A stretch of DNA of 64,000 bases from Pseudomonadota bacterium (lineage in GTDB: Bacteria; Pseudomonadota; Gammaproteobacteria; Steroidobacterales; Steroidobacteraceae). Shown here piece by piece: positions 1 to 64,000 of this stretch. The notes under the pieces are model-generated. The model saw nothing but the letters and a program-made list of their open reading frames with translations, ran no database searches and had not been told where the DNA came from. The translations under genes were made by a program, and so were the position numbers. Every line of letters starts with the position of its first letter. Within the stretch, counting starts at the first letter, position 1. The stretch covers positions 1 through 64,000 of the forward strand of contig JAJZDX010000022.1 of NCBI GenBank assembly GCA_021805865.1. The letters are read 5' to 3'.

Positions 1-129
1 CGATCTCATCGAAGGGGTTCACGCTCATCTTCACCCCTTCGGTCATCACCCCCGTGCCGTCCGGCTTGACACGAATGCGCACGTTGTAGTCCACCACGCG
101 CTTGATGCCGACCAGTATGCGTTTCATCG
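1..129 (-). CDS. etfB: Electron transfer flavoprotein beta subunit (partial, N-terminus only)
   Basis: Reading the minus strand from the ATG at 127-129 gives a protein starting [20 protein letters not shown], followed by a short stretch ending in a VNPFDE-type sequence. This is the typical N-terminus of EtfB, the small subunit of the FAD/AMP-containing electron carrier that passes electrons from acyl-CoA dehydrogenases to ETF:quinone oxidoreductase. Only about 43 residues are in the window and the gene continues past the left edge. It is transcribed divergently from the peptide transporter. The family assignment rests on this short but well conserved segment; etfA would be expected just outside the window. 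Confidence 0.8.
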
Positions 130-299
130 TTCCGTCCGCGACCTTGAAAGACCGGGCAATATAGCAGAGCTTCGATTTTCCTTGCGCCGGGCACACGGGG
201 CACACGGGGCTCGTCAAAAGGCGAACCCGGTCCATGCAGCGGCGCCGGGCGCCGGTAAAATCGCTGAGAAATGCCTATGCGAGCGGTAAGGCTTTCCTG
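130..299. promoter_or_regulatory. Divergent etfB / peptide-transporter intergenic region
   Basis: This 170-base gap must hold the promoters of both etfB (leftward) and the transporter operon (rightward). A short tandem repeat of ggggcacac-like units lies around 189-211. No convincing -35/-10 pair or known operator was recognised. Confidence 0.3.
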
Positions 300-1229
300 A
301 TGCTGGGGTACGCGGCCCGTCGCATCGCAGGGATCGTTCCGGTCCTGCTGATCCTCATCACCGTCTCGTTTTTCGTCGTGCGCCTCGCCCCCGGGGGACC
401 GTTCGATCAGGCTCGCCCCCTGCCGCCGCGGATCCGCGCCGAGCTCGAGCATCTCTACGGCCTCAACCAGCCGCTGCCCGTGCAGTACTGGCAGTACCTC
501 GAGGGTCTGGCGCACGGGGACCTCGGGCCTTCGCTGCAGATGCGCGATGACACCGTCGCGGGGCTCATCGCGCAGGGCCTGCCGGTGAGCCTCACGCTCG
601 GCTTGAGCGCGCTCGCCCTGGCGCTGCTCACGGGGGTGCCGCTTGGCCTGTGGGCTGCGCTCGGGCGCGGCGGGGTGCTCGACCGCGCCGTCACCGTGTT
701 TGCCGCGGTGAGCCTCGCCCTGCCGAGTTTCGTGACCGGCCCGTTCCTGGCGCTCGCCTTCGGGCTGTGGCTGCACTGGCTCCCGGTCGCCGGCTGGCAG
801 GCGGGGGAGCCGCGCTACCTCATCCTGCCGGCTGTCACGCTGGCTCTTCCGCTGTGCGCTTCGGTGGCTCGGCTGATGCGCGGCGGAATGCTCGATGTGC
901 TCGGGGCGAGCTTCGTGCGCACCGCGCGCGCGCGCGGACTGGGGCGCCGGCGCGTGTGGCTGCGCCACGCGCTGCGCCCGGCGCTGGTGCCGGTGGTGAG
1001 TTATCTCGGGCCCGCCGTCGCGTATCTCGTGACCGGCTCTCTGGTCATCGAGACGGTGTTCGAGCTCCCGGGCACCGGGCGCTACCTGGTCCAGGGCGCG
1101 CTCAATCGCGACTACACCCTGGTGATGGGCATGGTGCTGCTCTACGGCACCCTGACTCTGCTCTCCAACCTCGCCGCGGATCTGATCCATGCGTGGCTCG
1201 ACCCTCGAGTGCGCGATGAGCACGCGTAG
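300..1229 (+). CDS. oppB: Oligopeptide ABC transporter permease, OppB/DppB family
   Basis: This is an inner-membrane permease subunit of a peptide ABC importer, about 309 residues. The start chosen is the ATG at 300 (MLGYAARRIAG), because OppB-type proteins begin just before the first membrane helix; the frame is open back to 234. The N-terminus has the family pattern of one helix followed by FFVVRLAPGGPFD. The EAA loop that contacts the ATPase is visible near residues 200-225 (ASFVRTARARGLGRRRVW). It overlaps the next permease by 14 bases, so the two are probably translationally coupled. No substrate-binding protein (OppA) is adjacent, so the transported peptide cannot be inferred. Confidence 0.9.
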   Translation: MLGYAARRIAGIVPVLLILITVSFFVVRLAPGGPFDQARPLPPRIRAELEHLYGLNQPLPVQYWQYLEGLAHGDLGPSLQMRDDTVAGLIAQGLPVSLTLGLSALALALLTGVPLGLWAALGRGGVLDRAVTVFAAVSLALPSFVTGPFLALAFGLWLHWLPVAGWQAGEPRYLILPAVTLALPLCASVARLMRGGMLDVLGASFVRTARARGLGRRRVWLRHALRPALVPVVSYLGPAVAYLVTGSLVIETVFELPGTGRYLVQGALNRDYTLVMGMVLLYGTLTLLSNLAADLIHAWLDPRVRDEHA

Positions 1230-2049
1230 GCGGCAGCCGCCCCGGCGCGCCGCGCTCGCCGCCGCGGCGCTGATCGTCCTGCTCACGCTGTGGGCGATCG
1301 CAGGGCCGGCCGCGAGCCCCTACTCGCCGAATGCGCTCGACTGGCAGCATCTCTTGGCCGCTCCGAGCCTCACCGATGGACACTGGCTCGGAACCGATCC
1401 GCTCGGCCGGGACCTGTATGTGCGCACCCTGTACGGGCTGCGCCTGTCGCTGCTCCTCGGCGTGCTGGCCACGGGGGTGAGCGTGCTCATCGGGGTCCTC
1501 TGGGGGATGGTGGCGGGTTTCGCGGGCGGGCGTGTGGATGCATGGATGATGCGCGTCGTGGATATCCTCTACTCGCTCCCGTACCTGTTCATCGTGCTCA
1601 TCCTGGCGACCCTGTTCGGCCGCGACAGCATCACGCTGCTGCTGCTCGCCATTGGATCGGTGGGCTGGCTTACCCTGGCGCGTGTGGTGCGGGCCAGGAC
1701 GCTCTCGCTGAAGCGCCGCGAATTCATCGAGGCGGCGCGCGCGGCGGGACTGACGCCGGCGGCCATCATGCTGAGACACATCCTGCCAAACCTCGCCGGT
1801 ACGGTCGTGGTATACGCCACGCTGATGGTGCCGCAGATGATCACATCCGAGAGCTTCCTCAGCTTCCTCGGACTCGGCGTGCAGCCGCCGCGAGCGAGCC
1901 TCGGCAGCCTGGTGAGCGAAGGGGCTCACGAGATGCTCGCCGCCCCCTGGATGCTGCTCGTGCCGGCGACGGTGCTGGTCGTGCTGCTGCTCAGCTTCAA
2001 CCTGCTCGGCGACGCGTTGCGCGATGTCCTCGAACCGACCGCCCGTTGA
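1216..2049 (+). CDS. oppC: Oligopeptide ABC transporter permease, OppC/DppC family
   Basis: This is the second inner-membrane permease, about 277 residues from the ATG at 1216, which lies inside the end of the preceding gene. An N-terminal helix (near 10-30) is followed by the periplasmic segment with the family signature HWLGTDPLGRDLYVRTLYG. Several hydrophobic helices follow. The EAA loop (FIEAARAAGLTPAAIMLRHILP) sits near residues 169-195, and the helix with QMITSESFLSFLGLGVQPP is typical of OppC. It pairs with the upstream OppB-like protein to form the membrane channel. It overlaps the ATPase gene by 26 bases. Confidence 0.9.
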   Translation: MSTRRRQPPRRAALAAAALIVLLTLWAIAGPAASPYSPNALDWQHLLAAPSLTDGHWLGTDPLGRDLYVRTLYGLRLSLLLGVLATGVSVLIGVLWGMVAGFAGGRVDAWMMRVVDILYSLPYLFIVLILATLFGRDSITLLLLAIGSVGWLTLARVVRARTLSLKRREFIEAARAAGLTPAAIMLRHILPNLAGTVVVYATLMVPQMITSESFLSFLGLGVQPPRASLGSLVSEGAHEMLAAPWMLLVPATVLVVLLLSFNLLGDALRDVLEPTAR

Positions 2050-3880
2050 TCCGGCGCTGCCGGCCCCGCGAGCGTCCGCGGAGGCGGCCACGGTGCTCGC
2101 CGTCGAGGATCTTCGCGTCGTATTCCAGGGCGCGGAAGGTCTTGCACCGGCGGTCGACGGACTTTCCTTCACGGTGCGCCGCGGCGAGTGCCTGGGTGTC
2201 GTCGGGGAGTCCGGGGCGGGCAAGAGCCAGGCCTTCCTCGCCGCCCTCGGGCTGCTGTCCTGCCCGGCGCGAGTGACCGGCCGGGTGCGCCTCGGCGGGC
2301 AGGAGTTGCTGGGACTGCCCGAGCGGAGACTCGATCGCATCCTCGGCGCGCGCGTGGGCCTGGTCTTCCAGGATCCGATGACCTCGCTCACCCCGCACCT
2401 GCGCGTCGGCGATCAGATCGCCGAGCCGCTGAGGAGGCATCTCGGCCTGGGCGCGCGCGAGGCGCGTGGCCGGGCCCTGCAGCTGCTCGAGCGGGTCCGG
2501 CTCGCCGATGCCGGACGCCGGATGCGCCAGTACCCTCACGAGCTCTCCGGCGGCATGCGTCAGCGCGTGATGATCGCCATCGCGCTCGCCTGCGATCCGC
2601 AGCTGCTGGTCCTCGATGAGCCCACGACCGCGCTCGATGTCACATTGCAGGCGCAGATCCTCACGCTCCTCGCCGATCTCAAGCGCGAGCGCGGCATGGC
2701 GATGGCGCTGATCACGCATGACTTCGGGGTGGTGGCGGGCCTTGCCGAGCGGGTGGCCGTGCTGCGCGCCGGGCGCCTCATCGAGCAGGGCAGCGCCGCC
2801 GAGGTGCTCAAGGCGCCCCGCGACCCTTACACCCGGCAGCTGCTGCACGCGCTCGCCGGGCACAGCGGGGAGGCGGCGCGCGTGAGCGCGCCCGATGGTG
2901 CGGCGCTCGCTCTGTGCGGGATCCGTGTGAGCTTTCCCGTGGCACGGGGATGGCGGAGGCAGGCGCTGCGGGCGCTCGATGCCATCGATCTCACCCTCGG
3001 CGCCGGGGAGGCCCTCGGCGTGGTCGGGGAGTCCGGCTGTGGCAAATCGACGCTCACACGCGCAGCGCTCTACCTGATCCGCCCGGAGGCGGGAACCGTG
3101 CTGTGGATGGGCCGCTCGCCGGCCGCCCTTCCCGGGGGGCAGCTGCGCCGTCTGCGCCGCGAGCTGCAGATCGTCTTCCAGGATCCGCTCGCCAGCCTCG
3201 ATCCGCACCTCACCGTCGAGCGGCTCGTCGCCGAGCCGCTCGAGATCCATCGCCCGGATCTCGATGCGCGCGGCCGGCTCGAGCAGGTGTGCCGCATGCT
3301 CGAGCGTGTCGGCCTCGATCGCACGCTCCTCACCCGCCGCCCGCATGAGCTCTCCGGCGGCCAGTGCCAGCGCGTCGGCATCGCCCGCGCCATGATTCTC
3401 AAGCCGCGTGTGCTGGTGTGCGATGAGCCGCTGAGTGCCCTCGATGCGCCCACTCAGGCGCAGGTGCTCGCGCTTCTGGCCGAGCTCAGGCGCGAGCAGG
3501 GAACGAGCCTGCTGTTCGTGAGTCACGACCTCTCGAGCGTTCGGCGCCTGTGCGACCGGGTGCTCGTGCTGTATCTGGGACGCATGGCGGAGCTCGCGCC
3601 GGCTCAGGCGCTGTTCACGGCGCCGCACCATCCCTACACCCGCGAGCTCCTGGCCGCCATTGCGGTGGCCGATCCGGACATCCAGCCGGCGCGCCTCGCG
3701 CAGGTGCGCCTCGGTGAGCCGCCATCCGCCCTCGAGGTCCCCCGGGGGTGTGCCTTTCGCATGCGCTGCCCGCAGGCCACCTCGTTGTGCGCCGAGCGCG
3801 TGCCGGACTGGCGACGAAGCGCCGAGGATCGGTGGGTCGCCTGTCATCACTTGCGCGGGCCCGCCGATGATATGCTCTGA
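2024..3880 (+). CDS. oppDF: Fused OppD-OppF ATPase of the peptide ABC transporter
   Basis: One 618-residue protein carries two complete ABC ATPase domains in tandem, replacing separate OppD and OppF subunits. Domain 1 has Walker [10 protein letters not shown] near 61-69, signature LSGGMRQR near 175 and Walker B LLVLDEP near 194. Domain 2 has GESGCGKST near 335, LSGGQCQR near 443 and VLVCDEP near 463. The C-terminus has the oligopeptide-transporter extension with the Cys pattern C-x5-C-x6-C ([14 protein letters not shown], near 580). Fusions of this kind (YejF/GsiA style) are common. It energises uptake through the two upstream permeases and is cotranscribed with them by overlap. Confidence 0.92.
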
Positions 3881-3882
3881 AA

Positions 3883-5160
3883 ATGACTTCCGAGCCCAGC
3901 ATCCGTCCGAGCGAGAGCCTGCGCCATGTCCGCTACGAGATCCGCGGCCGGCTCGCCCGGCGCGCCCATGAGCTCGAGCGCCAGGGCTACGAGATCGTCT
4001 CGCTCAACATCGGCAATCCCGCCGCGTTCGGCTTTCGCACCCCCGAGACCATGCGTCTCGCCATGATCGAGAACATGGCCGCCGCGGAGGGGTACTGTCA
4101 CCAGAAAGGCATCTTCCCGGCCCGCGAGGCCGTGGTCATGCAGCAGCAGGCGAGGGGCGTCACCGGCGTCACCGCCGAGGAGGTGTTCATCGGCAACGGG
4201 GTGAGCGAGCTCATCAACCTCGTGCTGCGCGCGCTGCTCGATGAGGGTGATGAGGTGTTGGTGCCGAGTCCCGATTACCCGCTGTGGACGGCGGCGACGA
4301 CGCTGAACAGCGGGCGCGCGGTGCACTACCCCTGCCGGCCGGAGAACGGCTTCGTGCCCGATCCGGAGGAGGTGGCCCGGCTCGTGACGGCGCGCACCCG
4401 CGCCATCGTCGTGATCAATCCCAACAACCCCACCGGCGCGGTGTACCCGCGGGCGGTGCTCGAGGCGCTCGCGCGGCTCGCCGAGCGCCACAATCTGGTG
4501 CTGTTCAGCGACGAGATCTACGACCAGATGCTCTACGACGGCGCGGAGTTCGTTCCCATGGCGAGCCTGGTGCACGAGACGCTGTGCGCGACGCTCTCGG
4601 GACTGTCGAAGGTCTATCGGGCGTGCGGCTACCGTGTCGGCTGGGCGGTGTTCTCCGGCCGCACGCGTGCGGCGGCGGAGTACCTCAATGCCATGGACCT
4701 GCTGAGCTCGCTGCGCCTGTGCAGCAACGCGCCCGCCCAGTGGGCCGTGCAGACCGCGCTCGGGGGCTATCAGAGCATCCGCGACCTCGTCACCCCGGGC
4801 GGGCGCCTGTACGAGTCCCGCCGTGCGATCCGCTCGGCGGTGCAGGGCAGCCGCTTCCTGCGGCTCGCCTGCCCCCAGGGGGCCATGTACGCCTTCATCG
4901 GCGTCGATACCCGGGAGCTGCCGGATTTCGATGACCAGCGTTTCGCGCTCGATCTGCTGGAGCAGAAGCACGTGCTGGTCGCGCCGGGGGTCAGCTTCAA
5001 CGTGCCTTACCGCAATCACTTCCGGGTCACGACGCTGCCCGACAGCGCGACCTTGCAAAAGGTGTTCGAGAGGATCGAGGACTTGCTGGCCGGCTATGCG
5101 TCGGCCGCCAAAGGTCCCGCTGCGGACAACGTGGTCGCCGCCGCCACCCGCTTCAAGTAG
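3883..5160 (+). CDS. alaA: Alanine/glutamate aminotransferase, AlaA-type (class I PLP)
   Basis: This 425-residue fold-type I aminotransferase closely resembles E. coli AlaA (YfbQ), which makes alanine from pyruvate and glutamate. Visible landmarks are the N-terminal YEIRGRLARRAHELERQG and SLNIGNPAAFGF segment, the VINPNNPTGAVYP motif, SDEIYDQM, and the PLP-binding lysine in LSGLSKVYRACGYRVGW near residue 242. The start ATG lies 2 bases after the stop of the peptide-transporter ATPase, so the gene belongs to the same operon. That hints at linked peptide uptake and amino-acid turnover, which is inference. The stop is followed by a 44-base AT-rich gap before the nuclease gene. Confidence 0.85.
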   Translation: MTSEPSIRPSESLRHVRYEIRGRLARRAHELERQGYEIVSLNIGNPAAFGFRTPETMRLAMIENMAAAEGYCHQKGIFPAREAVVMQQQARGVTGVTAEEVFIGNGVSELINLVLRALLDEGDEVLVPSPDYPLWTAATTLNSGRAVHYPCRPENGFVPDPEEVARLVTARTRAIVVINPNNPTGAVYPRAVLEALARLAERHNLVLFSDEIYDQMLYDGAEFVPMASLVHETLCATLSGLSKVYRACGYRVGWAVFSGRTRAAAEYLNAMDLLSSLRLCSNAPAQWAVQTALGGYQSIRDLVTPGGRLYESRRAIRSAVQGSRFLRLACPQGAMYAFIGVDTRELPDFDDQRFALDLLEQKHVLVAPGVSFNVPYRNHFRVTTLPDSATLQKVFERIEDLLAGYASAAKGPAADNVVAAATRFK

Positions 5161-5204
5161 ATTCTTACGAGTAATTTGATAAAAAGATCTCGTAACATAT
5201 TGAG

Positions 5205-7877
5205 TTGATAAGACTTCCATCCCATATCGCCGAGACGCTCCAGGCGGGGGGCACGGTGGTGGTGCCCTCCCGCCAGCGTGCCCATGCGGTGCGGCTGGCT
5301 CACGCGGCGTCCCAGCTCGAGCGAGGCCTCACGGTGTGGAGGAGCGCCGATGTGCTGCCGCTCGAGGGGTGGCTGACGAGGGAGGTCGAGCGGGGGGCAT
5401 CCGGCCCGTCATCGGCCGACCTGCCGAGGCTGCTGTCTCCGGCGGAGGAGTGGCTGCTGTGGCGGGAGTGTACGGCCGAAGCCACGGGCGCGCTCGAGCT
5501 CGTCAATCGGGCGGCGCTCGCCACCGATCTGCGCCGCGCCGCGCGCCTCGCCGCGCAGTTGCGGCTCGATCTGACGGCGCTGCGCGCGCCGCCCGGCACC
5601 GAGACCGCATGGCTCCTCGAGGTGCACCGGGCCGTCGAGGCGCGCTGCCGCGCGCTGGCAGCGGCTTCCCTCCCGGCATGCCAGGCACGCCTGAGCGTGG
5701 TGGGCGATGAGCGTGCCGTGCTCTTCGGCGGCTTCCTCACCCCGCCGCCTGCGTTGCGCTCGCTCGCCGAGGCGAGGCGCGCCCGGGGCTGGGAGACGCT
5801 CTTGCCGATTCCTCCCGAGGCGGCCGGCGTCCCACCCCACGTGGTGATGCCATCGGATGAGCTCGAGGAGCTCGACCGTATCGCCGAATGGTGCCGGTGG
5901 CGCCTCTCGCAGGCGCCGCAGGAGAGGCTGCTGGTGGTCGTGCCGGGGTCGGCCGGCCGGCGGGAGCGCCTCGCCGCCCTGATCCGCCAGGCGCTTTCGC
6001 CGCGAGAGGCGCTCAGCATGCGGCCGGCGGAGGGAGACGCTGCGGTCGGCATCGAAGGTGGGGAGGCGCTGGCGGCGCAGCCCGCGGTGGCGCATGCGCT
6101 CACGAGCCTGAGCCTGCTGTGCGGCAAGGCCCTCGCGCTCGAGCGCCTCGGTGAGTGGCTGTTGGCGCCTTTCTGGAGCGAGCCGCTGGCGGGGCGTGCG
6201 CGGCTTGCTCTGTGGCTCAAGGAGTGCGCGGGATGGACGATCGAGCAGCAGGAGCTGCTGCACGCGCTGGCCGCCGCGCCGCCGCCACTCGAGGCGGGCG
6301 CACGCTGCCTCGCGGGCCGGATCGGGCAGGCGCAGCCGATGCTGCTCGGCTCGAGCGGCTCGCCGAGGCAATGGTCCGAGCGGTTCCGCGAGGCGCTCGG
6401 CCGCCTGGGCTGGCCGGGCAACCACAGCCTCGGCAGCGGCGAGCAGCAGACGATGGTGCGGTTTCGCGAGCTGCTGGATGAATTCGGCCAGCTGTCCGCG
6501 GCGCTCGGCGTGCTCGAGCGGGGCGCGGCCCTCGAGCGGCTGCGGGAGCTGGCCGCTGAGACCGCTTTCCGGCCCGCCGGCGAGGATGCCCCAGTCACCC
6601 TCACCGCGGCGCTCGTCGATCCGGTGGTGCGCTATGACGGGGTATGGGTGGCCGGCCTGCACGCGGAGGCCTTCCCGGAGCCGGTCGCGCCCGATCCCTT
6701 CGTGCCGCTCGCCGCGCAGCTTGAGCGGGGCTTCCCGGCGGCCTGCGCCTCGGGCAGGCTCGCGGAGGCGCGCTCGCTGCTCAGCGCCTGGCGCGCCGCG
6801 GCCGGACAGCTGGTGCTCTCGGCGCCGTGCCGAAGCGAGGACCTCGACCTGCTGCCGAGCCCGCTGCTCTCGGCGTGGCAAGGCTCGCAGGAGCCGCTCG
6901 TCCCCGGGGACGGATCGCTCGGCTGGCTGCCGGTGCGCCTGCACCGGCCGGCTCTCACCGAGCCGTGGACGGATGCCGGTCTGCCCTGGCCGCAGGCGCA
7001 GCCGCTGCCTTCCGGCACCCGCAGCCTCGAGCTTCAGAATCAATGCCCATTCCGGGCCTACGCGGAGCTGCGCCTGGGGGCCACCGAGCCGGTTGCGAGC
7101 GAGCCGGGGATTGCGCCGGATTTCCGCGGCCGGCTGCTGCATGTGGCGTGTCAGCGCCTGTGGGACACGCTGCGCGACTCACGGGCGCTCGGCGAGCGTG
7201 CGCCCGAGCAGCTCGCCGAGCTGATCGGCCACTGCGTGGCGCACGCCGTGAGCGCGCTGTCCGCTGAGGCGGCCGCGCTGCCTTCCCCATCGGCGCTCGC
7301 TCGGGAGCGCCGCCGTACCGAGCGCCTGATGCGACAGCTGTGCGACCTCGAGCGCGACCGGCCCGCCTTCACCGTGCGCCACACCGAGTATGCCTCCCAG
7401 CTCGAGATCGCAGGCCTGCGCCTTCGCGTGCGCATGGATCGCATCGATGCGCTGGAGGGCGGCGGTCTGGCCATCCTCGACTACAAGAGCGGCCAGCCGG
7501 TGAGCGGGGACTGGTATGGCGAGCGTCCGTCTCATCCGCAGCTCCTCACGTACCTGAGCGCCGCCGGAGATGACGTCGTTGCCCTCGCCACCGTCAACGT
7601 CACGGCGCGCGAGGTCCGGTTCCAGGGCATCGCCGCGCAAGAGGGGCTGTTGCCCAAGGTGGGGGCCGTGAAGGGGCCGCCAGGGGCGCAGGCGGCCTGG
7701 CCGGCGCGGGTCAGGGAATGGCGCGAGCGCGTGGAGAGCCTGGTGCGGGACTTCGCGGCGGGGCAGGCGCGTCTCGACCCCCGGCCCGGCGCCTGCGACT
7801 ACTGCCACCTCGGCAGCCTCTGCCGTGTCGGGGATGCGGTCGGCGAGCCGGGGCCGGAAGAGGCGCCCGGAGGATGA
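5205..7877 (+). CDS. AddB-like PD-(D/E)XK nuclease / probable recombination repair protein
   Basis: This 890-residue protein is the nuclease/inactivated-helicase partner of an AddAB-like complex. The nuclease motif LAILDYKSG lies near residues 755-763. An iron-sulfur-type cysteine set is visible: NQCPFRAYAEL near 613 and CDYCHLGSLC near 864-873, giving C...C-x2-C-x5-C as in AddB. The N-terminus (TVVVPSRQRAHAVRLA) fits the degenerate helicase half of this family. The only reasonable start is TTG at 5205. Its stop overlaps the ATG of the helicase gene (ATGA). The pair probably processes DNA ends for RecA loading; whether it recognises Chi cannot be seen. Confidence 0.8.
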   Translation: MIRLPSHIAETLQAGGTVVVPSRQRAHAVRLAHAASQLERGLTVWRSADVLPLEGWLTREVERGASGPSSADLPRLLSPAEEWLLWRECTAEATGALELVNRAALATDLRRAARLAAQLRLDLTALRAPPGTETAWLLEVHRAVEARCRALAAASLPACQARLSVVGDERAVLFGGFLTPPPALRSLAEARRARGWETLLPIPPEAAGVPPHVVMPSDELEELDRIAEWCRWRLSQAPQERLLVVVPGSAGRRERLAALIRQALSPREALSMRPAEGDAAVGIEGGEALAAQPAVAHALTSLSLLCGKALALERLGEWLLAPFWSEPLAGRARLALWLKECAGWTIEQQELLHALAAAPPPLEAGARCLAGRIGQAQPMLLGSSGSPRQWSERFREALGRLGWPGNHSLGSGEQQTMVRFRELLDEFGQLSAALGVLERGAALERLRELAAETAFRPAGEDAPVTLTAALVDPVVRYDGVWVAGLHAEAFPEPVAPDPFVPLAAQLERGFPAACASGRLAEARSLLSAWRAAAGQLVLSAPCRSEDLDLLPSPLLSAWQGSQEPLVPGDGSLGWLPVRLHRPALTEPWTDAGLPWPQAQPLPSGTRSLELQNQCPFRAYAELRLGATEPVASEPGIAPDFRGRLLHVACQRLWDTLRDSRALGERAPEQLAELIGHCVAHAVSALSAEAAALPSPSALARERRRTERLMRQLCDLERDRPAFTVRHTEYASQLEIAGLRLRVRMDRIDALEGGGLAILDYKSGQPVSGDWYGERPSHPQLLTYLSAAGDDVVALATVNVTAREVRFQGIAAQEGLLPKVGAVKGPPGAQAAWPARVREWRERVESLVRDFAAGQARLDPRPGACDYCHLGSLCRVGDAVGEPGPEEAPGG

Positions 7878-10800
7878 CCGTGCGCCATTCTTCCTCGAAT
7901 GATCTGGCCCCGGGGGAGCCCGCAGACGACGCGGCGCGCGAGCAGGCCACCGACCCGCGCGTCTCGATCGTGCTGCAGGCCCCGGCCGGCTCCGGCAAGA
8001 CCTCGGTGCTGACTCAGAGGCTGCTGCGTCTCCTGGCCGAAGTCGAGGAGCCGGAGGAGATTCTCGCGATCACCTTCACCCGGCGTGCGGCGGCGGAGAT
8101 GCGCGCGCGGGTGCTGAAGGCATTGAGCGGCGAGGTCGGCACGGGGGCTCTGGCGGAGCGTCTGCGCGCTCTGGCCGCCGCGGTGCTCGAGCGCTCGGCC
8201 GAGCGCGGCTGGCGCCTGCAGCAGGACCCGGGGCGGCTGCGCATCCAGACCATCGACTCGTTCAATCTGCGCCTGGCGAGCCGCCTGCCGCTTGCGGCCC
8301 GCGCCGGCGGTGGCCTGCTCATCAGCCCGCGGCCCGAGGAGCAGTACCGCCTCGCGGCGCGTGAGACGCTGCTCGCGGCCGAGGCCGATCCGCGCCTCGG
8401 CGCCGATGCCGGCCTGTGGTTCGAGCGTCTCGACAACCAGTGGAGGAACGTCGAGCGCATGCTCACGGACATGTTGGCGGTGCGCGCGCACTGGCTGCCG
8501 TACCTGTTGGGGCACGAGCCGGAGGCGTTGCGGCGCAGGGTCGGGGAGAGCCTCGGGCACATCGTGGCCGACTGCCTCGAGCACGCCTGTGCGCTGCTCG
8601 CCGGGGAGCTGAGAGCCGAGGCGGCGCGGCTGCCGGGGGTCGGGCCGCTCGAGTGCGCGGCGGACACGCTTGCCGCCTGGAAGGCGCTGGCGCGCCTTGC
8701 GCTCACCGACAAGGGCGAGTGGCGGCAGCGGATCGATCGGCGGCTGGGCGAGGGCTTCGAGACCCCCGCCGGCAAGCAGGCGCTGCGCGAGTGCATCGAG
8801 GCGTTGAGCGCGATGCACGGTGCGCGGGAGCTGCTGCTCGAGGTGGCGGCGCTGCCGAGCGCGCAGCTCTGCGAGGCGGACGCGGCGGCGCTCGCGGCGC
8901 TCTCGCGCGTGCTGCGCCATGCCGCCGCCCAGCTCGAGGTGCAATTTGCGAGCGACGGCCGGGTGGATCACACCTGCATCGCGGGCGCGGCGCGCGCGGC
9001 GCTCACCGAGGAGGGGGAGCCGACGGATCTTGCGCTGCGCGCGGGTCTTTCGCTGCGTCACATCCTGGTCGATGAGTTCCAGGATACCTCGGCGGCGCAG
9101 ACCGAGCTGCTGACCGCGCTCACGGCCGGCTGGGAGGAGGGCGAGGGGCGCACGCTCTTCGTGGTCGGGGATCCGATGCAGTCGATCTACCTGTTCCGCG
9201 AGGCCGAGGTCGGCTGCTTCCTCAAGGTGCGCGACCAGGGGATCGGCGCGATCCGGTTGAGGGCACTGCGCCTGTCGCGCAACTTCCGCTCCGTCGCGCC
9301 GCTCATCGAGTGGGTGAACGGACGATTCGAGCAGCTGTTTCCGCGTAAGGACGCGCTGCGGGAGAGCGCGGTGCGCTTCACGCCGAGCGCCCCGGGAGGA
9401 GCCGATGCGCCCGATGCGCCGGAGCCGGTGCAGCTGCGGCTGTTTGCGCACGGGGACCGCGCGGCCGAGACCCGGGCCGTGATCGAGCGCATCCGGCTGC
9501 TCAAGGAGCGGGAGCCGGGCGGTGCGATCGCCGTGCTGGTGGCCGCCCGCACCCACGCCCGGGGCATCGTGGCGGCGCTCCACGAGCAGGGCATCGATGC
9601 GATCGGCGTCGACCTGGTGCCGCTGCGCGAGGTGCCCGTGGTACGTGACCTCGTTGCGCTCACGCGGGCGCTGCATGACCCCGGCGACCGCACCGCCTGG
9701 CTCGCGGTGCTGCGCGCGCCGTGGTGCGGGGCCTCCCTCGCGAGCCTCACCCGGCTGTCGCGCCGCCACGATGCGTTGCTGGTCTGGGAAGCGTTGGGGG
9801 ATGCGGCGCGCCTGAGCGAGTGCCCCCCGCAGGAGCGTGCGCGGATCGAGCGCGTGCGCGAGGTCCTCGATGAGGCGCTTGAGTGGCGTGACGGGCAGCC
9901 GGTGGCCGATTGGCTGGAGCGCGCCTGGCTCGCGCTCGGTGCCCCCGATTGCCACCCGGCCGAGGATCTGCCTCACGCGCGGGCGTTCTTCGAGGCGGTG
10001 AGCGAGCGGGCGGCCGCGGGCGAGTGGCGCGGCCCCGAATCGCTCGATTCGGTGCTGCAGGGACTGTTCGCCCGGCCGCGCTCCCGCACCGCGCACCCGG
10101 TGCAGATCCTCACCGTGCACCACGCCAAGGGGCTGGAGTTCGATCATGTGTTGATCCCCGGCCTCGACCGGCGGCTCAGCCGAGGCGCCGAGCCGCTGCT
10201 GCGCTGGCTCGATCTGCCGCGCGAGGCGGGCGGCAGCGATCTGCTGCTCTCCCCGGCGCCGGCCATCGGCGAGGACGCCCCCGGGCAGATCGGCCCGTAC
10301 CTCAAGCGGCTCGAGGAGCGCAGGGCCGCGAACGAGCAGGTTCGCCTGTTGTATGTGGCGGTGACGCGCGCCCGGCGATCGCTGCACCTGTATGCGGCGC
10401 TCGAGGCGAGGGCCGACGGCACATTCCGTCCGGGCAGAGGCACGCTCCTCGACACCCTGTGGCCCGCGCTCGCGGAGGGCTTCCTCGCCTCGCTCCCGTG
10501 CGCGGGCCCGCCTCAGGCGCAGCCCCGGCCGGCCGGGGAGCCGCCGCTGCGGCGCCTGCGCGAGCGGTGGCGTGCGCCCGAGCCGCCGCCGGGACCGGGG
10601 CTTGTGCGGCTGCCCCTCGGGCGCCAGTCGCTCGAGCCGCCGGAGTTCAGCTGGGTGCAGGAGACGGCGCGCCACATCGGCACCGTGGTGCACGCGGCGC
10701 TGCAGTCCTTCGCGCAGGCTCCCGCCCTTCCGGAGGCGCAGTGGATCGGTGGGCAGCGCGAGGCCTACCGCGAGCAGCTGCGCCGCCACGGCGTGCCGGC

Positions 10801-11176
10801 GCAGGACTTGCCCGAAGCGAGCGCGCGCGTGCTCGAAGCGTTGACACGCACCGTCGCGGATGAGCGGGGCCGGTGGATCCTCTGCCGGGATCATCGCGAG
10901 GCCTGCAGCGAGCTCGCCCTGACGGGGCTCGCGGGCGGACGGCTCGCCAACCTCGTGATCGACCGGTGTTTCGTGGACGGGGAGGGCACGCGCTGGGTGA
11001 TCGATTTCAAGACGAGCGTGCACGAGGGCGCGGGGCTCGAGGAGTTCCTCGACAGCGAGGTGCAGCGCTACCGCGGGCAGCTCGCCGCGTACGCGGCGCT
11101 CGCGCGGGGGTTGGGAGCGCAGCCCGTGCGCGCGGGCCTCTATTTCCCGCTGCTCGGGGTGTTTCGGCCGATGTGA
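7874..11176 (+). CDS. AddA-like UvrD-family helicase-nuclease
   Basis: This superfamily 1A helicase of about 1100 residues carries a C-terminal nuclease domain. Walker A (APAGSGKTS) is near 36-44, followed by FTRRAAAEMRARV. Motif II reads VDEFQDTS near 399-406 and motif III/QxxR lies around GDPMQSIYLFREA near 432. Helicase motifs V-VI include LTVHHAKGLEFDHV and YVAVTRARRSL. The C-terminal nuclease core RWVIDFKTS is near 1040. The start ATG at 7874 is chosen because it overlaps the AddB-like stop by 4 bases; the frame is open further upstream but that extension is arginine-rich antisense-like sequence. It acts with the upstream gene in double-strand-break resection. Confidence 0.85.
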   Translation: MTVRHSSSNDLAPGEPADDAAREQATDPRVSIVLQAPAGSGKTSVLTQRLLRLLAEVEEPEEILAITFTRRAAAEMRARVLKALSGEVGTGALAERLRALAAAVLERSAERGWRLQQDPGRLRIQTIDSFNLRLASRLPLAARAGGGLLISPRPEEQYRLAARETLLAAEADPRLGADAGLWFERLDNQWRNVERMLTDMLAVRAHWLPYLLGHEPEALRRRVGESLGHIVADCLEHACALLAGELRAEAARLPGVGPLECAADTLAAWKALARLALTDKGEWRQRIDRRLGEGFETPAGKQALRECIEALSAMHGARELLLEVAALPSAQLCEADAAALAALSRVLRHAAAQLEVQFASDGRVDHTCIAGAARAALTEEGEPTDLALRAGLSLRHILVDEFQDTSAAQTELLTALTAGWEEGEGRTLFVVGDPMQSIYLFREAEVGCFLKVRDQGIGAIRLRALRLSRNFRSVAPLIEWVNGRFEQLFPRKDALRESAVRFTPSAPGGADAPDAPEPVQLRLFAHGDRAAETRAVIERIRLLKEREPGGAIAVLVAARTHARGIVAALHEQGIDAIGVDLVPLREVPVVRDLVALTRALHDPGDRTAWLAVLRAPWCGASLASLTRLSRRHDALLVWEALGDAARLSECPPQERARIERVREVLDEALEWRDGQPVADWLERAWLALGAPDCHPAEDLPHARAFFEAVSERAAAGEWRGPESLDSVLQGLFARPRSRTAHPVQILTVHHAKGLEFDHVLIPGLDRRLSRGAEPLLRWLDLPREAGGSDLLLSPAPAIGEDAPGQIGPYLKRLEERRAANEQVRLLYVAVTRARRSLHLYAALEARADGTFRPGRGTLLDTLWPALAEGFLASLPCAGPPQAQPRPAGEPPLRRLRERWRAPEPPPGPGLVRLPLGRQSLEPPEFSWVQETARHIGTVVHAALQSFAQAPALPEAQWIGGQREAYREQLRRHGVPAQDLPEASARVLEALTRTVADERGRWILCRDHREACSELALTGLAGGRLANLVIDRCFVDGEGTRWVIDFKTSVHEGAGLEEFLDSEVQRYRGQLAAYAALARGLGAQPVRAGLYFPLLGVFRPM

Positions 11177-11180
11177 GCGG

Positions 11181-11972
11181 TCAGTACGTTCCCGCCAGCG
11201 CAAACGGCCGCCGGCCCTCGGCATCGGGGGTGCCGAGGTACTCGAGCGCGTTGAGGAGGGAGGGCACGGCGTCGGAGCGGGCGGCCACCCTGGCGTTGAG
11301 CACGTAGCCCGGCTGGGCGGTCAAGCGCAGGCTCCCCTCGAGCGCCAAGGGACCACCGAGGTCGCGCAGCCGGCCTACGGGCTCGCCCGCGCCGCCGGGG
11401 AATGTCACGATGAAGCTGCCGAGCGGAGTGACCTGACCGCTGCTGTCGATGAGGTGGCGCACCTCGATCCGCCCCTGGATGCGCCGGATGACCCCCGCCC
11501 GGGTGACCTCGAGCCGCCTGAGATCCGCAACCGCCTTGCCGCTGATAAAGGGGGGCAGGGCCGGCACGAAGGCCGGCTTGAGCGGCAGGTCGATCACGAC
11601 GTTTCTCGCCGCCACGGTGCCATCCAGGCCGATCGCCACATCAGCGCTCATCGAGGCGTTGGCGCGCACTGCGGTCAGGTGCGCTCCGAGCCGAGCTTTG
11701 AGCAGCTCTGCCGGCTGCACTCGCCAAGTCACGGTCCCGAGGGATGTGCCGCGCACGATGGCCCCGCCGCAGTACCCGTCCCAGACCGACCCCGCGATCC
11801 TCGCGCAGCGCAGCTGCCGATGCGCCATCGGCAGCACCCAGCTTGCCGGCAGCCGCGCCGCCACGACAGCCGCGAATACTCCCAGAGCCAACAGGGCGGG
11901 CAGCAGGGGGCGTTGGGAGGGTTTGCGGGGAGGAGGCGAAGCGGACTTCCCCGGTCTGCCGCGTTGCATCAC
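11181..11972 (-). CDS. gspN: Type II secretion system protein N
   Basis: This 263-residue inner-membrane protein has one N-terminal hydrophobic segment (about residues 23-45) after a basic cytoplasmic stretch. It then has a periplasmic domain of GspN character, with conserved pieces such as ARIAGSVWDG, a TWRVQPAELL-like segment, and a C-terminal LEGSLRLTAQPGYVLNARV region. It is the last gene of the gsp operon, ends 4 bases from the convergent helicase gene, and begins just downstream of gspM. GspN is an accessory component of the secretion platform and is dispensable in some systems. Confidence 0.8.
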   Translation of the reverse strand: MMQRGRPGKSASPPPRKPSQRPLLPALLALGVFAAVVAARLPASWVLPMAHRQLRCARIAGSVWDGYCGGAIVRGTSLGTVTWRVQPAELLKARLGAHLTAVRANASMSADVAIGLDGTVAARNVVIDLPLKPAFVPALPPFISGKAVADLRRLEVTRAGVIRRIQGRIEVRHLIDSSGQVTPLGSFIVTFPGGAGEPVGRLRDLGGPLALEGSLRLTAQPGYVLNARVAARSDAVPSLLNALEYLGTPDAEGRRPFALAGTY

Positions 11973-11983
11973 CGGGCGGGCTC

Positions 11984-12460
11984 CTAGGGCCTCGAGAGGA
12001 CCAGCGAGGCGTTGACCTCCCCTGGACCGTGCGCGCGGCGGATGGTCGCCGAGTCCACCCGCACGCCATATTGCTGGTGCAGGCGGGCGAGCCAGCCGAT
12101 CAGCGTATCGAAGGGCGCCTGGCGCAGAGTCACGCTCAGGCTCTTGCTGCCGTTCGGCGTGCTGCCCGAGAGCGCCTGGCCGAGCCCGGCCTGCGGCGCC
12201 GATTGATCGACCAGCACGATCAGGGGCGCCGAGGCGGAGCGCACGGGAGCGGACGCGGCGAGCTCGGGCGCCACCTGCCGCATCCAGGCGAGATCGCTCT
12301 GCTTGCGCGCCACCTGCTGGTGCAGCCGTGAGACGCTGCGATCGAGCGGCAGCACGACGGCGAGGAAAAACAGGAGGACGGCGACCGGGGCGCCGATCAG
12401 CAGCACTCGCCGCTCCCTCTCCGACAGCGCTCGCAGGGCACTCAGGCTGAGGGTTGCCAT
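11984..12460 (-). CDS. gspM: Type II secretion system protein M
   Basis: This 158-residue bitopic inner-membrane protein has a short cytoplasmic N-terminus with LSERERRVLLIG, then a membrane helix near residues 20-40. A coiled-coil/ferredoxin-like periplasmic domain follows. It is small and weakly conserved, as is usual for GspM. Position between gspL and gspN, plus the topology, makes the call. It partners with GspL in the platform that anchors the GspE ATPase and positions the pseudopilus. It starts 4 bases after the gspL stop. Confidence 0.82.
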   Translation of the reverse strand: MATLSLSALRALSERERRVLLIGAPVAVLLFFLAVVLPLDRSVSRLHQQVARKQSDLAWMRQVAPELAASAPVRSASAPLIVLVDQSAPQAGLGQALSGSTPNGSKSLSVTLRQAPFDTLIGWLARLHQQYGVRVDSATIRRAHGPGEVNASLVLSRP

Positions 12461-12464
12461 GCGC

Positions 12465-13685
12465 TCAACTCCCCCGGCTCATGCGGATGCTGCCCTCGAA
12501 GCCCGAGCCGTGAGGAGTGCCGCTGGTGACGCGCGCCTGCCAGCCGCGCCGCTCGAGGGCCTGGGCGAGCCGGTTGAGCGTCTCGATCGAGGGCGCGGAG
12601 AGTTTCAGATCGAGCACGCCCGAGGTGAAGCTCACCCCTTCCAGGCGTGTCCCCGGGGCGGTGCCGCGGGCCTGCGCGAGCGCCCCGAGCGCCGTGAGGA
12701 AGCCGCCCGCAGCCTCGCCGGCGCGTACCTGCTTGAGCCGCAGCTCCATCCGGCGTCGAGCCTCCTCGGTGTCCTCGGTCCCCGGCATCGCGGCGTGAAA
12801 CACCTGGTCGATGGCGGCATCGAGCCTGCCGTTGAGGCGCTCGAGTGTCAGGAGCTCGACCCCCTTGCCGATCAGGTGCAGCGCCACGAGGGCCGCGAGC
12901 AGCACGGCGGCCGCTCGCCACGTGCGCCAGCCCGAGGCCGCCGCGCTCACCGGCGCGTACGGGCCCTGCAGCAGGTTGGTGGCGCAGGCCGCGGGCAGCT
13001 GCCGCGCAAACAGCAGCAGCGGATCGCCGGGCAGGAGCTGGACTTGAATGTCCTCGAAGCGCTCGCGCAGCGCCTCCACCTCGCCCGAGCGGCGCTCCCA
13101 CTCCTGAGAGCCGGCGTACAGGATCAGCCCGCGCGCGGCCGCATCCGCCCCCGGGGCGCTCTCGAGCACCTCCCCGATCGCCTCGAGAGGCAGCATCAGC
13201 ACACCCCCCGAGGGCAGGCGCACGGTCACCGAGTCCCCCTCCAGCAGCGCCACCGCCTGGGTCGGGTTGGCCGGCAGAAGCTCGCTGTCGGCATAGAGCG
13301 CCGCGGGCTCGATCCGGCTCGCCTTGAGCAGGGCCAGCCACTCGTCCATCTTCCGGCGCGCCACGACCGCCACCGGAGTACGGGTGGCGGAGCGGCGGCC
13401 GATCGCGAAGTGCAGCTCGTCGATGTCCTCGGCCAGCTGCTCCTCGAGCGCATAGGGCACCAGCTGCTGCAGCTTCGCGCCGGATCGGGCCGGAGGCAAC
13501 TGCGCCTGGGTGAGCAGCACTTCCGCTCCCGGCACCAGCACGATGACGCGGCGGCCGGCTGCGCGCGTCGCGGCGAGCTGCAGCGGTCCGCTCTCCGGGG
13601 ACGGCTCCGCCCCGGCGCCGGCTACGAGCCAGGTTGGGTGCTGTTGCGATGCGCGGGGGAGCCTGAGCAGGAGCGGGTCGGCCAT
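12465..13685 (-). CDS. gspL: Type II secretion system protein L
   Basis: This 406-residue protein has an N-terminal cytoplasmic actin-like domain (IVLVPGAEVLLTQAQLP near 50-65; QLVPYALEEQLAEDIDELHFA near 90), a single membrane helix near residue 260, and a periplasmic ferredoxin-like domain. This is the usual GspL architecture: it links the GspE ATPase in the cytoplasm to GspM and the pseudopilus. The start ATG at 13683-13685 lies 12 bases beyond the gspK stop. Expression is expected to be operonic with gspK and gspM. Confidence 0.88.
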   Translation of the reverse strand: MADPLLLRLPRASQQHPTWLVAGAGAEPSPESGPLQLAATRAAGRRVIVLVPGAEVLLTQAQLPPARSGAKLQQLVPYALEEQLAEDIDELHFAIGRRSATRTPVAVVARRKMDEWLALLKASRIEPAALYADSELLPANPTQAVALLEGDSVTVRLPSGGVLMLPLEAIGEVLESAPGADAAARGLILYAGSQEWERRSGEVEALRERFEDIQVQLLPGDPLLLFARQLPAACATNLLQGPYAPVSAAASGWRTWRAAAVLLAALVALHLIGKGVELLTLERLNGRLDAAIDQVFHAAMPGTEDTEEARRRMELRLKQVRAGEAAGGFLTALGALAQARGTAPGTRLEGVSFTSGVLDLKLSAPSIETLNRLAQALERRGWQARVTSGTPHGSGFEGSIRMSRGS

Positions 13686-13697
13686 GACTCCATAGTA

Positions 13698-14750
13698 TCA
13701 ATTGGGGGTGTCGCTGCGCAGGACGGTCAGCACTTTGCCGTCATCGCCGTCATCCTGATAGAGCAGCGAATAGAAGGCGAACTCGGTCGAGCCCGCGCTG
13801 ACGAAAGTGCTCAGGCGGAAATAGCTCGACTCATCGCCGATGAGCGGCTCGATCTGCGTCCAGGTCGTCGAGGCCCCGCCGAAGGCTCCCGCCGGCAGCA
13901 TGTTGGAGAAGGCGGTCTGGAATTCCTTGAGGCTCGGGAAACAGCCGCCGGCGGCCTCCCGGTCCCGGGCGAAGCGATGGGGATCGACGCTGTACTCGCG
14001 GTGGCCGAGGAACGCATCGAGCACGATCGGGGAGGCGGAGCAGAGGTTGAGCGTCGTGCCCACCGGCAGCGCGGTGATGTACGGGGCGATCTTCTCGAAG
14101 CGCTCCCGTCCGAACCCCGGCAGGGCGAGCAGCTCGCTCGTGCTGGTGATGGGCCGGTTCGGCTCGTAGTACGGCGGGGCCATCTCCAGGTACTGGCTGT
14201 CCGAGGCGGCCTGGGCGAAGAGCGGCGTCGGGCTCGTGTCGATCCAGTTGACCACATCCTCCGCCCACTTGGGCTGAAGGCCGACCATCGCGAGCAGGCG
14301 TTGGAAGACGGTGAGGGCCGTCAGGTTCGCGGTGACGCCATTTCCCTTCGACTCGATCAGATCGTTGAGGTTGAAGCGGCCCTGCAAGTCCTCGAGCGAG
14401 GCCTGCACGCTGACACCGGGCGCGGGGCTCTCGTTGAGGGGCTGGTCCCAGCCCTGGGCCGGGTAGGTGACATTCGGGTCGTTCTTGTGCACGAGCCACA
14501 GGCCGTAGGCGGAGTAGTCCTCGACGCCCTCGGTGATGAGCAGGGCCTGGTCGTAGCTGAAGTCCGCGATGGTGCGCCGCGCGGTCATCGCGTTGTGGTA
14601 GGCCATCGCGGCGGCCACCATGGTGCCGAGCGCCACCAGCAGAATCGCGATGAGCAGCGCCACCCCCCGCTGGCGCTGCGCAAGGGGCGCCAGGGCGCGC
14701 GCCCGACGCCTCGGACCGGGCAACCGCGACTCGTGCGGGGGCTGTCGCAT
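13698..14750 (-). CDS. gspK: Type II secretion minor pseudopilin K
   Basis: This is about 350 residues from the ATG at 14748-14750 (MRQPPHESR); the frame is open upstream, but that part overlaps gspJ and is not pseudopilin-like. After a basic leader comes QRGVALLIAILLVALGT, the prepilin cleavage site and hydrophobic N-helix. GspK is atypical in the residue at +5 after the Gly. The large alpha-domain typical of K follows, including LEDLQGRFNLNDL, the VVNWIDTSPTP segment, and helix-hairpin-helix-like ITSTSELLALPGFG. GspK caps the pseudopilus tip with GspI and GspJ. Confidence 0.9.
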   Translation of the reverse strand: MRQPPHESRLPGPRRRARALAPLAQRQRGVALLIAILLVALGTMVAAAMAYHNAMTARRTIADFSYDQALLITEGVEDYSAYGLWLVHKNDPNVTYPAQGWDQPLNESPAPGVSVQASLEDLQGRFNLNDLIESKGNGVTANLTALTVFQRLLAMVGLQPKWAEDVVNWIDTSPTPLFAQAASDSQYLEMAPPYYEPNRPITSTSELLALPGFGRERFEKIAPYITALPVGTTLNLCSASPIVLDAFLGHREYSVDPHRFARDREAAGGCFPSLKEFQTAFSNMLPAGAFGGASTTWTQIEPLIGDESSYFRLSTFVSAGSTEFAFYSLLYQDDGDDGKVLTVLRSDTPN

Positions 14751-14758
14751 CGCTCCCC

Positions 14759-15454
14759 TCACCCTGCGATCTCGAAAATGCGCACGATTCTGCCCCAGGC
14801 CTTGGTGTCGAGGATGACCTTTACGGCAACGGGCCGCTCGCGCAGGTACGCGCCGGTCTGGGCGCCCACCACGGTCGGCGGCCACTGCGTGACCCACTGG
14901 CGCGAGTAGTTGAGATAGAGGAATTGGACCGAGCGCAGATGCTTCAGCAGATTGCGCTTGACGGGCCTGTCCGAGAGCGTCGGGTCGAGCACGTTCCAGT
15001 GCTCCCGGATCAGGGTGCCTTTGTCGAGCACATACGCGACCCGCTCGAGCTCGGGGCGCTGTACGCCGATCGGATTGCTCCAGCCCCCGCGGGTGAGCGT
15101 CACCAGGGGCTCAGGGCCTGGGCCGGAGCCATCCAGCGAGCCGGAGGCGTCTGAGCTTGCGCTCGCGCCCATGGTCATGATCGCCGGCAGCCAGCCCTGG
15201 CCCTCGGGGGAGCGGATGGGCCGAGGGGCGAGCTGCACGAAGTCCTGCTCCAGGATGCGCATGGCGGTCTGCAGGGCGAGGAGTTTGCGCTGATCGGCGC
15301 GGATCACCCCCCGGCTCTCGAGTGCCTGGTTGATCGCGCCATAGCCGATGGCGAACATGATGACGGCGATGAACACGGCCACCAGCATCTCGATCAGCGT
15401 GAAGCCGCGCGCGCGGCGCACGGCATGTCCGGCACCGGATGCGGCGCGGCTCAT
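14759..15454 (-). CDS. gspJ: Type II secretion minor pseudopilin J
   Basis: About 231 residues from the ATG at 15452-15454, which overlaps the end of gspI by 4 bases. The prepilin peptidase site and N-helix read RRARGFTLIEMLVAVFIAVI. Later conserved pieces are QTAMRILEQDFVQLAPRPIR and RVAYVLDKGTLIREHWNVLD, characteristic of GspJ. A Ser/Gly/Pro-rich insert (ASASSDASGSLDGSGPG, around residue 95) interrupts the globular domain and is unusual. GspJ forms the pseudopilus tip complex with I and K. Confidence 0.9.
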   Translation of the reverse strand: MSRAASGAGHAVRRARGFTLIEMLVAVFIAVIMFAIGYGAINQALESRGVIRADQRKLLALQTAMRILEQDFVQLAPRPIRSPEGQGWLPAIMTMGASASSDASGSLDGSGPGPEPLVTLTRGGWSNPIGVQRPELERVAYVLDKGTLIREHWNVLDPTLSDRPVKRNLLKHLRSVQFLYLNYSRQWVTQWPPTVVGAQTGAYLRERPVAVKVILDTKAWGRIVRIFEIAG

Positions 15455-16038
15455 GGCGTCGCGCCGGTGCCGAGGCCCGCTCCGGAGAGTGATCCGGGGG
15501 AGAGCGCTCCGTTGGGTGACTGCGGGGACGCGGGAGCGCCCAGGGAGCTCTGGCCCCAGAGCGGTACGGAGGGATTCGGGATGGCCATCTTGTCGCCGAC
15601 GTAGCCGGTCACGGTCGCGTACCAGTCCTTGCCGTGGCCGCTGGCCGGCCTGACGTTGACCACGATCCGCTCGACGCCCGGCACGAGAGTCTTCCCCACC
15701 TTCTGGCGCCAGTGCCAGCGGCGGCCGGCGTTGCGGACGTGGCCGGTGGAGGTCCCGGTCTGTGGGAACTGCCCGGTGAGCTCGGCGCGCAGTCTCGTGC
15801 GCTCGACCTGGTTGAGCGCAGTCCATTCGGCGAAGGTCTTGCTGCGAAGATACAGGGTGGTGCCGGCGGAGGAGGCGAGCGCCTCGAGCACGGCGGCCAT
15901 GCCGATGGTGACGATGGCGAGCGCCACCAGCACCTCGATGAGGGTGAAGCCCAGCGCACGGTACGTGCGGTGCCCCGGGAAATTGCGCCCCGGGGCGCGC
16001 TGCGATGGTGAGCGCCGTCGTGTGGCCGCTCGCATCAT
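15451..16038 (-). CDS. gspI: Type II secretion minor pseudopilin I
   Basis: This 195-residue pseudopilin has a long basic leader (about 28 residues) and then ALGFTLIEVLVALAIVTIGM, the cleavage site and N-helix. Conserved GspI sequence follows (TFAEWTALNQVERTRLRAEL, then the WRQKV and RIVVNVRPAS area). The family is usually about 120-130 residues. Here a low-complexity Ser/Gly/Pro/Ala tail of about 40 residues extends the C-terminus (GAPASPQSPNGALSPGSLSG). It overlaps gspH by 4 bases and gspJ by 4 bases. Confidence 0.9.
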   Translation of the reverse strand: MMRAATRRRSPSQRAPGRNFPGHRTYRALGFTLIEVLVALAIVTIGMAAVLEALASSAGTTLYLRSKTFAEWTALNQVERTRLRAELTGQFPQTGTSTGHVRNAGRRWHWRQKVGKTLVPGVERIVVNVRPASGHGKDWYATVTGYVGDKMAIPNPSVPLWGQSSLGAPASPQSPNGALSPGSLSGAGLGTGATP

Positions 16039-16586
16039 GAGTGGCTCGCCGCCCTGAGCTTCTCGATGATCTTGCCGTCCTGGTTCTGATCGATGGTGAT
16101 GGCGCGCCCGGTGCGCTGGCGCACGATCGTGATCTTGAAGGAGGACAGCTCCCCGTCGGAGTAGATCATCACCTGCGGGAGGAGAGAGGTCGGGTGCTTG
16201 TGGGAGCGGAGCACGACCCGCCGCGCATCGACGATCACCTGGAACGAGAGGCCGGGCGGGAGCGTGCGCTTGCGCAGCGCGGCATCCTCGCCCACCGCGC
16301 GCCAGAGGTTGCGCCGGACGGAATAGACCACGAACTGGTAGGTGCGCGGCTGGAACACGATGCCGTAGTTTCGGGTCTGCAGCTCGGCCTGACCGAGGGT
16401 GTAGTGCATCAGCGCGAGCAGCCGTCGCCCCGCGGTCTTCAGCTGCGGATCCCGTCCCGTCAGGTTGAGCGAGAGCAGCACGCCGGCGGTGACGATGCCG
16501 ATGATCGCGAGCACCACCAGAATCTCCATCAGCGTGAAGCCGCGCGCGAGCGCGCGTGCCTTGCGCCGCTCCTTAAGCCGATGCAT
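16035..16586 (-). CDS. gspH: Type II secretion minor pseudopilin H
   Basis: This 183-residue protein carries the pseudopilin leader and N-helix ARGFTLMEILVVLAIIGIVT at residues 15-34, then a GspH-type beta domain (LKTAGRRLLALMHYTLGQAE, TRNYGIVF, LPPGLSFQVI). It sits between gspG (134-base gap upstream) and gspI (4-base overlap). It is thought to link the tip complex to the GspG filament. The short basic leader and glycine at the cleavage site imply processing by a GspO/PilD peptidase encoded elsewhere. Confidence 0.9.
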   Translation of the reverse strand: MHRLKERRKARALARGFTLMEILVVLAIIGIVTAGVLLSLNLTGRDPQLKTAGRRLLALMHYTLGQAELQTRNYGIVFQPRTYQFVVYSVRRNLWRAVGEDAALRKRTLPPGLSFQVIVDARRVVLRSHKHPTSLLPQVMIYSDGELSSFKITIVRQRTGRAITIDQNQDGKIIEKLRAASHS

Positions 16587-16720
16587 GTACGATTCCGTCC
16601 ACCATACCGCGACCGCCGCGCGCCCTCGAGCGGGCCTCGAGGGACGCCGCGAGATCTCCCCGGCCCCTGCGCCGCGCGCCCGCCTGCCTACGGCGCATCA
16701 CCCTGTCCGGCGGGCATCGC

Positions 16721-17179
16721 TCAACCGCCGATGTTCCAGTTGCCGATGACGTCCTTGCCACCCGGCTGGTTGCTCGCCCCGAGGGTGTAGAGGTCATAGG
16801 GCTGTCCGTGTGTGCCGGGATACACGTAGTGATAAGCATGGCCCCACGGGTCCTTCACCAGGTGCTGGATGTAGGGGCCGTGCCAGTTGGTGAGGGAGGG
16901 ATCGTCCGGCTTCTTGACGAGCGCCTGCAGTCCCTGCTGTGTGCTCGGGTACACCGAGTTGTCGAGCCGGTACTCGGTGAGCGCGGTCTGCAGGCTCTGG
17001 ATGTCCTCCTTGGCCTTGGCCACCCGGGCCTCATCCACTTTGCTGACGACGGTGGGCACGATGACCGAGGCGAGCAGGCCGATGATGACCACGACCACCA
17101 TGATCTCGATGAGGGTGAAGCCGCGGTCGCGCAGGGCCGATCTCGATCTCACCGGGCAGGGGCGGGTTCGTTGGGACAT
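16721..17179 (-). CDS. gspG: Type II secretion major pseudopilin G
   Basis: About 152 residues from the ATG at 17177-17179; the frame is open further upstream, but MSQRTRPC gives a normal leader. It shows RGFTLIEIMVVVVIIGLLAS, then the highly conserved GspG block (VDEARVAKAKEDIQSLQTAL, YRLDNSVYPSTQQGLQALV) and a C-terminal calcium-site loop region. It is the first gene of the gsp run on this strand and the major subunit of the pseudopilus that pushes exoproteins through GspD. It is transcribed divergently from fabD. gspC, D, E and F are not adjacent, so the T2SS genes are split in this genome. Confidence 0.93.
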   Translation of the reverse strand: MSQRTRPCPVRSRSALRDRGFTLIEIMVVVVIIGLLASVIVPTVVSKVDEARVAKAKEDIQSLQTALTEYRLDNSVYPSTQQGLQALVKKPDDPSLTNWHGPYIQHLVKDPWGHAYHYVYPGTHGQPYDLYTLGASNQPGGKDVIGNWNIGG

Positions 17180-17427
17180 GGTCGAATTCACGTATCGATG
17201 GGCGCGCTTGCGGCGCAACCGCACGATGATAACAAAGATGTCTGGGTGGCCTTCCATGGCCTTCCGATAAAGAGCGCCGTGCCGCTTGCGCTTCGACCGT
17301 CAGGGGGAGGCACGGTTCCTCGCCCAGCGCCCTGGGACGGCTTTGGAGAATGGCGCGCAGGGCGGCACAGGCGCCCCTGCCGCACTGGATCGGGAGAGCA
17401 CAGGTACGGCGCGGCGGGTTTTCACTC

Positions 17428-17433
17428 TATACT
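17428..17433 (+). promoter_or_regulatory. Possible -10 element for fabD
   Basis: The hexamer TATACT, one mismatch from consensus, lies 27 bases upstream of the fabD ATG in an otherwise GC-rich gap, and a purine run AGGGGG follows at a ribosome-binding distance. No good -35 hexamer sits 17 bases upstream, so this is tentative. Confidence 0.3.
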
Positions 17434-17459
17434 GGCCGTTGATCACTTCAGGGGGCCTC

Positions 17460-18404
17460 ATGGCGTTCGGTTTCGTCTTTCCGGGACAGGGCTCGCAATC
17501 GGTCGGCATGCTGAGCGGCTTCGCCTCGGCGGACGCTCAGGCGCTCATCCGGGAAAGTTTCGCCGAGGCCTCGGGCGTGCTCGGCTACGATCTGTGGCAG
17601 CGGGTGGCCGAGGGGCCCTCCGAGCAGCTGAATGCCACCGAATGCACCCAGCCGGCCATGTTGGCCGCGGGTATCGCGACCTTCCGACTGTGGCGGGAGC
17701 GTGGCGGCGCCGAGCCGGCGGTCGTGGCCGGCCACAGCCTGGGGGAGTTCTCCGCGCTGGTGGCCGCCGGGGCGCTCGAGTATGCCGCGGCCATCGACCT
17801 GGTGCGTTTCCGCGGCCAGGTCATGCAGGAGGCGGTTCCCTTCGGCACCGGCGCCATGGCCGCGATCCTCGGGCTCGAGGATGCCGGGGTGCTCGAGGCC
17901 TGCGGGGAGGCGGCTCAGGGCGGGGTGGTCGAGGCGGTCAACTTCAATGCGCCGGGTCAGGTGGTCATCGCCGGCGAGCGCGGCGCGGTAGAGCGCGCGA
18001 TCGAGGCAGCCAAGGCCCGTGGAGCGAAGCGGGCGGTGATCTTGCCGGTCAGCGTCCCCTCGCACAGCAGCCTCATGAGCCCTGCGGCCGAGCGCTTCGG
18101 CGAGAGGCTCGCGGGGGTTGCGCTGCGCGCCCCGCGCCTGCGGTTCATCAGCGCGGTGGATGCGCAATCCCACGAGGATCCGCAGGCGCTGCGCACGCTG
18201 CTGGTGCGGCAGCTGTCGAGCCCGGTGCGTTGGACCGACACGGTGCGGCGCCTGACGGGGGCTGGCGTGGCAGAGCTCATCGAGTGCGGGCCGGGCAAGG
18301 TGCTCACCGCGCTCAATCGCCGCATCGAGCGCCGCCCCGACCTTGCGTGCCTGGCGCTCGAGGATGATGCGTCGCTCGAGGCGGCGCTCTCGGGGGCTCG
18401 ATGA
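17460..18404 (+). CDS. fabD: Malonyl-CoA:ACP transacylase
   Basis: FabD moves malonyl from CoA to acyl carrier protein, supplying the extender unit of fatty-acid synthesis. It is 314 residues from the ATG at 17460 (MAFGFVFPGQGSQSVGM); upstream in-frame sequence is non-homologous and an AGGGGG ribosome-binding site precedes this ATG. The active serine lies in GHSLGEFSAL near residue 92, and the partner histidine in VPSHSSLM near 200. C-terminal VAELIECGPGKVLTAL is typical. It heads the fab cluster; fabH and plsX, often upstream, are absent here. Confidence 0.95.
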   Translation: MAFGFVFPGQGSQSVGMLSGFASADAQALIRESFAEASGVLGYDLWQRVAEGPSEQLNATECTQPAMLAAGIATFRLWRERGGAEPAVVAGHSLGEFSALVAAGALEYAAAIDLVRFRGQVMQEAVPFGTGAMAAILGLEDAGVLEACGEAAQGGVVEAVNFNAPGQVVIAGERGAVERAIEAAKARGAKRAVILPVSVPSHSSLMSPAAERFGERLAGVALRAPRLRFISAVDAQSHEDPQALRTLLVRQLSSPVRWTDTVRRLTGAGVAELIECGPGKVLTALNRRIERRPDLACLALEDDASLEAALSGAR

Positions 18405-18490
18405 TCCGGTCGAAGGCGCCATCCCCGGAGCGATGGCTCCCGGGACGCCGCCCGTACCTCTGAATCAATCGTTGGAACCAGGATCAATTG

Positions 18491-19231
18491 ATGCTAGAGA
18501 ATGACGTCGCGCTCGTTACGGGCGCTTCCCGTGGAATCGGTCGGGAAATCGCCCTCGTGCTCGCGAGGGCCGGAGCGCGGGTGATCGGCACGGCCACCAC
18601 GCCCGCGGGTGCGGCCGCAATCACCGAGGCGCTGCGCGCCGATGGGGTGAAGGGCCGCGGCGCGGTGCTCGATGTGGCCGACAGCGCCTCGATCGAGGCG
18701 CTGCTCGGTGAGCTCGAGGCGGCGGGCGACATGCCGACCATTCTGGTCAACAACGCGGCCATCACGCGCGACGGGCTGCTGCTGCGGATGAAACCCGAGG
18801 ACTGGGATCGGGTGATCGCGACCAACCTGACCTCGGTGTTCCGTCTGTCCAAGGCGTGCCTGCGGCCCATGATGAAGGAGCGGTGCGGGCGGATCGTCAA
18901 CCTGACCTCGGTGGTGGCGCTGACCGGGAACCCTGGCCAGGCCAACTACGCCGCCGCCAAGGCGGGCCTGCTCGGCTTCACCAAGTCACTCGCGCGGGAG
19001 GTGGCCTCGCGCGGCATCACCGTCAATGCGGTCGCCCCGGGCTTCATCGACACCGACATGACTCGCGCGCTCGGGGAGGAGCAGCGCGCCGCCCTTCTCA
19101 CCCAGATCCCCGCGGCCCGGCTCGGCTCTCCCGCAGACGTGGCCGCGGCCGTGCTCTTTCTCTCCTCGCCCCAGGCCGGCTACATCACGGGCGAGACGCT
19201 GCATGTCAATGGCGGCATGTACATGCCCTGA
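18491..19231 (+). CDS. fabG: 3-oxoacyl-ACP reductase
   Basis: This NADPH-dependent short-chain dehydrogenase of 246 residues reduces 3-ketoacyl-ACP. The Rossmann glycine motif TGASRGIG is at residues 10-17 and NNAAITRD is near 88. The catalytic Ser lies in NLTSVVALTG near 139, and the Tyr-x3-Lys motif YAAAKAG is near 153-157. The C-terminus SPQAGYITGETLHVNGGMYM is highly FabG-like. An adjacent TTG in frame at 18488 is possible, but the ATG at 18491 is favoured. It lies 86 bases after fabD and 209 bases before acpP. Confidence 0.95.
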   Translation: MLENDVALVTGASRGIGREIALVLARAGARVIGTATTPAGAAAITEALRADGVKGRGAVLDVADSASIEALLGELEAAGDMPTILVNNAAITRDGLLLRMKPEDWDRVIATNLTSVFRLSKACLRPMMKERCGRIVNLTSVVALTGNPGQANYAAAKAGLLGFTKSLAREVASRGITVNAVAPGFIDTDMTRALGEEQRAALLTQIPAARLGSPADVAAAVLFLSSPQAGYITGETLHVNGGMYMP

Positions 19232-19372
19232 GGCGCGCCTGGCGGCCCCGCCGGGAGGGCTCCCGGTGCCCCGGACGGGGGTCTCTGAACATTTCACTTG
19301 GAAAATCAATCACTCACGGGCTTGAACGGCGAGTGGCGGCCCGCGGGGTGTTCCCCTAAAATACCGCGCCCT

Positions 19373-19398
19373 GCCGCGCCCTTTTTTGGCGGCGCGGC
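19373..19398. repeat. Inverted repeat in the fabG-acpP gap
   Basis: Eight-base arms gccgcgcc (19373-19380) and ggcgcggc (19391-19398) enclose a loop that contains a run of six T. The element lies 43 bases upstream of the acpP start. It could be an attenuator or a transcript-processing hairpin that lets acpP be expressed differently from fabG; it does not have the trailing T-run of a standard terminator. Confidence 0.35.
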
Positions 19399-19440
19399 CG
19401 ATTGAGTACTTTTACTACCTATGCATAAGGACCAACTTTA

Positions 19441-19683
19441 ATGAGCACAGTTGAGCAGCAGGTCAAGGCCATCGTGGCCGAGCAGCTTGGCGTCAAGCAA
19501 GAGCAGGTGACCAATGACGCCTCTTTCGTGGACGATCTTGGCGCGGACTCGCTCGACACCGTAGAGCTGGTCATGGCCCTCGAGGAAGAGTTCGAGATCG
19601 AGATCCCGGATGAGGACGCCGAGAAGATCACGACGGTCCAACAGGCGATCGATTACATCAACGAGCGCCGCAACAAGTCCTGA
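19441..19683 (+). CDS. acpP: Acyl carrier protein
   Basis: This is an 80-residue acidic protein, essentially the textbook AcpP. Serine 37 in [13 protein letters not shown] is the 4'-phosphopantetheine attachment site. The flanking helices ([16 protein letters not shown] and [20 protein letters not shown]) are those recognised by fatty-acid enzymes. A clear AAGGA ribosome-binding site lies about 8 bases upstream in an AT-rich leader. Codon use is less GC-extreme than its neighbours, as expected for a very highly expressed gene. Confidence 0.97.
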
Positions 19684-19756
19684 GCCCGCGCTCGGGCGGC
19701 CGCGGAGCGCGGCGCGGAATCCTTCAGCTGAAGCTTTCTCGAGACACAGGTAGCGC

Positions 19757-21004
19757 GTGAGCAAACGTCGGGTAGTGGTAACGGGAATGGGGATCGTCTC
19801 GCCGGTGGGCAGCTCGGTCGAGGCGGCGTGGAAGGCCATCCTCGCAGGCGAGAGCGGCATCGGGCCGGTCACGCGCTTCGATGTGTCGGCCTTTCCGGTG
19901 CGCTTCGGCGGGCATGTCCGCGACTTCGATGTCAACCGCTATTTCGACACCAAGGATCAGCGGCGCATGGATGAGTTCATGCACTACGGCGTCGCGGCCG
20001 GCATCCAGGCGGTCGAGAACTCGGGGATCGATTTCTCGAGAAGCGACGTCACACGCTGCGGGGCGGTGTGCGGCGCCGGCATCGGCGGCCTCGGCACGAT
20101 CGAAAGGGAGTATGGCGAGGTCGTCAAGAGCGGCAATCCGCGCAAGATCTCCCCGTTCTTCGTGCCGGCGAGCATCATCAACATGATCGCCGGGCACCTC
20201 TCGATCCGCTTCGGGCTGAAGGGGCCGAATCTCGGCGTGGTCACCGCCTGCACCACCTCGACGCACGCGATCGGCCTCGCCATGCGCACCATCCAGTACG
20301 GGGATGCCGATCTGCTCATCGCCGGCGGCGGGGAGATGGCCACCACCGTGTGCGGCCTGGCGAGCTTCGCCCAGGCCAAGGCGCTCTCCCGGCGCAACGA
20401 GGCGCCGGCGGAGGCGAGCCGTCCCTGGGACAAGGACCGGGACGGGTTCGTGCTGGGCGATGGCGGCGGGGCGGTCATTCTCGAGGAACTCGAGCATGCC
20501 CGCGCGCGCGGAGCGTGCATCTATGCGGAGCTGCTCGGCTTCGGCATGAGCGGCGATGCCTACCACATCACGCTGCCTCCGGAAGACGGCGACGGCGCGC
20601 GCCTCTCGATGGTCCATGCGCTGAAGGATGCCGGGCTCAACCCCGAGCAGGTGCAGTACGTCAATGCGCACGCGACCTCGACACCCGCCGGCGACCAGGT
20701 GGAGACGGTCGCTCTCAAGCGCGCCTTCGGCGAGCATGCCTATCGCCTCGCCGTCAGCTCCACCAAGTCGATGACGGGACATCTGTTGGGCGCGGCGGGC
20801 GTGGTGGAGGCCATCTTCTGCATCCTCGCGCTGCGCGATCAGGTGGCCCCGCCCACCATCAACTATCACACGCCGGATCCGGACTGCGACCTCGACTACG
20901 TGCCCAACACGGCGCGGCAGATGAAGATCGACGTTGCGCTGTCGAACTCCTTCGGCTTCGGGGGCACCAACGGCTCCGTGGTCTTCAGGCGCTTCACCGG
21001 TTGA
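19757..21004 (+). CDS. fabF: 3-oxoacyl-ACP synthase II
   Basis: This 415-residue elongating condensing enzyme starts at GTG 19757 (MSKRRVVVTGMGIVSPVG). The nucleophilic cysteine is in VTACTTSTHAIG near residue 165. The two catalytic histidines lie in VNAHATSTPAGD near 304 and TKSMTGHLLGAAG near 340, and the C-terminal SNSFGFGGTNGS is diagnostic. It extends acyl-ACP with malonyl-ACP supplied by FabD. It follows acpP by 73 bases and is followed almost directly by pabB, an arrangement known from Xanthomonas-like genomes. Confidence 0.95.
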   Translation: MSKRRVVVTGMGIVSPVGSSVEAAWKAILAGESGIGPVTRFDVSAFPVRFGGHVRDFDVNRYFDTKDQRRMDEFMHYGVAAGIQAVENSGIDFSRSDVTRCGAVCGAGIGGLGTIEREYGEVVKSGNPRKISPFFVPASIINMIAGHLSIRFGLKGPNLGVVTACTTSTHAIGLAMRTIQYGDADLLIAGGGEMATTVCGLASFAQAKALSRRNEAPAEASRPWDKDRDGFVLGDGGGAVILEELEHARARGACIYAELLGFGMSGDAYHITLPPEDGDGARLSMVHALKDAGLNPEQVQYVNAHATSTPAGDQVETVALKRAFGEHAYRLAVSSTKSMTGHLLGAAGVVEAIFCILALRDQVAPPTINYHTPDPDCDLDYVPNTARQMKIDVALSNSFGFGGTNGSVVFRRFTG

Positions 21005-21014
21005 AGATCCGGGC

Positions 21015-22373
21015 TTGATCGTCCGCGACCTCGAGGCGTCCGCCCTTGTGTTGCGAGCGCTCGCGGCAGGCCAGCCCGAGCGCTACCCGGTGCTGCTCGA
21101 CAGCGCCGCGGACGGTCCGCTCAGCCGCTTCAGCGTGCTCATGGCCGAGCCCTCCGGGGCGCTCTGGAGCGATGCCGAGGGGCGCCTTGGCGCCGAGGCG
21201 GTGCCCTGCGAAGTGGCGGGCCCCGGGGGCTTTCTCGATGCCCTGGCGAGGTGGTGGGGGGCGGAGCGGCGCCTCGGGGGCGGCGAGCCCCACTTTTTCC
21301 ACGGCGGCTGGGCGGTCTTTCTCTCCTATGAGATCGCCGCAGAGATCGAGCCGCGCCTGCGGCTGCCGCCGGCCGCCTTTCCCTGGCGGGCTTTCGCGCT
21401 GCGCATCCCCTGCGCCCTCGTGCATGACCGCTTGGACGGCAAGACCCGCCTCGTCGCGGAGCCGGCCGCCGCCGGCTCGATCGGGCGCATCGAAGCCGAT
21501 GTCCGGGCAGCGGCCCGCGGCAGCCTCGCCGGCGGGCCCCTTGCCCTCTCGGACCTCGAGGAGGAGCGGCCCGAGGCCTATCTCGAGCGCGTGCGTCGCG
21601 CCAAGGAGTACATCGCCGCCGGCGACATCTATCAGGCGAACCTCTCCCGGCCCTGGCGTGCGCGCTTCGCGGGCGGGACGGGCGAGCTTTACGAGCGGCT
21701 GTGCGCGGCCAATCCGGCGCCGTTTGCGGCCCTGGCGCAGTGGCGGGGCGGGGCGATCCTCAGCTCCTCTCCGGAGCGATTGCTGCGGGTGGCGGGCTCG
21801 CGTCTCGACACACGCCCGATCGCCGGCACGCGCCCGCGCAGCCGCCGTCCCGGGCAGGACGGGAGCGAGATGGCGGCGCTCTCGGCGCATCCGAAGGAGC
21901 GAGCCGAGCACATCATGCTGATCGACCTCGAGCGCAACGACCTCGGCCGGGTCTGCGAGCCGGGGACGGTGCGGGTCGATGAGCTCATGAGCATCGAGTC
22001 GTATGCTCACGTGCACCATATCGTCTCGAACGTGAGCGGGGTGCTGAGAGCGGACAGGACGCCGATCGATGCCCTGCGCGCGGTGTTCCCCGGAGGCACG
22101 ATCACCGGCTGTCCGAAGTTCCGCTGCATGCAGATCATCGCCGAGCTCGAGGGCGAGGGCCGCGGCGCCTACACCGGCTCGCTCGGCTGGCTCGGCCTCG
22201 ACGGCAGCCTCGATTTCAACATCCTGATCCGCACCCTCTCCCTGAGCGCGGGGGCGCTCGAGTGGCGCGCCGGCGCCGGTATCGTGGCCGACTCCGACCC
22301 CGGGCGCGAGCTCGAGGAGACCCGGGCCAAGGCCCGCGGGCTGCTCGCCGCGCTCGATCGGGGTGTGCCGTGA
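21015..22373 (+). CDS. pabB: Aminodeoxychorismate synthase component I
   Basis: PabB aminates chorismate to 4-amino-4-deoxychorismate in folate synthesis. About 452 residues; the TTG at 21015 is the probable start because the frame upstream overlaps fabF and loses similarity. Conserved blocks are RRAKEYIAAGDIYQANLSR, then SSPERLLRV, PIAGTRPRSRR (chorismate pocket), ERAEHIMLIDLERNDLGRV and AVFPGGTITGCPKFRCMQII. It overlaps pabC by 4 bases (GTGA). The glutaminase subunit pabA is not in the window. Confidence 0.9.
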   Translation: MIVRDLEASALVLRALAAGQPERYPVLLDSAADGPLSRFSVLMAEPSGALWSDAEGRLGAEAVPCEVAGPGGFLDALARWWGAERRLGGGEPHFFHGGWAVFLSYEIAAEIEPRLRLPPAAFPWRAFALRIPCALVHDRLDGKTRLVAEPAAAGSIGRIEADVRAAARGSLAGGPLALSDLEEERPEAYLERVRRAKEYIAAGDIYQANLSRPWRARFAGGTGELYERLCAANPAPFAALAQWRGGAILSSSPERLLRVAGSRLDTRPIAGTRPRSRRPGQDGSEMAALSAHPKERAEHIMLIDLERNDLGRVCEPGTVRVDELMSIESYAHVHHIVSNVSGVLRADRTPIDALRAVFPGGTITGCPKFRCMQIIAELEGEGRGAYTGSLGWLGLDGSLDFNILIRTLSLSAGALEWRAGAGIVADSDPGRELEETRAKARGLLAALDRGVP

Positions 22374-23218
22374 CCGCAGCCACGGTGTGGATCAACGGCG
22401 AGCGCGCGGACAGCCTCTCGGCGCTCGATCGCGGACTGCACTACGGGGACGGCCTGTTCGAGACGGTTGCCTGCGTCAACGGCCGCCCGCGCCTGCTGTC
22501 GCTGCACCTGGCGCGCCTCGCCCTCGGCTGCGCGCGCCTGAGGCTGCCCGCGCCCGGCCCGCAGCGGCTGCGGGCCGGGATCGAGCAGGCCGCCGCGCAG
22601 GCCGACCGCTCGATCGTGAAACTGCTGGTGACGCGCGGGGTCGCGGTGGGACGCGGCTACGCCGCCGGCGCTGAGCAGGGCAGCTGGCTCGTGATCCGCT
22701 ATCCTTGGCCCGAGGAGGATGCGGCGCTCGCCCGCTCCGGTGTGCGGGTGCGCACCGCCGCGACCCGGCTCGGGGAGAACCCGGCGCTCGCGGGGCTGAA
22801 GCACCTGAACCGCCTGGAGCAGATCCTGGCGCGCAACGAGGATTCCGTGATCGAGGCCGAGGAGGCGCTCATGCTCAGTCATTCCGGCAGGCTGATCTGC
22901 GGCACCATGAGCAATGTGTTCCTGGTGGATGAGGCGGGGGGACGGCGGCGGCTGCGCACGCCGGACCTCGCATTGTGCGGCGTGGCCGGCGTCATGAGGA
23001 GCGTGGTGCTGCGCGAGGCGGCCCATGAAGGCATCGCGGGGAGCGAGTGCGCGCTCACCCCGGCGGACCTCGACTCGGCCGCGGAGGTGTTCCTGACCAA
23101 CGCGCGCATCGGCATCTGGCCGGTGCGCGCGATCGACGGCCGAGCGCTCGCGCCGGGGCCGCTCACCCGGGGTCTGCAGGAGCGGCTCGCGCCGCTGCTC
23201 GAGGGCGCCGATGCTTGA
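22370..23218 (+). CDS. pabC: Aminodeoxychorismate lyase
   Basis: This 282-residue fold-type IV PLP enzyme releases 4-aminobenzoate and pyruvate from aminodeoxychorismate. The start is GTG at 22370, overlapping the pabB stop. It shows the expected DRGLHYGDGLFETVACVNGR near residue 18-38, the PLP lysine in LAGLKHLNRLEQILA near 145, and SGRLICGTMSNVFLVD. The C-terminal EVFLTNARIGIWPV matches the PabC branch better than branched-chain aminotransferases. It overlaps mltG by 8 bases. Confidence 0.9.
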   Translation: MTAATVWINGERADSLSALDRGLHYGDGLFETVACVNGRPRLLSLHLARLALGCARLRLPAPGPQRLRAGIEQAAAQADRSIVKLLVTRGVAVGRGYAAGAEQGSWLVIRYPWPEEDAALARSGVRVRTAATRLGENPALAGLKHLNRLEQILARNEDSVIEAEEALMLSHSGRLICGTMSNVFLVDEAGGRRRLRTPDLALCGVAGVMRSVVLREAAHEGIAGSECALTPADLDSAAEVFLTNARIGIWPVRAIDGRALAPGPLTRGLQERLAPLLEGADA

Positions 23219-24263
23219 TCTCACGCGCGGAAAGCGCCGTCTGCTTCTGATCGGCGCGCTGGTGCTCGCCGCGGCGGCGGGCGGCTATGGGCTGCTCGAG
23301 CGCAACTACACCGCGCCCGGCCCCTCGGGCAAGCCGGTGCGCCTGAATGTCACCGCGGGCGAGAGCCTGCACGAGGTGTTCGCGCAGCTTGCCGGCCTCG
23401 GCGCGCTGCGCCATCCGCGGGTGGTGGAGGCATACATGCGCCTGCGCGGCATCGAGCCGCGCATCGAGATCGGCGTATACGACATCCCGGCGCACGCGAG
23501 CCCGGCGCAAATCGTGCGGCGGTTCGCGGCGGGACAGGTGGTGTTGGATCGGATCACGGTCGTGGAGGGTACGACCTTCGCCGAGTTCCTCCATGAGCTC
23601 GATGCCGATCCGGACATCGATCCCACCCTGCGCGGCAAGAGCGCCCGGCAGATCATGGCCGCCCTCGGACACCGGGGGCAGAGTCCGGAGGGCCGGTTCT
23701 TCCCCTCCACCTACATCTTCTCGCCGGGCACCCCGGACATCACGATCCTGCGCATGGCCTACAGGAAAATGTCCTCGATGCTCGCGCGGGTCTGGCGGAG
23801 GCGCAGCGCGCAACTGCCGCTGAAGAGCCCGTACCAGGCGCTCATCCTGGCCTCGATGATCGAGAAGGAGACCGGCGTGGCCGGGGAGCGGCGGCGGATC
23901 GCGGGCGTGTTCGTGAACCGCCTGCGACTTGGCATGAAGCTGCAATCGGACCCGACGGTGATCTACGGTCTCGGCAGCCGCTATCACGGCGCGATCAGCA
24001 TCCGGGACCTCGCCACCGCCACGCCTTACAACACCTATACCCGCAGCGGACTGCCCCCGACACCCATCTGTCTGCCCGGGGTGAGGTCGCTGCGCGCCGC
24101 CGTGCACCCGCAGAAGACCCCCGACCTGTATTTCGTCGCCACCGGCAAGGGCGGCCATCACTTCTCCAGAACCCTCGCCACGCACGATGCGCAGGTGCGG
24201 CGCTACCTCGCGCGGCTGCGCCTCGATCGCGAGCAGGCCGCGCGCCCCAAGGCCGCGCAATGA
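23211..24263 (+). CDS. mltG: Endolytic murein transglycosylase (YceG-like)
   Basis: This 350-residue membrane-anchored lytic transglycosylase has one N-terminal helix (about residues 10-28), a LysM-like segment (LNVTAGESLHEVFAQLAGLG), and the YceG catalytic domain. The catalytic glutamate is in LILASMIEKETGV near 219. The downstream FVNRLRLGMKLQSDPTVIYGLG, YNTYTRSGLPPTPI and VATGKGGHHFS motifs are intact. It cleaves nascent glycan strands in the inner membrane. Conserved neighbour of pabC and tmk in gammaproteobacteria. Confidence 0.94.
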   Translation: MLDLTRGKRRLLLIGALVLAAAAGGYGLLERNYTAPGPSGKPVRLNVTAGESLHEVFAQLAGLGALRHPRVVEAYMRLRGIEPRIEIGVYDIPAHASPAQIVRRFAAGQVVLDRITVVEGTTFAEFLHELDADPDIDPTLRGKSARQIMAALGHRGQSPEGRFFPSTYIFSPGTPDITILRMAYRKMSSMLARVWRRRSAQLPLKSPYQALILASMIEKETGVAGERRRIAGVFVNRLRLGMKLQSDPTVIYGLGSRYHGAISIRDLATATPYNTYTRSGLPPTPICLPGVRSLRAAVHPQKTPDLYFVATGKGGHHFSRTLATHDAQVRRYLARLRLDREQAARPKAAQ

Positions 24264-24904
24264 CCCCGGGCCGGCTCATCACGCTCGAGGGTATCGAGGG
24301 CGCCGGCAAGTCAACCGTCGCGCGCTGGGTGTGCGAGTGGCTGCAGGGGCGCTCGGTGAGCGCGCTCCTCACGCGCGAGCCCGGTGGCACGGAGCTCGCC
24401 GAGCGGGTGCGGCGAATCGTGCTCGAGCGGGGGAGCGAGTCGGTCTCCGCCACCGCCGAGACGTTGCTGATGTTCGCCGCGCGGGACATCCATCTCGAGA
24501 ACCTCATCCGGCCGGCGCTCGCGCGCGGGGACTGGGTGGTGTGCGATCGCTTCACGGATGCCACCCGGGCCTACCAGGGGGCCGGACGGGGCGTCGAGGG
24601 AGCCTGGATCGAGCAGCTCGCGGCCCGGGTCCAGGGCGAGCTCGAGCCCGCCTGCACGCTGCTGCTCGATCTGCCGGTGGCGAGGGGCCTTGCGCGTGCG
24701 AAGAGCCGCCGCGAGGGGGCATCCGATCGCTTCGAGGCCGAGACGAGCGCGTTCTTCGAGCGGGTGCGGGCCGGGTACCTGCAGCTCGCCCGGCGTGAGC
24801 CGCGCCGGATCGAGCTCATCGACGCGGCCGCTCCGCTCGAGGACGTGCAGCGTCAGATCGCCGCGGTCCTCTCGCGACTGATGGCGGCGAGGGGCGGTGC
24901 ATGA
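24260..24904 (+). CDS. tmk: Thymidylate kinase
   Basis: This 214-residue P-loop kinase phosphorylates dTMP to dTDP. The P-loop GIEGAGKST is near residues 10-18, the DR(Y/F) motif is in VVCDRFTDATRAYQG near 93, and a LID-like region KSRREGASDRFEAE is near 153. REPGGTELAE is the usual TMP-kinase segment. It overlaps mltG and holB by 4 bases each, so it lies in the middle of a translationally coupled operon. Confidence 0.94.
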   Translation: MTPGRLITLEGIEGAGKSTVARWVCEWLQGRSVSALLTREPGGTELAERVRRIVLERGSESVSATAETLLMFAARDIHLENLIRPALARGDWVVCDRFTDATRAYQGAGRGVEGAWIEQLAARVQGELEPACTLLLDLPVARGLARAKSRREGASDRFEAETSAFFERVRAGYLQLARREPRRIELIDAAAPLEDVQRQIAAVLSRLMAARGGA

Positions 24905-25863
24905 CCCCTGAGTGGCTGCACGGGCAGATGCAGCGCCTGCGAGGCGCCTGGGCGGCCGGGAGGTTTCCCCATGCGCTGCTCATTCACGAGGCGCCGGGAG
25001 CGGGCGGGCAGTGGCTGGCGCTGTGGGCGGCGCAGCTCGTGCTGTGCACGCAGCCCACCCAGGCTCCCTGCGGGCAGTGCGCCGCCTGCGGACACGTGGC
25101 CCGGCGCCAGCATCCGGACCTGGCGCTGCTCGGGCCGCTCGAGGAGGCCACGCAGATCCGCATCGAGCAGGTGCGCGAGTTGAGCGCCGATCTCGCCTTG
25201 ACGGCCCATCAGGGCGGCTACAAGGTGGGCATCCTCTCGCCCGCCGACAGCATGAACCGCTTCGCCGCCAACGCGCTGCTGAAGACGCTCGAGGAGCCGC
25301 CGCCGCACACGCTCCTGGCACTGGTCGCCACCCAACCCTCGCGCCTGCCGGCGACGATCTTGAGCCGCTGCCAGCGGGTGAGGGTGCAAGCGCCCACGCG
25401 CGAGCAGGCCCTAGAGTGGCTGCGCGCGAGCCGGGGGGAGGCCGACTGGGAGACGGTTCTGGGGGTGCTCGGCGAGGCGCCCGTGCTCGCCGCCGAGGCC
25501 GATCCGGCCGCGGTGATCGAGGCGGCGAGGGAGGCACGGCGGGACCTTGCGCAGGCGGGAGCCGGCGAAGGCGATCCGGTCGCCGCTGCCGAGCGCTGGG
25601 TGCGCTCGGAGCCGAAGCTGCGCCTCGCCTGTTTCGAGAACTGGGTCACGGAACGGATCCGGGAGCGGCTCCTGCCCCCCGGTCAATCCTCGGAAGTGCG
25701 CGCTGGCGCGCAACCGGGGGGCACCGGGCGGTTGAGCATAAGGGATTGGTTCGAGCTGCTGGACGCGGTGCGGGAGCTCAAGTCATCATTCGATGCGCCG
25801 ATCAACCGGAGTATGGCGATCGAGACGCTGCTGCGGCGCATGGCGATGAATCGCCCCGTGTGA
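24901..25863 (+). CDS. holB: DNA polymerase III delta-prime subunit
   Basis: This 320-residue clamp-loader subunit belongs to the AAA family. It has FPHALLIHEAPGAGGQ where a P-loop would be, which is degenerate as in most delta-prime subunits. The four-cysteine zinc module CTQPTQAPCGQCAACGH is near residues 51-67. TAHQGGYKVGILSPADSMN and NALLKTLEEPPPHTLLALVA follow. Start ATG overlaps the tmk stop. It is followed by pilZ after about 50 bases. Confidence 0.9.
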   Translation: MTPEWLHGQMQRLRGAWAAGRFPHALLIHEAPGAGGQWLALWAAQLVLCTQPTQAPCGQCAACGHVARRQHPDLALLGPLEEATQIRIEQVRELSADLALTAHQGGYKVGILSPADSMNRFAANALLKTLEEPPPHTLLALVATQPSRLPATILSRCQRVRVQAPTREQALEWLRASRGEADWETVLGVLGEAPVLAAEADPAAVIEAAREARRDLAQAGAGEGDPVAAAERWVRSEPKLRLACFENWVTERIRERLLPPGQSSEVRAGAQPGGTGRLSIRDWFELLDAVRELKSSFDAPINRSMAIETLLRRMAMNRPV

Positions 25864-25912
25864 GCGCGGGGCGGGTGCTGCGGGTGCCGAACTTACGCCT
25901 GAGGCGGGGATC

Positions 25913-26263
25913 TTGAAAGCAGGTGGGAACAAACCGAGTCTGCTGACGCTCACCATCAAGGACAAGAGCGCGCTGTACATGGCCTACATGCCGTTCGTGA
26001 AGAACGGGGGGCTGTTCATTCCGACCAACAGCAACTATCGGCTGGGAGACGAGGTCTTCATGCTGCTCAACCTCATGGGCGAGGACGAGAAGCTGCCGGT
26101 GGCCGGGCGGGTGATCTGGGTCACGCCGAAGGGCGCGCAGGGCAAGCGCACCGCCGGCATCGGCGTGCAGTTCAGCGAGCAGGACCACGGCCAGACGCAG
26201 AAGAAAATCGAGACCTACCTCGCGGGCGCGCTCTCCGGGGACAAGCCGACGCACACCATGTAG
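25913..26263 (+). CDS. pilZ: PilZ domain protein (type IV pilus biogenesis)
   Basis: This 116-residue protein resembles the small founding PilZ of Pseudomonas and Xanthomonas, which sits at the same place after holB. It contains LTLTIKDKSALYMAYMPFVKNGG, then FIPTNSNYRLGDEV, and PVAGRVIWVTPKGAQG with IGVQFSEQD. This type lacks the RxxxR c-di-GMP-binding motif, so it probably acts through protein contacts (PilB, FimX) in pilus assembly. The start is TTG at 25913, preceded by a purine-rich gaggcgggga. Confidence 0.9.
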   Translation: MKAGGNKPSLLTLTIKDKSALYMAYMPFVKNGGLFIPTNSNYRLGDEVFMLLNLMGEDEKLPVAGRVIWVTPKGAQGKRTAGIGVQFSEQDHGQTQKKIETYLAGALSGDKPTHTM

Positions 26264-26292
26264 CGCAGGAGGGGGAGCGCGGGGGCCTGGCC

Positions 26293-27360
26293 TCAGGCGC
26301 TGCGCCGAAGGGCCGCGATGTTCTGGTTCAGGCCGCCCTCGAGCACGTACGCATCGAACCCCCGCTCGATCAGGATGTAGGCCGCCGCGGAGCTGCGCCG
26401 GCCGCTATCGCAGTACACCACGTAGGGAGTGTGGCGATCGAGCAGGCCGAGCTTCATGCGGATGAAGTACAGCGGAATGTTGATCGAGCCCTCGATCGCG
26501 TGCGTCTGGCACTCCGCGGGCAGGCGCGCATCGAGCCAGCGGCCGCCGCGCGCGACGATCTCCCGCGCCCGCTCCCAGCCGACCCACTGCAGCAGCGGGT
26601 CGTTCATCAGCTCCCGGAAGTGGCGCTTGCCGAGGCGCATCAGCACCCCATCGGTGAGCATGCGCACCGTGGCGTTGCGCTGGGTTTCCGCGATGAGCGC
26701 ATCCTCTCCGAAGGGGTCCCCGACGCCGAGCTCGGCGAGCTTCAGGCCCGCCCGGTTGAGCGGCGTCTCGCGGGTCACCTGCGCCCGGCCGCTGATGATG
26801 ATGTAGAAATAGTCGCCTTCATCGCCCTGTCGGATCACGGTTTCCTCCGCCCCGACCGCCACGCGCTCCAGATGCGAGAAGATCGCCTGCAGGTTCGCCG
26901 GCGGGATGCGCCGGAAGGCCTCGCTTTGCAGCAGCGTCGTCATCCAGTCATCGGCGCCGCCCGCCGCCTCGGCGCACAGCTCGCTCACCTCGTACACCCC
27001 GGTCTGGTCCCAGGTGAGCACCAGGTCGAGCAGCTCGCTGTCGATCGAGAGGCAGCGCACCGGCTCGAGCGCGCGCACGCTCGAGGATCGCGGGCTCGTG
27101 GGACACAGCGCCCGGCGGGCCGGGTCCGTGCCGGCGCGGACGGTGCCGACGGTGCGCCCGCCCTCGAGGATCTCGACCGAGCCGGAGACGAGCCACATCG
27201 AGCGGCCGTCGAGATCGCCCTCGCTGAAGAGAGTCTGACCGGAGGAAAAGCGCTGCAGCGTCACCTTCTTGGCGAGCGCCGCGAGATTCTCGCGCTTGAG
27301 CCGATCGAGCGGCGCGAAGGACTTCAGCAGTTGTACGGCGGAGCTGCGCTCTGTGGACAT
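26293..27360 (-). CDS. Cyclic-nucleotide-binding-like / rhodanese fusion protein
   Basis: This 355-residue cytoplasmic protein has three parts. A first cNMP-like beta-roll (about 10-115, RFSSGQTLFSEGD) has a degenerate phosphate-binding cassette. A second cNMP domain (about 140-260) has a well-kept cassette, FGEDALIAETQRNATV. A C-terminal rhodanese domain (about 265-352) carries the active-site loop YCDSGRRSSAAA. The cysteine suggests sulfur-transfer or phosphatase-like chemistry gated by a ligand, which is inference. It lies 111 bases downstream of the fadJ-like gene on the same strand. No DNA-binding domain is visible. Confidence 0.85.
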   Translation of the reverse strand: MSTERSSAVQLLKSFAPLDRLKRENLAALAKKVTLQRFSSGQTLFSEGDLDGRSMWLVSGSVEILEGGRTVGTVRAGTDPARRALCPTSPRSSSVRALEPVRCLSIDSELLDLVLTWDQTGVYEVSELCAEAAGGADDWMTTLLQSEAFRRIPPANLQAIFSHLERVAVGAEETVIRQGDEGDYFYIIISGRAQVTRETPLNRAGLKLAELGVGDPFGEDALIAETQRNATVRMLTDGVLMRLGKRHFRELMNDPLLQWVGWERAREIVARGGRWLDARLPAECQTHAIEGSINIPLYFIRMKLGLLDRHTPYVVYCDSGRRSSAAAYILIERGFDAYVLEGGLNQNIAALRRSA

Positions 27361-27471
27361 CTGGAGCTCCGTGGACGGGAACGTGGCCCTATGCGCGGCT
27401 TGGGGCCGCCGACGGGGTCCATGCTAAGCGCCGGCCCGGTGCCGCCGCATGGGCATGGTTCACGGATTTGA

Positions 27472-29538
27472 TTATGACAGCGCCCCGTCGCGGCGCCCGG
27501 CGCCGCCGGCGAGCAGCGACCAGCCCGGATCGGGCTGGAAGCGCTCGCCGTAGCGGGCGCTGAGCGCTGCGAGCCGCTCGAGGAGGGCCGTGATTCCCCG
27601 CGCGCGCGCATAGGTGAGGGGGCCGCCGCGAAAGGGCGCAAAGCCGGTGCCGAAGATCACGGCCGCATCGATCAGATCGGCATCGTCCGTCAGCCCCTCG
27701 CGCAGGCAGGCGACGGACTCGTTGACCAGCGCCAGGATGAGCCGGTCGGTGAGATCGGGCGGGGCGGCCTGAGCGGGTGCGGGCTTGACCGGCTTGCCCT
27801 CGCGCCAGGGATAGAAGCCCTCGCCCGACTTGCGGCCGAGCTTGCCGAGGGCGATCAACTCGTGCAGGCCCTTGAGCTTCGGTACGGGCCGTGCGGTCCC
27901 GGTGGCGATGATCTCCCCCACGTGGGCGAGCACGTCGAGGCCCACCACATCGGCAGTCTCAACCGGGCCCATGGGCATCCCGAATCGCTGCGCGGCCTGA
28001 TCGATCGCGGCAGGCGGCACGCCCTCGTCGGCGGCAAGCAGCGCTTCCTGCAGGTAGGGCATCAACACTCGGTTGACGATGAATCCGGGCGCGCTGCGGC
28101 AGGGCAGCGGGAGCTTGTCGAGCTTGCGCGCAAAGGCGATGGCCGAGCGCAGGGCCTCGGGATCGGTCGCCGGCGAGTGAACGACTTCCACGAGCGGCAT
28201 CTGCGCGACCGGATTGAAGAAATGCAGGCCCACCAGGCGGGAGGGCTCGGGGAGCCCGTGCGCGAGCGCATCGAGCCCGAGGCTCGAGGTGTTGGTGGCG
28301 AGCAGCGCCCCGGCCTTCAGGCGCGGTGCGATCGCCGCATACAGCTCGCGCTTGGCGGCAAGGCTCTCGATGATCGCCTCGATCACCACGTCCGCCTGGC
28401 CAACGCCGCCGCCGTGCGGATCGGCGCTGAGGCGGGCGGCGGCCGCGGCGATGCTCTGCGGATCGCGCAGCCGCCGGGCGAAGAGCTCCTGCGCGCGCCG
28501 CAACGCCGGCTCGATGAGGCGCATCTCGCGATCCTCGAGCGTCACGGTGCACCCGCGCAGCGCCGCCCAGGCCGCGATGTCCCCGCCCATCACCCCGGCG
28601 CCGATCACGTGCACCCGCTCGAGCGGGCCGGATGCCTTGCCGCCGAGCGCCTTCAGCCGATCCTGCAGCAGGAACACGCGGATGAGGTTGTGCGCGGTGT
28701 CGGTCGTGAACAGGTGGGCGATGGAGCGCGCCTCGGCCTCGAACGCCGCCGGGCCGTGCGCGCCGTAGCGGGCCCACAGATCGATGATGGCGTAGGGCGC
28801 GGGGTACTGCTCGGCAGGGGCCTTGCCCGCGACCTGGGCGATGAGCGAGCGCCGCAGCACCGAGCGCACCAGAGGCCAGCCGAGCATGCGCTCGGCGAGC
28901 GGGGCGCGCCTCGGCGGGGGGGCCTCGAGGAGGAGGGCGCGCGCGGCCTGCTTCAGGTCCGCCTCGCCGACCAGCCGGTCGAGGAGGCCGAGGCGCAGCG
29001 CCTGCTCGGCGCGCACAGGCTTGCCGGTGAGCATCAGCCGCATGGCGGGCCGCACGCCGATGAGGCGCACGCTGCGCACCGTGCCGCCGAAACCCGGATG
29101 AATGCCGAGCTGCACCTCCGGCAGCCCGAGCGAGAGCCGCTCGTCCCCCACCGCAACCCGATACCGGCAGGCGAGGGCGAGCTCCAGGCCCCCGCCCAAG
29201 GCAAAGCCGTGAAGGGCCGCGACGGTGGGGCAGGGGAGTGAGGCGAGCCGCTCGAGGACCTGCTGACCGGCGTGGATCAGACGGTAGCCGCTCTCGGGGT
29301 CGCTTGCGCTGGTGAACTCCTTGATGTCGGCCCCGGCGATGAAGCCGCTCTGCTTGGCCGAGAGCACCACCACACCGCGCGGGGGCGCGGCGAGGATCTG
29401 CGCAAGGTGCGAGTCGAGCTCTGCGAGCATGGCGCTGCCGAGCACATTGGTGGAGGAGCCCTGCCGGTCGGCCCACAGCCACAGGATATCGTCCCGGTCC
29501 CGCTCGAGGCGCCAGCCGGCGCCGGTGTCGTTCGACAT
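27472..29538 (-). CDS. fadJ: Bifunctional enoyl-CoA hydratase / 3-hydroxyacyl-CoA dehydrogenase (FadJ/FadB type)
   Basis: This 688-residue multifunctional beta-oxidation alpha subunit has an N-terminal crotonase domain with FIAGADIKEF near 67-76, ALGGGLELALACRYRVA with the catalytic Glu region, and LGLPEVQLGIHPGFGGT. A Rossmann NAD domain starts near residue 308 (VHVIGAGVMGGDIAAWAALRG). The dehydrogenase signature RLVGLHFFNPVAQMPLVEVV contains the catalytic histidine. The thiolase partner is not in the window. It lies 24 bases downstream of the EEP-family gene. The proximity of etfB at the left edge is probably coincidental. Confidence 0.92.
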   Translation of the reverse strand: MSNDTGAGWRLERDRDDILWLWADRQGSSTNVLGSAMLAELDSHLAQILAAPPRGVVVLSAKQSGFIAGADIKEFTSASDPESGYRLIHAGQQVLERLASLPCPTVAALHGFALGGGLELALACRYRVAVGDERLSLGLPEVQLGIHPGFGGTVRSVRLIGVRPAMRLMLTGKPVRAEQALRLGLLDRLVGEADLKQAARALLLEAPPPRRAPLAERMLGWPLVRSVLRRSLIAQVAGKAPAEQYPAPYAIIDLWARYGAHGPAAFEAEARSIAHLFTTDTAHNLIRVFLLQDRLKALGGKASGPLERVHVIGAGVMGGDIAAWAALRGCTVTLEDREMRLIEPALRRAQELFARRLRDPQSIAAAAARLSADPHGGGVGQADVVIEAIIESLAAKRELYAAIAPRLKAGALLATNTSSLGLDALAHGLPEPSRLVGLHFFNPVAQMPLVEVVHSPATDPEALRSAIAFARKLDKLPLPCRSAPGFIVNRVLMPYLQEALLAADEGVPPAAIDQAAQRFGMPMGPVETADVVGLDVLAHVGEIIATGTARPVPKLKGLHELIALGKLGRKSGEGFYPWREGKPVKPAPAQAAPPDLTDRLILALVNESVACLREGLTDDADLIDAAVIFGTGFAPFRGGPLTYARARGITALLERLAALSARYGERFQPDPGWSLLAGGAGRRDGALS

Positions 29539-29562
29539 TCGCTCTGCCCTCGGGGAAAAGTC

Positions 29563-30327
29563 TCAGGCCGCCGCGGTCTGCACGGAGGCGGCCGAGCGGA
29601 CATGGAAATCGCAGACCAGCGGGCGGTGGTCGGAGAAGCGCACGTCGGGAATGCGGAAATCGGTGACCTCGATTCCCTCGCTCACCAGGATGAAATCGAG
29701 CTCGATGCGCGGGGCGCGCGCCGGAAACGACGGCAACCCCGCGGAGTTGGCGCTGTGCAGCCCCGCGGCGCGCATGAACAGATAGATCTCGTTGGTGCCC
29801 CAGAAGGTGTTGAAGTCCCCGGCCACGATCACGGGCTTTCGGGCCTGGACGATCAGGTCGTGCAGCGAGCGCAGCTGGTACTGGCGGTGGCGGAATTTCA
29901 GCGACAGGTGCACCAGGTACACGCACACATCGGCGAGCTCGAGCTCGATGATGAGCCGCTTGATGCCGGTATCGAAGTAGTGGAACCGCTCCCCGTGCAC
30001 GTGCGGGGCCGAGAGCAGCGCATTGCCCTGCTTGCGCACGATCGGCAGCAGCGTGTTGACCGAGCGCGCGGCGTACTTGCATTGGAAGGTCGAGTAATGG
30101 CCGAGCTCGGTGGCGATGTGCTCGGCCTGGTTGACCATGCCGGTGCGCACCGAGCCGCTGTCGACCTCGATGAGGCCGACCACATCGGGGTGCTCGGCCC
30201 GCAGGAACGCCGTGATGCCCTCGAGCACCCGCGGGTTGCTGCGCAGGTAGCCCGCGCCCGGCACCGGCAGATGGAACGTCGGACCTGTGCCGGTGGCGTA
30301 GCGGATGTTGTAGACGACCAGACGCAC
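29563..30327 (-). CDS. Endonuclease/exonuclease/phosphatase (EEP) family protein
   Basis: This 254-residue Mg-dependent phosphodiesterase fold has the family motifs in order: MRLVVYNIRYATG at the start, the metal ligand VVGLIEVDSGS near 50, VYLVHLSLKFRHRQ with a His near 135, VIVAGDFNTFWGTNE near 165, then IELDFILVS and the terminal FSDHRPLVCDF. No signal peptide or membrane anchor is seen, so it is probably cytoplasmic. The substrate (DNA, phosphoinositide-like or sphingomyelin-like) cannot be told. It is probably cotranscribed with the fadJ-like gene and is divergent from the TIR-like gene. Confidence 0.85.
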   Translation of the reverse strand: MRLVVYNIRYATGTGPTFHLPVPGAGYLRSNPRVLEGITAFLRAEHPDVVGLIEVDSGSVRTGMVNQAEHIATELGHYSTFQCKYAARSVNTLLPIVRKQGNALLSAPHVHGERFHYFDTGIKRLIIELELADVCVYLVHLSLKFRHRQYQLRSLHDLIVQARKPVIVAGDFNTFWGTNEIYLFMRAAGLHSANSAGLPSFPARAPRIELDFILVSEGIEVTDFRIPDVRFSDHRPLVCDFHVRSAASVQTAAA

Positions 30328-30464
30328 CGGTACCGAAGCGCTCCGAGCGGCAAAGGTGGCATTCTATTCAATTGCCGCCCCGGGCGGCACCGCGAAGACC
30401 CGCACTTGGGCCCGCCGGTCGCATGTGAGAGACTTGCAAAGATTCTGGAGGGTGCCTTAAGAAT

Positions 30465-30917
30465 ATGTCGCAGGCCAATCCCATTCGCCTCTTCATCACC
30501 CACCTGTGGGAAGCGGGCGATGACTATCTGCGGGTATTCGAGTACCTGGAAAGCTCGCGCAACTTCTTTTACAAGAACTTCAGCGCCCCGGAGCGGCGGC
30601 CGCAGGGCGACCGGGAGGCCCAGAAGCAGGAGCTGCGCGCGCAGATCACCCCCGCCGAGGCCGTGGTGGCGCTCTCTGGCCTGTTCGAGCGCGACCAGGA
30701 CCTGCTCATCTTTCAGCTGCTGTACGCCCGCACCAGCCAGAAGCCGGTGGTGTTGCTGACGCCCTTCGGCTCCGGCAGGGCGGTGCCGACGGTCCTGAGG
30801 GACCTCGCCGATGAGGTCATCGACTGGGACGAGCGCGCCCTGGTGGACGCCATCCGCCGGCAGGCCCGGCACGAGGACACCACGCGCTGGGACACCATCG
30901 AGTTCAAGCTCGATTGA
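30465..30917 (+). CDS. TIR-like domain protein (DUF1863/ThsB-like)
   Basis: This 150-residue protein consists of one TIR-like fold. It begins IRLFITHLWEAGDDYLRVFEYL, continues with a FFYKNFSAPE segment, has a central EAVVALSGLFERDQDLLIFQLL, and then PVVLLTPFGSGRAVPTVLRDLADEVIDWDERALVDAIR. This layout is the MTH538/ThsB-type TIR-like family, whose members include the sensor of the Thoeris anti-phage system. No ThsA-like NADase effector is next to it. A GGAGG ribosome-binding site lies 10 bases upstream of the ATG. It may be a housekeeping paralogue rather than a defence gene. Confidence 0.75.
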   Translation: MSQANPIRLFITHLWEAGDDYLRVFEYLESSRNFFYKNFSAPERRPQGDREAQKQELRAQITPAEAVVALSGLFERDQDLLIFQLLYARTSQKPVVLLTPFGSGRAVPTVLRDLADEVIDWDERALVDAIRRQARHEDTTRWDTIEFKLD

Positions 30918-31080
30918 CGGGGGCTTGCGGTTGGCGCCGGATCCGCTCGCCGTGCCCCGCCCGGCGCAGCGTCGAGCACGTCCCCGTGGACGATGAGGCA
31001 GCCGGGTGGCCTGCGGGGGATCGGCGCGGACCGAGGCTCCCCCAATCCCTTCCGGGCCCTTCCGGGATGCCTCCCCCCGC

Positions 31081-31117
31081 CCCCGTCCCGCACCGAGGAA
31101 GGCGGTGCAGGACGGGG
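31081..31117. terminator. Strong hairpin between the TIR-like gene and the TonB receptor
   Basis: Arms ccccgtcc/ggacgggg extended by gcacc/ggtgc form a nearly continuous stem around a short purine-rich loop, placed 15 bases after the TonB-receptor stop on the minus strand. There is no T-run, so it could act as an intrinsic-like or Rho-assisted terminator, or an mRNA 3'-end stabiliser, for the convergent transcripts. Confidence 0.45.
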
Positions 31118-31131
31118 ATGCTCCGCGGTCT

Positions 31132-33654
31132 TCAGAAGCTCACGGAGATCGTGCCGTAGACCGCGCGCGGGGCTCCGGGGTATGCCAGCAGGTAGTTCAC
31201 ATAGGGCGCAGCCGAGGTGGCGCCCGGCACGCCGCTGGTCGCGTACACCCCGCCACCGGAGAGCTCCTCGAACTCATTGTACTGTTTGTTGAGCGCGTTC
31301 ATGACTTCGATTTTGAACTTGACGGCTTTCACGGCATCCCCGTACCAGGAGGAGGGCAGCGTCGCCGCCAGAGCGAGGTTCAGCACGCCGAAGGAGGGCT
31401 GCTCCCGGTTCGTCGGCGCGGACAGGAAGTTCGACCACAGGTACTGTTTGCCCACGTACTGGTACCACGCGCGCGGCTTGATCGCGATGCCGCCGGGAAG
31501 CGTGTGGGTCCAGTAGGCGCCGATGTTGAACGTCGTGTCCGGCACGTTCGATACCGGTGCGCCGTTGTAGCTGAATGCCGCGCTCTGGCCCTGCACGGGA
31601 TGGAACGTGTAGTGGCTGAAGTACGCCTTCTCGAGATTCAAGTTGGCGAACATCTTGAGGGTGCCGAGATTCGCCTCGCCCGAGAGATTCACGCCGTGAT
31701 AGAGCGAGTCGCCCACGCCCTCCCCGAGGAACACGCCGGTCGCGCTCTGCGTGGCGCCGATGAACTGGTTGCTGAAGTGCGTGTGGTAGTAATTGACGTT
31801 GAGCAGCACCTTGGTGAAGGCCCCGACCTCGGGCCAGAAGGCCTTCACGCCGGCCTGCCACTCGACGCTCTTCTCCAGGATGTCACCGATCGCCGGCACG
31901 CTCTGGTACAGGCCGCCGCCGCCGCCGACCTGCGGCAGGCGGTACGCGGTCGCCCAGTTGCCATAGGCGGCCAGCCAGTGCAGGGGCTGCCAGCGCAGGC
32001 TGACGGAGGGCTCGGTCTCGTCGTAGTTGGTGTGCGTGGCGGGCAGCTCTCCCTGATCGTGACCGCCGAACACCGAGGCGCCGGTGGGGTTTGACAGGGT
32101 GGGCTGGCTCAGGGCGTCCGATTCGGCGAAATACGTGCTGCCGTAGGGATAGTAGCTCGTGCTGAAGCTGACGGCGCGGATCCCCGGGGTGATGGTGAGG
32201 CTCGCGATCGGGGAGATCGCGTCCTGCACGAAGGCCGAGAGGAAGGTGGTGTACCAGAAATCGCTCCGGTGGGTCGCATTCGGAACCGTCACGGATCCGC
32301 ACACGTTGGTGCCGGCGGGGATTTCCGCCTGGTTGTAGCCGTAGTATATGTTGGTGGTGGTCGTGGCGCAGACGGCGGGGTTGTAGAACGAGTTGCGAGA
32401 GTTGTACATCGCGTTGATGAAATATCCGCCGGCGCTCACCGTGTTGTACGGCAGATAGAGGTCGCTCCAGATCTTGTCGCCGTAATCGTGCGCCGTCGGG
32501 TTGTTGTGCTCGTACAGGTTGCCGGCGCCGGGAACCCAGTTGTTGTAGTGCACGTGCAGGCGGTCGCCCTGGCGGTACCACAGCTGGTTGTGCAGGGTGA
32601 CTCGGCGGTCCAGGCGGATGTTCTGCCGGGAGTAGATGAGCCACACGCGGTTGTAGTCGTTCTTTCTCCAGACGTTCTCGTTCACGGCGCTGTAGAAGCC
32701 GGAGGTCTGCTCGCTGTAGAGCGGCCCGGGCACGGGGTTGTTGTTGGCGTCCATGCCGTTGACGGTGATCAGGGGGTTCGCGCCGACGGGAATCGGCGTC
32801 GGGCGCCAGCCGTGGCCGTCACCGAGGTAGGCCCCGAAGCTGACATCGCCCTTGCTGAAGACCTTGCGGGTCTTGAAGAAACCGGCGTAGTTGCGCGTCG
32901 GCCAGTCAAAGCCGTCCGGGGAGGTGCGAAAGCTGGTGGAGCGGCCCGCGCCGCCGGCGATGACCGTCTCCCAGCCGTCGATCTTGCCGGTCTGCAGGAT
33001 GAGATCGGCGTTCTCGGTGCTGAAGCTGCCGTAGGTGAGCTCGGCGTAGCCGCCCGGCTGGCTCGTCGGCTGCACCGGCACGAAGTTGACGCCGCCGCCG
33101 ATGTTGTTGAACCAGCGGTTCTCGGCGTTCCCGGGACCGTACGTGACGCGCGCGCCCTGCAGGAGCGCGGTCTGCGGAATCTCCGGCGTCTCCCACAGCC
33201 CGGTGATGGGGTCCCCCATCGGGATGCCGTCGAAGCTGATCGCGATGCTGCCGTTGTCGATCGTGTTGCCGGAGAAGCCGCCCCAGCCCTGCTTGAAGCC
33301 GTTCATGCTGATGGTGGCCTTGGTGCCGCCGGTCTGGCCGTAGCCCTCGACGTTGATTCCCGGGGCGAACGACAGGGCCTGGGCGGCGCCGCCGACCACG
33401 CCCGCGGACTTGAGCTGCTGGCGGTCGAGCGCCTTGTCGCCGTAGGCGGACTCGAAGATCGACTTCTGCTTCAGGCTCTTCAGCTGCAGCTTCTTGCCGG
33501 TGACCACGACCTCTTGCAGGGCACTCATGCTAGTCAGAACGGGAGAGGGCGCCGGTGCCGGGCTCGCCTGGGCCGCCGCCGCCGCCAGGATCGAGGTGAC
33601 CGTCAAGGCGATGCGTGTGGTGTTCGAGACTCGGCTTGGCTGGGAGTGATTCAT
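31132..33654 (-). CDS. TonB-dependent outer-membrane receptor
   Basis: This 840-residue outer-membrane transporter has a signal peptide (about 1-31, ending AAAAQASPAP), a plausible TonB box (LQEVVVTGKK near 45), and a plug domain (LKSAGVVGGAAQALSFAPGI to about residue 200). The plug includes SISFDGIPMGDP-like sequence and GPGNAENRWFNNIGGGVNF. A long beta-barrel ends in a terminal Phe (GTISVSF), the outer-membrane insertion signal. The promoter holds a Pho-box-like array, suggesting a phosphate- or organophosphate-related ligand; this is inference, as the barrel alone does not reveal the substrate. The RBS gagg lies about 10 bases before the ATG. Confidence 0.92.
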   Translation of the reverse strand: MNHSQPSRVSNTTRIALTVTSILAAAAAQASPAPAPSPVLTSMSALQEVVVTGKKLQLKSLKQKSIFESAYGDKALDRQQLKSAGVVGGAAQALSFAPGINVEGYGQTGGTKATISMNGFKQGWGGFSGNTIDNGSIAISFDGIPMGDPITGLWETPEIPQTALLQGARVTYGPGNAENRWFNNIGGGVNFVPVQPTSQPGGYAELTYGSFSTENADLILQTGKIDGWETVIAGGAGRSTSFRTSPDGFDWPTRNYAGFFKTRKVFSKGDVSFGAYLGDGHGWRPTPIPVGANPLITVNGMDANNNPVPGPLYSEQTSGFYSAVNENVWRKNDYNRVWLIYSRQNIRLDRRVTLHNQLWYRQGDRLHVHYNNWVPGAGNLYEHNNPTAHDYGDKIWSDLYLPYNTVSAGGYFINAMYNSRNSFYNPAVCATTTTNIYYGYNQAEIPAGTNVCGSVTVPNATHRSDFWYTTFLSAFVQDAISPIASLTITPGIRAVSFSTSYYPYGSTYFAESDALSQPTLSNPTGASVFGGHDQGELPATHTNYDETEPSVSLRWQPLHWLAAYGNWATAYRLPQVGGGGGLYQSVPAIGDILEKSVEWQAGVKAFWPEVGAFTKVLLNVNYYHTHFSNQFIGATQSATGVFLGEGVGDSLYHGVNLSGEANLGTLKMFANLNLEKAYFSHYTFHPVQGQSAAFSYNGAPVSNVPDTTFNIGAYWTHTLPGGIAIKPRAWYQYVGKQYLWSNFLSAPTNREQPSFGVLNLALAATLPSSWYGDAVKAVKFKIEVMNALNKQYNEFEELSGGGVYATSGVPGATSAAPYVNYLLAYPGAPRAVYGTISVSF

Positions 33655-33725
33655 CGTGCGCTACCTCTGAGGTTTTTTTGCCGCACCCGGATGACCGCGG
33701 TGTGAGGCTGCGCACAGTAGCGAGC

Positions 33726-33769
33726 GATGGTTACGGAATCGTGACGGAATTATTACAGAATTATTTCAA
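33726..33769 (-). promoter_or_regulatory. Pho-box-like array (four 11-bp repeats) upstream of the TonB receptor
   Basis: On the minus strand four contiguous 11-mers read TTGAAATAATT, CTGTAATAATT, CCGTCACGATT and CCGTAACCATC, matching the PhoB pattern of a CTGTCAT-like 7-mer plus 4 AT-rich bases. A -10-like TACTGT (33714-33719) starts 10 bases after the last 7-mer, which is the known PhoB promoter geometry with the box replacing the -35. The receptor ATG is 72 bases downstream. Confidence 0.6.
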
Positions 33770-33931
33770 TGCCCCGGAGCCCTTCCCCGAGGGCCTGCAA
33801 AGCGTTCTCACGCGCGTTTTATCGGGGAGGCCGCGCAGTCCCGAGGGCGCGGCGCCGCTCGGTGACCGGGCCCGGCTGCCGGCGCGTTGTCACGTTCCGG
33901 CCCTGCCGAGCGGGCGGCACATCGTGTGGGT

Positions 33932-34609
33932 CTAATGCAACGGATGGCCCAGCCGTCCGTGCAGATAGAACGCCACGCCGTAGACCACGGCTGCCGCGAG
34001 CGGCCGCCATGGGCCGATCTCCGCGAGCGCCGGGCCGAGTCGATGGGCGCCCCGGCCGATGGCGGCGAACGGCACGCTGGAGGTCCCCCGGGAGAACGCC
34101 TCCCACCGCTCCCCGAAACGGCGGCGGCGCTTGGCGTCGATCGAGAGCGTGCCGCCGAGGGACAGCAGCAGCATCGAGCCGAACAGCAGGAGGGAGGCGA
34201 GATCCCCGTTGACCGCCAGATGGGTGCCCGCCCACAGCGCCGTCCCCCATAGAAAGGGGTGGCGGGTGATGCGCGTCATGCCCCGCACGCCTTGCGGGTC
34301 GAGGTGCGACTCCCCGCCGATCCCCGTCGGGCTCGGCGTCAGCACGCCGATCACGAGGAGCAGGAAGGCGATGAACACCAGCACATCGGCCTCGGGCCGG
34401 AACGCGAGCCACACCCCCCAGGTCACGATCACCGGAGCGCGCCGGTAGGCGACGATCAACCAGGCCATGCCCCCGAGCGAAGCCAGCGCGAACAGGCCCC
34501 GATAGATCGGCTCGCCGAGGACCCGGGTGAGCGCATCGCGCAGGCGCGTCCCCGAGACCCCGAAATGAATCAGCAGGAAGTACGCGCAGGCCGCGGCGAG
34601 ATCCGCCAT
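33932..34609 (-). CDS. NnrU family membrane protein
   Basis: This 225-residue integral membrane protein has about six helices. It starts at the ATG 34607-34609 (MADLAAACAYFLLIHFGVSG); the frame is open far upstream but only as antisense to the HlyD gene. The NnrU pattern is clear: HFGVSGTRLRDAL, RGLFALASLGGMAWLI, GMTRITRHPFLWGTALWAGTHLAVNGD, and LSLGGTLSIDAKRRRRFGERWEAF. NnrU proteins were first linked to nitrite/NO reductase regulation and are related to isoprenylcysteine methyltransferase-like membrane enzymes; their activity is not established. It is divergent from the export operon. Confidence 0.88.
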   Translation of the reverse strand: MADLAAACAYFLLIHFGVSGTRLRDALTRVLGEPIYRGLFALASLGGMAWLIVAYRRAPVIVTWGVWLAFRPEADVLVFIAFLLLVIGVLTPSPTGIGGESHLDPQGVRGMTRITRHPFLWGTALWAGTHLAVNGDLASLLLFGSMLLLSLGGTLSIDAKRRRRFGERWEAFSRGTSSVPFAAIGRGAHRLGPALAEIGPWRPLAAAVVYGVAFYLHGRLGHPLH

Positions 34610-34846
34610 GATCCCCTCCCCGAGCGTTCTGGTCGGTACCGCGCAGTCTACAGCCACGGGGGACGAGGGGCGAGCTGCGGCTTCCTGCGGGACCGCCGGC
34701 CGCATTTCCGTACCCAAAGGGCGCACGGCACGCCAATCAACGGCAAGTACGTATGGCCTGGGACTGCGGGCCGCGGCGCAATGACGCCCGGATGCGGTCT
34801 GCATGCCGCGGGATGGAGCGTGCCTGTGCAAGGCCGTGCGAAACCG

Positions 34847-35956
34847 ATGAAACGTATTGCCGTCGCCCTGGTGCTGATCGCGGCGCTCGGCGCGGGCCTT
34901 TCCCTCTGGCTGACCCGCTCCCCCGGGCGGCCCGATACGCTGGTCCTGTACGGCAATGTCGACATCCGCGAGCAGCTGCCGGCATTCAACGACAGCGGCC
35001 GTGTCACCTCCCTCCTCGTCGAGGAGGGCGCGGTGGTCAGGCGCGGTGAGCTGCTCGCCACGCTCGATGACACACGCTATGCCGCATCGCTCGCGCGGGC
35101 CATCGCGCAGATGCACAACCAGCGGGAGATCCTCGCGAGGCTGCTCGCCGGCTCGCGGCCCCAGGAGATCGCCGCGGCGAAAGCCACGATGCGGGCGCTG
35201 CGGACCACGTCCCTCGTGGACGGAATCATCTATCGCAGGAACGCCCGGCTGATCATCACCCACGCGGTCTCCCAGCAGAACCTGGATGAGGCGAGGGCGG
35301 CCTTCCGGTCCGCGCGCCACCGGTACCAGGCTGCGCGCCAGCAGTATCTGCTCGCCGTCATCGGTCCCAGATCGCAGGACATCGCTGCGGCCCGCGCGGC
35401 CTACCACGCCTCGGTGGCCGCGGCGGCGCTCGCGCGCCGTGAGCTGCACGACACCCGGCTCTATGCCTCGAGCGACGGGGTGGTCGAGGATCGCATCCTC
35501 GAGCCGGGCGACATGGCCTCGCCCGGCACCCCGGTCCTCACCATCGCGCTGCCGAGTCCGCTGTGGGTGCGGGCATATGTGTCCGAGCGCGACCTCGGCA
35601 GGGTACGGCTCGGGGAGGCCGCGACCGTGACCACCGACAGCTATCCCGGCCGGCTTTACCGGGGCTGGGTGGGCTATCTCTCCCCGACCGCGGAATTCAC
35701 GCCGAAGACGGTGGAGACGCCGGGGCTGCGCACTTCGCTCGTCTACCAGCTGCGGGTGTATGTCTGTGATCCGCGCGGGCAGCTGCGCCTCGGCATGCCG
35801 GCCACGGTGCACCTCGACCTGCGCAGGCACGGCGCCGCCCCCGGCTGCGCGCCGGGAGCCGGGGCGCCGCGCCGGGGGCGGCCCAGGCGAGCTGGCGTAT
35901 CCAGGAGACCGGCTCCCCCCGTCAAAGCCCCTCGGTCAGGAGGGGGACCCCCGTGA
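34847..35956 (+). CDS. HlyD-family membrane fusion protein (YbhG-like)
   Basis: This 369-residue periplasmic adaptor has one N-terminal anchor helix (MKRIAVALVLIAALGAGLSL). A biotinyl-lipoyl half motif (LVLYGNVDIREQLPAFNDSGRV) is followed by an alpha-helical hairpin of about 120 residues with repeated Ala/Arg/Gln (AGSRPQEIAAAKATMRALR) and the closing lipoyl half with LYASSDGVVEDRILEPGDMA. YbhG/YhiI homologues show GNVDIR and SRPQEIAAA in the same places. The start at 34847 gives a normal signal anchor. The Pro/Arg/Gly-rich C-terminal tail is unusual. GTGA overlap couples it to the ATPase gene. Confidence 0.88.
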   Translation: MKRIAVALVLIAALGAGLSLWLTRSPGRPDTLVLYGNVDIREQLPAFNDSGRVTSLLVEEGAVVRRGELLATLDDTRYAASLARAIAQMHNQREILARLLAGSRPQEIAAAKATMRALRTTSLVDGIIYRRNARLIITHAVSQQNLDEARAAFRSARHRYQAARQQYLLAVIGPRSQDIAAARAAYHASVAAAALARRELHDTRLYASSDGVVEDRILEPGDMASPGTPVLTIALPSPLWVRAYVSERDLGRVRLGEAATVTTDSYPGRLYRGWVGYLSPTAEFTPKTVETPGLRTSLVYQLRVYVCDPRGQLRLGMPATVHLDLRRHGAAPGCAPGAGAPRRGRPRRAGVSRRPAPPVKAPRSGGGPP

Positions 35957-37731
35957 GCGACCGCACGGCAGACGCTGCGATCGTGCTCGAGGACGTGCGC
36001 CGCAGCTTTCGCACCGGCAGGCGCTCGGTCGAGGCGCTCGCCGGGGTGAGCGCCCGGGCCGCTCGGGCGCAGATCACCGGGCTCGTGGGGCCGGACGGGG
36101 CGGGCAAAACGACCCTGATGCGCCTCATCGCCGGTCTGCTGCGCCCGGATGCCGGGCGCATCGAGGTGCTCGGTCTCGACGTGGCGCGCAACCCCCTCGG
36201 CGTGCAGTCCCGTCTCGGCTACATGCCCCAGCGCTTTGGCCTGTACGAGGATCTGACGGTCCGCGAGAACCTCGAGCTCTACGCCGACCTGCAGGGCCTG
36301 TCCCCCGGGGGGCGCGCGGCCCGCTACGCCGAGCTGATGCGCATGACGGGACTGGAGCCGTTCCTCTCGCGCAGGGCCGGCCGGCTCTCCGGGGGCATGA
36401 AGCAGAAGCTCGGTCTCGCGTGCACTCTGGTCAACCCGCCGCAGCTGCTGTTGCTCGATGAGCCGACGGTGGGCGTCGATCCGGTCTCGCGCCGGGAGCT
36501 GTGGCAGATCATCGAGCACCTGGTGCGCGATGCGCGCGCCACGGTGCTCTTCAGCACCGCCTACCTCGATGAGGCGGAGCGCTGCGATCAGGTGCTGTTG
36601 ATTCACGAGGGCCGCCTCCTCGGCAGCGGCCCGCCGGAGCATTTCACGGCTGCCATGAAGGGCCGCAGCTTCATCGCCACCGCTCCCATCGGCCGGCGCG
36701 CGTTGCAGGAGAGGCTGGCGCGCACCCCCGGTGTCCTCGACACGGTCATCCAGGGCGGCCGGGTGCGCGTCGTGACGACCGGGGACTCGCCCGGGCGCCA
36801 GGGGATCGCGGCGGCCGTGCCGGACCTCACCCTGACGCCCATCGCGCCTCGCTTCGAGGACGGCTTCGTGGCACGGCTGCGCGCACGAGGCCCCGACGGA
36901 TCGGCGGCCCTCGCGGCCCCGGCGAGCTCGGGATCGGCACCGACCGGGGAGCCCGCGGAGGCCTCGGCCGGGCGCGAAGCAATCATCCGCGTGAGCGAAG
37001 TGACACGCCGCTTCGGGGAGTTCACCGCCGTCGACCAGGTGAGCTTCGAGGTGCAAAGGGGGGAGGTGTTCGGCCTGCTCGGCGCCAACGGTGCGGGCAA
37101 GTCGACCACGTTTCGCATGCTGTGCGGCCTGCTGCCGCCCACCGAAGGGGAGCTGAGGGTGGCCGGCTTCGACCTGCGCACCGCCGCGGCCGTGGCGCGC
37201 CGGCGGATCGGCTACATGGCCCAGCGCTTCTCACTGTACGGGGACCTCACCGTGAGCCAGAACCTGCGATTCTTCAGCAGTGTGTACGGCTTGAGCGGCC
37301 CGCAGCAGCGGCGGCGGATCGAATGGGCGGGCGGGGAGTTCAGCCTCGGTGCGCTCGCCGAGGCCAAGGCCGGTGAGCTGCCGCTCGGGTTCAAGCAGCG
37401 CCTCGCGCTCGCCTGCGCGCTGATGCACGAGCCCGAGATCCTCTTTCTCGATGAGCCGACCTCCGGCGTCGACCCGCTCGCCCGGCGCGAGTTCTGGCGT
37501 CGGATCAACGCCCTCGCCGGCCAGGGCGTGACGGTGCTGGTGACCACGCATTTCATGGAGGAGGCCGAGTACTGCGACCGGCTGCTCATCATGGCCCAGG
37601 GGCGGGTGCTCACCGAGGGCACCCCGGATGCGATCAAGGCCGCCGCCCGAGGGCCCGAGCGGCCCGATCCCACCCTGGAGGACGCGTTCATCGCCGCCAT
37701 CGGCGCCGCCGGCGCGCCGGAGGCGGCATGA
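35953..37731 (+). CDS. Tandem ABC ATPase of a YbhFSR-type exporter
   Basis: This 592-residue protein has two ABC ATPase domains. Domain 1 has Walker A GPDGAGKTT near 47-55, signature LSGGMKQKLG near 145 and Walker B LLLLDEPTVGVDP near 165. Domain 2 has GANGAGKSTT near 376, the signature region reading LPLGFKQRLALACAL near 477, and LFLDEPTSGVDP near 495. The second signature lacks the usual SGG, as in YbhF. It is followed by two ABC-2 permeases, so it drives export (in E. coli YbhFSR affects cation and antibiotic tolerance). Start is GTG, overlapping the adaptor stop. Confidence 0.92.
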   Translation: MSDRTADAAIVLEDVRRSFRTGRRSVEALAGVSARAARAQITGLVGPDGAGKTTLMRLIAGLLRPDAGRIEVLGLDVARNPLGVQSRLGYMPQRFGLYEDLTVRENLELYADLQGLSPGGRAARYAELMRMTGLEPFLSRRAGRLSGGMKQKLGLACTLVNPPQLLLLDEPTVGVDPVSRRELWQIIEHLVRDARATVLFSTAYLDEAERCDQVLLIHEGRLLGSGPPEHFTAAMKGRSFIATAPIGRRALQERLARTPGVLDTVIQGGRVRVVTTGDSPGRQGIAAAVPDLTLTPIAPRFEDGFVARLRARGPDGSAALAAPASSGSAPTGEPAEASAGREAIIRVSEVTRRFGEFTAVDQVSFEVQRGEVFGLLGANGAGKSTTFRMLCGLLPPTEGELRVAGFDLRTAAAVARRRIGYMAQRFSLYGDLTVSQNLRFFSSVYGLSGPQQRRRIEWAGGEFSLGALAEAKAGELPLGFKQRLALACALMHEPEILFLDEPTSGVDPLARREFWRRINALAGQGVTVLVTTHFMEEAEYCDRLLIMAQGRVLTEGTPDAIKAAARGPERPDPTLEDAFIAAIGAAGAPEAA

Positions 37732-38849
37732 GGGCTTCCCCCCGGCGCCTGCTCGGCCTCATGCGCAAGGAGTTCCTGCAGATCCGGCGCGATCCTTCCG
37801 CGCTCGCCATCGCCTTCGTGCTGCCGGCGCTGCTGCTGCTCGTGTTCGGCTACGGCGTCTCGCTCGATGCGCGGCACGTGCCGATCGCGCTCGTCGTGCC
37901 AAGTCCCGACGCATTCACGACAAGCTTCACGGGCCAGCTCTACGGCTCGCCTTACTTCGAGCCGCGCTCCTTTCGCAGCATTCAGCGGGCCGAGCGGGCG
38001 CTCGCCGCGCGCCAGGTGCAGGGCGTCGTGTGGCTGCAAAGCGATTTCACCCGCCGCGCCGAATCCGTCGGCGATGCGCCGATCGGCGTGTTCGTCGACG
38101 GGGTCGATGCCAACACGGCGCGCATCATCGAGGGCTACCTGCGGCAGGTGTGGGCGAACTGGCTCGCCTCGCTCGCCCGCTCGCGCGGGCAGCCCCCCAC
38201 CCTGGTGCTCGCCGAGCAGCCGCGCATGCGCTTCAACGCCGAAGTGAGCAGCCACGACTATCTCGTGCCGGGGCTGATCGCGGTGATCATGACCCTGACG
38301 GGGGCGCTGCTCACGGCGCTGGTGATCGCGAGGGAATGGGAGCGCGGCACGATGGAGGCGCTCATGGTGACTCCGGTTAGGGTGACCGAGATCCTGCTGG
38401 CGAAGCTGGCGCCGTACTTCGCGCTCGGCATGGGCGGCATGCTGGTGTCGGTGGGCCTCGCGGTGTTTCTGTTCGGGGTGCCGCTGCACGGCTCCTTCCT
38501 CGTGCTCACGGGCTGCTCGGCGCTGTTCATGCTGGCCGCCCTCGGCATGGGGCTGCTCATCTCGAGCGCGGCGCACACCCAGTTCGCGGCCGGACAGATC
38601 GCCATCGTCACCACCTTCCTGCCGGCCTTCATCCTCTCGGGCTTCGTGTTCGACATCCACAGCATGCCGCTCGCCATCCGGCTCATCACCCACCTCATCG
38701 CGGCACGCTACTTCGTCACCCTGCTGCAGTCGCAGTTCCTCGCGGGCGACATCCGCTCGGTGATCGTGCCGAACGCGGCGGCGCTCGCGCTGATGGCGGT
38801 CGTCTTTCTCGCCCTCGCCCGCGCCAGGGCGCGCAAACGGCTCGACTGA
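37728..38849 (+). CDS. ABC-2 type permease (YbhS-like)
   Basis: This 373-residue membrane subunit has an N-terminal helix (LAIAFVLPALLLLVFGYGVSL), a large periplasmic domain, then five helices. The ABC-2 signature ALVIAREWERGTMEALMVTPVR is near residue 205. Sequence around VPIALVVPSPDAFTT and the Asp-rich FVDGVDANTARI segment matches YbhS/YhhJ. The ATG overlaps the ATPase stop by 4 bases. It pairs with the next permease to form a heterodimeric channel. Confidence 0.9.
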   Translation: MRASPRRLLGLMRKEFLQIRRDPSALAIAFVLPALLLLVFGYGVSLDARHVPIALVVPSPDAFTTSFTGQLYGSPYFEPRSFRSIQRAERALAARQVQGVVWLQSDFTRRAESVGDAPIGVFVDGVDANTARIIEGYLRQVWANWLASLARSRGQPPTLVLAEQPRMRFNAEVSSHDYLVPGLIAVIMTLTGALLTALVIAREWERGTMEALMVTPVRVTEILLAKLAPYFALGMGGMLVSVGLAVFLFGVPLHGSFLVLTGCSALFMLAALGMGLLISSAAHTQFAAGQIAIVTTFLPAFILSGFVFDIHSMPLAIRLITHLIAARYFVTLLQSQFLAGDIRSVIVPNAAALALMAVVFLALARARARKRLD

Positions 38850-38851
38850 GC

Positions 38852-39961
38852 ATGTGGAGGCGGGTACTGGCTCTGCTCGTGAAGGAGCTGCTGGCGGTGC
38901 TCGCCGATCCGCACGGGCGCTGGCTGCTCATCGGTCCGCCGCTCATCCAGCTCGTGGTGTTCGGCTACGCGGCGAGCTTCGATCTCAATCACGTGCCGAT
39001 CGCCATCTACAACCAGGACCGGAGCCAGCCCTCGCGCTCGCTCGTGGCGCGCTTCGCGGGCTCGCCGACCTTCACCGTCGAGGCGCTGTTATCGAGCGGG
39101 CGGCGCGTCAACGAGCTCATCGACTCGCGGCGGGTCGAGGCCGTGGTGGTGATCGACCGGCGATTCACCCGCGACCTGTACCGTCACGTGCCCGCCCCGG
39201 TGCAGGTGATCGTCGACGGGCGCAACTCCAACACCGGTCTGCTGATCGAGGGATACGCGGGCGCCATCCTCACCGATTTCAGCCTGGCCTGGTCGCGGGC
39301 CCACGGCGGCGCTCGGCCGCCCGCGGTGCTCGATGCGCGCGCGCTCTACAACCAGACGCTCGACTCGCACTGGTTCATCATCCCGGGCATCATTGCGCTG
39401 CTCACCCAGGTGGAGACGCTGCTCGTCGTGGGCCTCACCGTGGCGCGCGAGCGTGAGCTCGGCACGTTCGATCAGCTGCTCGTCACGCCGCTCCGCCCGC
39501 TCGACATCCTGCTCGGCAAGGGACTGCCGGGGCTGCTCGTCGGGCTCACCGAGGCCTCGGTCATCATCGCCGCGACGGTGCTGTGGTTTCACGTGCCGCT
39601 GCGCGGCTCGCTCGCGGCGCTGTACCTCGGGCTGCTGCTGTTCGTGCTCGCGGTGACCGGGATCGGGCTTGCGATCTCGGCGCTCTCGGCAACGCAGCAA
39701 CAGGCGCTGCTCGGAGCGTTCCTGTTCCTGGTGCCGTCCATCATCCTCTCCGGCTTCGCCACGCCGATCGCCAACATGCCGCGGTGGGTGCAGGAGCTGA
39801 CGCTGGTGAACCCCATGCGCTACGTCCTGGTGATCGTACGGAGCGTGTTTCTGCGGGGCTCGGGAGTGGCCGCGCTGCTCTCGCAGCTCTGGCCGATGGC
39901 GCTCATCGGCCTCGCCACCCTGACGGCGGCCGGGTGGCTGTTTCGCAAGCGGGTGACGTGA
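38852..39961 (+). CDS. ABC-2 type permease (YbhR-like)
   Basis: This 369-residue protein is parallel in layout to the preceding permease. The N-terminal helix is near 25-45 (LLIGPPLIQLVVFGYAASF), and the periplasmic domain contains VDGRNSNTGLLIEGYAG. The signature GLTVARERELGTFDQLLVTPLRP lies near 195, and four or five helices end at SIILSGFATPIANMP and beyond. It starts 2 bases after the YbhS-like stop and closes the four-gene operon. Confidence 0.9.
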   Translation: MWRRVLALLVKELLAVLADPHGRWLLIGPPLIQLVVFGYAASFDLNHVPIAIYNQDRSQPSRSLVARFAGSPTFTVEALLSSGRRVNELIDSRRVEAVVVIDRRFTRDLYRHVPAPVQVIVDGRNSNTGLLIEGYAGAILTDFSLAWSRAHGGARPPAVLDARALYNQTLDSHWFIIPGIIALLTQVETLLVVGLTVARERELGTFDQLLVTPLRPLDILLGKGLPGLLVGLTEASVIIAATVLWFHVPLRGSLAALYLGLLLFVLAVTGIGLAISALSATQQQALLGAFLFLVPSIILSGFATPIANMPRWVQELTLVNPMRYVLVIVRSVFLRGSGVAALLSQLWPMALIGLATLTAAGWLFRKRVT

Positions 39962-39962
39962 G

Positions 39963-39990
39963 CGCACCGCCGGCGCGCGCGCCGGGTGCG
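39963..39990. terminator. Hairpin after the YbhR-like gene
   Basis: A near-perfect inverted repeat with arms cgcacc/ggtgcg and an inner cggcgc/gcgccg lies immediately after the permease stop and before the convergent BON gene. It has no T-run; a bidirectional terminator or transcript-end stabiliser is the simplest reading. Confidence 0.4.
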
Positions 39991-40013
39991 GCCTGCCGCG
40001 GGCCCGAGGCGGC

Positions 40014-40661
40014 TCAGGCCGCGGGGGCGGGCGGCTGCACCCGGATGCGGTTGTCGATGTCCTTCACCCCGAGGCAGGCGTCGGTCAGGTCCTCGATCGC
40101 GTGTTTCATCCGCCGCGCCGGCACGGTGCCTTCGAGCAAGACTTTGCCTTGGGCGACCTCGACCGTGACCTCGCTCGAATCGATGTGGTTCGCCGCCCGC
40201 ATGAGGTGCTCGCAGATGTCCTCGCGTACGCGCTCATCGGAGCGCTGATATCCCTTTGGACCGGGCGGATACCTGAAGACGCGCCGGGGGCGCGGCGCGC
40301 CGCCCGGACCGCCCGCAACGTATTCACCCGGTCCGTAGCCTGGCGACTCCCGGCCCGGCCCATAGACGTCCGCGGCATATTCCATTTCCAACTCCGTGGA
40401 GATCTCCGGCTGCTCGTCCCCGTAGCCGTAATACCCGCCGGTGAAGCCCGGTCCGCTCCTGTAGCCGGCGACACCGGTGCCGTAGTAGCGCGGCTCGCTG
40501 CCGTAGGTGAACGGCGCGCGGCCGAAAAGCTCCTCGCTCGGGCTCCTGCCCGGGCGCCGCGGCGCCCGGGGGTCCGGATGCGCCCACGGCGCGTACCGCC
40601 CGGGAGGTCCGCCTGCGCGGCGCCCGCCGCCGCGGAGGTTGGAATTTCGGTTGTGACTCAT
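40014..40661 (-). CDS. BON-domain protein with Gly/Tyr/Pro-rich N-terminus
   Basis: This 215-residue protein starts at ATG 40659-40661 (MSHNRNSNL), with no signal peptide. The first 130 residues are low complexity (Gly, Arg, Pro, Tyr). Residues about 140-208 form one BON domain: DERVREDICEHLMRAANHI, then SSEVTVEVAQGKVLLEGTVP, RRMKHAIEDLTDACLGVKDI and NRIRV. BON domains often bind phospholipid or occur in stress proteins. The disordered head and no visible export signal suggest a cytoplasmic, nucleoid- or envelope-associated role, which is inference. Confidence 0.8.
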   Translation of the reverse strand: MSHNRNSNLRGGGRRAGGPPGRYAPWAHPDPRAPRRPGRSPSEELFGRAPFTYGSEPRYYGTGVAGYRSGPGFTGGYYGYGDEQPEISTELEMEYAADVYGPGRESPGYGPGEYVAGGPGGAPRPRRVFRYPPGPKGYQRSDERVREDICEHLMRAANHIDSSEVTVEVAQGKVLLEGTVPARRMKHAIEDLTDACLGVKDIDNRIRVQPPAPAA

Positions 40662-40810
40662 CGTCTGCTCCTGACACACCGCTTGCCGAAGACTGCGAGG
40701 CGATGCCACTGTGGTCGAGCGAGGCGGGGCCGGCAATCGTGGCAAATGCGGACCACGCGGCGGCGGGTCCCTCGCCCCGGGGACCGACGCCGCCGGTGTT
40801 GCCTTGTCCG

Positions 40811-41230
40811 TCAGCCGTTGGTGCCGCCCGCGCGGATGAAGCGACCGAGCGCGGCGAACGTCTCAACCACTTTCACCAGAAGGTCCGGGTCGGCGGGCTT
40901 GTGCGCGCAGAAAAGCGGCGCGCCCGGCAGCCACGGCAGGCTCGCGCTGCGCAGCGCGCCGCTCAGCAGGATGGTCGGCACGACGTGGCCCAGGGACCGG
41001 CAGATCGCCTGCGCGACCTCGGCCCCGTCCATCTCCCCCGGAATGAGGAAGTCGATGATCAGCACGTCAGGGCCGGCGGGGTGTGCGGCCACCCACGCAA
41101 GGGCGGCGGGGCCATCGGGCACCGTGAACACCTCGAGCCCGTGCGCGCGCAGCAGCGTTGCGACCGCGGCCCCGAGCTGCGCATCGTCCTCGAGGTGCAG
41201 AACGATTGGAGTCTCGGCCTTCTGTGACAT
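40811..41230 (-). CDS. Single-domain response regulator (CheY-like receiver)
   Basis: This is a 139-residue stand-alone receiver domain. The acidic pair is in IVLHLEDDAQLG, the phospho-acceptor aspartate in VLIIDFLIPGEMDG near residue 60, the Thr/Ser in PTILLSGAL, and the lysine in FCAHKPADPDLL near 112. There is no output domain and no histidine kinase next to it, so it probably relays a signal by protein contact. It lies about 150 bases upstream of the BON gene on the same strand. Confidence 0.87.
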   Translation of the reverse strand: MSQKAETPIVLHLEDDAQLGAAVATLLRAHGLEVFTVPDGPAALAWVAAHPAGPDVLIIDFLIPGEMDGAEVAQAICRSLGHVVPTILLSGALRSASLPWLPGAPLFCAHKPADPDLLVKVVETFAALGRFIRAGGTNG

Positions 41231-41670
41231 CGCCGTCCCCGCCCCGCGCCGGCCTCATCGGGTTGATCGACCGTCCAATCCCGGGCACGGTACGGAGACC
41301 GGGGCGGCGCGTACATAAGGGAAAGGACGTAGAGCGAGGGCTTGGCTGCGAGTTGCCGCACTCGCACCTGCGCGCCGGTACGCATGGACAGGCGGCATGC
41401 TTCGCTTGAACATGAACCGGCCGATGCGGTGAAGCCTTGGTGCGAAGAATGCGCAGCGTCGTCATCGATTTCTCAGCCGCCCGGGCGAAGGGTTCCCGGC
41501 GCGCAGGCACGCGCGGTGTCGGGGAGTGCTCGATCCTGCCTTTTCCGGCCCGGGCGAATCGCATCGCCCCGGCAACGGTGTCCCGCACCCTCAGGCTGCT
41601 GCGGTTTGCCCTGCGGCTGCGGCGGATTTTCCGGCGCTGCGCTCGCCGCTGAGTCCGCCCGGCAGCGGCG
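41231..41670. other. 440-base non-coding stretch
   Basis: Both flanking genes run leftward, so this region should hold the promoter of the receiver gene. Short open frames occur on both strands, but none has a plausible start plus recognisable protein sequence. No hairpin, repeat or RNA gene was recognised. Confidence 0.4.
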
Positions 41671-42069
41671 CTACAGGCTCGGCGGGCGAATCGCCGCCGG
41701 CCGCGACTCGTGCGAGCGCTGACAGTCGAGGCAGCGCTTGGCGGCCGGGTAGATCCCGAGCCGCTCCGGATCGATGGGCTCGCCGCAGTCGAGGCACCCT
41801 CCATAGGTGCGGCTCGCGATCCGCCGCAGCGCCGAGTCGATGTCGCGGATCTCCTCTACGGCCCTGGAGATTTGCGCCAGATTGACATCGGTCAGAAGGT
41901 CGGCCAGGGCCTCCTCTTCGGCATCGTGCACCCGGCCGGCGAGCTCCCCGTACGACTCGGTGTCGGCGCGCAGCAATGCCTCGCGGATCTCACGGCGCAA
42001 CACACCGAGGCGCGTGCGCAGCAAGCTGTCGAAGCGCCGGTAATCGAGAGGGGAGGCGATCCCGCACAT
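41671..42069 (-). CDS. DksA/TraR-type zinc-finger protein
   Basis: This 132-residue protein starts at ATG 42067-42069 (MCGIAS). An N-terminal helical coiled coil (FDSLLRTRLGVLRREIREAL to AVEEIRDIDSALRRIA) leads into a C4 zinc finger: YGGCLDCGEPIDPERL and AAKRCLDCQRSHE. This is the short DksA-like layout that inserts into the RNA polymerase secondary channel or acts in stress. The acidic DxxDA tip motif of true DksA is not clear, so it is called DksA-like only. Confidence 0.85.
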   Translation of the reverse strand: MCGIASPLDYRRFDSLLRTRLGVLRREIREALLRADTESYGELAGRVHDAEEEALADLLTDVNLAQISRAVEEIRDIDSALRRIASRTYGGCLDCGEPIDPERLGIYPAAKRCLDCQRSHESRPAAIRPPSL

Positions 42070-42303
42070 GTGGGTCCTGACTCGGGCTCGTGAGGACGTG
42101 GACGCGCGGCTATCGTTGTCGCCGGCGCGAGCCGCCGGCAATGCGTACTCACCGCAGCGCGGTCTGCCGGGCCGGCGGCGCGCCTCGCGGGCTTTGCGCC
42201 CCCGCGGCGGGATGGATCCGCTCACCGGAAAGTGCGGATTTCAAAATGCGCCCGCGGGTGAGAAGGTCTGCGCGATGTCAGGTGCTCATCGGGAGTCAAA
42301 GTC

Positions 42304-42882
42304 ATGGCGGGCGGTTACGTGTTCGCGCCGGCGCGGCTGCTGAGCTGCGCGGTGGCGGTGCTCGCGTTTGCGGCATGCGCGACGCTGCGTGTCGGCAGCG
42401 ACTACAGTCGCACGGCGAGCTTCGCCGCTTATCACACCTTCGCGTGGATGCCTCCCCACAAGGGATACTACTCCGAGGCTTCCAATCCGCTCGTGGTGCA
42501 GCGAACGCATGAGGCCATACAACAGGCGCTGACGGCCAAGGGCTATCGGCGCGTCAGCGATCCTGCGCAGGCCGATTTCGTCGTCGACTTCACCATCGGC
42601 TCCCGAGAGCGCACCGATATCTACTCGTATCCGGCGCCCTACGGGGGGGCTTGGATCGGGGAGGGTCCGTACTGGTGGGGGGCGCCGTTCTGGGGCAGCA
42701 CCATCGACGTCGATCAATATCGCCAGGGGACGATTTCGATCGACGTGTTCGATGGGCGCACGCACCGGCCGGTGTGGCACGGGTGGGCCCGCAAGCGGCT
42801 GACCCGCGCCGACATCGAGCACTCGCGAAGCAGCATCCGGGAGGCGGTCGGGGCCATCCTGGCGCGATTCCCACCGAAGTGA
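42304..42882 (+). CDS. DUF4136 lipoprotein
   Basis: This 192-residue protein has a signal peptide ending in a lipobox (VLAFAAC, Cys near 25), implying acylation and outer-membrane attachment. The DUF4136 domain shows DYSRTASFAAYHTFAWMP, then QALTAKGYRRVSDPAQADFVVDF, and GTISIDVFDGRTHRPVWHGWARKRL. A Tyr/Trp/Gly-rich loop lies at YGGAWIGEGPYWWGAPFWG. The function of the family is unknown. It is followed after 34 bases by the CBS-domain gene. Confidence 0.85.
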   Translation: MAGGYVFAPARLLSCAVAVLAFAACATLRVGSDYSRTASFAAYHTFAWMPPHKGYYSEASNPLVVQRTHEAIQQALTAKGYRRVSDPAQADFVVDFTIGSRERTDIYSYPAPYGGAWIGEGPYWWGAPFWGSTIDVDQYRQGTISIDVFDGRTHRPVWHGWARKRLTRADIEHSRSSIREAVGAILARFPPK

Positions 42883-42916
42883 GCATCCCATCAACCATTG
42901 CGGGAGTGGACCAGCC

Positions 42917-43372
42917 ATGAAAGTCGGTGACATCTGCGGACGAAACATCGTCACGATCCGGGAGTTCGAGGAGCTCGCCGTCGCGGCGCAGCTCATGCGC
43001 GAGCACCACATTGGTTATCTGATCGTCGTCGAGCCGAACGTCGCCGATCGCATGGCCGCGCCGGTGGGTGTGATCACGGATCGGGACATCGTGGTCGGGG
43101 TCATCGCCCAGGGGGCCGATCCGCGCACCCTCAGGGTCGGTGATGTCATGACGCGCGAGCCGGTCCTCGCTCAGGAGGACAGCTCCGTGTCGGCCGCTCT
43201 TCAGCGCATGCGCGAAATCGGCGTTCGCCGGCTGCCGGTCGTCGGCTCGATGGGGCAGCTCGTCGGCGTGCTCTCGCTCGATGACGTGCTCGATGCGTTC
43301 GCGGAGGAGCTGATGGACGTGGCGCGATCGATCCGGCACGAGCTCAAGGTGGAAAGCGCGCTGCGTCCGTGA
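42917..43372 (+). CDS. CBS-domain pair protein
   Basis: This 151-residue protein consists of two CBS domains (about 5-63 and 72-130). The first has LAVAAQLMREHHIGYLIVVE and PVGVITDRDIVVGV; the second has VGDVMTREPVLAQEDSSVS, RMREIGVRRLPVVG and LVGVLSLDDVLD. Such stand-alone pairs bind adenosyl nucleotides as energy or redox sensors. The ligand cannot be read from sequence. It is adjacent to the SpoIIAA-like gene in what looks like a small stress operon. Confidence 0.88.
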   Translation: MKVGDICGRNIVTIREFEELAVAAQLMREHHIGYLIVVEPNVADRMAAPVGVITDRDIVVGVIAQGADPRTLRVGDVMTREPVLAQEDSSVSAALQRMREIGVRRLPVVGSMGQLVGVLSLDDVLDAFAEELMDVARSIRHELKVESALRP

Positions 43373-43440
43373 GCGGCAGCGGATTGCGCGGGGCGGGCGC
43401 CCTCGGCCGCACCCGGCTCGGATCGGACGGGAGTATCGAT

Positions 43441-43809
43441 ATGATCAAGACACTCGATGGTTTTCCGGACTCGGTGATCGCGCTCGCCGCCGAAGGGCGC
43501 GTCACCACGCAGGACTACGAAGAGGTTCTGATACCGCGGGTCAATCGAGCCCTCGCCGGGCACGGCAAGGTGCGCCTGTACTACGAGCTCGGCGGCTCCT
43601 TCGACGGGATCGACGCCGGGGCGGCCTGGGAGGACTTCAGGATCGGGCTCGAGCACTTCCGGCGCTGGGAGAGAATGGCGGTCGTCACGGACGTGCACTG
43701 GATCCGGATGACGCTCAACGCGTTCCGATTCGTCGTGCCCGGAAAGCTTCGCGTCTTCGACACGAGCCACGTCGCGGAGGCGCGCTCGTGGATCAGGGCC
43801 GATCAATAG
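43441..43809 (+). CDS. SpoIIAA-like (STAS/CRAL-TRIO-like) protein
   Basis: This is 122 residues from the ATG at 43441 (MIKTLDGFPDSVIALAAEG). An alternative GTG at 43369 would overlap the CBS gene and add 24 non-conserved residues. It matches the SpoIIAA-like family: VITTQDYEEVLIPRVNRALA-like helix, VRLYYELGGSFDGIDAGAAW, RWERMAVVTDVHWIR, and FDTSHVAEARSWI at the end. These proteins bind lipid-like ligands or act in stress; the role is not established. Confidence 0.82.
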   Translation: MIKTLDGFPDSVIALAAEGRVTTQDYEEVLIPRVNRALAGHGKVRLYYELGGSFDGIDAGAAWEDFRIGLEHFRRWERMAVVTDVHWIRMTLNAFRFVVPGKLRVFDTSHVAEARSWIRADQ

Positions 43810-43848
43810 GGCAGGGCGGTGTGGGGCTCGGGGATCGGTGCGGCCGCG

Positions 43849-44052
43849 ATGCCCTGGAGTGACACGCACTTTCCGCGCTCGATGGCGCACCTGCCGGCGC
43901 CCGTGCGCGCAAAGGCCATCGAGATCGCCAACGCCCTGCTTGCGCAGGGATACGAGGAAGGGCGGGCGATCCGCATTGCCATCGCACAGGCCGCGCGGTG
44001 GGCGGGTGCGCACGGGACGGAGCCCTTGCCCCGGGAGGGACCGCGCCGCTGA
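43849..44052 (+). CDS. Small DUF2188/YdaT-like protein
   Basis: This is a 67-residue protein from the ATG at 43849. It begins MPWSDTHFPRSMAHLPAPVR, then AKAIEIANALLAQGYEEGR and AIRIAIAQAARWA. A similar small protein with the same 'PW...P.S...L...R.KAIEIAN.LL..GY.EG.AI.IA...A' pattern is known from many soil bacteria and Bacillus YdaT. Its function is unknown. It lies 39 bases after the SpoIIAA-like gene on the same strand. Confidence 0.65.
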   Translation: MPWSDTHFPRSMAHLPAPVRAKAIEIANALLAQGYEEGRAIRIAIAQAARWAGAHGTEPLPREGPRR

Positions 44053-44171
44053 GCGAAGGAGCGCGGATGCTGCAGCGTGGCCCGAATCGCCCCGGCCCGG
44101 CGGCACGCGCTCGAGTCGAGCGCGGCGGACGGACGTGACCGGCAACGGCTGGCGTAAACATTCCGAGCCAT

Positions 44172-44177
44172 TATACT
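44172..44177 (+). promoter_or_regulatory. Possible -10 element for uppP
   Basis: The hexamer TATACT inside ccattatactagt is the only AT-rich patch in the 274-base gap before uppP. The -35 region 17 bases upstream (ctggcg) is weak. The start codon is 150 bases away, giving a long leader. Confidence 0.3.
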
Positions 44178-44326
44178 AGTGCGCTTCATGCCGGCGGGTG
44201 TCGGCGCTCGAGGCCCCGGGGAGCGCATCCGCTGCGGCGCGGCGGCGGCTTCGGCGCCTGAGGCCGTGACCTCCTTCAGCACGACCGACGGCGGATCATC
44301 CGCCGTGAACGCGGGGCAAACCTACG

Positions 44327-45187
44327 ATGACTCTCTTGCATGTCGTGATTCTGGCGATCGTTCAAGGACTCGCCGAGCTTCTCCCGATCTCCAGCTCCGC
44401 GCACGTGATCGTCGCGGAGGAGCTGATGGGCATGAATCCCTCCGCGCCCAAAATGACGCTCTTGCTCGTCATGCTGCACACCGGCACGATGCTGGCCGTG
44501 ATCGTGTACTTCTGGGGGCGCTGGCGGCGCACGTTCTTCCACTCCCTGGCGCAGTTCAAGAATTTCGCGATCGCGCTGATCGCCGCCACGCTCCTCACCG
44601 GCGTCGTCGGCGGCGGCCTGATCGAGTTCATCGAAAGAGTGCTGATGCGCAATCAGCCGCATGCCTGGATCGAGCAGCTCTTCAGCCACCTCGGGCTGAT
44701 CGCCGCCGCGCTGGCCGTCGGGGGCGTGTTTATTCTCGCGGCGGGCCTGTTCGAAAGGCGCCGCGCACGGACCACCGCCGCGCCCGAACTGACACCCAGG
44801 CAATACGGCTGGATCGGCGCGATCCAGGGGCTTTGCGTTCCCTTCCGCGGCTTCTCGCGCTCCGGGGCGACGATCTCCACCGGCCTGCTGTTGGGCACCT
44901 CGCGTGCGACCGCCGAGGATTTCAGCTTCGCGCTCGCTGTCGTGCTCACTCCGCCGGCGGTCGCGCGCGAGCTCTGGCGCCTGTATCAATCGCAGCACCA
45001 TCGGCTCGCTGCGGTGGTTCCGGCGGCGATGCCGAGCATTCTCGGGATGTTCTTTGCGTTTCTTGCCGGGCTTGTGGCGCTGAAATGGCTCAGCCGCTGG
45101 CTCGAGAGGGGCCGCTGGCATTTCTTCGGCATCTATTGCCTCTTCGCGGCGATCGTCGTCGGGTACCTCAACTACAGAGGCTTCTAG
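44327..45187 (+). CDS. uppP: Undecaprenyl-diphosphatase (BacA family)
   Basis: This 286-residue inner-membrane enzyme recycles the C55 lipid carrier for peptidoglycan and other surface polymers. Motif 1 reads QGLAELLPISSSAHVIVAEEL near residues 14-34, with the Glu and Ser active-site residues. Motif 2 reads VPFRGFSRSGATISTGLLLG near 165-185, with the catalytic Arg-Ser-Gly. About seven to eight helices are visible. The usual EFLPISSTGHL reads AELLPISSSAH here, a mild variant. It is convergent with the GT9 gene. Confidence 0.92.
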   Translation: MTLLHVVILAIVQGLAELLPISSSAHVIVAEELMGMNPSAPKMTLLLVMLHTGTMLAVIVYFWGRWRRTFFHSLAQFKNFAIALIAATLLTGVVGGGLIEFIERVLMRNQPHAWIEQLFSHLGLIAAALAVGGVFILAAGLFERRRARTTAAPELTPRQYGWIGAIQGLCVPFRGFSRSGATISTGLLLGTSRATAEDFSFALAVVLTPPAVARELWRLYQSQHHRLAAVVPAAMPSILGMFFAFLAGLVALKWLSRWLERGRWHFFGIYCLFAAIVVGYLNYRGF

Positions 45188-45260
45188 CCCTCGCGTTCCC
45201 GATGGACCGGCTCGGCGAGGGAGCGATCCGGCCTCCGCCTGCCCATGGCAGGCACACCGC

Positions 45261-46490
45261 TCAGCCAGGCGCGGCGGAAGCGCCGCGGCTCTCGGGCTCC
45301 TCCTCGGTGGCGAGCATCTGCTCGAGCGCCTGCAGCACCGGCTGCACCGCGAGCGAGGCCAAAGTCCTCTCCGGCGTGGATACGATTCTTCCCGCGGTGC
45401 CGTAAGGACCCCAGTGCGGGCTGCCGTTGCGGGCGAACATCACGACCACGGGCTTGCCCAAGGCCGAGGCGATGTGCGTCACGGAGGTGTCCGGGGTAAA
45501 GGCCACATCGCAGGTGGCCACGAGCGCCATCATCTGCCGGATGCGCGCGGTCTGGGCAACCGGCACGCCGCAGGCCTCGCTCACGCGTCGCTTGAGGGGC
45601 TCGTCCGAGGGAGCGCCGAGGAGCACGATCGGTATGTGCGCAAAACGCTCCCGCACCCGGCGAAGCGTCGTGATGAACCGCTCTTCGGTCCAGCAGCGCC
45701 AGGGCGCCCCCGCCGAGACGTTGACGAGAAGCCTGCGCCGGCCTCCGGCGCCGCGTGCCGCGGTCCTGGCTTCCACGAAGCGCCAGAAGGTCTCCGCCTC
45801 GGAGAGCTCGGCCGGCGTTAGAAAGAGTTTCGGCCGCCATACGCCCCAGCCGACACCGCCTTCGTTTGCCGCCCCCGGCTCGTGAGGGCTCCGCCGGGAC
45901 TCGCTCTCCGGATGCGGTGCGCTGCGCGAGGGGTCGATGCCGAAGGGCTGGAGCAGGGCCGCGCTGTGGTCCACGTAGTGAATCGCGCCCGGCACCTTGG
46001 GGACGGGCAGCGTGAGAGCGAAGTCGTTGCCGCGGTCTGCGACTCCGATCCGGTGCAAGGCGCCGCTCGCCCACATGATGAGCATGGAGGTCAGGGAGGC
46101 ACCGGTCACCATCGGGTCGAGCACGGCGTCGTACCGCACCCGCCGCACGCGCGCGAGCGCAGGCAGGAAGCTCCAAGGGCGTGCCTTATTGACGCGGTAG
46201 ACCGTCCCTACGTCGGGATTGCCCGACAATACCGCCGCATTGCGCGCCGAGGCCAGCACATCGATGGTCACCGTCGGCTGGGCGAGCTTGATCGCACGGA
46301 AGATGCCCGTCACCAGCACCATGTCCCCGATGTGATCGTATCGCAAATAGAGGATGCGGTGCGGGCGCTCGCTCCAGTGTGGAGCAGGCCGTGTCGCCGG
46401 GGGGCGCGTGAGCCGCCCGAGCGCCGCGATGGCGAGGACCTTCAGCCGACGCTCGAGCTCGCGGAAGGGGTCGTGCCAGTGATAGCTCAC
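45261..46490 (-). CDS. Glycosyltransferase family 9 (heptosyltransferase-like)
   Basis: This 409-residue protein starts at GTG 46488-46490. The N-terminal Rossmann domain reads HRILYLRYDHIGDMVLVTGIFRAI, the typical start of ADP-heptose:LPS heptosyltransferases. The nucleotide-sugar-binding C-domain has LLVNVSAGAPWRCWTEERFI, CDVAFTPDTSVTHIASALGKPVVVMF and SPHWGPYG. A Ser/Glu/Pro-rich stretch of about 30 residues (RSAPHPESESRRSPHEPG, near residue 190) is inserted between the two halves. It is likely to act in LPS core or related glycan assembly. Confidence 0.85.
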   Translation of the reverse strand: MSYHWHDPFRELERRLKVLAIAALGRLTRPPATRPAPHWSERPHRILYLRYDHIGDMVLVTGIFRAIKLAQPTVTIDVLASARNAAVLSGNPDVGTVYRVNKARPWSFLPALARVRRVRYDAVLDPMVTGASLTSMLIMWASGALHRIGVADRGNDFALTLPVPKVPGAIHYVDHSAALLQPFGIDPSRSAPHPESESRRSPHEPGAANEGGVGWGVWRPKLFLTPAELSEAETFWRFVEARTAARGAGGRRRLLVNVSAGAPWRCWTEERFITTLRRVRERFAHIPIVLLGAPSDEPLKRRVSEACGVPVAQTARIRQMMALVATCDVAFTPDTSVTHIASALGKPVVVMFARNGSPHWGPYGTAGRIVSTPERTLASLAVQPVLQALEQMLATEEEPESRGASAAPG

Positions 46491-46723
46491 GGTGCGGCCT
46501 CGGGGTCTGCGTCGCGGCAGGGCGAGGTCAGGTCGTAACGTATCCGCACACCGACATCCTCGTGCCGTGCATCGTATTTTCCATGAGTCATCGATGATAA
46601 GCCATGAGATCGACCCCTGTCTTGCGCGCCGGCAAAAGAGGGTTGTCGATGCCAGAGGCCTGTGCGAGGAGCGCGGCCTCGAGCGCCACGCCCCGCAAGC
46701 GGCGGCGCCTGAGAAGGCGCTCT

Positions 46724-47719
46724 TTACCACATGAGGCGCGGCCGCGGCTCCGATCCCGATGCGACAGCATGGGACTGGCGGCCCACCGGGGTGCGAAATC
46801 CCGGCGGCTTGACGATGAGCACATCACTCTCGAGCGCATCGAGCGCCCGCTCGGCGGTGTGGCCGATGAGGGCCCGGCGCAGCCGCGAGCGGGACACCGC
46901 CCCCATGGCGACGATGTCCGCCTTGTGCCGATTCGCATAGCGGGGCAGGGTCTCGGCAGCGGGGCCGTCCTCGATGTGCACCTGCTCAGCCGCGAGGGCG
47001 TGTCGCTGTGCAAGCTCCTGAACCTTCTCTTGCACCCGCGCCAGATACGCCCGATGGACCTCCTCGTCCCGGTATTCCGGCAAGTCGCGCAACTCCGGAT
47101 CCATGCGAGCGGCCTCATCCCACGGAGTACGCGCGTGAAATGCCACCAGCTTCCCCGCCAGCGCATCGCTCAGGAGAGCGGCGGAGTCGAGGATGAGCTC
47201 ATCGAGCGCGGCCGGCTTGTCGTGGGCGTGGCCGGGATCCACCGCGGCGATGACGAGCGGCTGGGAGTACCGATGATCGGTCCTGAGAAGGAGAAGGGGA
47301 CACGGACAGGTTTCGATCAACTTCCAGTCCGTGTTCGACAGAAACAGGCGCTCGAGAGGTCCCCGGCGGCTCGACTGGGCGATGAGCAGGCGAGGCCGGT
47401 GACGCAAGACCTGGCGGACGATGCCCTCATGGACCGGATAGTCCCAGCGAACGCTGGCTCTCACCTGCGCTCCGAGCGCCCGAAACCGCTCAGCGGCCCG
47501 CTCGAGTCCCCGGCGCGCGTCCAGGACGAGCTGACGAATGTCCTCGGGGGCCTTCGCGGGCACGAACTGGCCCGAGCGCAAAGTGTCGACGTTGGATGCG
47601 CAATGGAAGAGCTCGAGCTGCGCACCGAGCGCCGTGGCGATTCGAGCCACTTTGTCCGCCTCGACCAGCCCGATTTCATGCGCCGAGGGGACGGCGAACA
47701 TGACCGTGCTCCAATTCAT
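46724..47719 (-). CDS. Tandem universal stress protein (UspE-like)
   Basis: This 331-residue protein has two Usp domains in a row, starting at ATG 47717-47719 (MNWSTVMFAV). Domain 1 (about 5-160) ends SRRGPLERLFLSNTDWKLIETCPCPLLLLR. Domain 2 (about 165-310) has the ATP-binding-like end DIVAMGAVSRSRLRRALIGHTAERAL followed by SDVLIVKPPGF. The layout is that of UspE. The G-x2-G-x9-G(S/T) signature is partial in both halves. It lies downstream of the copper ATPase on the same strand. Confidence 0.87.
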   Translation of the reverse strand: MNWSTVMFAVPSAHEIGLVEADKVARIATALGAQLELFHCASNVDTLRSGQFVPAKAPEDIRQLVLDARRGLERAAERFRALGAQVRASVRWDYPVHEGIVRQVLRHRPRLLIAQSSRRGPLERLFLSNTDWKLIETCPCPLLLLRTDHRYSQPLVIAAVDPGHAHDKPAALDELILDSAALLSDALAGKLVAFHARTPWDEAARMDPELRDLPEYRDEEVHRAYLARVQEKVQELAQRHALAAEQVHIEDGPAAETLPRYANRHKADIVAMGAVSRSRLRRALIGHTAERALDALESDVLIVKPPGFRTPVGRQSHAVASGSEPRPRLMW

Positions 47720-47982
47720 CTTGCGCAACTCCTCGCCCTCGGGATGCACCCGGGCGCCTCCGTGATCCGAAGCGGACAGACGCCATGGTGTTCCTCCTCG
47801 CGGCGCAAGCCATCCGTATTGGTGCGTAGCGCGCGGCCCGCGCGCTCTCGATGCTGTGCGAAGCCGCCTGCGGGCGCCCGAGGGCGAGAGCGGCGGCGCG
47901 TGCGGTTTCACCCCCGAGCGGCCGGCGTGCGGTGGCTGCGCCGGATTGTCCGGGAGTCCGATGAGTTATGAGTCAGCCGCGC

Positions 47983-50166
47983 TCACAGGCGGGCGAGCCG
48001 CAGCCGCAGCGCATTGCCGATCACCGAGACCGAGCTCAGGCTCATGGCCGCCGCGGCGATCATCGGGCTCAGCAGCAGACCGAATTGCGGATAGAGCGCC
48101 CCCGCGGCGATCGGAATGCCGATGACGTTGTAGACGAAGGCAAGGAACAAGTTCTGACGGATGTTGCGCATCGTGAGGCGACTCAACGTGCGAGCGCGCA
48201 CGATCCCCGCCAAGTCTCCCTTGACGAGGGTGACGCCGGCACTTTGAATCGCGACATCGGTCCCGGTGCCCATGGCGATCCCGACTTCGGCCTCGGCGAG
48301 CGCGGGCGCATCGTTCACACCGTCTCCCGCCATGGCCACCGAGCGACCCTCGCTGCGCAGGCGGCGCACGATGGCGTTCTTATGGTCCGGCAGTACTTCG
48401 GCCTCGATGTCGGTGATGCCGAGCTTGTGCGCAACCGCCTCTGCCGTGGCCCGGTGATCGCCCGTCACCATCACGATACGAATGGCGTCGCGCCTCAGCC
48501 TCTCGAGCGCCGCCGGCGTGCTTGCCTTGATCGGATCGGCGACGGCGATGATTCCGGCGGCCTGTCCGTCGATCGCCACGAACATGGAGGTGGCCCCGTC
48601 GCCGCGCAGGGCTTGCGCCTGCGACTCGAGCTCGCAAGTCGGGATCTGCAGCCGGTCAAGGAGGGCGGTATTACCAACGGCTAGCGGACGGCCGCCCACG
48701 ACTCCGGTCACCCCCTCTCCGGTCACCGAGCGGAAATCCGCGACCGTTTCGAGGGCGAGGCGCCGCTCTTGGGCGGCTGCGGTGATGGCCGCCGCGAGAG
48801 GGTGCTCGCTCGAGCGCTCGAGGCTGGCGGCCAGAGACAGCAGAGTGGTGTCATCGAACGGTTGAGCCGGAAGCACGGCCGTGACCCGCGGTTTACCCTC
48901 CGTCAGGGTCCCTGTCTTGTCGACCACGAGCGTGTCGATCTTCTCGAAGCGCTCGAGAGACTCGGCGTTCTTGATCAGCACGCCGGCGGTGGCTCCTTTG
49001 CCCACTCCGACCATGATCGACATCGGGGTCGCGAGTCCGAGGGCGCACGGGCAGGCGATGATGAGCACCGACACGGCGGCGATCAGCGCATGGGCGAGCT
49101 GCGGGGCCGGACCCATCAGCATCCAGATGACGAATGCCCCGATGGCCGCGAGGATCACGGCGGGCACGAACCAGCTCGAGGCGAGATCCGCGAGCCGTTG
49201 GATCGGTGCGCGGCTGCGCTGAGCTTCGGCCACCATCTGCACGATGCGCGCGAGCATCGTGTCCGACCCGATATGCTCGGCCCGCATGACGAGCGCGCCG
49301 GTCCCGTTGAGGGTGCCGCCGATGAGCGTCGCGCCGGCCTCCTTGGCCACGGGGATCGCCTCGCCGCTCACCATCGACTCATCGACTGCGCTCGCGCCCT
49401 CGAGCACCGAGCCGTCCACGGGAACCGCCTCGCCAGGGCGCACGCGCAGCCGATCGCCGAGCTGCACCGCCTCCAGCGGGACCTCCTCATCGCTGCCGTC
49501 CGGACGGATGCGCCGCGCGGTCTTGGGGGCGAGGTTGAGAAGCGCGCGGATCGCTCCGCCGGTCGCCGCGCGCGCGCGCAGCTCGAGCACCTGCCCGAGA
49601 AGCACGAGCACCGTGATGACGGCGGCCGCCTCGAAATAAACGGGAACGACGCCGCCCGCACCGCGCAGGCTTCCCGGAAAGACACCCGGGACGAACAGCG
49701 CCACGAGGCTGTAGAGATAGGAGGCCCCGACACCGAGGCCGATGAGGCTGAACATGTTGAGCGAGCGGTGGCGCACCGAGTCCCACCCGCGCTGCAGCAG
49801 CGGCCAGCCGGCCCAGAGCACCACCGGCGTTGCGAGCGCAAACTGAATCCATGCCGAGGCGAGCGCTGAGATGTAGTGGTTCGGATTCAGCGCCGGAATG
49901 TCCCCGCCCATCTCGAGCAACAACAGTGGAACGGCGAGCGCCGCGCCCACCCAGAATCGCCGCCTCATGTCGCGCAGCTCGGGGTTCGGCTCCGCTGCGG
50001 CGGCCGGCTGCACCGGCTCGAGCGCCATGCCGCAGAGGGGGCAGCTGCCCGGCTCGCTGCGGCGGATCTGCGGGTGCATCGGACAGGTGTAGAGGGCGCC
50101 GGCGCTCGGCGCGCCGGCCGGGCGAGCGCGCGCCGGCTGAGCAGAGTGGGCGCTGTGCAGGTGCAT
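47983..50166 (-). CDS. copA: Copper-type P1B ATPase with N-terminal heavy-metal-binding domain
   Basis: This is about 727 residues from the ATG at 50164-50166 ([10 protein letters not shown]). Instead of CxxC HMA domains it has one short heavy-metal-binding module, [24 protein letters not shown], near residues 26-50. Eight helices follow, with the transport motif ACPCALGL (CPC at 372-374), phosphorylation DKTGTLTEG near 416, the HP motif [10 protein letters not shown], and hinge [11 protein letters not shown] near 614. The last helices carry YN and MSLSS signatures of Cu(+)-ATPases. It exports Cu(I) (or Ag(I)) from the cytoplasm. No CueR-type operator was recognised upstream. Confidence 0.92.
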
Positions 50167-50419
50167 CCGGGTGCGCCGGGTGAATGTGGATAATGACAAG
50201 GCCGATGGCCCCGATCCTGGTCGAGGGTCAAGCGTACCGCCGGGGACGGGCGTGGGGCAGGTGAAAAGTACATATGCGCTTCGGCCGAGGACCGAAACGT
50301 CCAAGATCGGACATTGCGTACCAGCCCGGATCCAGCGCCATCCGCGCTCCCTGCATGATGTTGTGACCGCGCAGGCGGGACCGGTCGCAGGTGCGCCCTC
50401 TCGCCCATCGCCGCGGCCC

Positions 50420-50770
50420 GTGTTCCGCCACGTTGCCTCGAGCCTCTCCACGGTCTACCTGACCGCCGGAGAGCAGTTGACGGTCACTCCCCTGCGGCGC
50501 ATGCGGCCGGTGCGCACGAACGTCACCGACACCATTGCCTGGGTGCACCACAAGCTCATCTTCGCCTCGACGGCACTGCGAGATGTGGTCCAGGAGTTCA
50601 ATCGCTACAACGCCCGGCAGCTGGTGATCGCATCGCCCTCGCTCGAGACCTTCAAGATCGACGGCGTGTTCTCCTCGACCAATCCGAACTCTCTGATCGC
50701 ATTCCTTCGTCAGTACCCTGGGATCCAGGTGACGGACACCGGCGAGAGTGTGGTCATCTCCCGACAATAG
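50420..50770 (+). pseudogene. FecR anti-sigma/sensor protein, C-terminal fragment
   Basis: From about 50447 the frame reads [12 protein letters not shown], then DTIAWVHHKLIFASTALRDV, VQEFNRYNARQLVIA, and IDGVFSSTNPNSLIAFLRQY. This is the periplasmic C-terminal (STN/DUF4974-like) part of a FecR protein, ending with a proper TAG at 50768-50770. The DNA-proximal half, the membrane helix and the sigma-binding N-terminus are missing. The open frame reaches back to 50171, but that part is not FecR-like. It is probably a remnant of a fecI-fecR-TonB-receptor unit whose receptor stub lies at 53130-53438. Confidence 0.7.
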
Positions 50771-50835
50771 CCCCGGGTGAGGTCTCATCCAGGCCCTCGG
50801 ATAATATGGTGACGTAGGCCTGAGCATAGCCATTT

Positions 50836-51100
50836 GTGCCTCACAGGCTAAACAGCCTGCCGGCGCAGTCAAGTCAGCAGGGAATTGGATCCCGGAGGGA
50901 CCAGCTGACGAGCCCCCGGTAGGCACGGAAGTCCGGAACCTGCGACAGCGGGTGAAGGACGGTGCCGTTGAAGTCATCGCGCAGCGCGACGTCCGCAGCA
51001 GGTGGCGAGTGTCGAGGGGTGTATTTCAGGCAATCGCCGAGTAAGGACGACCGCAGGGAAGTACGAGGCGCAAGCCTCCCGGAGACGCGAGGCTTCCGCC
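50836..51100 (+). ncRNA. Structured RNA candidate, HEARO / omega-RNA-like (tentative)
   Basis: A dense set of perfect stems is visible on the plus strand. P1 gtgcct (50836-50841) pairs with aggcac (50921-50926). P2 is hairpin caggct-aaac-agcctg (50844-50859). P3 gtcagc (50873-50878) pairs with gctgac (50904-50909) and encloses ggga/tccc. P4 acctgc (50938-50943) pairs with gcaggt (50998-51003), enclosing tcgcg-cag-cgcga (50977-50989). P6 ggcga (51004-51008) pairs with tcgcc (51034-51038). P7 is gaggc-GCAA-gcctc (51065-51078), with a GNRA loop. The block caggctaaacagcctg followed by gcgcagtcaagtcagc recalls HEARO/omega-RNAs of IscB; a group II intron domain I fragment is an alternative. No IscB/IsrB ORF follows. 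Confidence 0.45.
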
Positions 51101-51135
51101 GCCTGGGCTACCACCTTCCTTGGCTCTTCGAGATC

Positions 51136-52638
51136 TCACACCAGTTGGCTATAGTCGAGCAAGTCCCGGCAGAGGTATCCGCGCTGAGTCAGCACTTCGC
51201 GCTGAGTGCGATTGAACTCCGGAGAAAACAGCACTTTCTCGGAGTGCCACTCTTGCAGATGGCGGTGGTCGCGTGTGTGCAGAAACGCTGCCACATGCCT
51301 CTCGAATTTTTCAATTGCAGCATTGTCGTGAGCGGATGCTGAACGCTTGCACGAACCTAAGCGAAACCGCCGGTTCGGCTCATCCAGTGCGACTAGGTCG
51401 ATTGCGATCGCGTTTGCGGCATCCCTCGGTCTGTTCCAATATCCGAGCCGCATCTCCGAGAGTTCGAAATCACCCTTCCCCTTGCGGGACATCTCTGCGT
51501 GTAAATTGCGGATCAGCTTTTCGAACGCCACACCCTCCAAGGCCTCAAGCCTGCGCAATGCAGGAACGAGGGCCTTTTCCATAGGCTTCAGGCGGACGGC
51601 CTCCCGCGCAGGCTTTGCGACCGCCAGCCAAGCCTTAAGGAAGTTGTCGGTAATGTAGTAACGCGCGTTGCGGCTCTTGCTGTTTGAAAAGACCGGATGA
51701 AGCCCATCGACCATGCCGTAGCCGTTCACGAGCCGTGTGATGTGCGTACCGAGGGGAGTGCGATCATGCGGGTCATTCAATGCACTCACAAGTTCGGCGT
51801 GGTTACAGCCTGGGCGGTCCGCCAGGTAGTGAAGGATCGATACGGAGCGCCCACGAAGCTCTCGCAGGAACCAAGTGTCAGCTTCCTCGGAGAGTGGACT
51901 GGATCCGCGCAAGAACATTCGGATGAGCAGCTCACGGGACAGGTCTTGTGGCGCAACCTCATACAAGTACTGCTCAAAGGCATCGTGATAAAACTTGGGA
52001 ACGCCTTCGAAGAAGGTCCACAACGTGAGCCACTGCGAAGGTGACTGGATATTCTGGTTACGGAAGACGCTCATCAGGTCCTGAAAGTCCCAGTGATCGA
52101 GCTTAAGCTGCGCAGTAATGCGACCGTAGAGGGGAGCCGCCTTGTCCTCCAGGAGCGCGCTCATTTCAGAATGCAGCGAGCCGAGCACAAACAGTCCGCC
52201 TCTGTTGAGTCCGGCGTTGCGCAGCTTGTCTACTTCCGCTTGCAGAAAGGAATTGAATGAACTGAGGCTTGCTCGCGTAAAGTACTGGAACTCATCCAGT
52301 ACAACGATTCTGCCGTCTCGACACAACGTGCCGATGGCATCGGCCATCGTCGGAAAGTCAGTTACAGCCTCAGCAAGCGCGCGAATATCGTCGTGATCAG
52401 CCTCACTCAGACTTCGGCGGAATGTCGCCGCAACATCTCGCTCGTCGGAGTCCGGTGTCTGCATGTAGACGATCCGAGACCCTAGATCGTCGCTGGTTCG
52501 GGCGAGATTGCTGAGCAGCATTGTTTTGCCAATGCGCCGTCGACCTTCAATCCGGCAAAAGAACCAGCGGCCAGCTCCGACAATCCGAGGCAGTTCCGCC
52601 AAAGGTTCGGCGCGGCCGTAAAAACCCCATTCCCGCAT
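51136..52638 (-). CDS. AAA ATPase, ATPase_2 / DUF234 type
   Basis: This 500-residue protein has an N-terminal P-loop ATPase with FYGRAEPLAELPRI, Walker A GRRRIGKTML near 32-41, and Walker B RIVVLDEFQYF near 109-119. A sensor-like LFVLGSLHSEM and LKLDHWDFQDL lie in the middle, and a C-terminal domain (about 360-490) has RLEALEGVAFEKLIRNLHAE and AIAIDLVALDEPNRRFRLGSCK, like DUF234/restriction-like ends. The DELVAL-to-K spacing could be a degenerate PD-(D/E)XK core. This family is common in archaea and patchy in bacteria and is often mobile. Codon use is visibly less GC-rich than the neighbours, which implies acquisition. Confidence 0.8.
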   Translation of the reverse strand: MREWGFYGRAEPLAELPRIVGAGRWFFCRIEGRRRIGKTMLLSNLARTSDDLGSRIVYMQTPDSDERDVAATFRRSLSEADHDDIRALAEAVTDFPTMADAIGTLCRDGRIVVLDEFQYFTRASLSSFNSFLQAEVDKLRNAGLNRGGLFVLGSLHSEMSALLEDKAAPLYGRITAQLKLDHWDFQDLMSVFRNQNIQSPSQWLTLWTFFEGVPKFYHDAFEQYLYEVAPQDLSRELLIRMFLRGSSPLSEEADTWFLRELRGRSVSILHYLADRPGCNHAELVSALNDPHDRTPLGTHITRLVNGYGMVDGLHPVFSNSKSRNARYYITDNFLKAWLAVAKPAREAVRLKPMEKALVPALRRLEALEGVAFEKLIRNLHAEMSRKGKGDFELSEMRLGYWNRPRDAANAIAIDLVALDEPNRRFRLGSCKRSASAHDNAAIEKFERHVAAFLHTRDHRHLQEWHSEKVLFSPEFNRTQREVLTQRGYLCRDLLDYSQLV

Positions 52639-53129
52639 GTTTCACCGCAAGAGACATTTTTGTATCTTAAGATAAATGAGCGGTTAACACATTGATTATG
52701 AATGCCTTTTCTGTGAACTGCAGTCTGAATTTCACAGCCGCCGTCCTCTGCCGGGGTCGGGTAGCTCATGAGGCGGGTTTTTCGCAGCCTCAGGCGGCAT
52801 AGCCTCTAACTGTGCAGCACAGCCCAACCAGCGCAGCCAGACCCAGCGGCAGTGGAATCAAGAAGGTGTTTGGCGAAGGCAAGAGACAGATCCGCGGAGC
52901 AAGCAAGCGCCTTGCCAGAAATTCGCGAAAACGCATCGATCACCAGAAAGAGGCGGATTTGGATCCCCGTTAACACAGGGTGAACGCGAACCTGCTGCGC
53001 AAGGGGGTGACGCGGGAGTGTTCCGGTGTGTTCAGCCGGCGCAAGCGCCGCAGCGAGGTTCGGTTCCGCCAAGCGAAGCGGTACTGGTGCCGGTCAGGAC
53101 GGTTGCGCCGGCTCGTGAGGCACCAGTGT
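52639..53129. other. Foreign-looking intergenic region between the ATPase and the TonB-receptor stub
   Basis: The first 120 bases are AT-rich and contain the ATPase promoter. The rest has no convincing gene. A minus-strand frame at 52806-53072 contains RLFLVIDAFSRISGKALA, which weakly recalls the DD(E/D) integrase core of an IS3/IS481 transposase, so a decayed transposase scrap is possible. No terminal inverted repeats were found by eye. Confidence 0.35.
52659..52687 (-). promoter_or_regulatory. Promoter with palindromic operator for the AAA ATPase
   Basis: On the minus strand TTAACC (52682-52687) and TACAAA (52659-52664) are separated by 17 bases, a fair sigma-70 match (4 of 6 each). The spacer contains most of the perfect 12-base palindrome TATCTTAAGATA (52663-52674), a classic position for a repressor site. 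The start codon is 20 bases downstream of the -10. Confidence 0.4.
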
Positions 53130-53438
53130 GCGCGAGCGGTTACCTGGAACTTGTCGCTTCTGGCGGGACAGTACCAGGAGCCCTACCTGGATACTCCCTC
53201 GACGGTCACGCAGGTGCCGCGCCACGTCTCGGCATACGACACGATCAACACGCAGGCGTCGTACACGGGGCTGCGCCACTTCGACTTCACGCTCGGGGTG
53301 ATCAATCTCTTCAACCAGAGCCCGCCATATGCGAACTATGCGTCCATCGCCAACAACTTCGTCGGCGGATACGACCTCACCTATGGCGATCCGCGCGGAC
53401 GGTACATCTACGCTACCGTCCGGTATCACCTGCATTGA
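53130..53438 (+). pseudogene. TonB-dependent receptor, C-terminal barrel fragment
   Basis: About 100 residues match the end of a large TonB-dependent receptor: WNLSLLAGQYQEPYLDT, then VSAYDTINTQASYTGLRHFD, TLGVINLFNQSPPYANY, and GYDLTYGDPRGRYIYATVRY to the stop at 53436-53438. The signal peptide, STN/plug and most of the barrel are missing. Upstream in-frame residues are not receptor-like. With the FecR stub at 50420-50770, it looks like one receptor locus split by insertion and deletion. It precedes the M42 peptidase, a frequent neighbour of such receptors. Confidence 0.75.
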
Positions 53439-53483
53439 CGGCGGCCCGCGCCGCATCACCCCTGAAGGACTGCGGAGGCTCAA

Positions 53484-54242
53484 TTGAGAAGACTTGCACC
53501 GCTCATTGCGGCGGCGGCGGCCGCCGCCGCCGCGCCGGCCTTCGCCGGCACACCGCCCGATTTTGCCCTGCTGAGCCGGATCGTCGCGGTCTCGGGCTAC
53601 GAGCAACCGCTCTCCGCGGCGATCTCGCAGCAGCTGCGCGGGCAGGGACTGCAGCCGCACACGGACAACATGGATGATGTGTGGGTGAGGGTCGGCAGCG
53701 GCGCCCCGCACCGGCTCATCGTCGCGGCCATCGATGAGCCGGGCTACGTCGTCGGCGCCATCGATTCGCGGGGGTATCTGCGCGTGCAGCGCTTGCCGAT
53801 GCGCAAGCCGAATCCCGTGTTCGATACCCTGGAGTTTGCGCAGCCGGTGTACGTCGTGACGCCCAGGGGGCTGCTCAACGGCGGGTTCGCCGGGCTCCGC
53901 ATCCATCTCGCCCCGGGGCACCTCAATCCGCCCTCGATGTCTCACGTCGGCAATCTGTATGTGGATGTCGGGGCGGATTCGGCGGCGGCGGCGCGCGCCG
54001 CGGGCGTCGATCTGCTCGACCCGGTCGAGCTGGCGCAGCCGCCGATCACCATCGGCGCGGATGATGAGGCGGGCGCCTCGGCCGGGGACCGCTTCGGCTG
54101 GGAGGCGCTGCTCGAGGCCTCGCAGGGGCTGGCGCACGCGCGCTTGCGCGGCACCACGACCCTCGCGTTCGTGACCCAACAGTGGCTGGGCGGGCGGGGC
54201 CTTGCGCGGGTGCTCTCACCGAGCGGCCGGCCGAGGAGATGA
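53484..54242 (+). CDS. Secreted M42-like peptidase, N-terminal degenerate domain (frameshifted 5' part)
   Basis: The start is TTG at 53484 with a good ggagg site 5-6 bases upstream. A signal peptide (MRRLAPLIAAAAAAAAAPAFA) is followed by an M42-like domain: LLSRIVAVSGYEQPLSAAIS, LIVAAIDEPGYVVGAIDS, and TTTLAFVTQQWLGGRGLARV. Compared with the second domain downstream, the metal-ligand His (HMDE becomes AIDE) and the catalytic Glu region (WATREEIGLEGA becomes VTQQWLGGRGLA) are lost, so it is probably a dead domain. The frame ends at 54242 in non-homologous residues. Sequence continuity resumes in another frame, so a frameshift near 54211-54220 is the best explanation. Confidence 0.7.
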   Translation: MRRLAPLIAAAAAAAAAPAFAGTPPDFALLSRIVAVSGYEQPLSAAISQQLRGQGLQPHTDNMDDVWVRVGSGAPHRLIVAAIDEPGYVVGAIDSRGYLRVQRLPMRKPNPVFDTLEFAQPVYVVTPRGLLNGGFAGLRIHLAPGHLNPPSMSHVGNLYVDVGADSAAAARAAGVDLLDPVELAQPPITIGADDEAGASAGDRFGWEALLEASQGLAHARLRGTTTLAFVTQQWLGGRGLARVLSPSGRPRR

Positions 54243-55756
54243 TCTTCGTCGGCCGGATCGATCCGCAATCGCCGGGGGAGGGCGGAACGATTGCGGGCCT
54301 GCGCCCCGGGGACGGAGTGGTGATCGGGACGAGCGCCCCCTCGGGTCCGGGGAGCCTGCCCGATGCGCTCATGCGTCTGGCGCTCGCTCACCACATTGCC
54401 GCGCGGGTCGTGGCGGCCCGGCCGCCCCTCGTGAGCGGCTTCGGGCCCCTGCCGAAGCTTCCGGCGCGCACTGCGCAGCTCGGCGTGCCGACCCTCTTCC
54501 CGGTCACGCCGGCGGAGACGTTCTCGCGGGCGGACCTGCGCAAGCTGACGCGGCTGATCGAGGAGTATCTCGGGGAGCCGGTGACACCGATGAGCGCGGC
54601 GGACGATCCGTTCGATGCGGCGCGCATGCCCGGCCCCGGGACGGGACAGAAGGTGCTCGATCGGGCGCGTGCGCCGAGCGCACACCTGCTGAGAACGCTT
54701 CAGACCCTGACCACCGCCTACGGGGCGGGCGGCCACGAGCAGGGCGTCCGCGAGGCCATCCTCAGCCGCTTGCCGGCCTGGGCGCGCAAGCTCGCGCACG
54801 TCGATCCGGCGGGTAATCTGGTGCTGCACATCGGGCGGGCGGTGCCGGGCGTGCATGTGCCGACGATTCTCTTCGACGCCCACATGGATGAGATCGGCTA
54901 TCAGGTCACGCGCATCCGGCGTGACGGGGATCTCATCGTGCGCGAGCTGGGCGGCTTCTACGGCCGCTATTACCTGGGCCATGTCATGCTGGTCCACCTG
55001 CCCGACGGGCACAGCATCGGCGCGGCGCTGGGGTTGCCCTCGGGATGGGAGCGGCCGGGGTTCCAGTGGCCGGCGCCGATGAGCACGCTCAATGAGCCGG
55101 CGGAGGCCTATGTCGGCACCGACTCCCGGGCGGGCACCGAGCGGCTCGGCATCCGGGTGGGGGATTTCCTCACGATGCCGAAAGTCTACCGGCCGCTGCT
55201 CGGCTCGCACTTCGAGGTCCGCAGCATCGATGACCGGGCCGGCGATACCGCGCTCATCGAGACGGTGCGCGCGCTGGGGCCGGATTTTGCGCGCGAGCAT
55301 CCCGGCCGCCAGCTCACCTTCCTGTGGGCGACGCGGGAGGAAATCGGGCTCGAGGGCGCGGCCGCCTATGCCGCGCGGCTGGCCAAGCTCGGCCGGGAGC
55401 CGGATGTCGTGTTTGCCGTCGACATGTTCGTGAGCAGCCAATCCCCCCTGGAGGCCAGGCGCTACGGCGATCAGCCGCTCGGGAAGGGGTTCGTGGTCCG
55501 GGCGGTCGATTTTTCCCACATCGACCCGCCAGCGGATGTGGCGCGCGTGGTTGCCCTGGCTCGCGCCCATCATATTGCCGTGCAGTACGGGGCGACCGGG
55601 GGCGGCAATGACGCGGCGGTGTACACCCGCTACGGCGCCAATGCCATCGCACTCGGTTGGCCGACGAAGTACTCCCATTCCCCGGCTGAGCAATCCGACA
55701 CGAAGGATGTCTACGCGCTCAGCCGCATCTGCACCGTGCTCGCCAAGGACTGGTAG
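54182..55756 (+). CDS. M42 family metallo-aminopeptidase domain (3' part of the frameshifted gene)
   Basis: From about 54218 the frame continues the first domain (ERPAEEMIFVGRID). From about 54680 it then holds a complete M42/glutamyl-aminopeptidase-like domain: LTTAYGAGGHEQGVREAIL, LFDAHMDEIGYQVTRI with the metal-binding HMD, SIDDRAGDTALIETV with the bridging Asp, FLWATREEIGLEGAAAYA with the catalytic Glu, FAVDMF, GGGNDAAVYTRYGA and YSHSPAEQ with the last metal His. All expected ligands are present. An ATG at 54239 overlaps the upstream stop (ATGA), so reinitiation is a possible alternative, but it would start inside a beta-strand of domain 1. Periplasmic peptide turnover is the likely role. 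Confidence 0.75.
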   Translation: MAGRAGPCAGALTERPAEEMIFVGRIDPQSPGEGGTIAGLRPGDGVVIGTSAPSGPGSLPDALMRLALAHHIAARVVAARPPLVSGFGPLPKLPARTAQLGVPTLFPVTPAETFSRADLRKLTRLIEEYLGEPVTPMSAADDPFDAARMPGPGTGQKVLDRARAPSAHLLRTLQTLTTAYGAGGHEQGVREAILSRLPAWARKLAHVDPAGNLVLHIGRAVPGVHVPTILFDAHMDEIGYQVTRIRRDGDLIVRELGGFYGRYYLGHVMLVHLPDGHSIGAALGLPSGWERPGFQWPAPMSTLNEPAEAYVGTDSRAGTERLGIRVGDFLTMPKVYRPLLGSHFEVRSIDDRAGDTALIETVRALGPDFAREHPGRQLTFLWATREEIGLEGAAAYAARLAKLGREPDVVFAVDMFVSSQSPLEARRYGDQPLGKGFVVRAVDFSHIDPPADVARVVALARAHHIAVQYGATGGGNDAAVYTRYGANAIALGWPTKYSHSPAEQSDTKDVYALSRICTVLAKDW

Positions 55757-56035
55757 GCCCGCCTCCGAGGCAGTCCTCGCGAGGTGCGTGAAATCGAGGG
55801 TCTGTGCGGCTCGCCGCAGCGGGCCGGGGGGGGGCGGTTCGCAGCGCCGCTCGCGCGGGCTTGCGGCTCGGTGCGCACCGTGCGGCACGGCCCCACCCCT
55901 TGCGCATCCGCAGATCCCCCGCCGGGCAGCTGAGCAAACCTCGGCCGAGCGGGCATAATGTCGAGAGAGCGGGGGAGGCGAAGCTCGCGCGCGAGGAGCA
56001 GCCGACCCACTTGACAGAGGGCGCATGCGGGGCTT

Positions 56036-57316
56036 GTGGCAATGCTCGATGGACACACTCCATTTCAGGTGACCGGAAGGCTGGGACTCGCCCTCGGAAT
56101 GGCCGTCTTCATGGGACTCGCCTTCGAGGGGATCTACAAGCAGGAGCCGCGCTCGAGTCCGGGCGGGATCCGCACGTTCCCCATGCTCACCATCCTCGGG
56201 GCACTGCTGTATCTGCTCGAGCCCCATTCGCTCGTGCCGTATCTGGTCGGCCTGGGCGCGGTTGCCGTGTGGCTCTACGCGCACCTGCGGGTGGCGGGCC
56301 AGGCGGGGGTGCAGCAGCCGACCCTGATGGTCCCGACGGCGAATGTGCTGGCCTATGTTTTCGGTCCGGTCGCCCTCACCCAGCCGCCGTGGCTCATCGT
56401 CTCGGCCGCGGTGGCGGCGGTGCTGCTTCTCGAGAGCCGTGAGGCCCTGCACCGGGTCGCCCAGCAGGTGGGGCGGGAGGAGATTTACACGCTCGGCAAG
56501 TTCTTGATCCTGGTCGGGATCGTGCTGCCGCTGGTGCCGGATCAACCGATGGTCTCCTGGACGCCCATTACCCCGTTTGAGGTCTGGCTGGCGCTGGTGG
56601 CGGTGTCGACGCTCTCCTACCTGAGCTACCTGCTGCAGCGGTATCTGCCGCACAGAGGGGCCCTGGTCCCCTCGATTCTGGGCGGCGCCTATTCCTCGAC
56701 GGCAACCACGGTCGCGCTCGCGCGCGAGCAGAGGGCCTCCGGAGCGCCGCGTCCGGAAGTAACGGTGGGCATCGTGATCGCCACGGCGGTGATGTATCTG
56801 CGCATCGATCTGGTCATCGCGCTGTTCAATCGGCCGCTCGCATGGCTCCTGTTGCCGCGGGTGGCCGCGCTGTCGGCGCTCGCCGGGGCGATCGCGGGCT
56901 GGCAGTGGCTGCGCCGCGATAAAGTCTCGCCCGTCTCCGCCGGGAAGTTGCCGGTGGTGAACCCGTTGCAGCTTCCGGCGGCAGTGACCTTTGCCGCGCT
57001 GTTCGTGGTCGTGGCGCTCGCCTCGAGCTGGGTGCGCAGCCGGTTCGGCAGTCCGGGGGTCTACGCCCTGGGCGGCATCGCGGGCGTCTCGGACATCAAT
57101 CCGTTCGTCCTCAGCCTGGCGCAGGGCAGCGTCGCCGGGATGCCGGTCGCGGGCATCGGGGCGGCGATCCTGATCGCGGCCGCATCGAACAACGTGATGA
57201 ATGCGGTCTATGCGCTGACTTTCGGAGGCCTGCAAGCCTGTCTGAAGCCGGCGCTCGCGCTGCTTGCGACGGCCGCCGCCGGCCTCGGCCTGGCGCTGAT
57301 GACCCTGCCGCGCTAG
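56036..57316 (+). CDS. DUF4010 membrane protein (MgtC-like N-terminus)
   Basis: This 426-residue polytopic membrane protein has about ten to twelve helices. The N-terminal part (LGLALGMAVFMGLAFEGIYK, then GGIRTFPMLTILGALLYLL) matches the MgtC/SapB-like start, with the conserved R-T-F. The rest is DUF4010: GKFLILVGIVLPLVPD, GALVPSILGGAYSSTATTVALA and GGIAGVSDINPFVLSLA. The function is unproven; MgtC relatives are linked to magnesium stress. The start may be GTG 56036 or ATG 56042. A 279-base gap upstream shows nothing beyond a run of nine G near 55826. Confidence 0.85.
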   Translation: MAMLDGHTPFQVTGRLGLALGMAVFMGLAFEGIYKQEPRSSPGGIRTFPMLTILGALLYLLEPHSLVPYLVGLGAVAVWLYAHLRVAGQAGVQQPTLMVPTANVLAYVFGPVALTQPPWLIVSAAVAAVLLLESREALHRVAQQVGREEIYTLGKFLILVGIVLPLVPDQPMVSWTPITPFEVWLALVAVSTLSYLSYLLQRYLPHRGALVPSILGGAYSSTATTVALAREQRASGAPRPEVTVGIVIATAVMYLRIDLVIALFNRPLAWLLLPRVAALSALAGAIAGWQWLRRDKVSPVSAGKLPVVNPLQLPAAVTFAALFVVVALASSWVRSRFGSPGVYALGGIAGVSDINPFVLSLAQGSVAGMPVAGIGAAILIAAASNNVMNAVYALTFGGLQACLKPALALLATAAAGLGLALMTLPR

Positions 57317-57452
57317 GGGCAAGCGTGGCTCCAGCGCTTGCATTAGCGTCGCGACGGCCATAACCTACTTTGGTACGACAATGGTCGTAAATCGGACCGA
57401 TGGAACAGTGATGGCTCCTGCCAAGACCGTGCGAAGCGGGGGCAAGGCCCTG

Positions 57453-58775
57453 ATGCACGCGCAGTGCACCCGGCTGCTCCTGTGCGGGCTGCTGTGCGCG
57501 CTGCCCATGCGCGCCGCGCTCAGGGCGGCAAACGCCGCCGACGAGGGCCGGCCGGCTTTGCCGCTCGCCGCGGCGATCGCCACCGCGCTGCGTGTGGCGC
57601 CGCAAGTGCAGCAGGCCGGGGATCTGCGCAGGGCGGGGCGGTACGGCGCGCGCGCCGGCCGAGCGAGCTTGCTGCCGCACCTGTCGGTGATCGCGGGCCG
57701 CTTCTGGACGGAAACACGCAATGGTCAGCCGATCAACACCGCTGCCAATGGTCCGCGCGAGACGATCGGCCTGCTCAATCTGTCGCTGCCGCTGTATTCG
57801 CCGCAGCTGCGCGCGCTCGCCCGCCTGGCGAGCGACCAGGAAGCGCTCGCCCGCAGCGAGCAGGCGCAGGCCCGCTTGAGCGTGGCCGCGCAGGTCGCCG
57901 GCGCCTGGTATCAACTTGCGCTGTTGCGCGCCCGTGTGCGGATCTGGAGGAGTACGCTGCGGTCTGTCGATATCCTCTATCGCGGCACGCAACAGGAGTA
58001 CTCCGTCGGAGCCGCCGCGGTCCTCGATCTGGCGCAGACGCGGCTCTTGCGGCACAACGCACAAAGCGGCCTGCAGCAGGCGCTCGCGCAGCGTCGCGCC
58101 GCGCGGCGCACGCTCAACCTGCTGCTCGCCCGCGCCCCATCGGCCCCCATCCTCATGCCGGCGCTGAATCCGGCCTCACGCCCTCTGCCGAGGGAGCCGC
58201 TGTGGATCGAGAAGGCCCGGCGGGCGCAGCCGCTGCTGCGCATCGCGGCACGGCAGATCGCCCTCGGACACGCCCAGGCGGACACCGTGCGCGCCGCGCG
58301 GCTGCCGACCATCACGGCGAATGTGAGCTACGGCGTCGATTCGCCCACGACTCCCGTGGCGCACGATCTCGGGTGGGAGGTCTTTCTCGGCGCGAGCATG
58401 CCCATTTTCGATTTCGGCGCCCATCGCGATCGCGTGGCTGCCGCCGAGGACCGTGTTGCGGCGCTGCGGGCGGCTCGGCGCTCGGTGCTGCTGCAGATCC
58501 GAACCACCATCGCACGCGATTACGGAAACGCCCAGGCGGCCGCGCGCGCGTACGCACAGGCGGTCAAGCAACTGCGGGACGCCCGCTCGGTCTATGACAT
58601 GACCCGCGACGGCTACAAGACCGGAACGCTCAACGCGCTCGATCTGGCCCAGGCCGAAAACACCTGGCTGCAGGCGCGCCTGCAGGTGGCGAGCACGCTC
58701 GTCATGCTGCGCATGGCACATACCCAGCTGCGGCTCGATGCGGGAGCCTACCCCGGAGAGCGATCGTCCACATGA
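57453..58775 (+). CDS. TolC-family outer-membrane efflux protein
   Basis: About 440 residues from the ATG at 57453, which gives a signal peptide (MHAQCTRLLLCGLLCALPMR); starts at 57381 or 57411 are possible. It has the OEP repeat structure: LAAAIATALRVAPQVQQAGD, ASLLPHLSVIAGRFWTETRN, LNLSLPLYSPQLRALAR, then in the second half RAARLPTITANVSYGV, LGASMPIFDFGAHRDRVAAA and YKTGTLNALDLAQAENTWLQ. It forms the outer-membrane channel of the tripartite pump encoded by the next two genes. The stop overlaps the adaptor ATG. Confidence 0.9.
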   Translation: MHAQCTRLLLCGLLCALPMRAALRAANAADEGRPALPLAAAIATALRVAPQVQQAGDLRRAGRYGARAGRASLLPHLSVIAGRFWTETRNGQPINTAANGPRETIGLLNLSLPLYSPQLRALARLASDQEALARSEQAQARLSVAAQVAGAWYQLALLRARVRIWRSTLRSVDILYRGTQQEYSVGAAAVLDLAQTRLLRHNAQSGLQQALAQRRAARRTLNLLLARAPSAPILMPALNPASRPLPREPLWIEKARRAQPLLRIAARQIALGHAQADTVRAARLPTITANVSYGVDSPTTPVAHDLGWEVFLGASMPIFDFGAHRDRVAAAEDRVAALRAARRSVLLQIRTTIARDYGNAQAAARAYAQAVKQLRDARSVYDMTRDGYKTGTLNALDLAQAENTWLQARLQVASTLVMLRMAHTQLRLDAGAYPGERSST

Positions 58776-59779
58776 ATGCAACGTGTCCTGCCACAACCCG
58801 ATTCGATCGCCTCCCCGGTCTTGCGCTGACGGCGCTGCTGCTCGCGGTGTGCGGGGCCGCACGGGCGGCCGTGCCGGTGCAGACCGCCCCGGTGGAGCGC
58901 TCCCTGTGGCGCCCCCGGGTGCGCGCCATCGCCCGGGTGCGCAGCGTCAACCATGTCATCCTGGGCGCTCCCTTGAGCGGCAGGGTCTGGGAGCCGGGGC
59001 GCCCGGTGGGGCAGGTTCCCGCCGGGACGCTGCTCGCGCGCATCACACCGCCCGGCCTGCAGGCGAGTCTGCAGGCGGCGCGCACCCAGCTGCGCCTCGC
59101 GCAGATCAACGTGCAGCGCAACAGCACGCTGTATCACGACGGCGTGGTGTCACTTGAGGTGTTGCAGAGCAGCCGCGCGACGGAGAAGCAGATGCAGGCC
59201 CAGGCGCTGGCGCTTCAGGGACAGCTCGCCAACCAGGTGATCCGTGCGCCCTTCGCCGGCCTTCTCAATTACCAGGTTCCCTCCGGAGCGGTGGTCAGCG
59301 CCGGTACGCCCATCGTGACGCTCGATGGGCGCGGCACGCCCTGGATCGAAGCACTGCTGTCCCCGATGAGCGCGATGCGCCTGACCCGCACGGAGTCCGT
59401 CCGGATCCGTTTCGCCGGCTGGTCGGGCACGGGGCGCCTGAGCAGCGTCGGCCACAGCGCCCGACAATCCGGCCTGGTCGCCGTATACGTCACACCATCG
59501 CCGCACGCCCCGCTGTTGCCGGGCGAGTGGGTAGGGCTGCGTTTCCTCGAGCGGCCCGTCTTCGCCTTTGAAGTGCCCCTGCCGGCGGTGGTGATGCAGG
59601 GCGCGGACGCGATGGTGTTTTGTGATCAGGGCGGGCGAGCGCGCCGGGTGCCGGTCACGGTGCTCGGCACACGCGGGACCCGCGCCTGGGTGCAAGGGCC
59701 GCTTCGGGGCGGGGAGCCGGTGGTCGTGCGCGGCGCAGGGCGGCTCGCCGATGGCACGCCGCTCACCGTGAAGCCATGA
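58772..59779 (+). CDS. RND efflux periplasmic adaptor
   Basis: This 335-residue membrane fusion protein begins with a signal segment (LPGLALTALLLAVCGAARA). Its barrel-sandwich hybrid halves read VNHVILGAPLSGRVWEPGRPVGQVPAG and VIRAPFAGLLNYQVPSGAVVSAGTPIVTLDG. Between them is a short helical hairpin (LQASLQAARTQLRLAQINVQRN and LQSSRATEKQMQAQALALQG). A beta-barrel (SVRIRFAGWSGTGRLSSVG) and membrane-proximal domain follow. It lies between the TolC-like and RND genes with 4-base overlaps on both sides. Confidence 0.9.
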   Translation: MNATCPATTRFDRLPGLALTALLLAVCGAARAAVPVQTAPVERSLWRPRVRAIARVRSVNHVILGAPLSGRVWEPGRPVGQVPAGTLLARITPPGLQASLQAARTQLRLAQINVQRNSTLYHDGVVSLEVLQSSRATEKQMQAQALALQGQLANQVIRAPFAGLLNYQVPSGAVVSAGTPIVTLDGRGTPWIEALLSPMSAMRLTRTESVRIRFAGWSGTGRLSSVGHSARQSGLVAVYVTPSPHAPLLPGEWVGLRFLERPVFAFEVPLPAVVMQGADAMVFCDQGGRARRVPVTVLGTRGTRAWVQGPLRGGEPVVVRGAGRLADGTPLTVKP

Positions 59780-62700
59780 TCCAGCGCTACCTGCGATTCC
59801 AATGGGCGAATCGCTACACGGTGGCGCTTCTCGCCGCGGTGCTGCTGCTCGCCGGCTGGGTCGCGTTCGAGCACCTGCCGCAGAGCATCTTCCCGTCGGT
59901 GGACTTTCCGAAAGTCTCGGTCATCGTGCACACCGATGACCTGCCGGTGAAGTACATGCTGCTCGCGGTCACCGAGCCGATGGAGCAGGCCGCCAAGGGC
60001 GAGCCCGGGGTCACTCTGGTGCGCTCGCAGTCGGGCATCGGACTCACCAAGCTGCATGTGTATTTCAGCTCCAAGACCAACCCCGAGACCGCCTATCTGC
60101 TGCTGCAGGCGCGCCTCGCGCACATCCCGCTGCCCCCGGGCGCCACGTTGAGCGTGCGCCTGATGAGGCCCAACATCTATCCGCTCGCCGAGTATGCCCT
60201 GGTTTCCAACACCGTGAGCAGCGCGGCGATGAAGCCTGTGTTCGACTTCACGCTGCGGCCGGCGATCCTCGGAATTCGCGGCGTCTACCAGGCGAGGGAC
60301 ACCGGGCGCGGCTGGCCGGAAGTGCACGTGAAGCTCAGCCCGCGGCGCCTGGCCGAATATCACCTGAGCGCGGCCGAAGTCGTCACGGCGCTGCGCGCCT
60401 ACCAGGGGCCGTTCTTCTCCGGGATGCTGCACGCCTTTCACCAGCAGTTCATGGTGGCGACGACGCCCCGCCCGGTCGATCCAGCGGCATTGGCGCGGCT
60501 GCCGCTGGCGCTTGGGCCGATGGGCGCCCACGGCTCGCGCACCACACTGGCGCTCGGGGCGCTCGGCTCGGTGCGCATGGGCTCACCGCCGCTCATGCGC
60601 GACGCCTCGGTGGTGGGCTACCGCCACGCCGTGATCATCGACATCGCTCCGCAGCAGGGAGCGAACCAGGTGGCGGTGGCGGCGCGCCTGCGTGCGAAGC
60701 TGCGCACCGTGGGCGCGCATCTGCCGCTGCACGTCCACCTCGTGCGCATCTACGACCTGAGCCGCCTCATCCGCTCGAGCCTGAGCGACGTGTGGACCGC
60801 CCTCGGGCTCGGCAGTCTCATCGCCTTCCTCGTCGTGTACCTGTTCCTCGGGCGCGGCGATGGGGCCATGGCCACCGTGGTCGTGGTGCCTTTGTCGGTC
60901 GCCGCCACCATGCTCGTGCTCGACATGCTCGGCATGGGAATCAACATCATGACGCTGGGCGGCATCACCGCCGCCATCGGCGCACTGATCGATCACGCCA
61001 TCGTGATCGTCGAGCGTGGCGTGCACGGTCTTAACGGCGGCGCCGCGCAGCGGCGGGAAGCCGCGCTTCAGAAGGTGGCCGACATCCTGCCGATGATGAC
61101 CATGGCGACGCTCACCTCGTGCGTCATCTTCCTGCCGCTCATTTTTCTTTCCGGGACAGTGGGGCTGCTGTTTCGCGGCATGGCCGCGGCGGTAGTCATC
61201 GCGCTGGTCACTTCCCAGCTGATCGCGATCGTGATCACCCCCGCGTTCGCGATGTGGGTCGCGCAGCGCGAGCGCCCCGTGCACCACCTCCCCGGGGAGC
61301 GCTGGGTGCGCCATGCCTACGGGCGGGCGCTGCTGCGCGGCATGCGCAAGCCCTGGCTCGCCGCGCCCATCGCCTTGGGTCTGCTCACCGTGGCGGCCAT
61401 CGGCGCCTGGGAGCTGCCGACGGCGTTTCTGCCTCATTGGGACGAGGGAATTTTTGTCGTGCCGTTCCGCACGCCCGTCGGCATGGGGGTGCGCGAGACG
61501 CTTCAGGTCGGGCGGGATCTGATGCACATCGCCTTGAAGAACCCGAGTGTCGCGCGTGCCTCGCTGGTGGTGGGCCGCGGGTTCGGCAACCCGTATGCGA
61601 CACCCAACAAAGGCGGCATCACGATCCTGTTGAAGCGGCATCGCCCCGAGAGCGCCCGGCAGGTGATGCGCCAGCTGCGGCATCGCTTTCGCGCGGCGGT
61701 CCCGGATCTCACCACGCTCGAGACCATGCAGGTGATGATCAACCGCCTGGGGAACCTGTCCGGATCGCACGCGCCGCTGGTCGTCGAGCTGTTCGGCAAG
61801 AGCTCGATTCAGTTGCACGACACCGGAGAGCGGCTGCTCGGCGCATTGCTCTCGAGCCATGATTTCCACTCCGTGGTGTTCAAGTCCCCCTCCGCCGGAC
61901 CGGAGGTGCAGGTCACCCCGAACAGCCTGGCCGCCCTGCAGGGGCTCACGCCCGCGAGCCTCTCCCATCAACTTCTGACGCGCCACTGGGGCCGGCGCGC
62001 GGGAATCCTCCTGCGGGGCGAGCAGATCGTGCCCATCCGGGTGGAGGAGGCCGAGTCCGCGCAGCGCACGCCGGTGGATTACGCCGGTATGCGCATACGA
62101 CTGCCCGACGGCCGCCTCGCCCCGCTCTCTCAAGTGGCGCACGTTCGCCTGCAGGGCGTCGTGCCGTACGTCACGCATCAGAACCTCGTTCCCTACGCCA
62201 CCATCAAGCTCAATCCCGTGGCCGGAGAGGGGCTGTCCGTGGCGGCGCAGCGTGCCGATCGATTGATCGAGAAAGCGGGCGTGCCGCGCGGGGTCACGAG
62301 CCAGATCGGCGGCTACTACCGCGAGCAGCAGAAGAGCTTCCGGCAGATGCTGGTCATCCTCGGCGCGGCGCTGCTCATCCTGCTGGTGCTGCTCGGCTAC
62401 CAGTTCGGCAGCCAGAAAGCGGCGATCGTCGCCATCGTCTCGATCGCGCTCACGGCGGCAGGGGTTCTCGTGGCGCTGCTCGCCTCCGGCACGGACCTCG
62501 ACAGCACGGCGTTTCTCGGCATGCTGCTGGTGTTCGCCATCGCGGTGAACAACGTGATTCTCATCTTCTCGCGCGCGCATCAGCTCGAGGGCGCCGCGCC
62601 CAGGCCCGCGAGCGTGGCCCTGGCGGCGCACCAGCGGCTGCGACCGATTCTCATGACGATGCTGGCGGACGTGCTCGGGTTTCTGCCGCTCGCGATCGGC

Positions 62701-62856
62701 ATCGGTCGCGGTACCGACCTGCTGCGTCCGCTCGCGATCGCCGTCATGGGGGGGCTCGTCATCGGGACGGTGATGACATTGTGGCTGGCGCCGGTGCTCT
62801 ATGCCGCGTGGTGGCGTCCGAGCCGCGCGGCTGTCGCCGCGGACCGCTCCCACTAG
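59776..62856 (+). CDS. RND efflux pump, HME/CzcA-like
   Basis: This 1026-residue inner-membrane proton-driven exporter has about twelve helices and two large periplasmic loops. The first helix region reads YTVALLAAVLLLAGWVAFEHLPQ, followed by IFPSVDFPKVSVIV. The TM4 segment GGITAAIGALIDHAIVIVERG has Asp then Glu seven residues later, like CusA/CzcA (D-x6-E) rather than the Asp-Asp of AcrB. FLGMLLVFAIAVNNVILIFSRAH in the second half and the terminal LWLAPVLYAAWWRP are typical. Substrate is unclear: cusF, czc regulators and Met-rich loops are absent. Confidence 0.9.
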   Translation: MIQRYLRFQWANRYTVALLAAVLLLAGWVAFEHLPQSIFPSVDFPKVSVIVHTDDLPVKYMLLAVTEPMEQAAKGEPGVTLVRSQSGIGLTKLHVYFSSKTNPETAYLLLQARLAHIPLPPGATLSVRLMRPNIYPLAEYALVSNTVSSAAMKPVFDFTLRPAILGIRGVYQARDTGRGWPEVHVKLSPRRLAEYHLSAAEVVTALRAYQGPFFSGMLHAFHQQFMVATTPRPVDPAALARLPLALGPMGAHGSRTTLALGALGSVRMGSPPLMRDASVVGYRHAVIIDIAPQQGANQVAVAARLRAKLRTVGAHLPLHVHLVRIYDLSRLIRSSLSDVWTALGLGSLIAFLVVYLFLGRGDGAMATVVVVPLSVAATMLVLDMLGMGINIMTLGGITAAIGALIDHAIVIVERGVHGLNGGAAQRREAALQKVADILPMMTMATLTSCVIFLPLIFLSGTVGLLFRGMAAAVVIALVTSQLIAIVITPAFAMWVAQRERPVHHLPGERWVRHAYGRALLRGMRKPWLAAPIALGLLTVAAIGAWELPTAFLPHWDEGIFVVPFRTPVGMGVRETLQVGRDLMHIALKNPSVARASLVVGRGFGNPYATPNKGGITILLKRHRPESARQVMRQLRHRFRAAVPDLTTLETMQVMINRLGNLSGSHAPLVVELFGKSSIQLHDTGERLLGALLSSHDFHSVVFKSPSAGPEVQVTPNSLAALQGLTPASLSHQLLTRHWGRRAGILLRGEQIVPIRVEEAESAQRTPVDYAGMRIRLPDGRLAPLSQVAHVRLQGVVPYVTHQNLVPYATIKLNPVAGEGLSVAAQRADRLIEKAGVPRGVTSQIGGYYREQQKSFRQMLVILGAALLILLVLLGYQFGSQKAAIVAIVSIALTAAGVLVALLASGTDLDSTAFLGMLLVFAIAVNNVILIFSRAHQLEGAAPRPASVALAAHQRLRPILMTMLADVLGFLPLAIGIGRGTDLLRPLAIAVMGGLVIGTVMTLWLAPVLYAAWWRPSRAAVAADRSH

Positions 62857-62874
62857 TGCCGGGCTCGGGAGCAG

Positions 62875-62913
62875 CGCGCAGGCCCCGTGAGGGGCGGCGC
62901 CTTGCCCTGCGCG
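62875..62913. terminator. Hairpin between the RND gene and glgP
   Basis: Arms cgcgcagg (62875-62882) and cctgcgcg (62906-62913) enclose an inner cccc-gtga-gggg stem-loop. It lies between two convergent genes and lacks a T-run. A bidirectional terminator is plausible. Confidence 0.35.
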
Positions 62914-62923
62914 GCGGACCAGC

Positions 62924-64000
<1,077 letters not shown>

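Follow-up and report, generated by a model that had tools for sequence, protein, structure and literature searches.

What is the densely structured, noncoding segment that ends just before an AAA ATPase gene near position 51,100 of the window, i.e. of the whole 64,000-nucleotide stretch of DNA analyzed here? The first-pass annotation read it as a free-standing HEARO/omega-RNA, the guide scaffold of an IscB-type nuclease, with a group II intron fragment as its main alternative. A blast search with 50780-51140 of the window returns two independent sets of matches, one for the upstream and one for the downstream piece. The downstream piece (50869-51098) matches a locus in the window's own genome (L002, 86%) and, from 50892 on, a locus of the same genus (L004, 79%). 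Upstream, 50789-50870 matches a second locus of the own genome (L003), 50789-50859 matches L005, and part of it matches L006; these three lack the downstream part, and the upstream piece (module A) recurs alone within the genus. The structured segment itself is a conserved 222-base element (module B, 50870-51091) with helices that covary among relatives. The features of the locus are as follows:

50789..50861, + strand: module A, a short repeat of its own (CCAGGCCCTCGGATAATATGG...CAGGCTAAACAGCCTG) outside the element; blast to L003, L005, and L006, and alignment
50865..50869, + strand: signature of the left junction, G-C-AGT (a non-C base and a C ahead of three free bases); layout shared by 12 of 13 copies in the genus and by 63 of 64 in genome G132
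50870..51091, + strand: module B, the structured mobile element; 86% to L002, 79% to L004, and placement by covariance models R1 and R2
50873..50909, + strand: 5' hairpin GUCAGC/GCUGAC (50873-50878 with 50904-50909) around a second stem closed by C-GGA-G; consensus helices 1 and 2
50912..50999, + strand: central multibranch domain, with 50912-50919 and 50993-50999 as its closing helix; consensus helices 3-6
51009..51088, + strand: 3' domain with closing stem GUGUC (51009-51013)/GACGC (51084-51088), C-GAG coming after it at the right end; consensus helix 7, 96.7% of cells paired
51136..52638, - strand: AAA ATPase/DUF234-type gene, a neighbor outside the element (Pfam PF01637, PF03008)

The 5' end of module B was set from its C(G/A)A start and the 3' end from the C-NNN rule described below, with an uncertainty of about 1 base; R1 and R2 put the element at 50869-51096 and 50869-51092, respectively, the window copy being in both training sets. 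All the stems named in the first-pass annotation are present in the sequence, and several of them do not belong to one RNA. Specifically, the proposed closing P1 (gtgcct/aggcac, 50836-50841 with 50921-50926) would join module A to the downstream element, the supposed HEARO-like start (gcgcagtcaagtcagc) crosses the junction of the modules at 50869/50870, and the suggested guide (50805-50835) falls inside module A, an independent repeat. CAGGCT-AAAC-AGCCTG (50844-50859) aligns as the 3' end of module A. The GNRA-capped gaggc-GCAA-gcctc (51065-51078) is in the window, imperfect in L002, lost in L004, and absent from the consensus fold. The AAA ATPase gene was correctly placed next door on the opposite strand, and the broader description of a free-standing, structured, probably mobile noncoding element with no nuclease gene adjoining it holds.

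The module A repeat (CCAGGCCCTCGGATAATATGG...CAGGCTgAACAGCCTG) occupies 50789-50861 in the window and 1501-1582 in L003, and is also found in L005 and L006. In the window and L003 it lies 0.3 kb past the 3' end of AAA ATPase genes, so that it may be part of that gene or the sign of a hot spot for insertion; the two ATPases are distantly related (25.6% identity over 258 aa). Two further open reading frames of the window (50171-50770 and 52980-53438), considered as FecR and TonB-receptor genes, were dropped, as neither has a Pfam match at E ≤ 0.01. A protein-coding remnant was rejected for the element, given that the indels between its three closest copies do not come in multiples of three, and ten translated frames of the element family match no Pfam family above cut-off, DUF1658 included.

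The search for further copies that the first-pass annotation had called for succeeds within the own genome, which holds L002 and a further copy, L064. The latter (46 bits) is one of four members, with L051, L052, and L055, found by R1, a covariance model made from three copies. R2, made from seven sequences, finds 12 loci at ≥50 bits, spread over 8 of the 58 genomes of the genus; of these loci, seven are training sequences and five are new (L074, L075, L076, L077, and L082), four weaker genus matches being left out of this count. A contig from a viral collection (L115) carries a copy with the same R2 score as L076. Several copies sit in integrative islands beside relaxase/LPD7, DUF3987, integrase, or IS21 genes, and several are intergenic. 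Blastp of the open reading frames near the copies reveals no shared neighbor gene, only same-island pairs, mobile-element genes (IS21, relaxase, DUF3987, and integrase), weak paralogues, and chance open reading frames of the element. L064 lies at the start of an LPD7 relaxase-type gene without a relaxase domain match (L123/L064) and, because that match is lost, may have broken a mobilization gene.

Other signals from these searches were set aside. In genome G042, R1 matches five identical-scoring 34-base hairpins (L061, L066, L067, L069, and L070; model positions 97-130), which are a separate small palindromic repeat. Short blast matches (L007, L008, and L010-L013) and a pattern match (L014) of 21-51 bases, by eye within genes, were taken as chance, with nhmmer E-values of 0.0007 for L007 and 0.0027 for L014 under a 3-sequence profile. 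Pattern scans of viral contigs gave 0, 0, 29, and 28 stretches; one of the 29 is an R2 member (L115), and the 28 of the last scan were judged chance by eye. A pattern search across the phylum hit 3 of 398 genomes, i.e. the own-genome copy L064 and two stretches judged chance. Plasmid and phage collections hold no match for the window element, nor any for L086 and L088 (plasmids), L187 (plasmids and phages), or L194 (plasmids). Four viral contigs (L097, L102, L107, and L120) share a different conserved stretch from the pattern scan (GGACGACGAGCCATGGAGAGCACAGCGAGTGCTCTGGCGCAC...AAAGGACGCC), which in L097 scores only 15 bits by R3, the model described next.

Beyond the genus, R2 has weak matches to five solo copies in G406 and also in G374 and G128, and a third covariance model, R3, was made from these three genomes alone. 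Among 369 genomes around G406, R3 finds the element at E ≤ 1e-4 in 43, including 40 that lie outside its training set; up to six candidates were scored per genome, so the copy numbers from this search are to be read as "at least." These wider-family members are listed in the same class as the window, presumably Gammaproteobacteria. R3 matches back four genus copies at 29-42 bits, five others at only 10-17 bits, a range in which one stray match also scores, and at E ≤ 1 gives no match to 3 of 12 (the window copy, L127, and L131); in 355 kb of unrelated control loci, chance gives R3 15 bits at best. As R3 misses the window copy, the window is tied to the wider family via L002, L004, and other genus copies, and as R3 matches in the genus reach over roughly the initial 150 bases, it is layout that speaks for homology of the 3' domains.

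The element is abundant in G132, a complete genome of 3.45 Mb. Here, 20 stretches totaling 399 kb contain 53 R3 copies, which extrapolates to about 450 copies and about 4% of the genome, while 20 stretches (400 kb) of five other genomes contain none. The 64 anchored G132 copies are on average 96.6% identical, and two pairs of copies are arranged head to tail with two bases between them, as judged by model coordinates. The element is thus short, multicopy, and without a transposase gene, as a MITE is.

Folding single sequences of the window, also proposed in the first-pass annotation, does only moderately better than chance: for 50820-51120, z = -2.57 and 3 of 100 shuffles fold equally well, and for 50866-51105, z = -1.72 and 12 of 200 shuffles are as good. 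L064 and L055 fold no better than their shuffles (z = -0.39 and -1.07, respectively). A MAFFT alignment of ten genus copies has a consensus of 49 pairs, laid out as a 5' hairpin, a multibranch domain, and a 3' domain whose closing stem has about 5 pairs; 20 of the pairs have changes on both sides, and the counterparts of the 5' hairpin in relatives read GGC/GCC or GCC/GGC. The covariation score is 0.324, compared with 0.144 for shuffled alignments (0 of 500 reach the observed value) and 0.04-0.10 for slid ones, and one of five covariation measures, further pair types, does not exceed the shuffles (96 of 500). In a wider alignment of 52 distinct members (A12), which was aligned and fitted to R3 and leans toward its structure, both partners have changed in 37 of 49 pairs, and no shuffle reaches the observed value on any of the five measures (0 of 500).

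Paired cells of A12 contain 301 G-U and 23 A-C combinations, and this excess indicates that one strand is the folding strand; the GC-rich genus copies, with 19 and 18, carry no such strand signal. The window copy leaves 12 of the 49 consensus pairs unformed, the most of the ten genus copies, including two middle pairs of the central multibranch domain, and, as a partly decayed copy, is probably inactive.

The L004 copy sits antisense inside a Tn3/IS1071-like transposase gene, with ...LLANLVMAWNT in the left piece and DEMQSILDRR... in the right one; the gene is intact in L048, a relative on a Variovorax plasmid (MAWNTAQMQAVLDRW). By eye, at most about 1 base was duplicated or lost in this insertion. 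The L004 contig is also public as JAPTUI010000201.1, from a Pseudomonadota metagenome bin. At the left flank, the rule is non-C, C, three free bases, and then the element. With the start fixed without regard to the flank, C is found at -4 in 12 of 13 genus copies, the window included (G-C-AGT|CAAGTC). In G132, C is at -4 and non-C at -5, each in 63 of 64 copies, and the three free bases form 35 different triplets. The fixed-start comparison, from which two unanchored rows and one duplicate are dropped, also has C at -4 in 12 of 13 additional copies from G132 and in 32 of 35 copies from elsewhere, L192 being a one-base anchor shift.

The right ends were read from 51 of 54 matches in one set (two are cut by contig ends and one is a duplicate) and from 52 of 53 matches in the G132 stretches; there, the element again closes with C and three bases before the flank, with about 1 base of ambiguity. 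Among the 64 anchored G132 copies, the flank following the C-run begins with GG or GA in 58. In tandem copies, the second is inserted at the right end of the first. No target duplication is seen at the junctions examined, and no long repeat stands out by eye; L190 and L197 show 5-6 equal bases at both ends. Among the G132 copies, no variable element position covaries with the three free bases, i.e. there is no internal guide signal. To our knowledge, this "three bases after C" rule, at once loose and strict, is unlike known insertion rules.

Taken together, these data make it likely that 50870-51091 is an old, decayed copy of a non-autonomous, gene-less mobile repeat of 200-290 bases with a conserved fold, moved in trans. 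Its identity as a mobile repeat is well supported, and strand-specific structure and mobility are evident from the alignments and insertions described above. For the route of movement, we infer that an enzyme supplied in trans would recognize the folded single strand, cut it three bases past a C in the flank on the left, make a second cut of this kind where the element ends on the right, and join the freed strand into another such C-NNN site. This geometry would resemble single-strand (HUH/Y1) transposition, which is described as a cut at a fixed distance past a short motif at the left flank, with a like motif at the right end and no duplication (PMC8266576).

One rival explanation is that the repeat is a miniature of the IS200/IS605 (Y1) type, with its structure selected in single-stranded DNA and not in RNA. 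The missing target duplication, the subterminal hairpins, the C-NNN cut rule at left flank and right end, and the tandem copies at the right end of a first copy all agree with such an origin, and we consider it a serious possibility, if somewhat short of an even chance. Against it, the candidate enzymes do not track the element: Y1 transposase is found in 2 of 8 element-bearing genus genomes and 13 of 58 overall (these genomes are incomplete), and TnpB in 5 of 8 and 26 of 58, with no contig in common with the element. In addition, a single base of the left tetranucleotide is fixed, the free bases show no covariation with any element position, and G-U pairs are many. The conserved one-strand structure fits an RNA intermediate, and with it a piece of a group II intron or a SINE-like RNA turned into DNA by a group II reverse transcriptase. 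A match to this enzyme occurs in 5 of 5 covered element-bearing genus genomes and 19 of 37 genus genomes (P about 0.03, uncorrected, and confounded by richness in mobile elements), which is a weak hint. We nevertheless regard a group II origin as unlikely: cmscan of 50300-51600 against Rfam gives 0 matches at E ≤ 1, group II and HEARO models included, and nothing like domain V, nhmmer and blastn against 30 group II reverse transcriptase loci of related genomes give best E-values of 6.3 and 2.1, and the L004 insertion is antisense to the gene it entered.

A solo HEARO acting in trans with an IscB or IsrB elsewhere shares with the element its stand-alone, structured, and mobile nature and the lack of a visible target duplication. 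HEARO RNAs also exist in the genus: among 60 genomes, the RF02033 model scores 88.4 bits in G013 (L046, over cut-off) and 52.6 bits in G011 (L047, under cut-off). G013 carries both a HEARO and the new element, on different contigs, and is the only one of five covered element-bearing genomes with a HEARO. In addition to the empty cmscan, the whole window has 0 matches at gathering cut-off, the own genome has no RF02033 match, and across 33 loci with family members no Rfam match overlaps the element, those listed falling outside. The core HEARO stretch (CACCcugGgAUGCuucgCcAGU) is absent, the G013 and G011 HEARO alignments have no helices or conserved loops in common with the element, and no IscB/IsrB gene lies downstream of it, the neighbor being the AAA ATPase on the other strand. 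The HEARO identity is accordingly extremely unlikely. A cellular small RNA or cis-regulatory element duplicated by happenstance would suit the several intergenic copies, and is very improbable in view of the hundreds of near-identical dispersed copies in G132 with none in 400 kb from five other genomes, the insertion within a transposase gene, and the junction rule. The moderate fold z-scores would be expected of ordinary spacer with stems arisen by chance, a reading to which the homologues and the covariation relative to shuffled and slid controls leave next to no room.

The family is not in Rfam 15, and a search of the open-licence PMC literature, consensus strings included, did not find it. 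Going further than the trans-mobilized repeat favored above, we tentatively suggest that it could be a previously undescribed selfish nucleic acid, i.e. a 200-290-base element without genes in which the folded strand, be it RNA or single-stranded DNA, would itself be the substrate of transposition, spread through a bacterial class at up to several hundred copies per genome by an enzyme for which little would matter beyond "not C, C, any three bases" ahead of the cut and GG or GA behind it. If so, a repeat filling about 4% of G132 and present in 43 of 369 genomes has had neither an Rfam model nor a known mover, and its high-copy hosts would make the moving enzyme findable. The case also cautions against naming stand-alone structured RNAs near mobile genes omega-RNAs by eye.

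Among known systems, HEARO/omega-RNAs (RF02033) resemble the element in size, mobility, structure, and the capacity to stand alone, as stand-alone HEARO RNAs exist; the element fails their model, and its helices and conserved loops are different. PATEs, miniatures derived from IS200/IS605 elements, are cleaved at a motif lying 5' of their left end and at a related motif on the right, and carry subterminal hairpins. The element is alike in the flank and right-end motifs and the subterminal hairpins, and differs in that a guide in PATEs pairs with four or five target bases that are fixed, whereas it has one fixed C only. The MITEs QMITE1 and QMITE2 of Coxiella burnetii are likewise short, gene-less or with chance open reading frames, present at about 50 copies per genome, predicted to fold stably, and often located at gene ends (PMC5896051). 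In that description, QMITE1 measures 300-400 bp, with inverted repeats of 21-28 nt and direct repeats of 2-3 nt (PMC5896051); no comparable inverted repeats or duplications are seen in our element, which is set apart from QMITE1 by this description and not by sequence. Compared with IS200/IS605 elements as outlined in PMC8266576, the element has only one fixed base among the four upstream. REP/BIME sequences moved by TnpA-REP (RAYT) are also high-copy and gene-less, with a one-strand structure, a cut at a short motif (CT, CA), and no duplication (PMC8266576). However, REPs are 20-40 nt long with a 5' GTAG (PMC8266576), whereas the element described here is a multidomain structure of 200-290 nt, cut three bases past a C.
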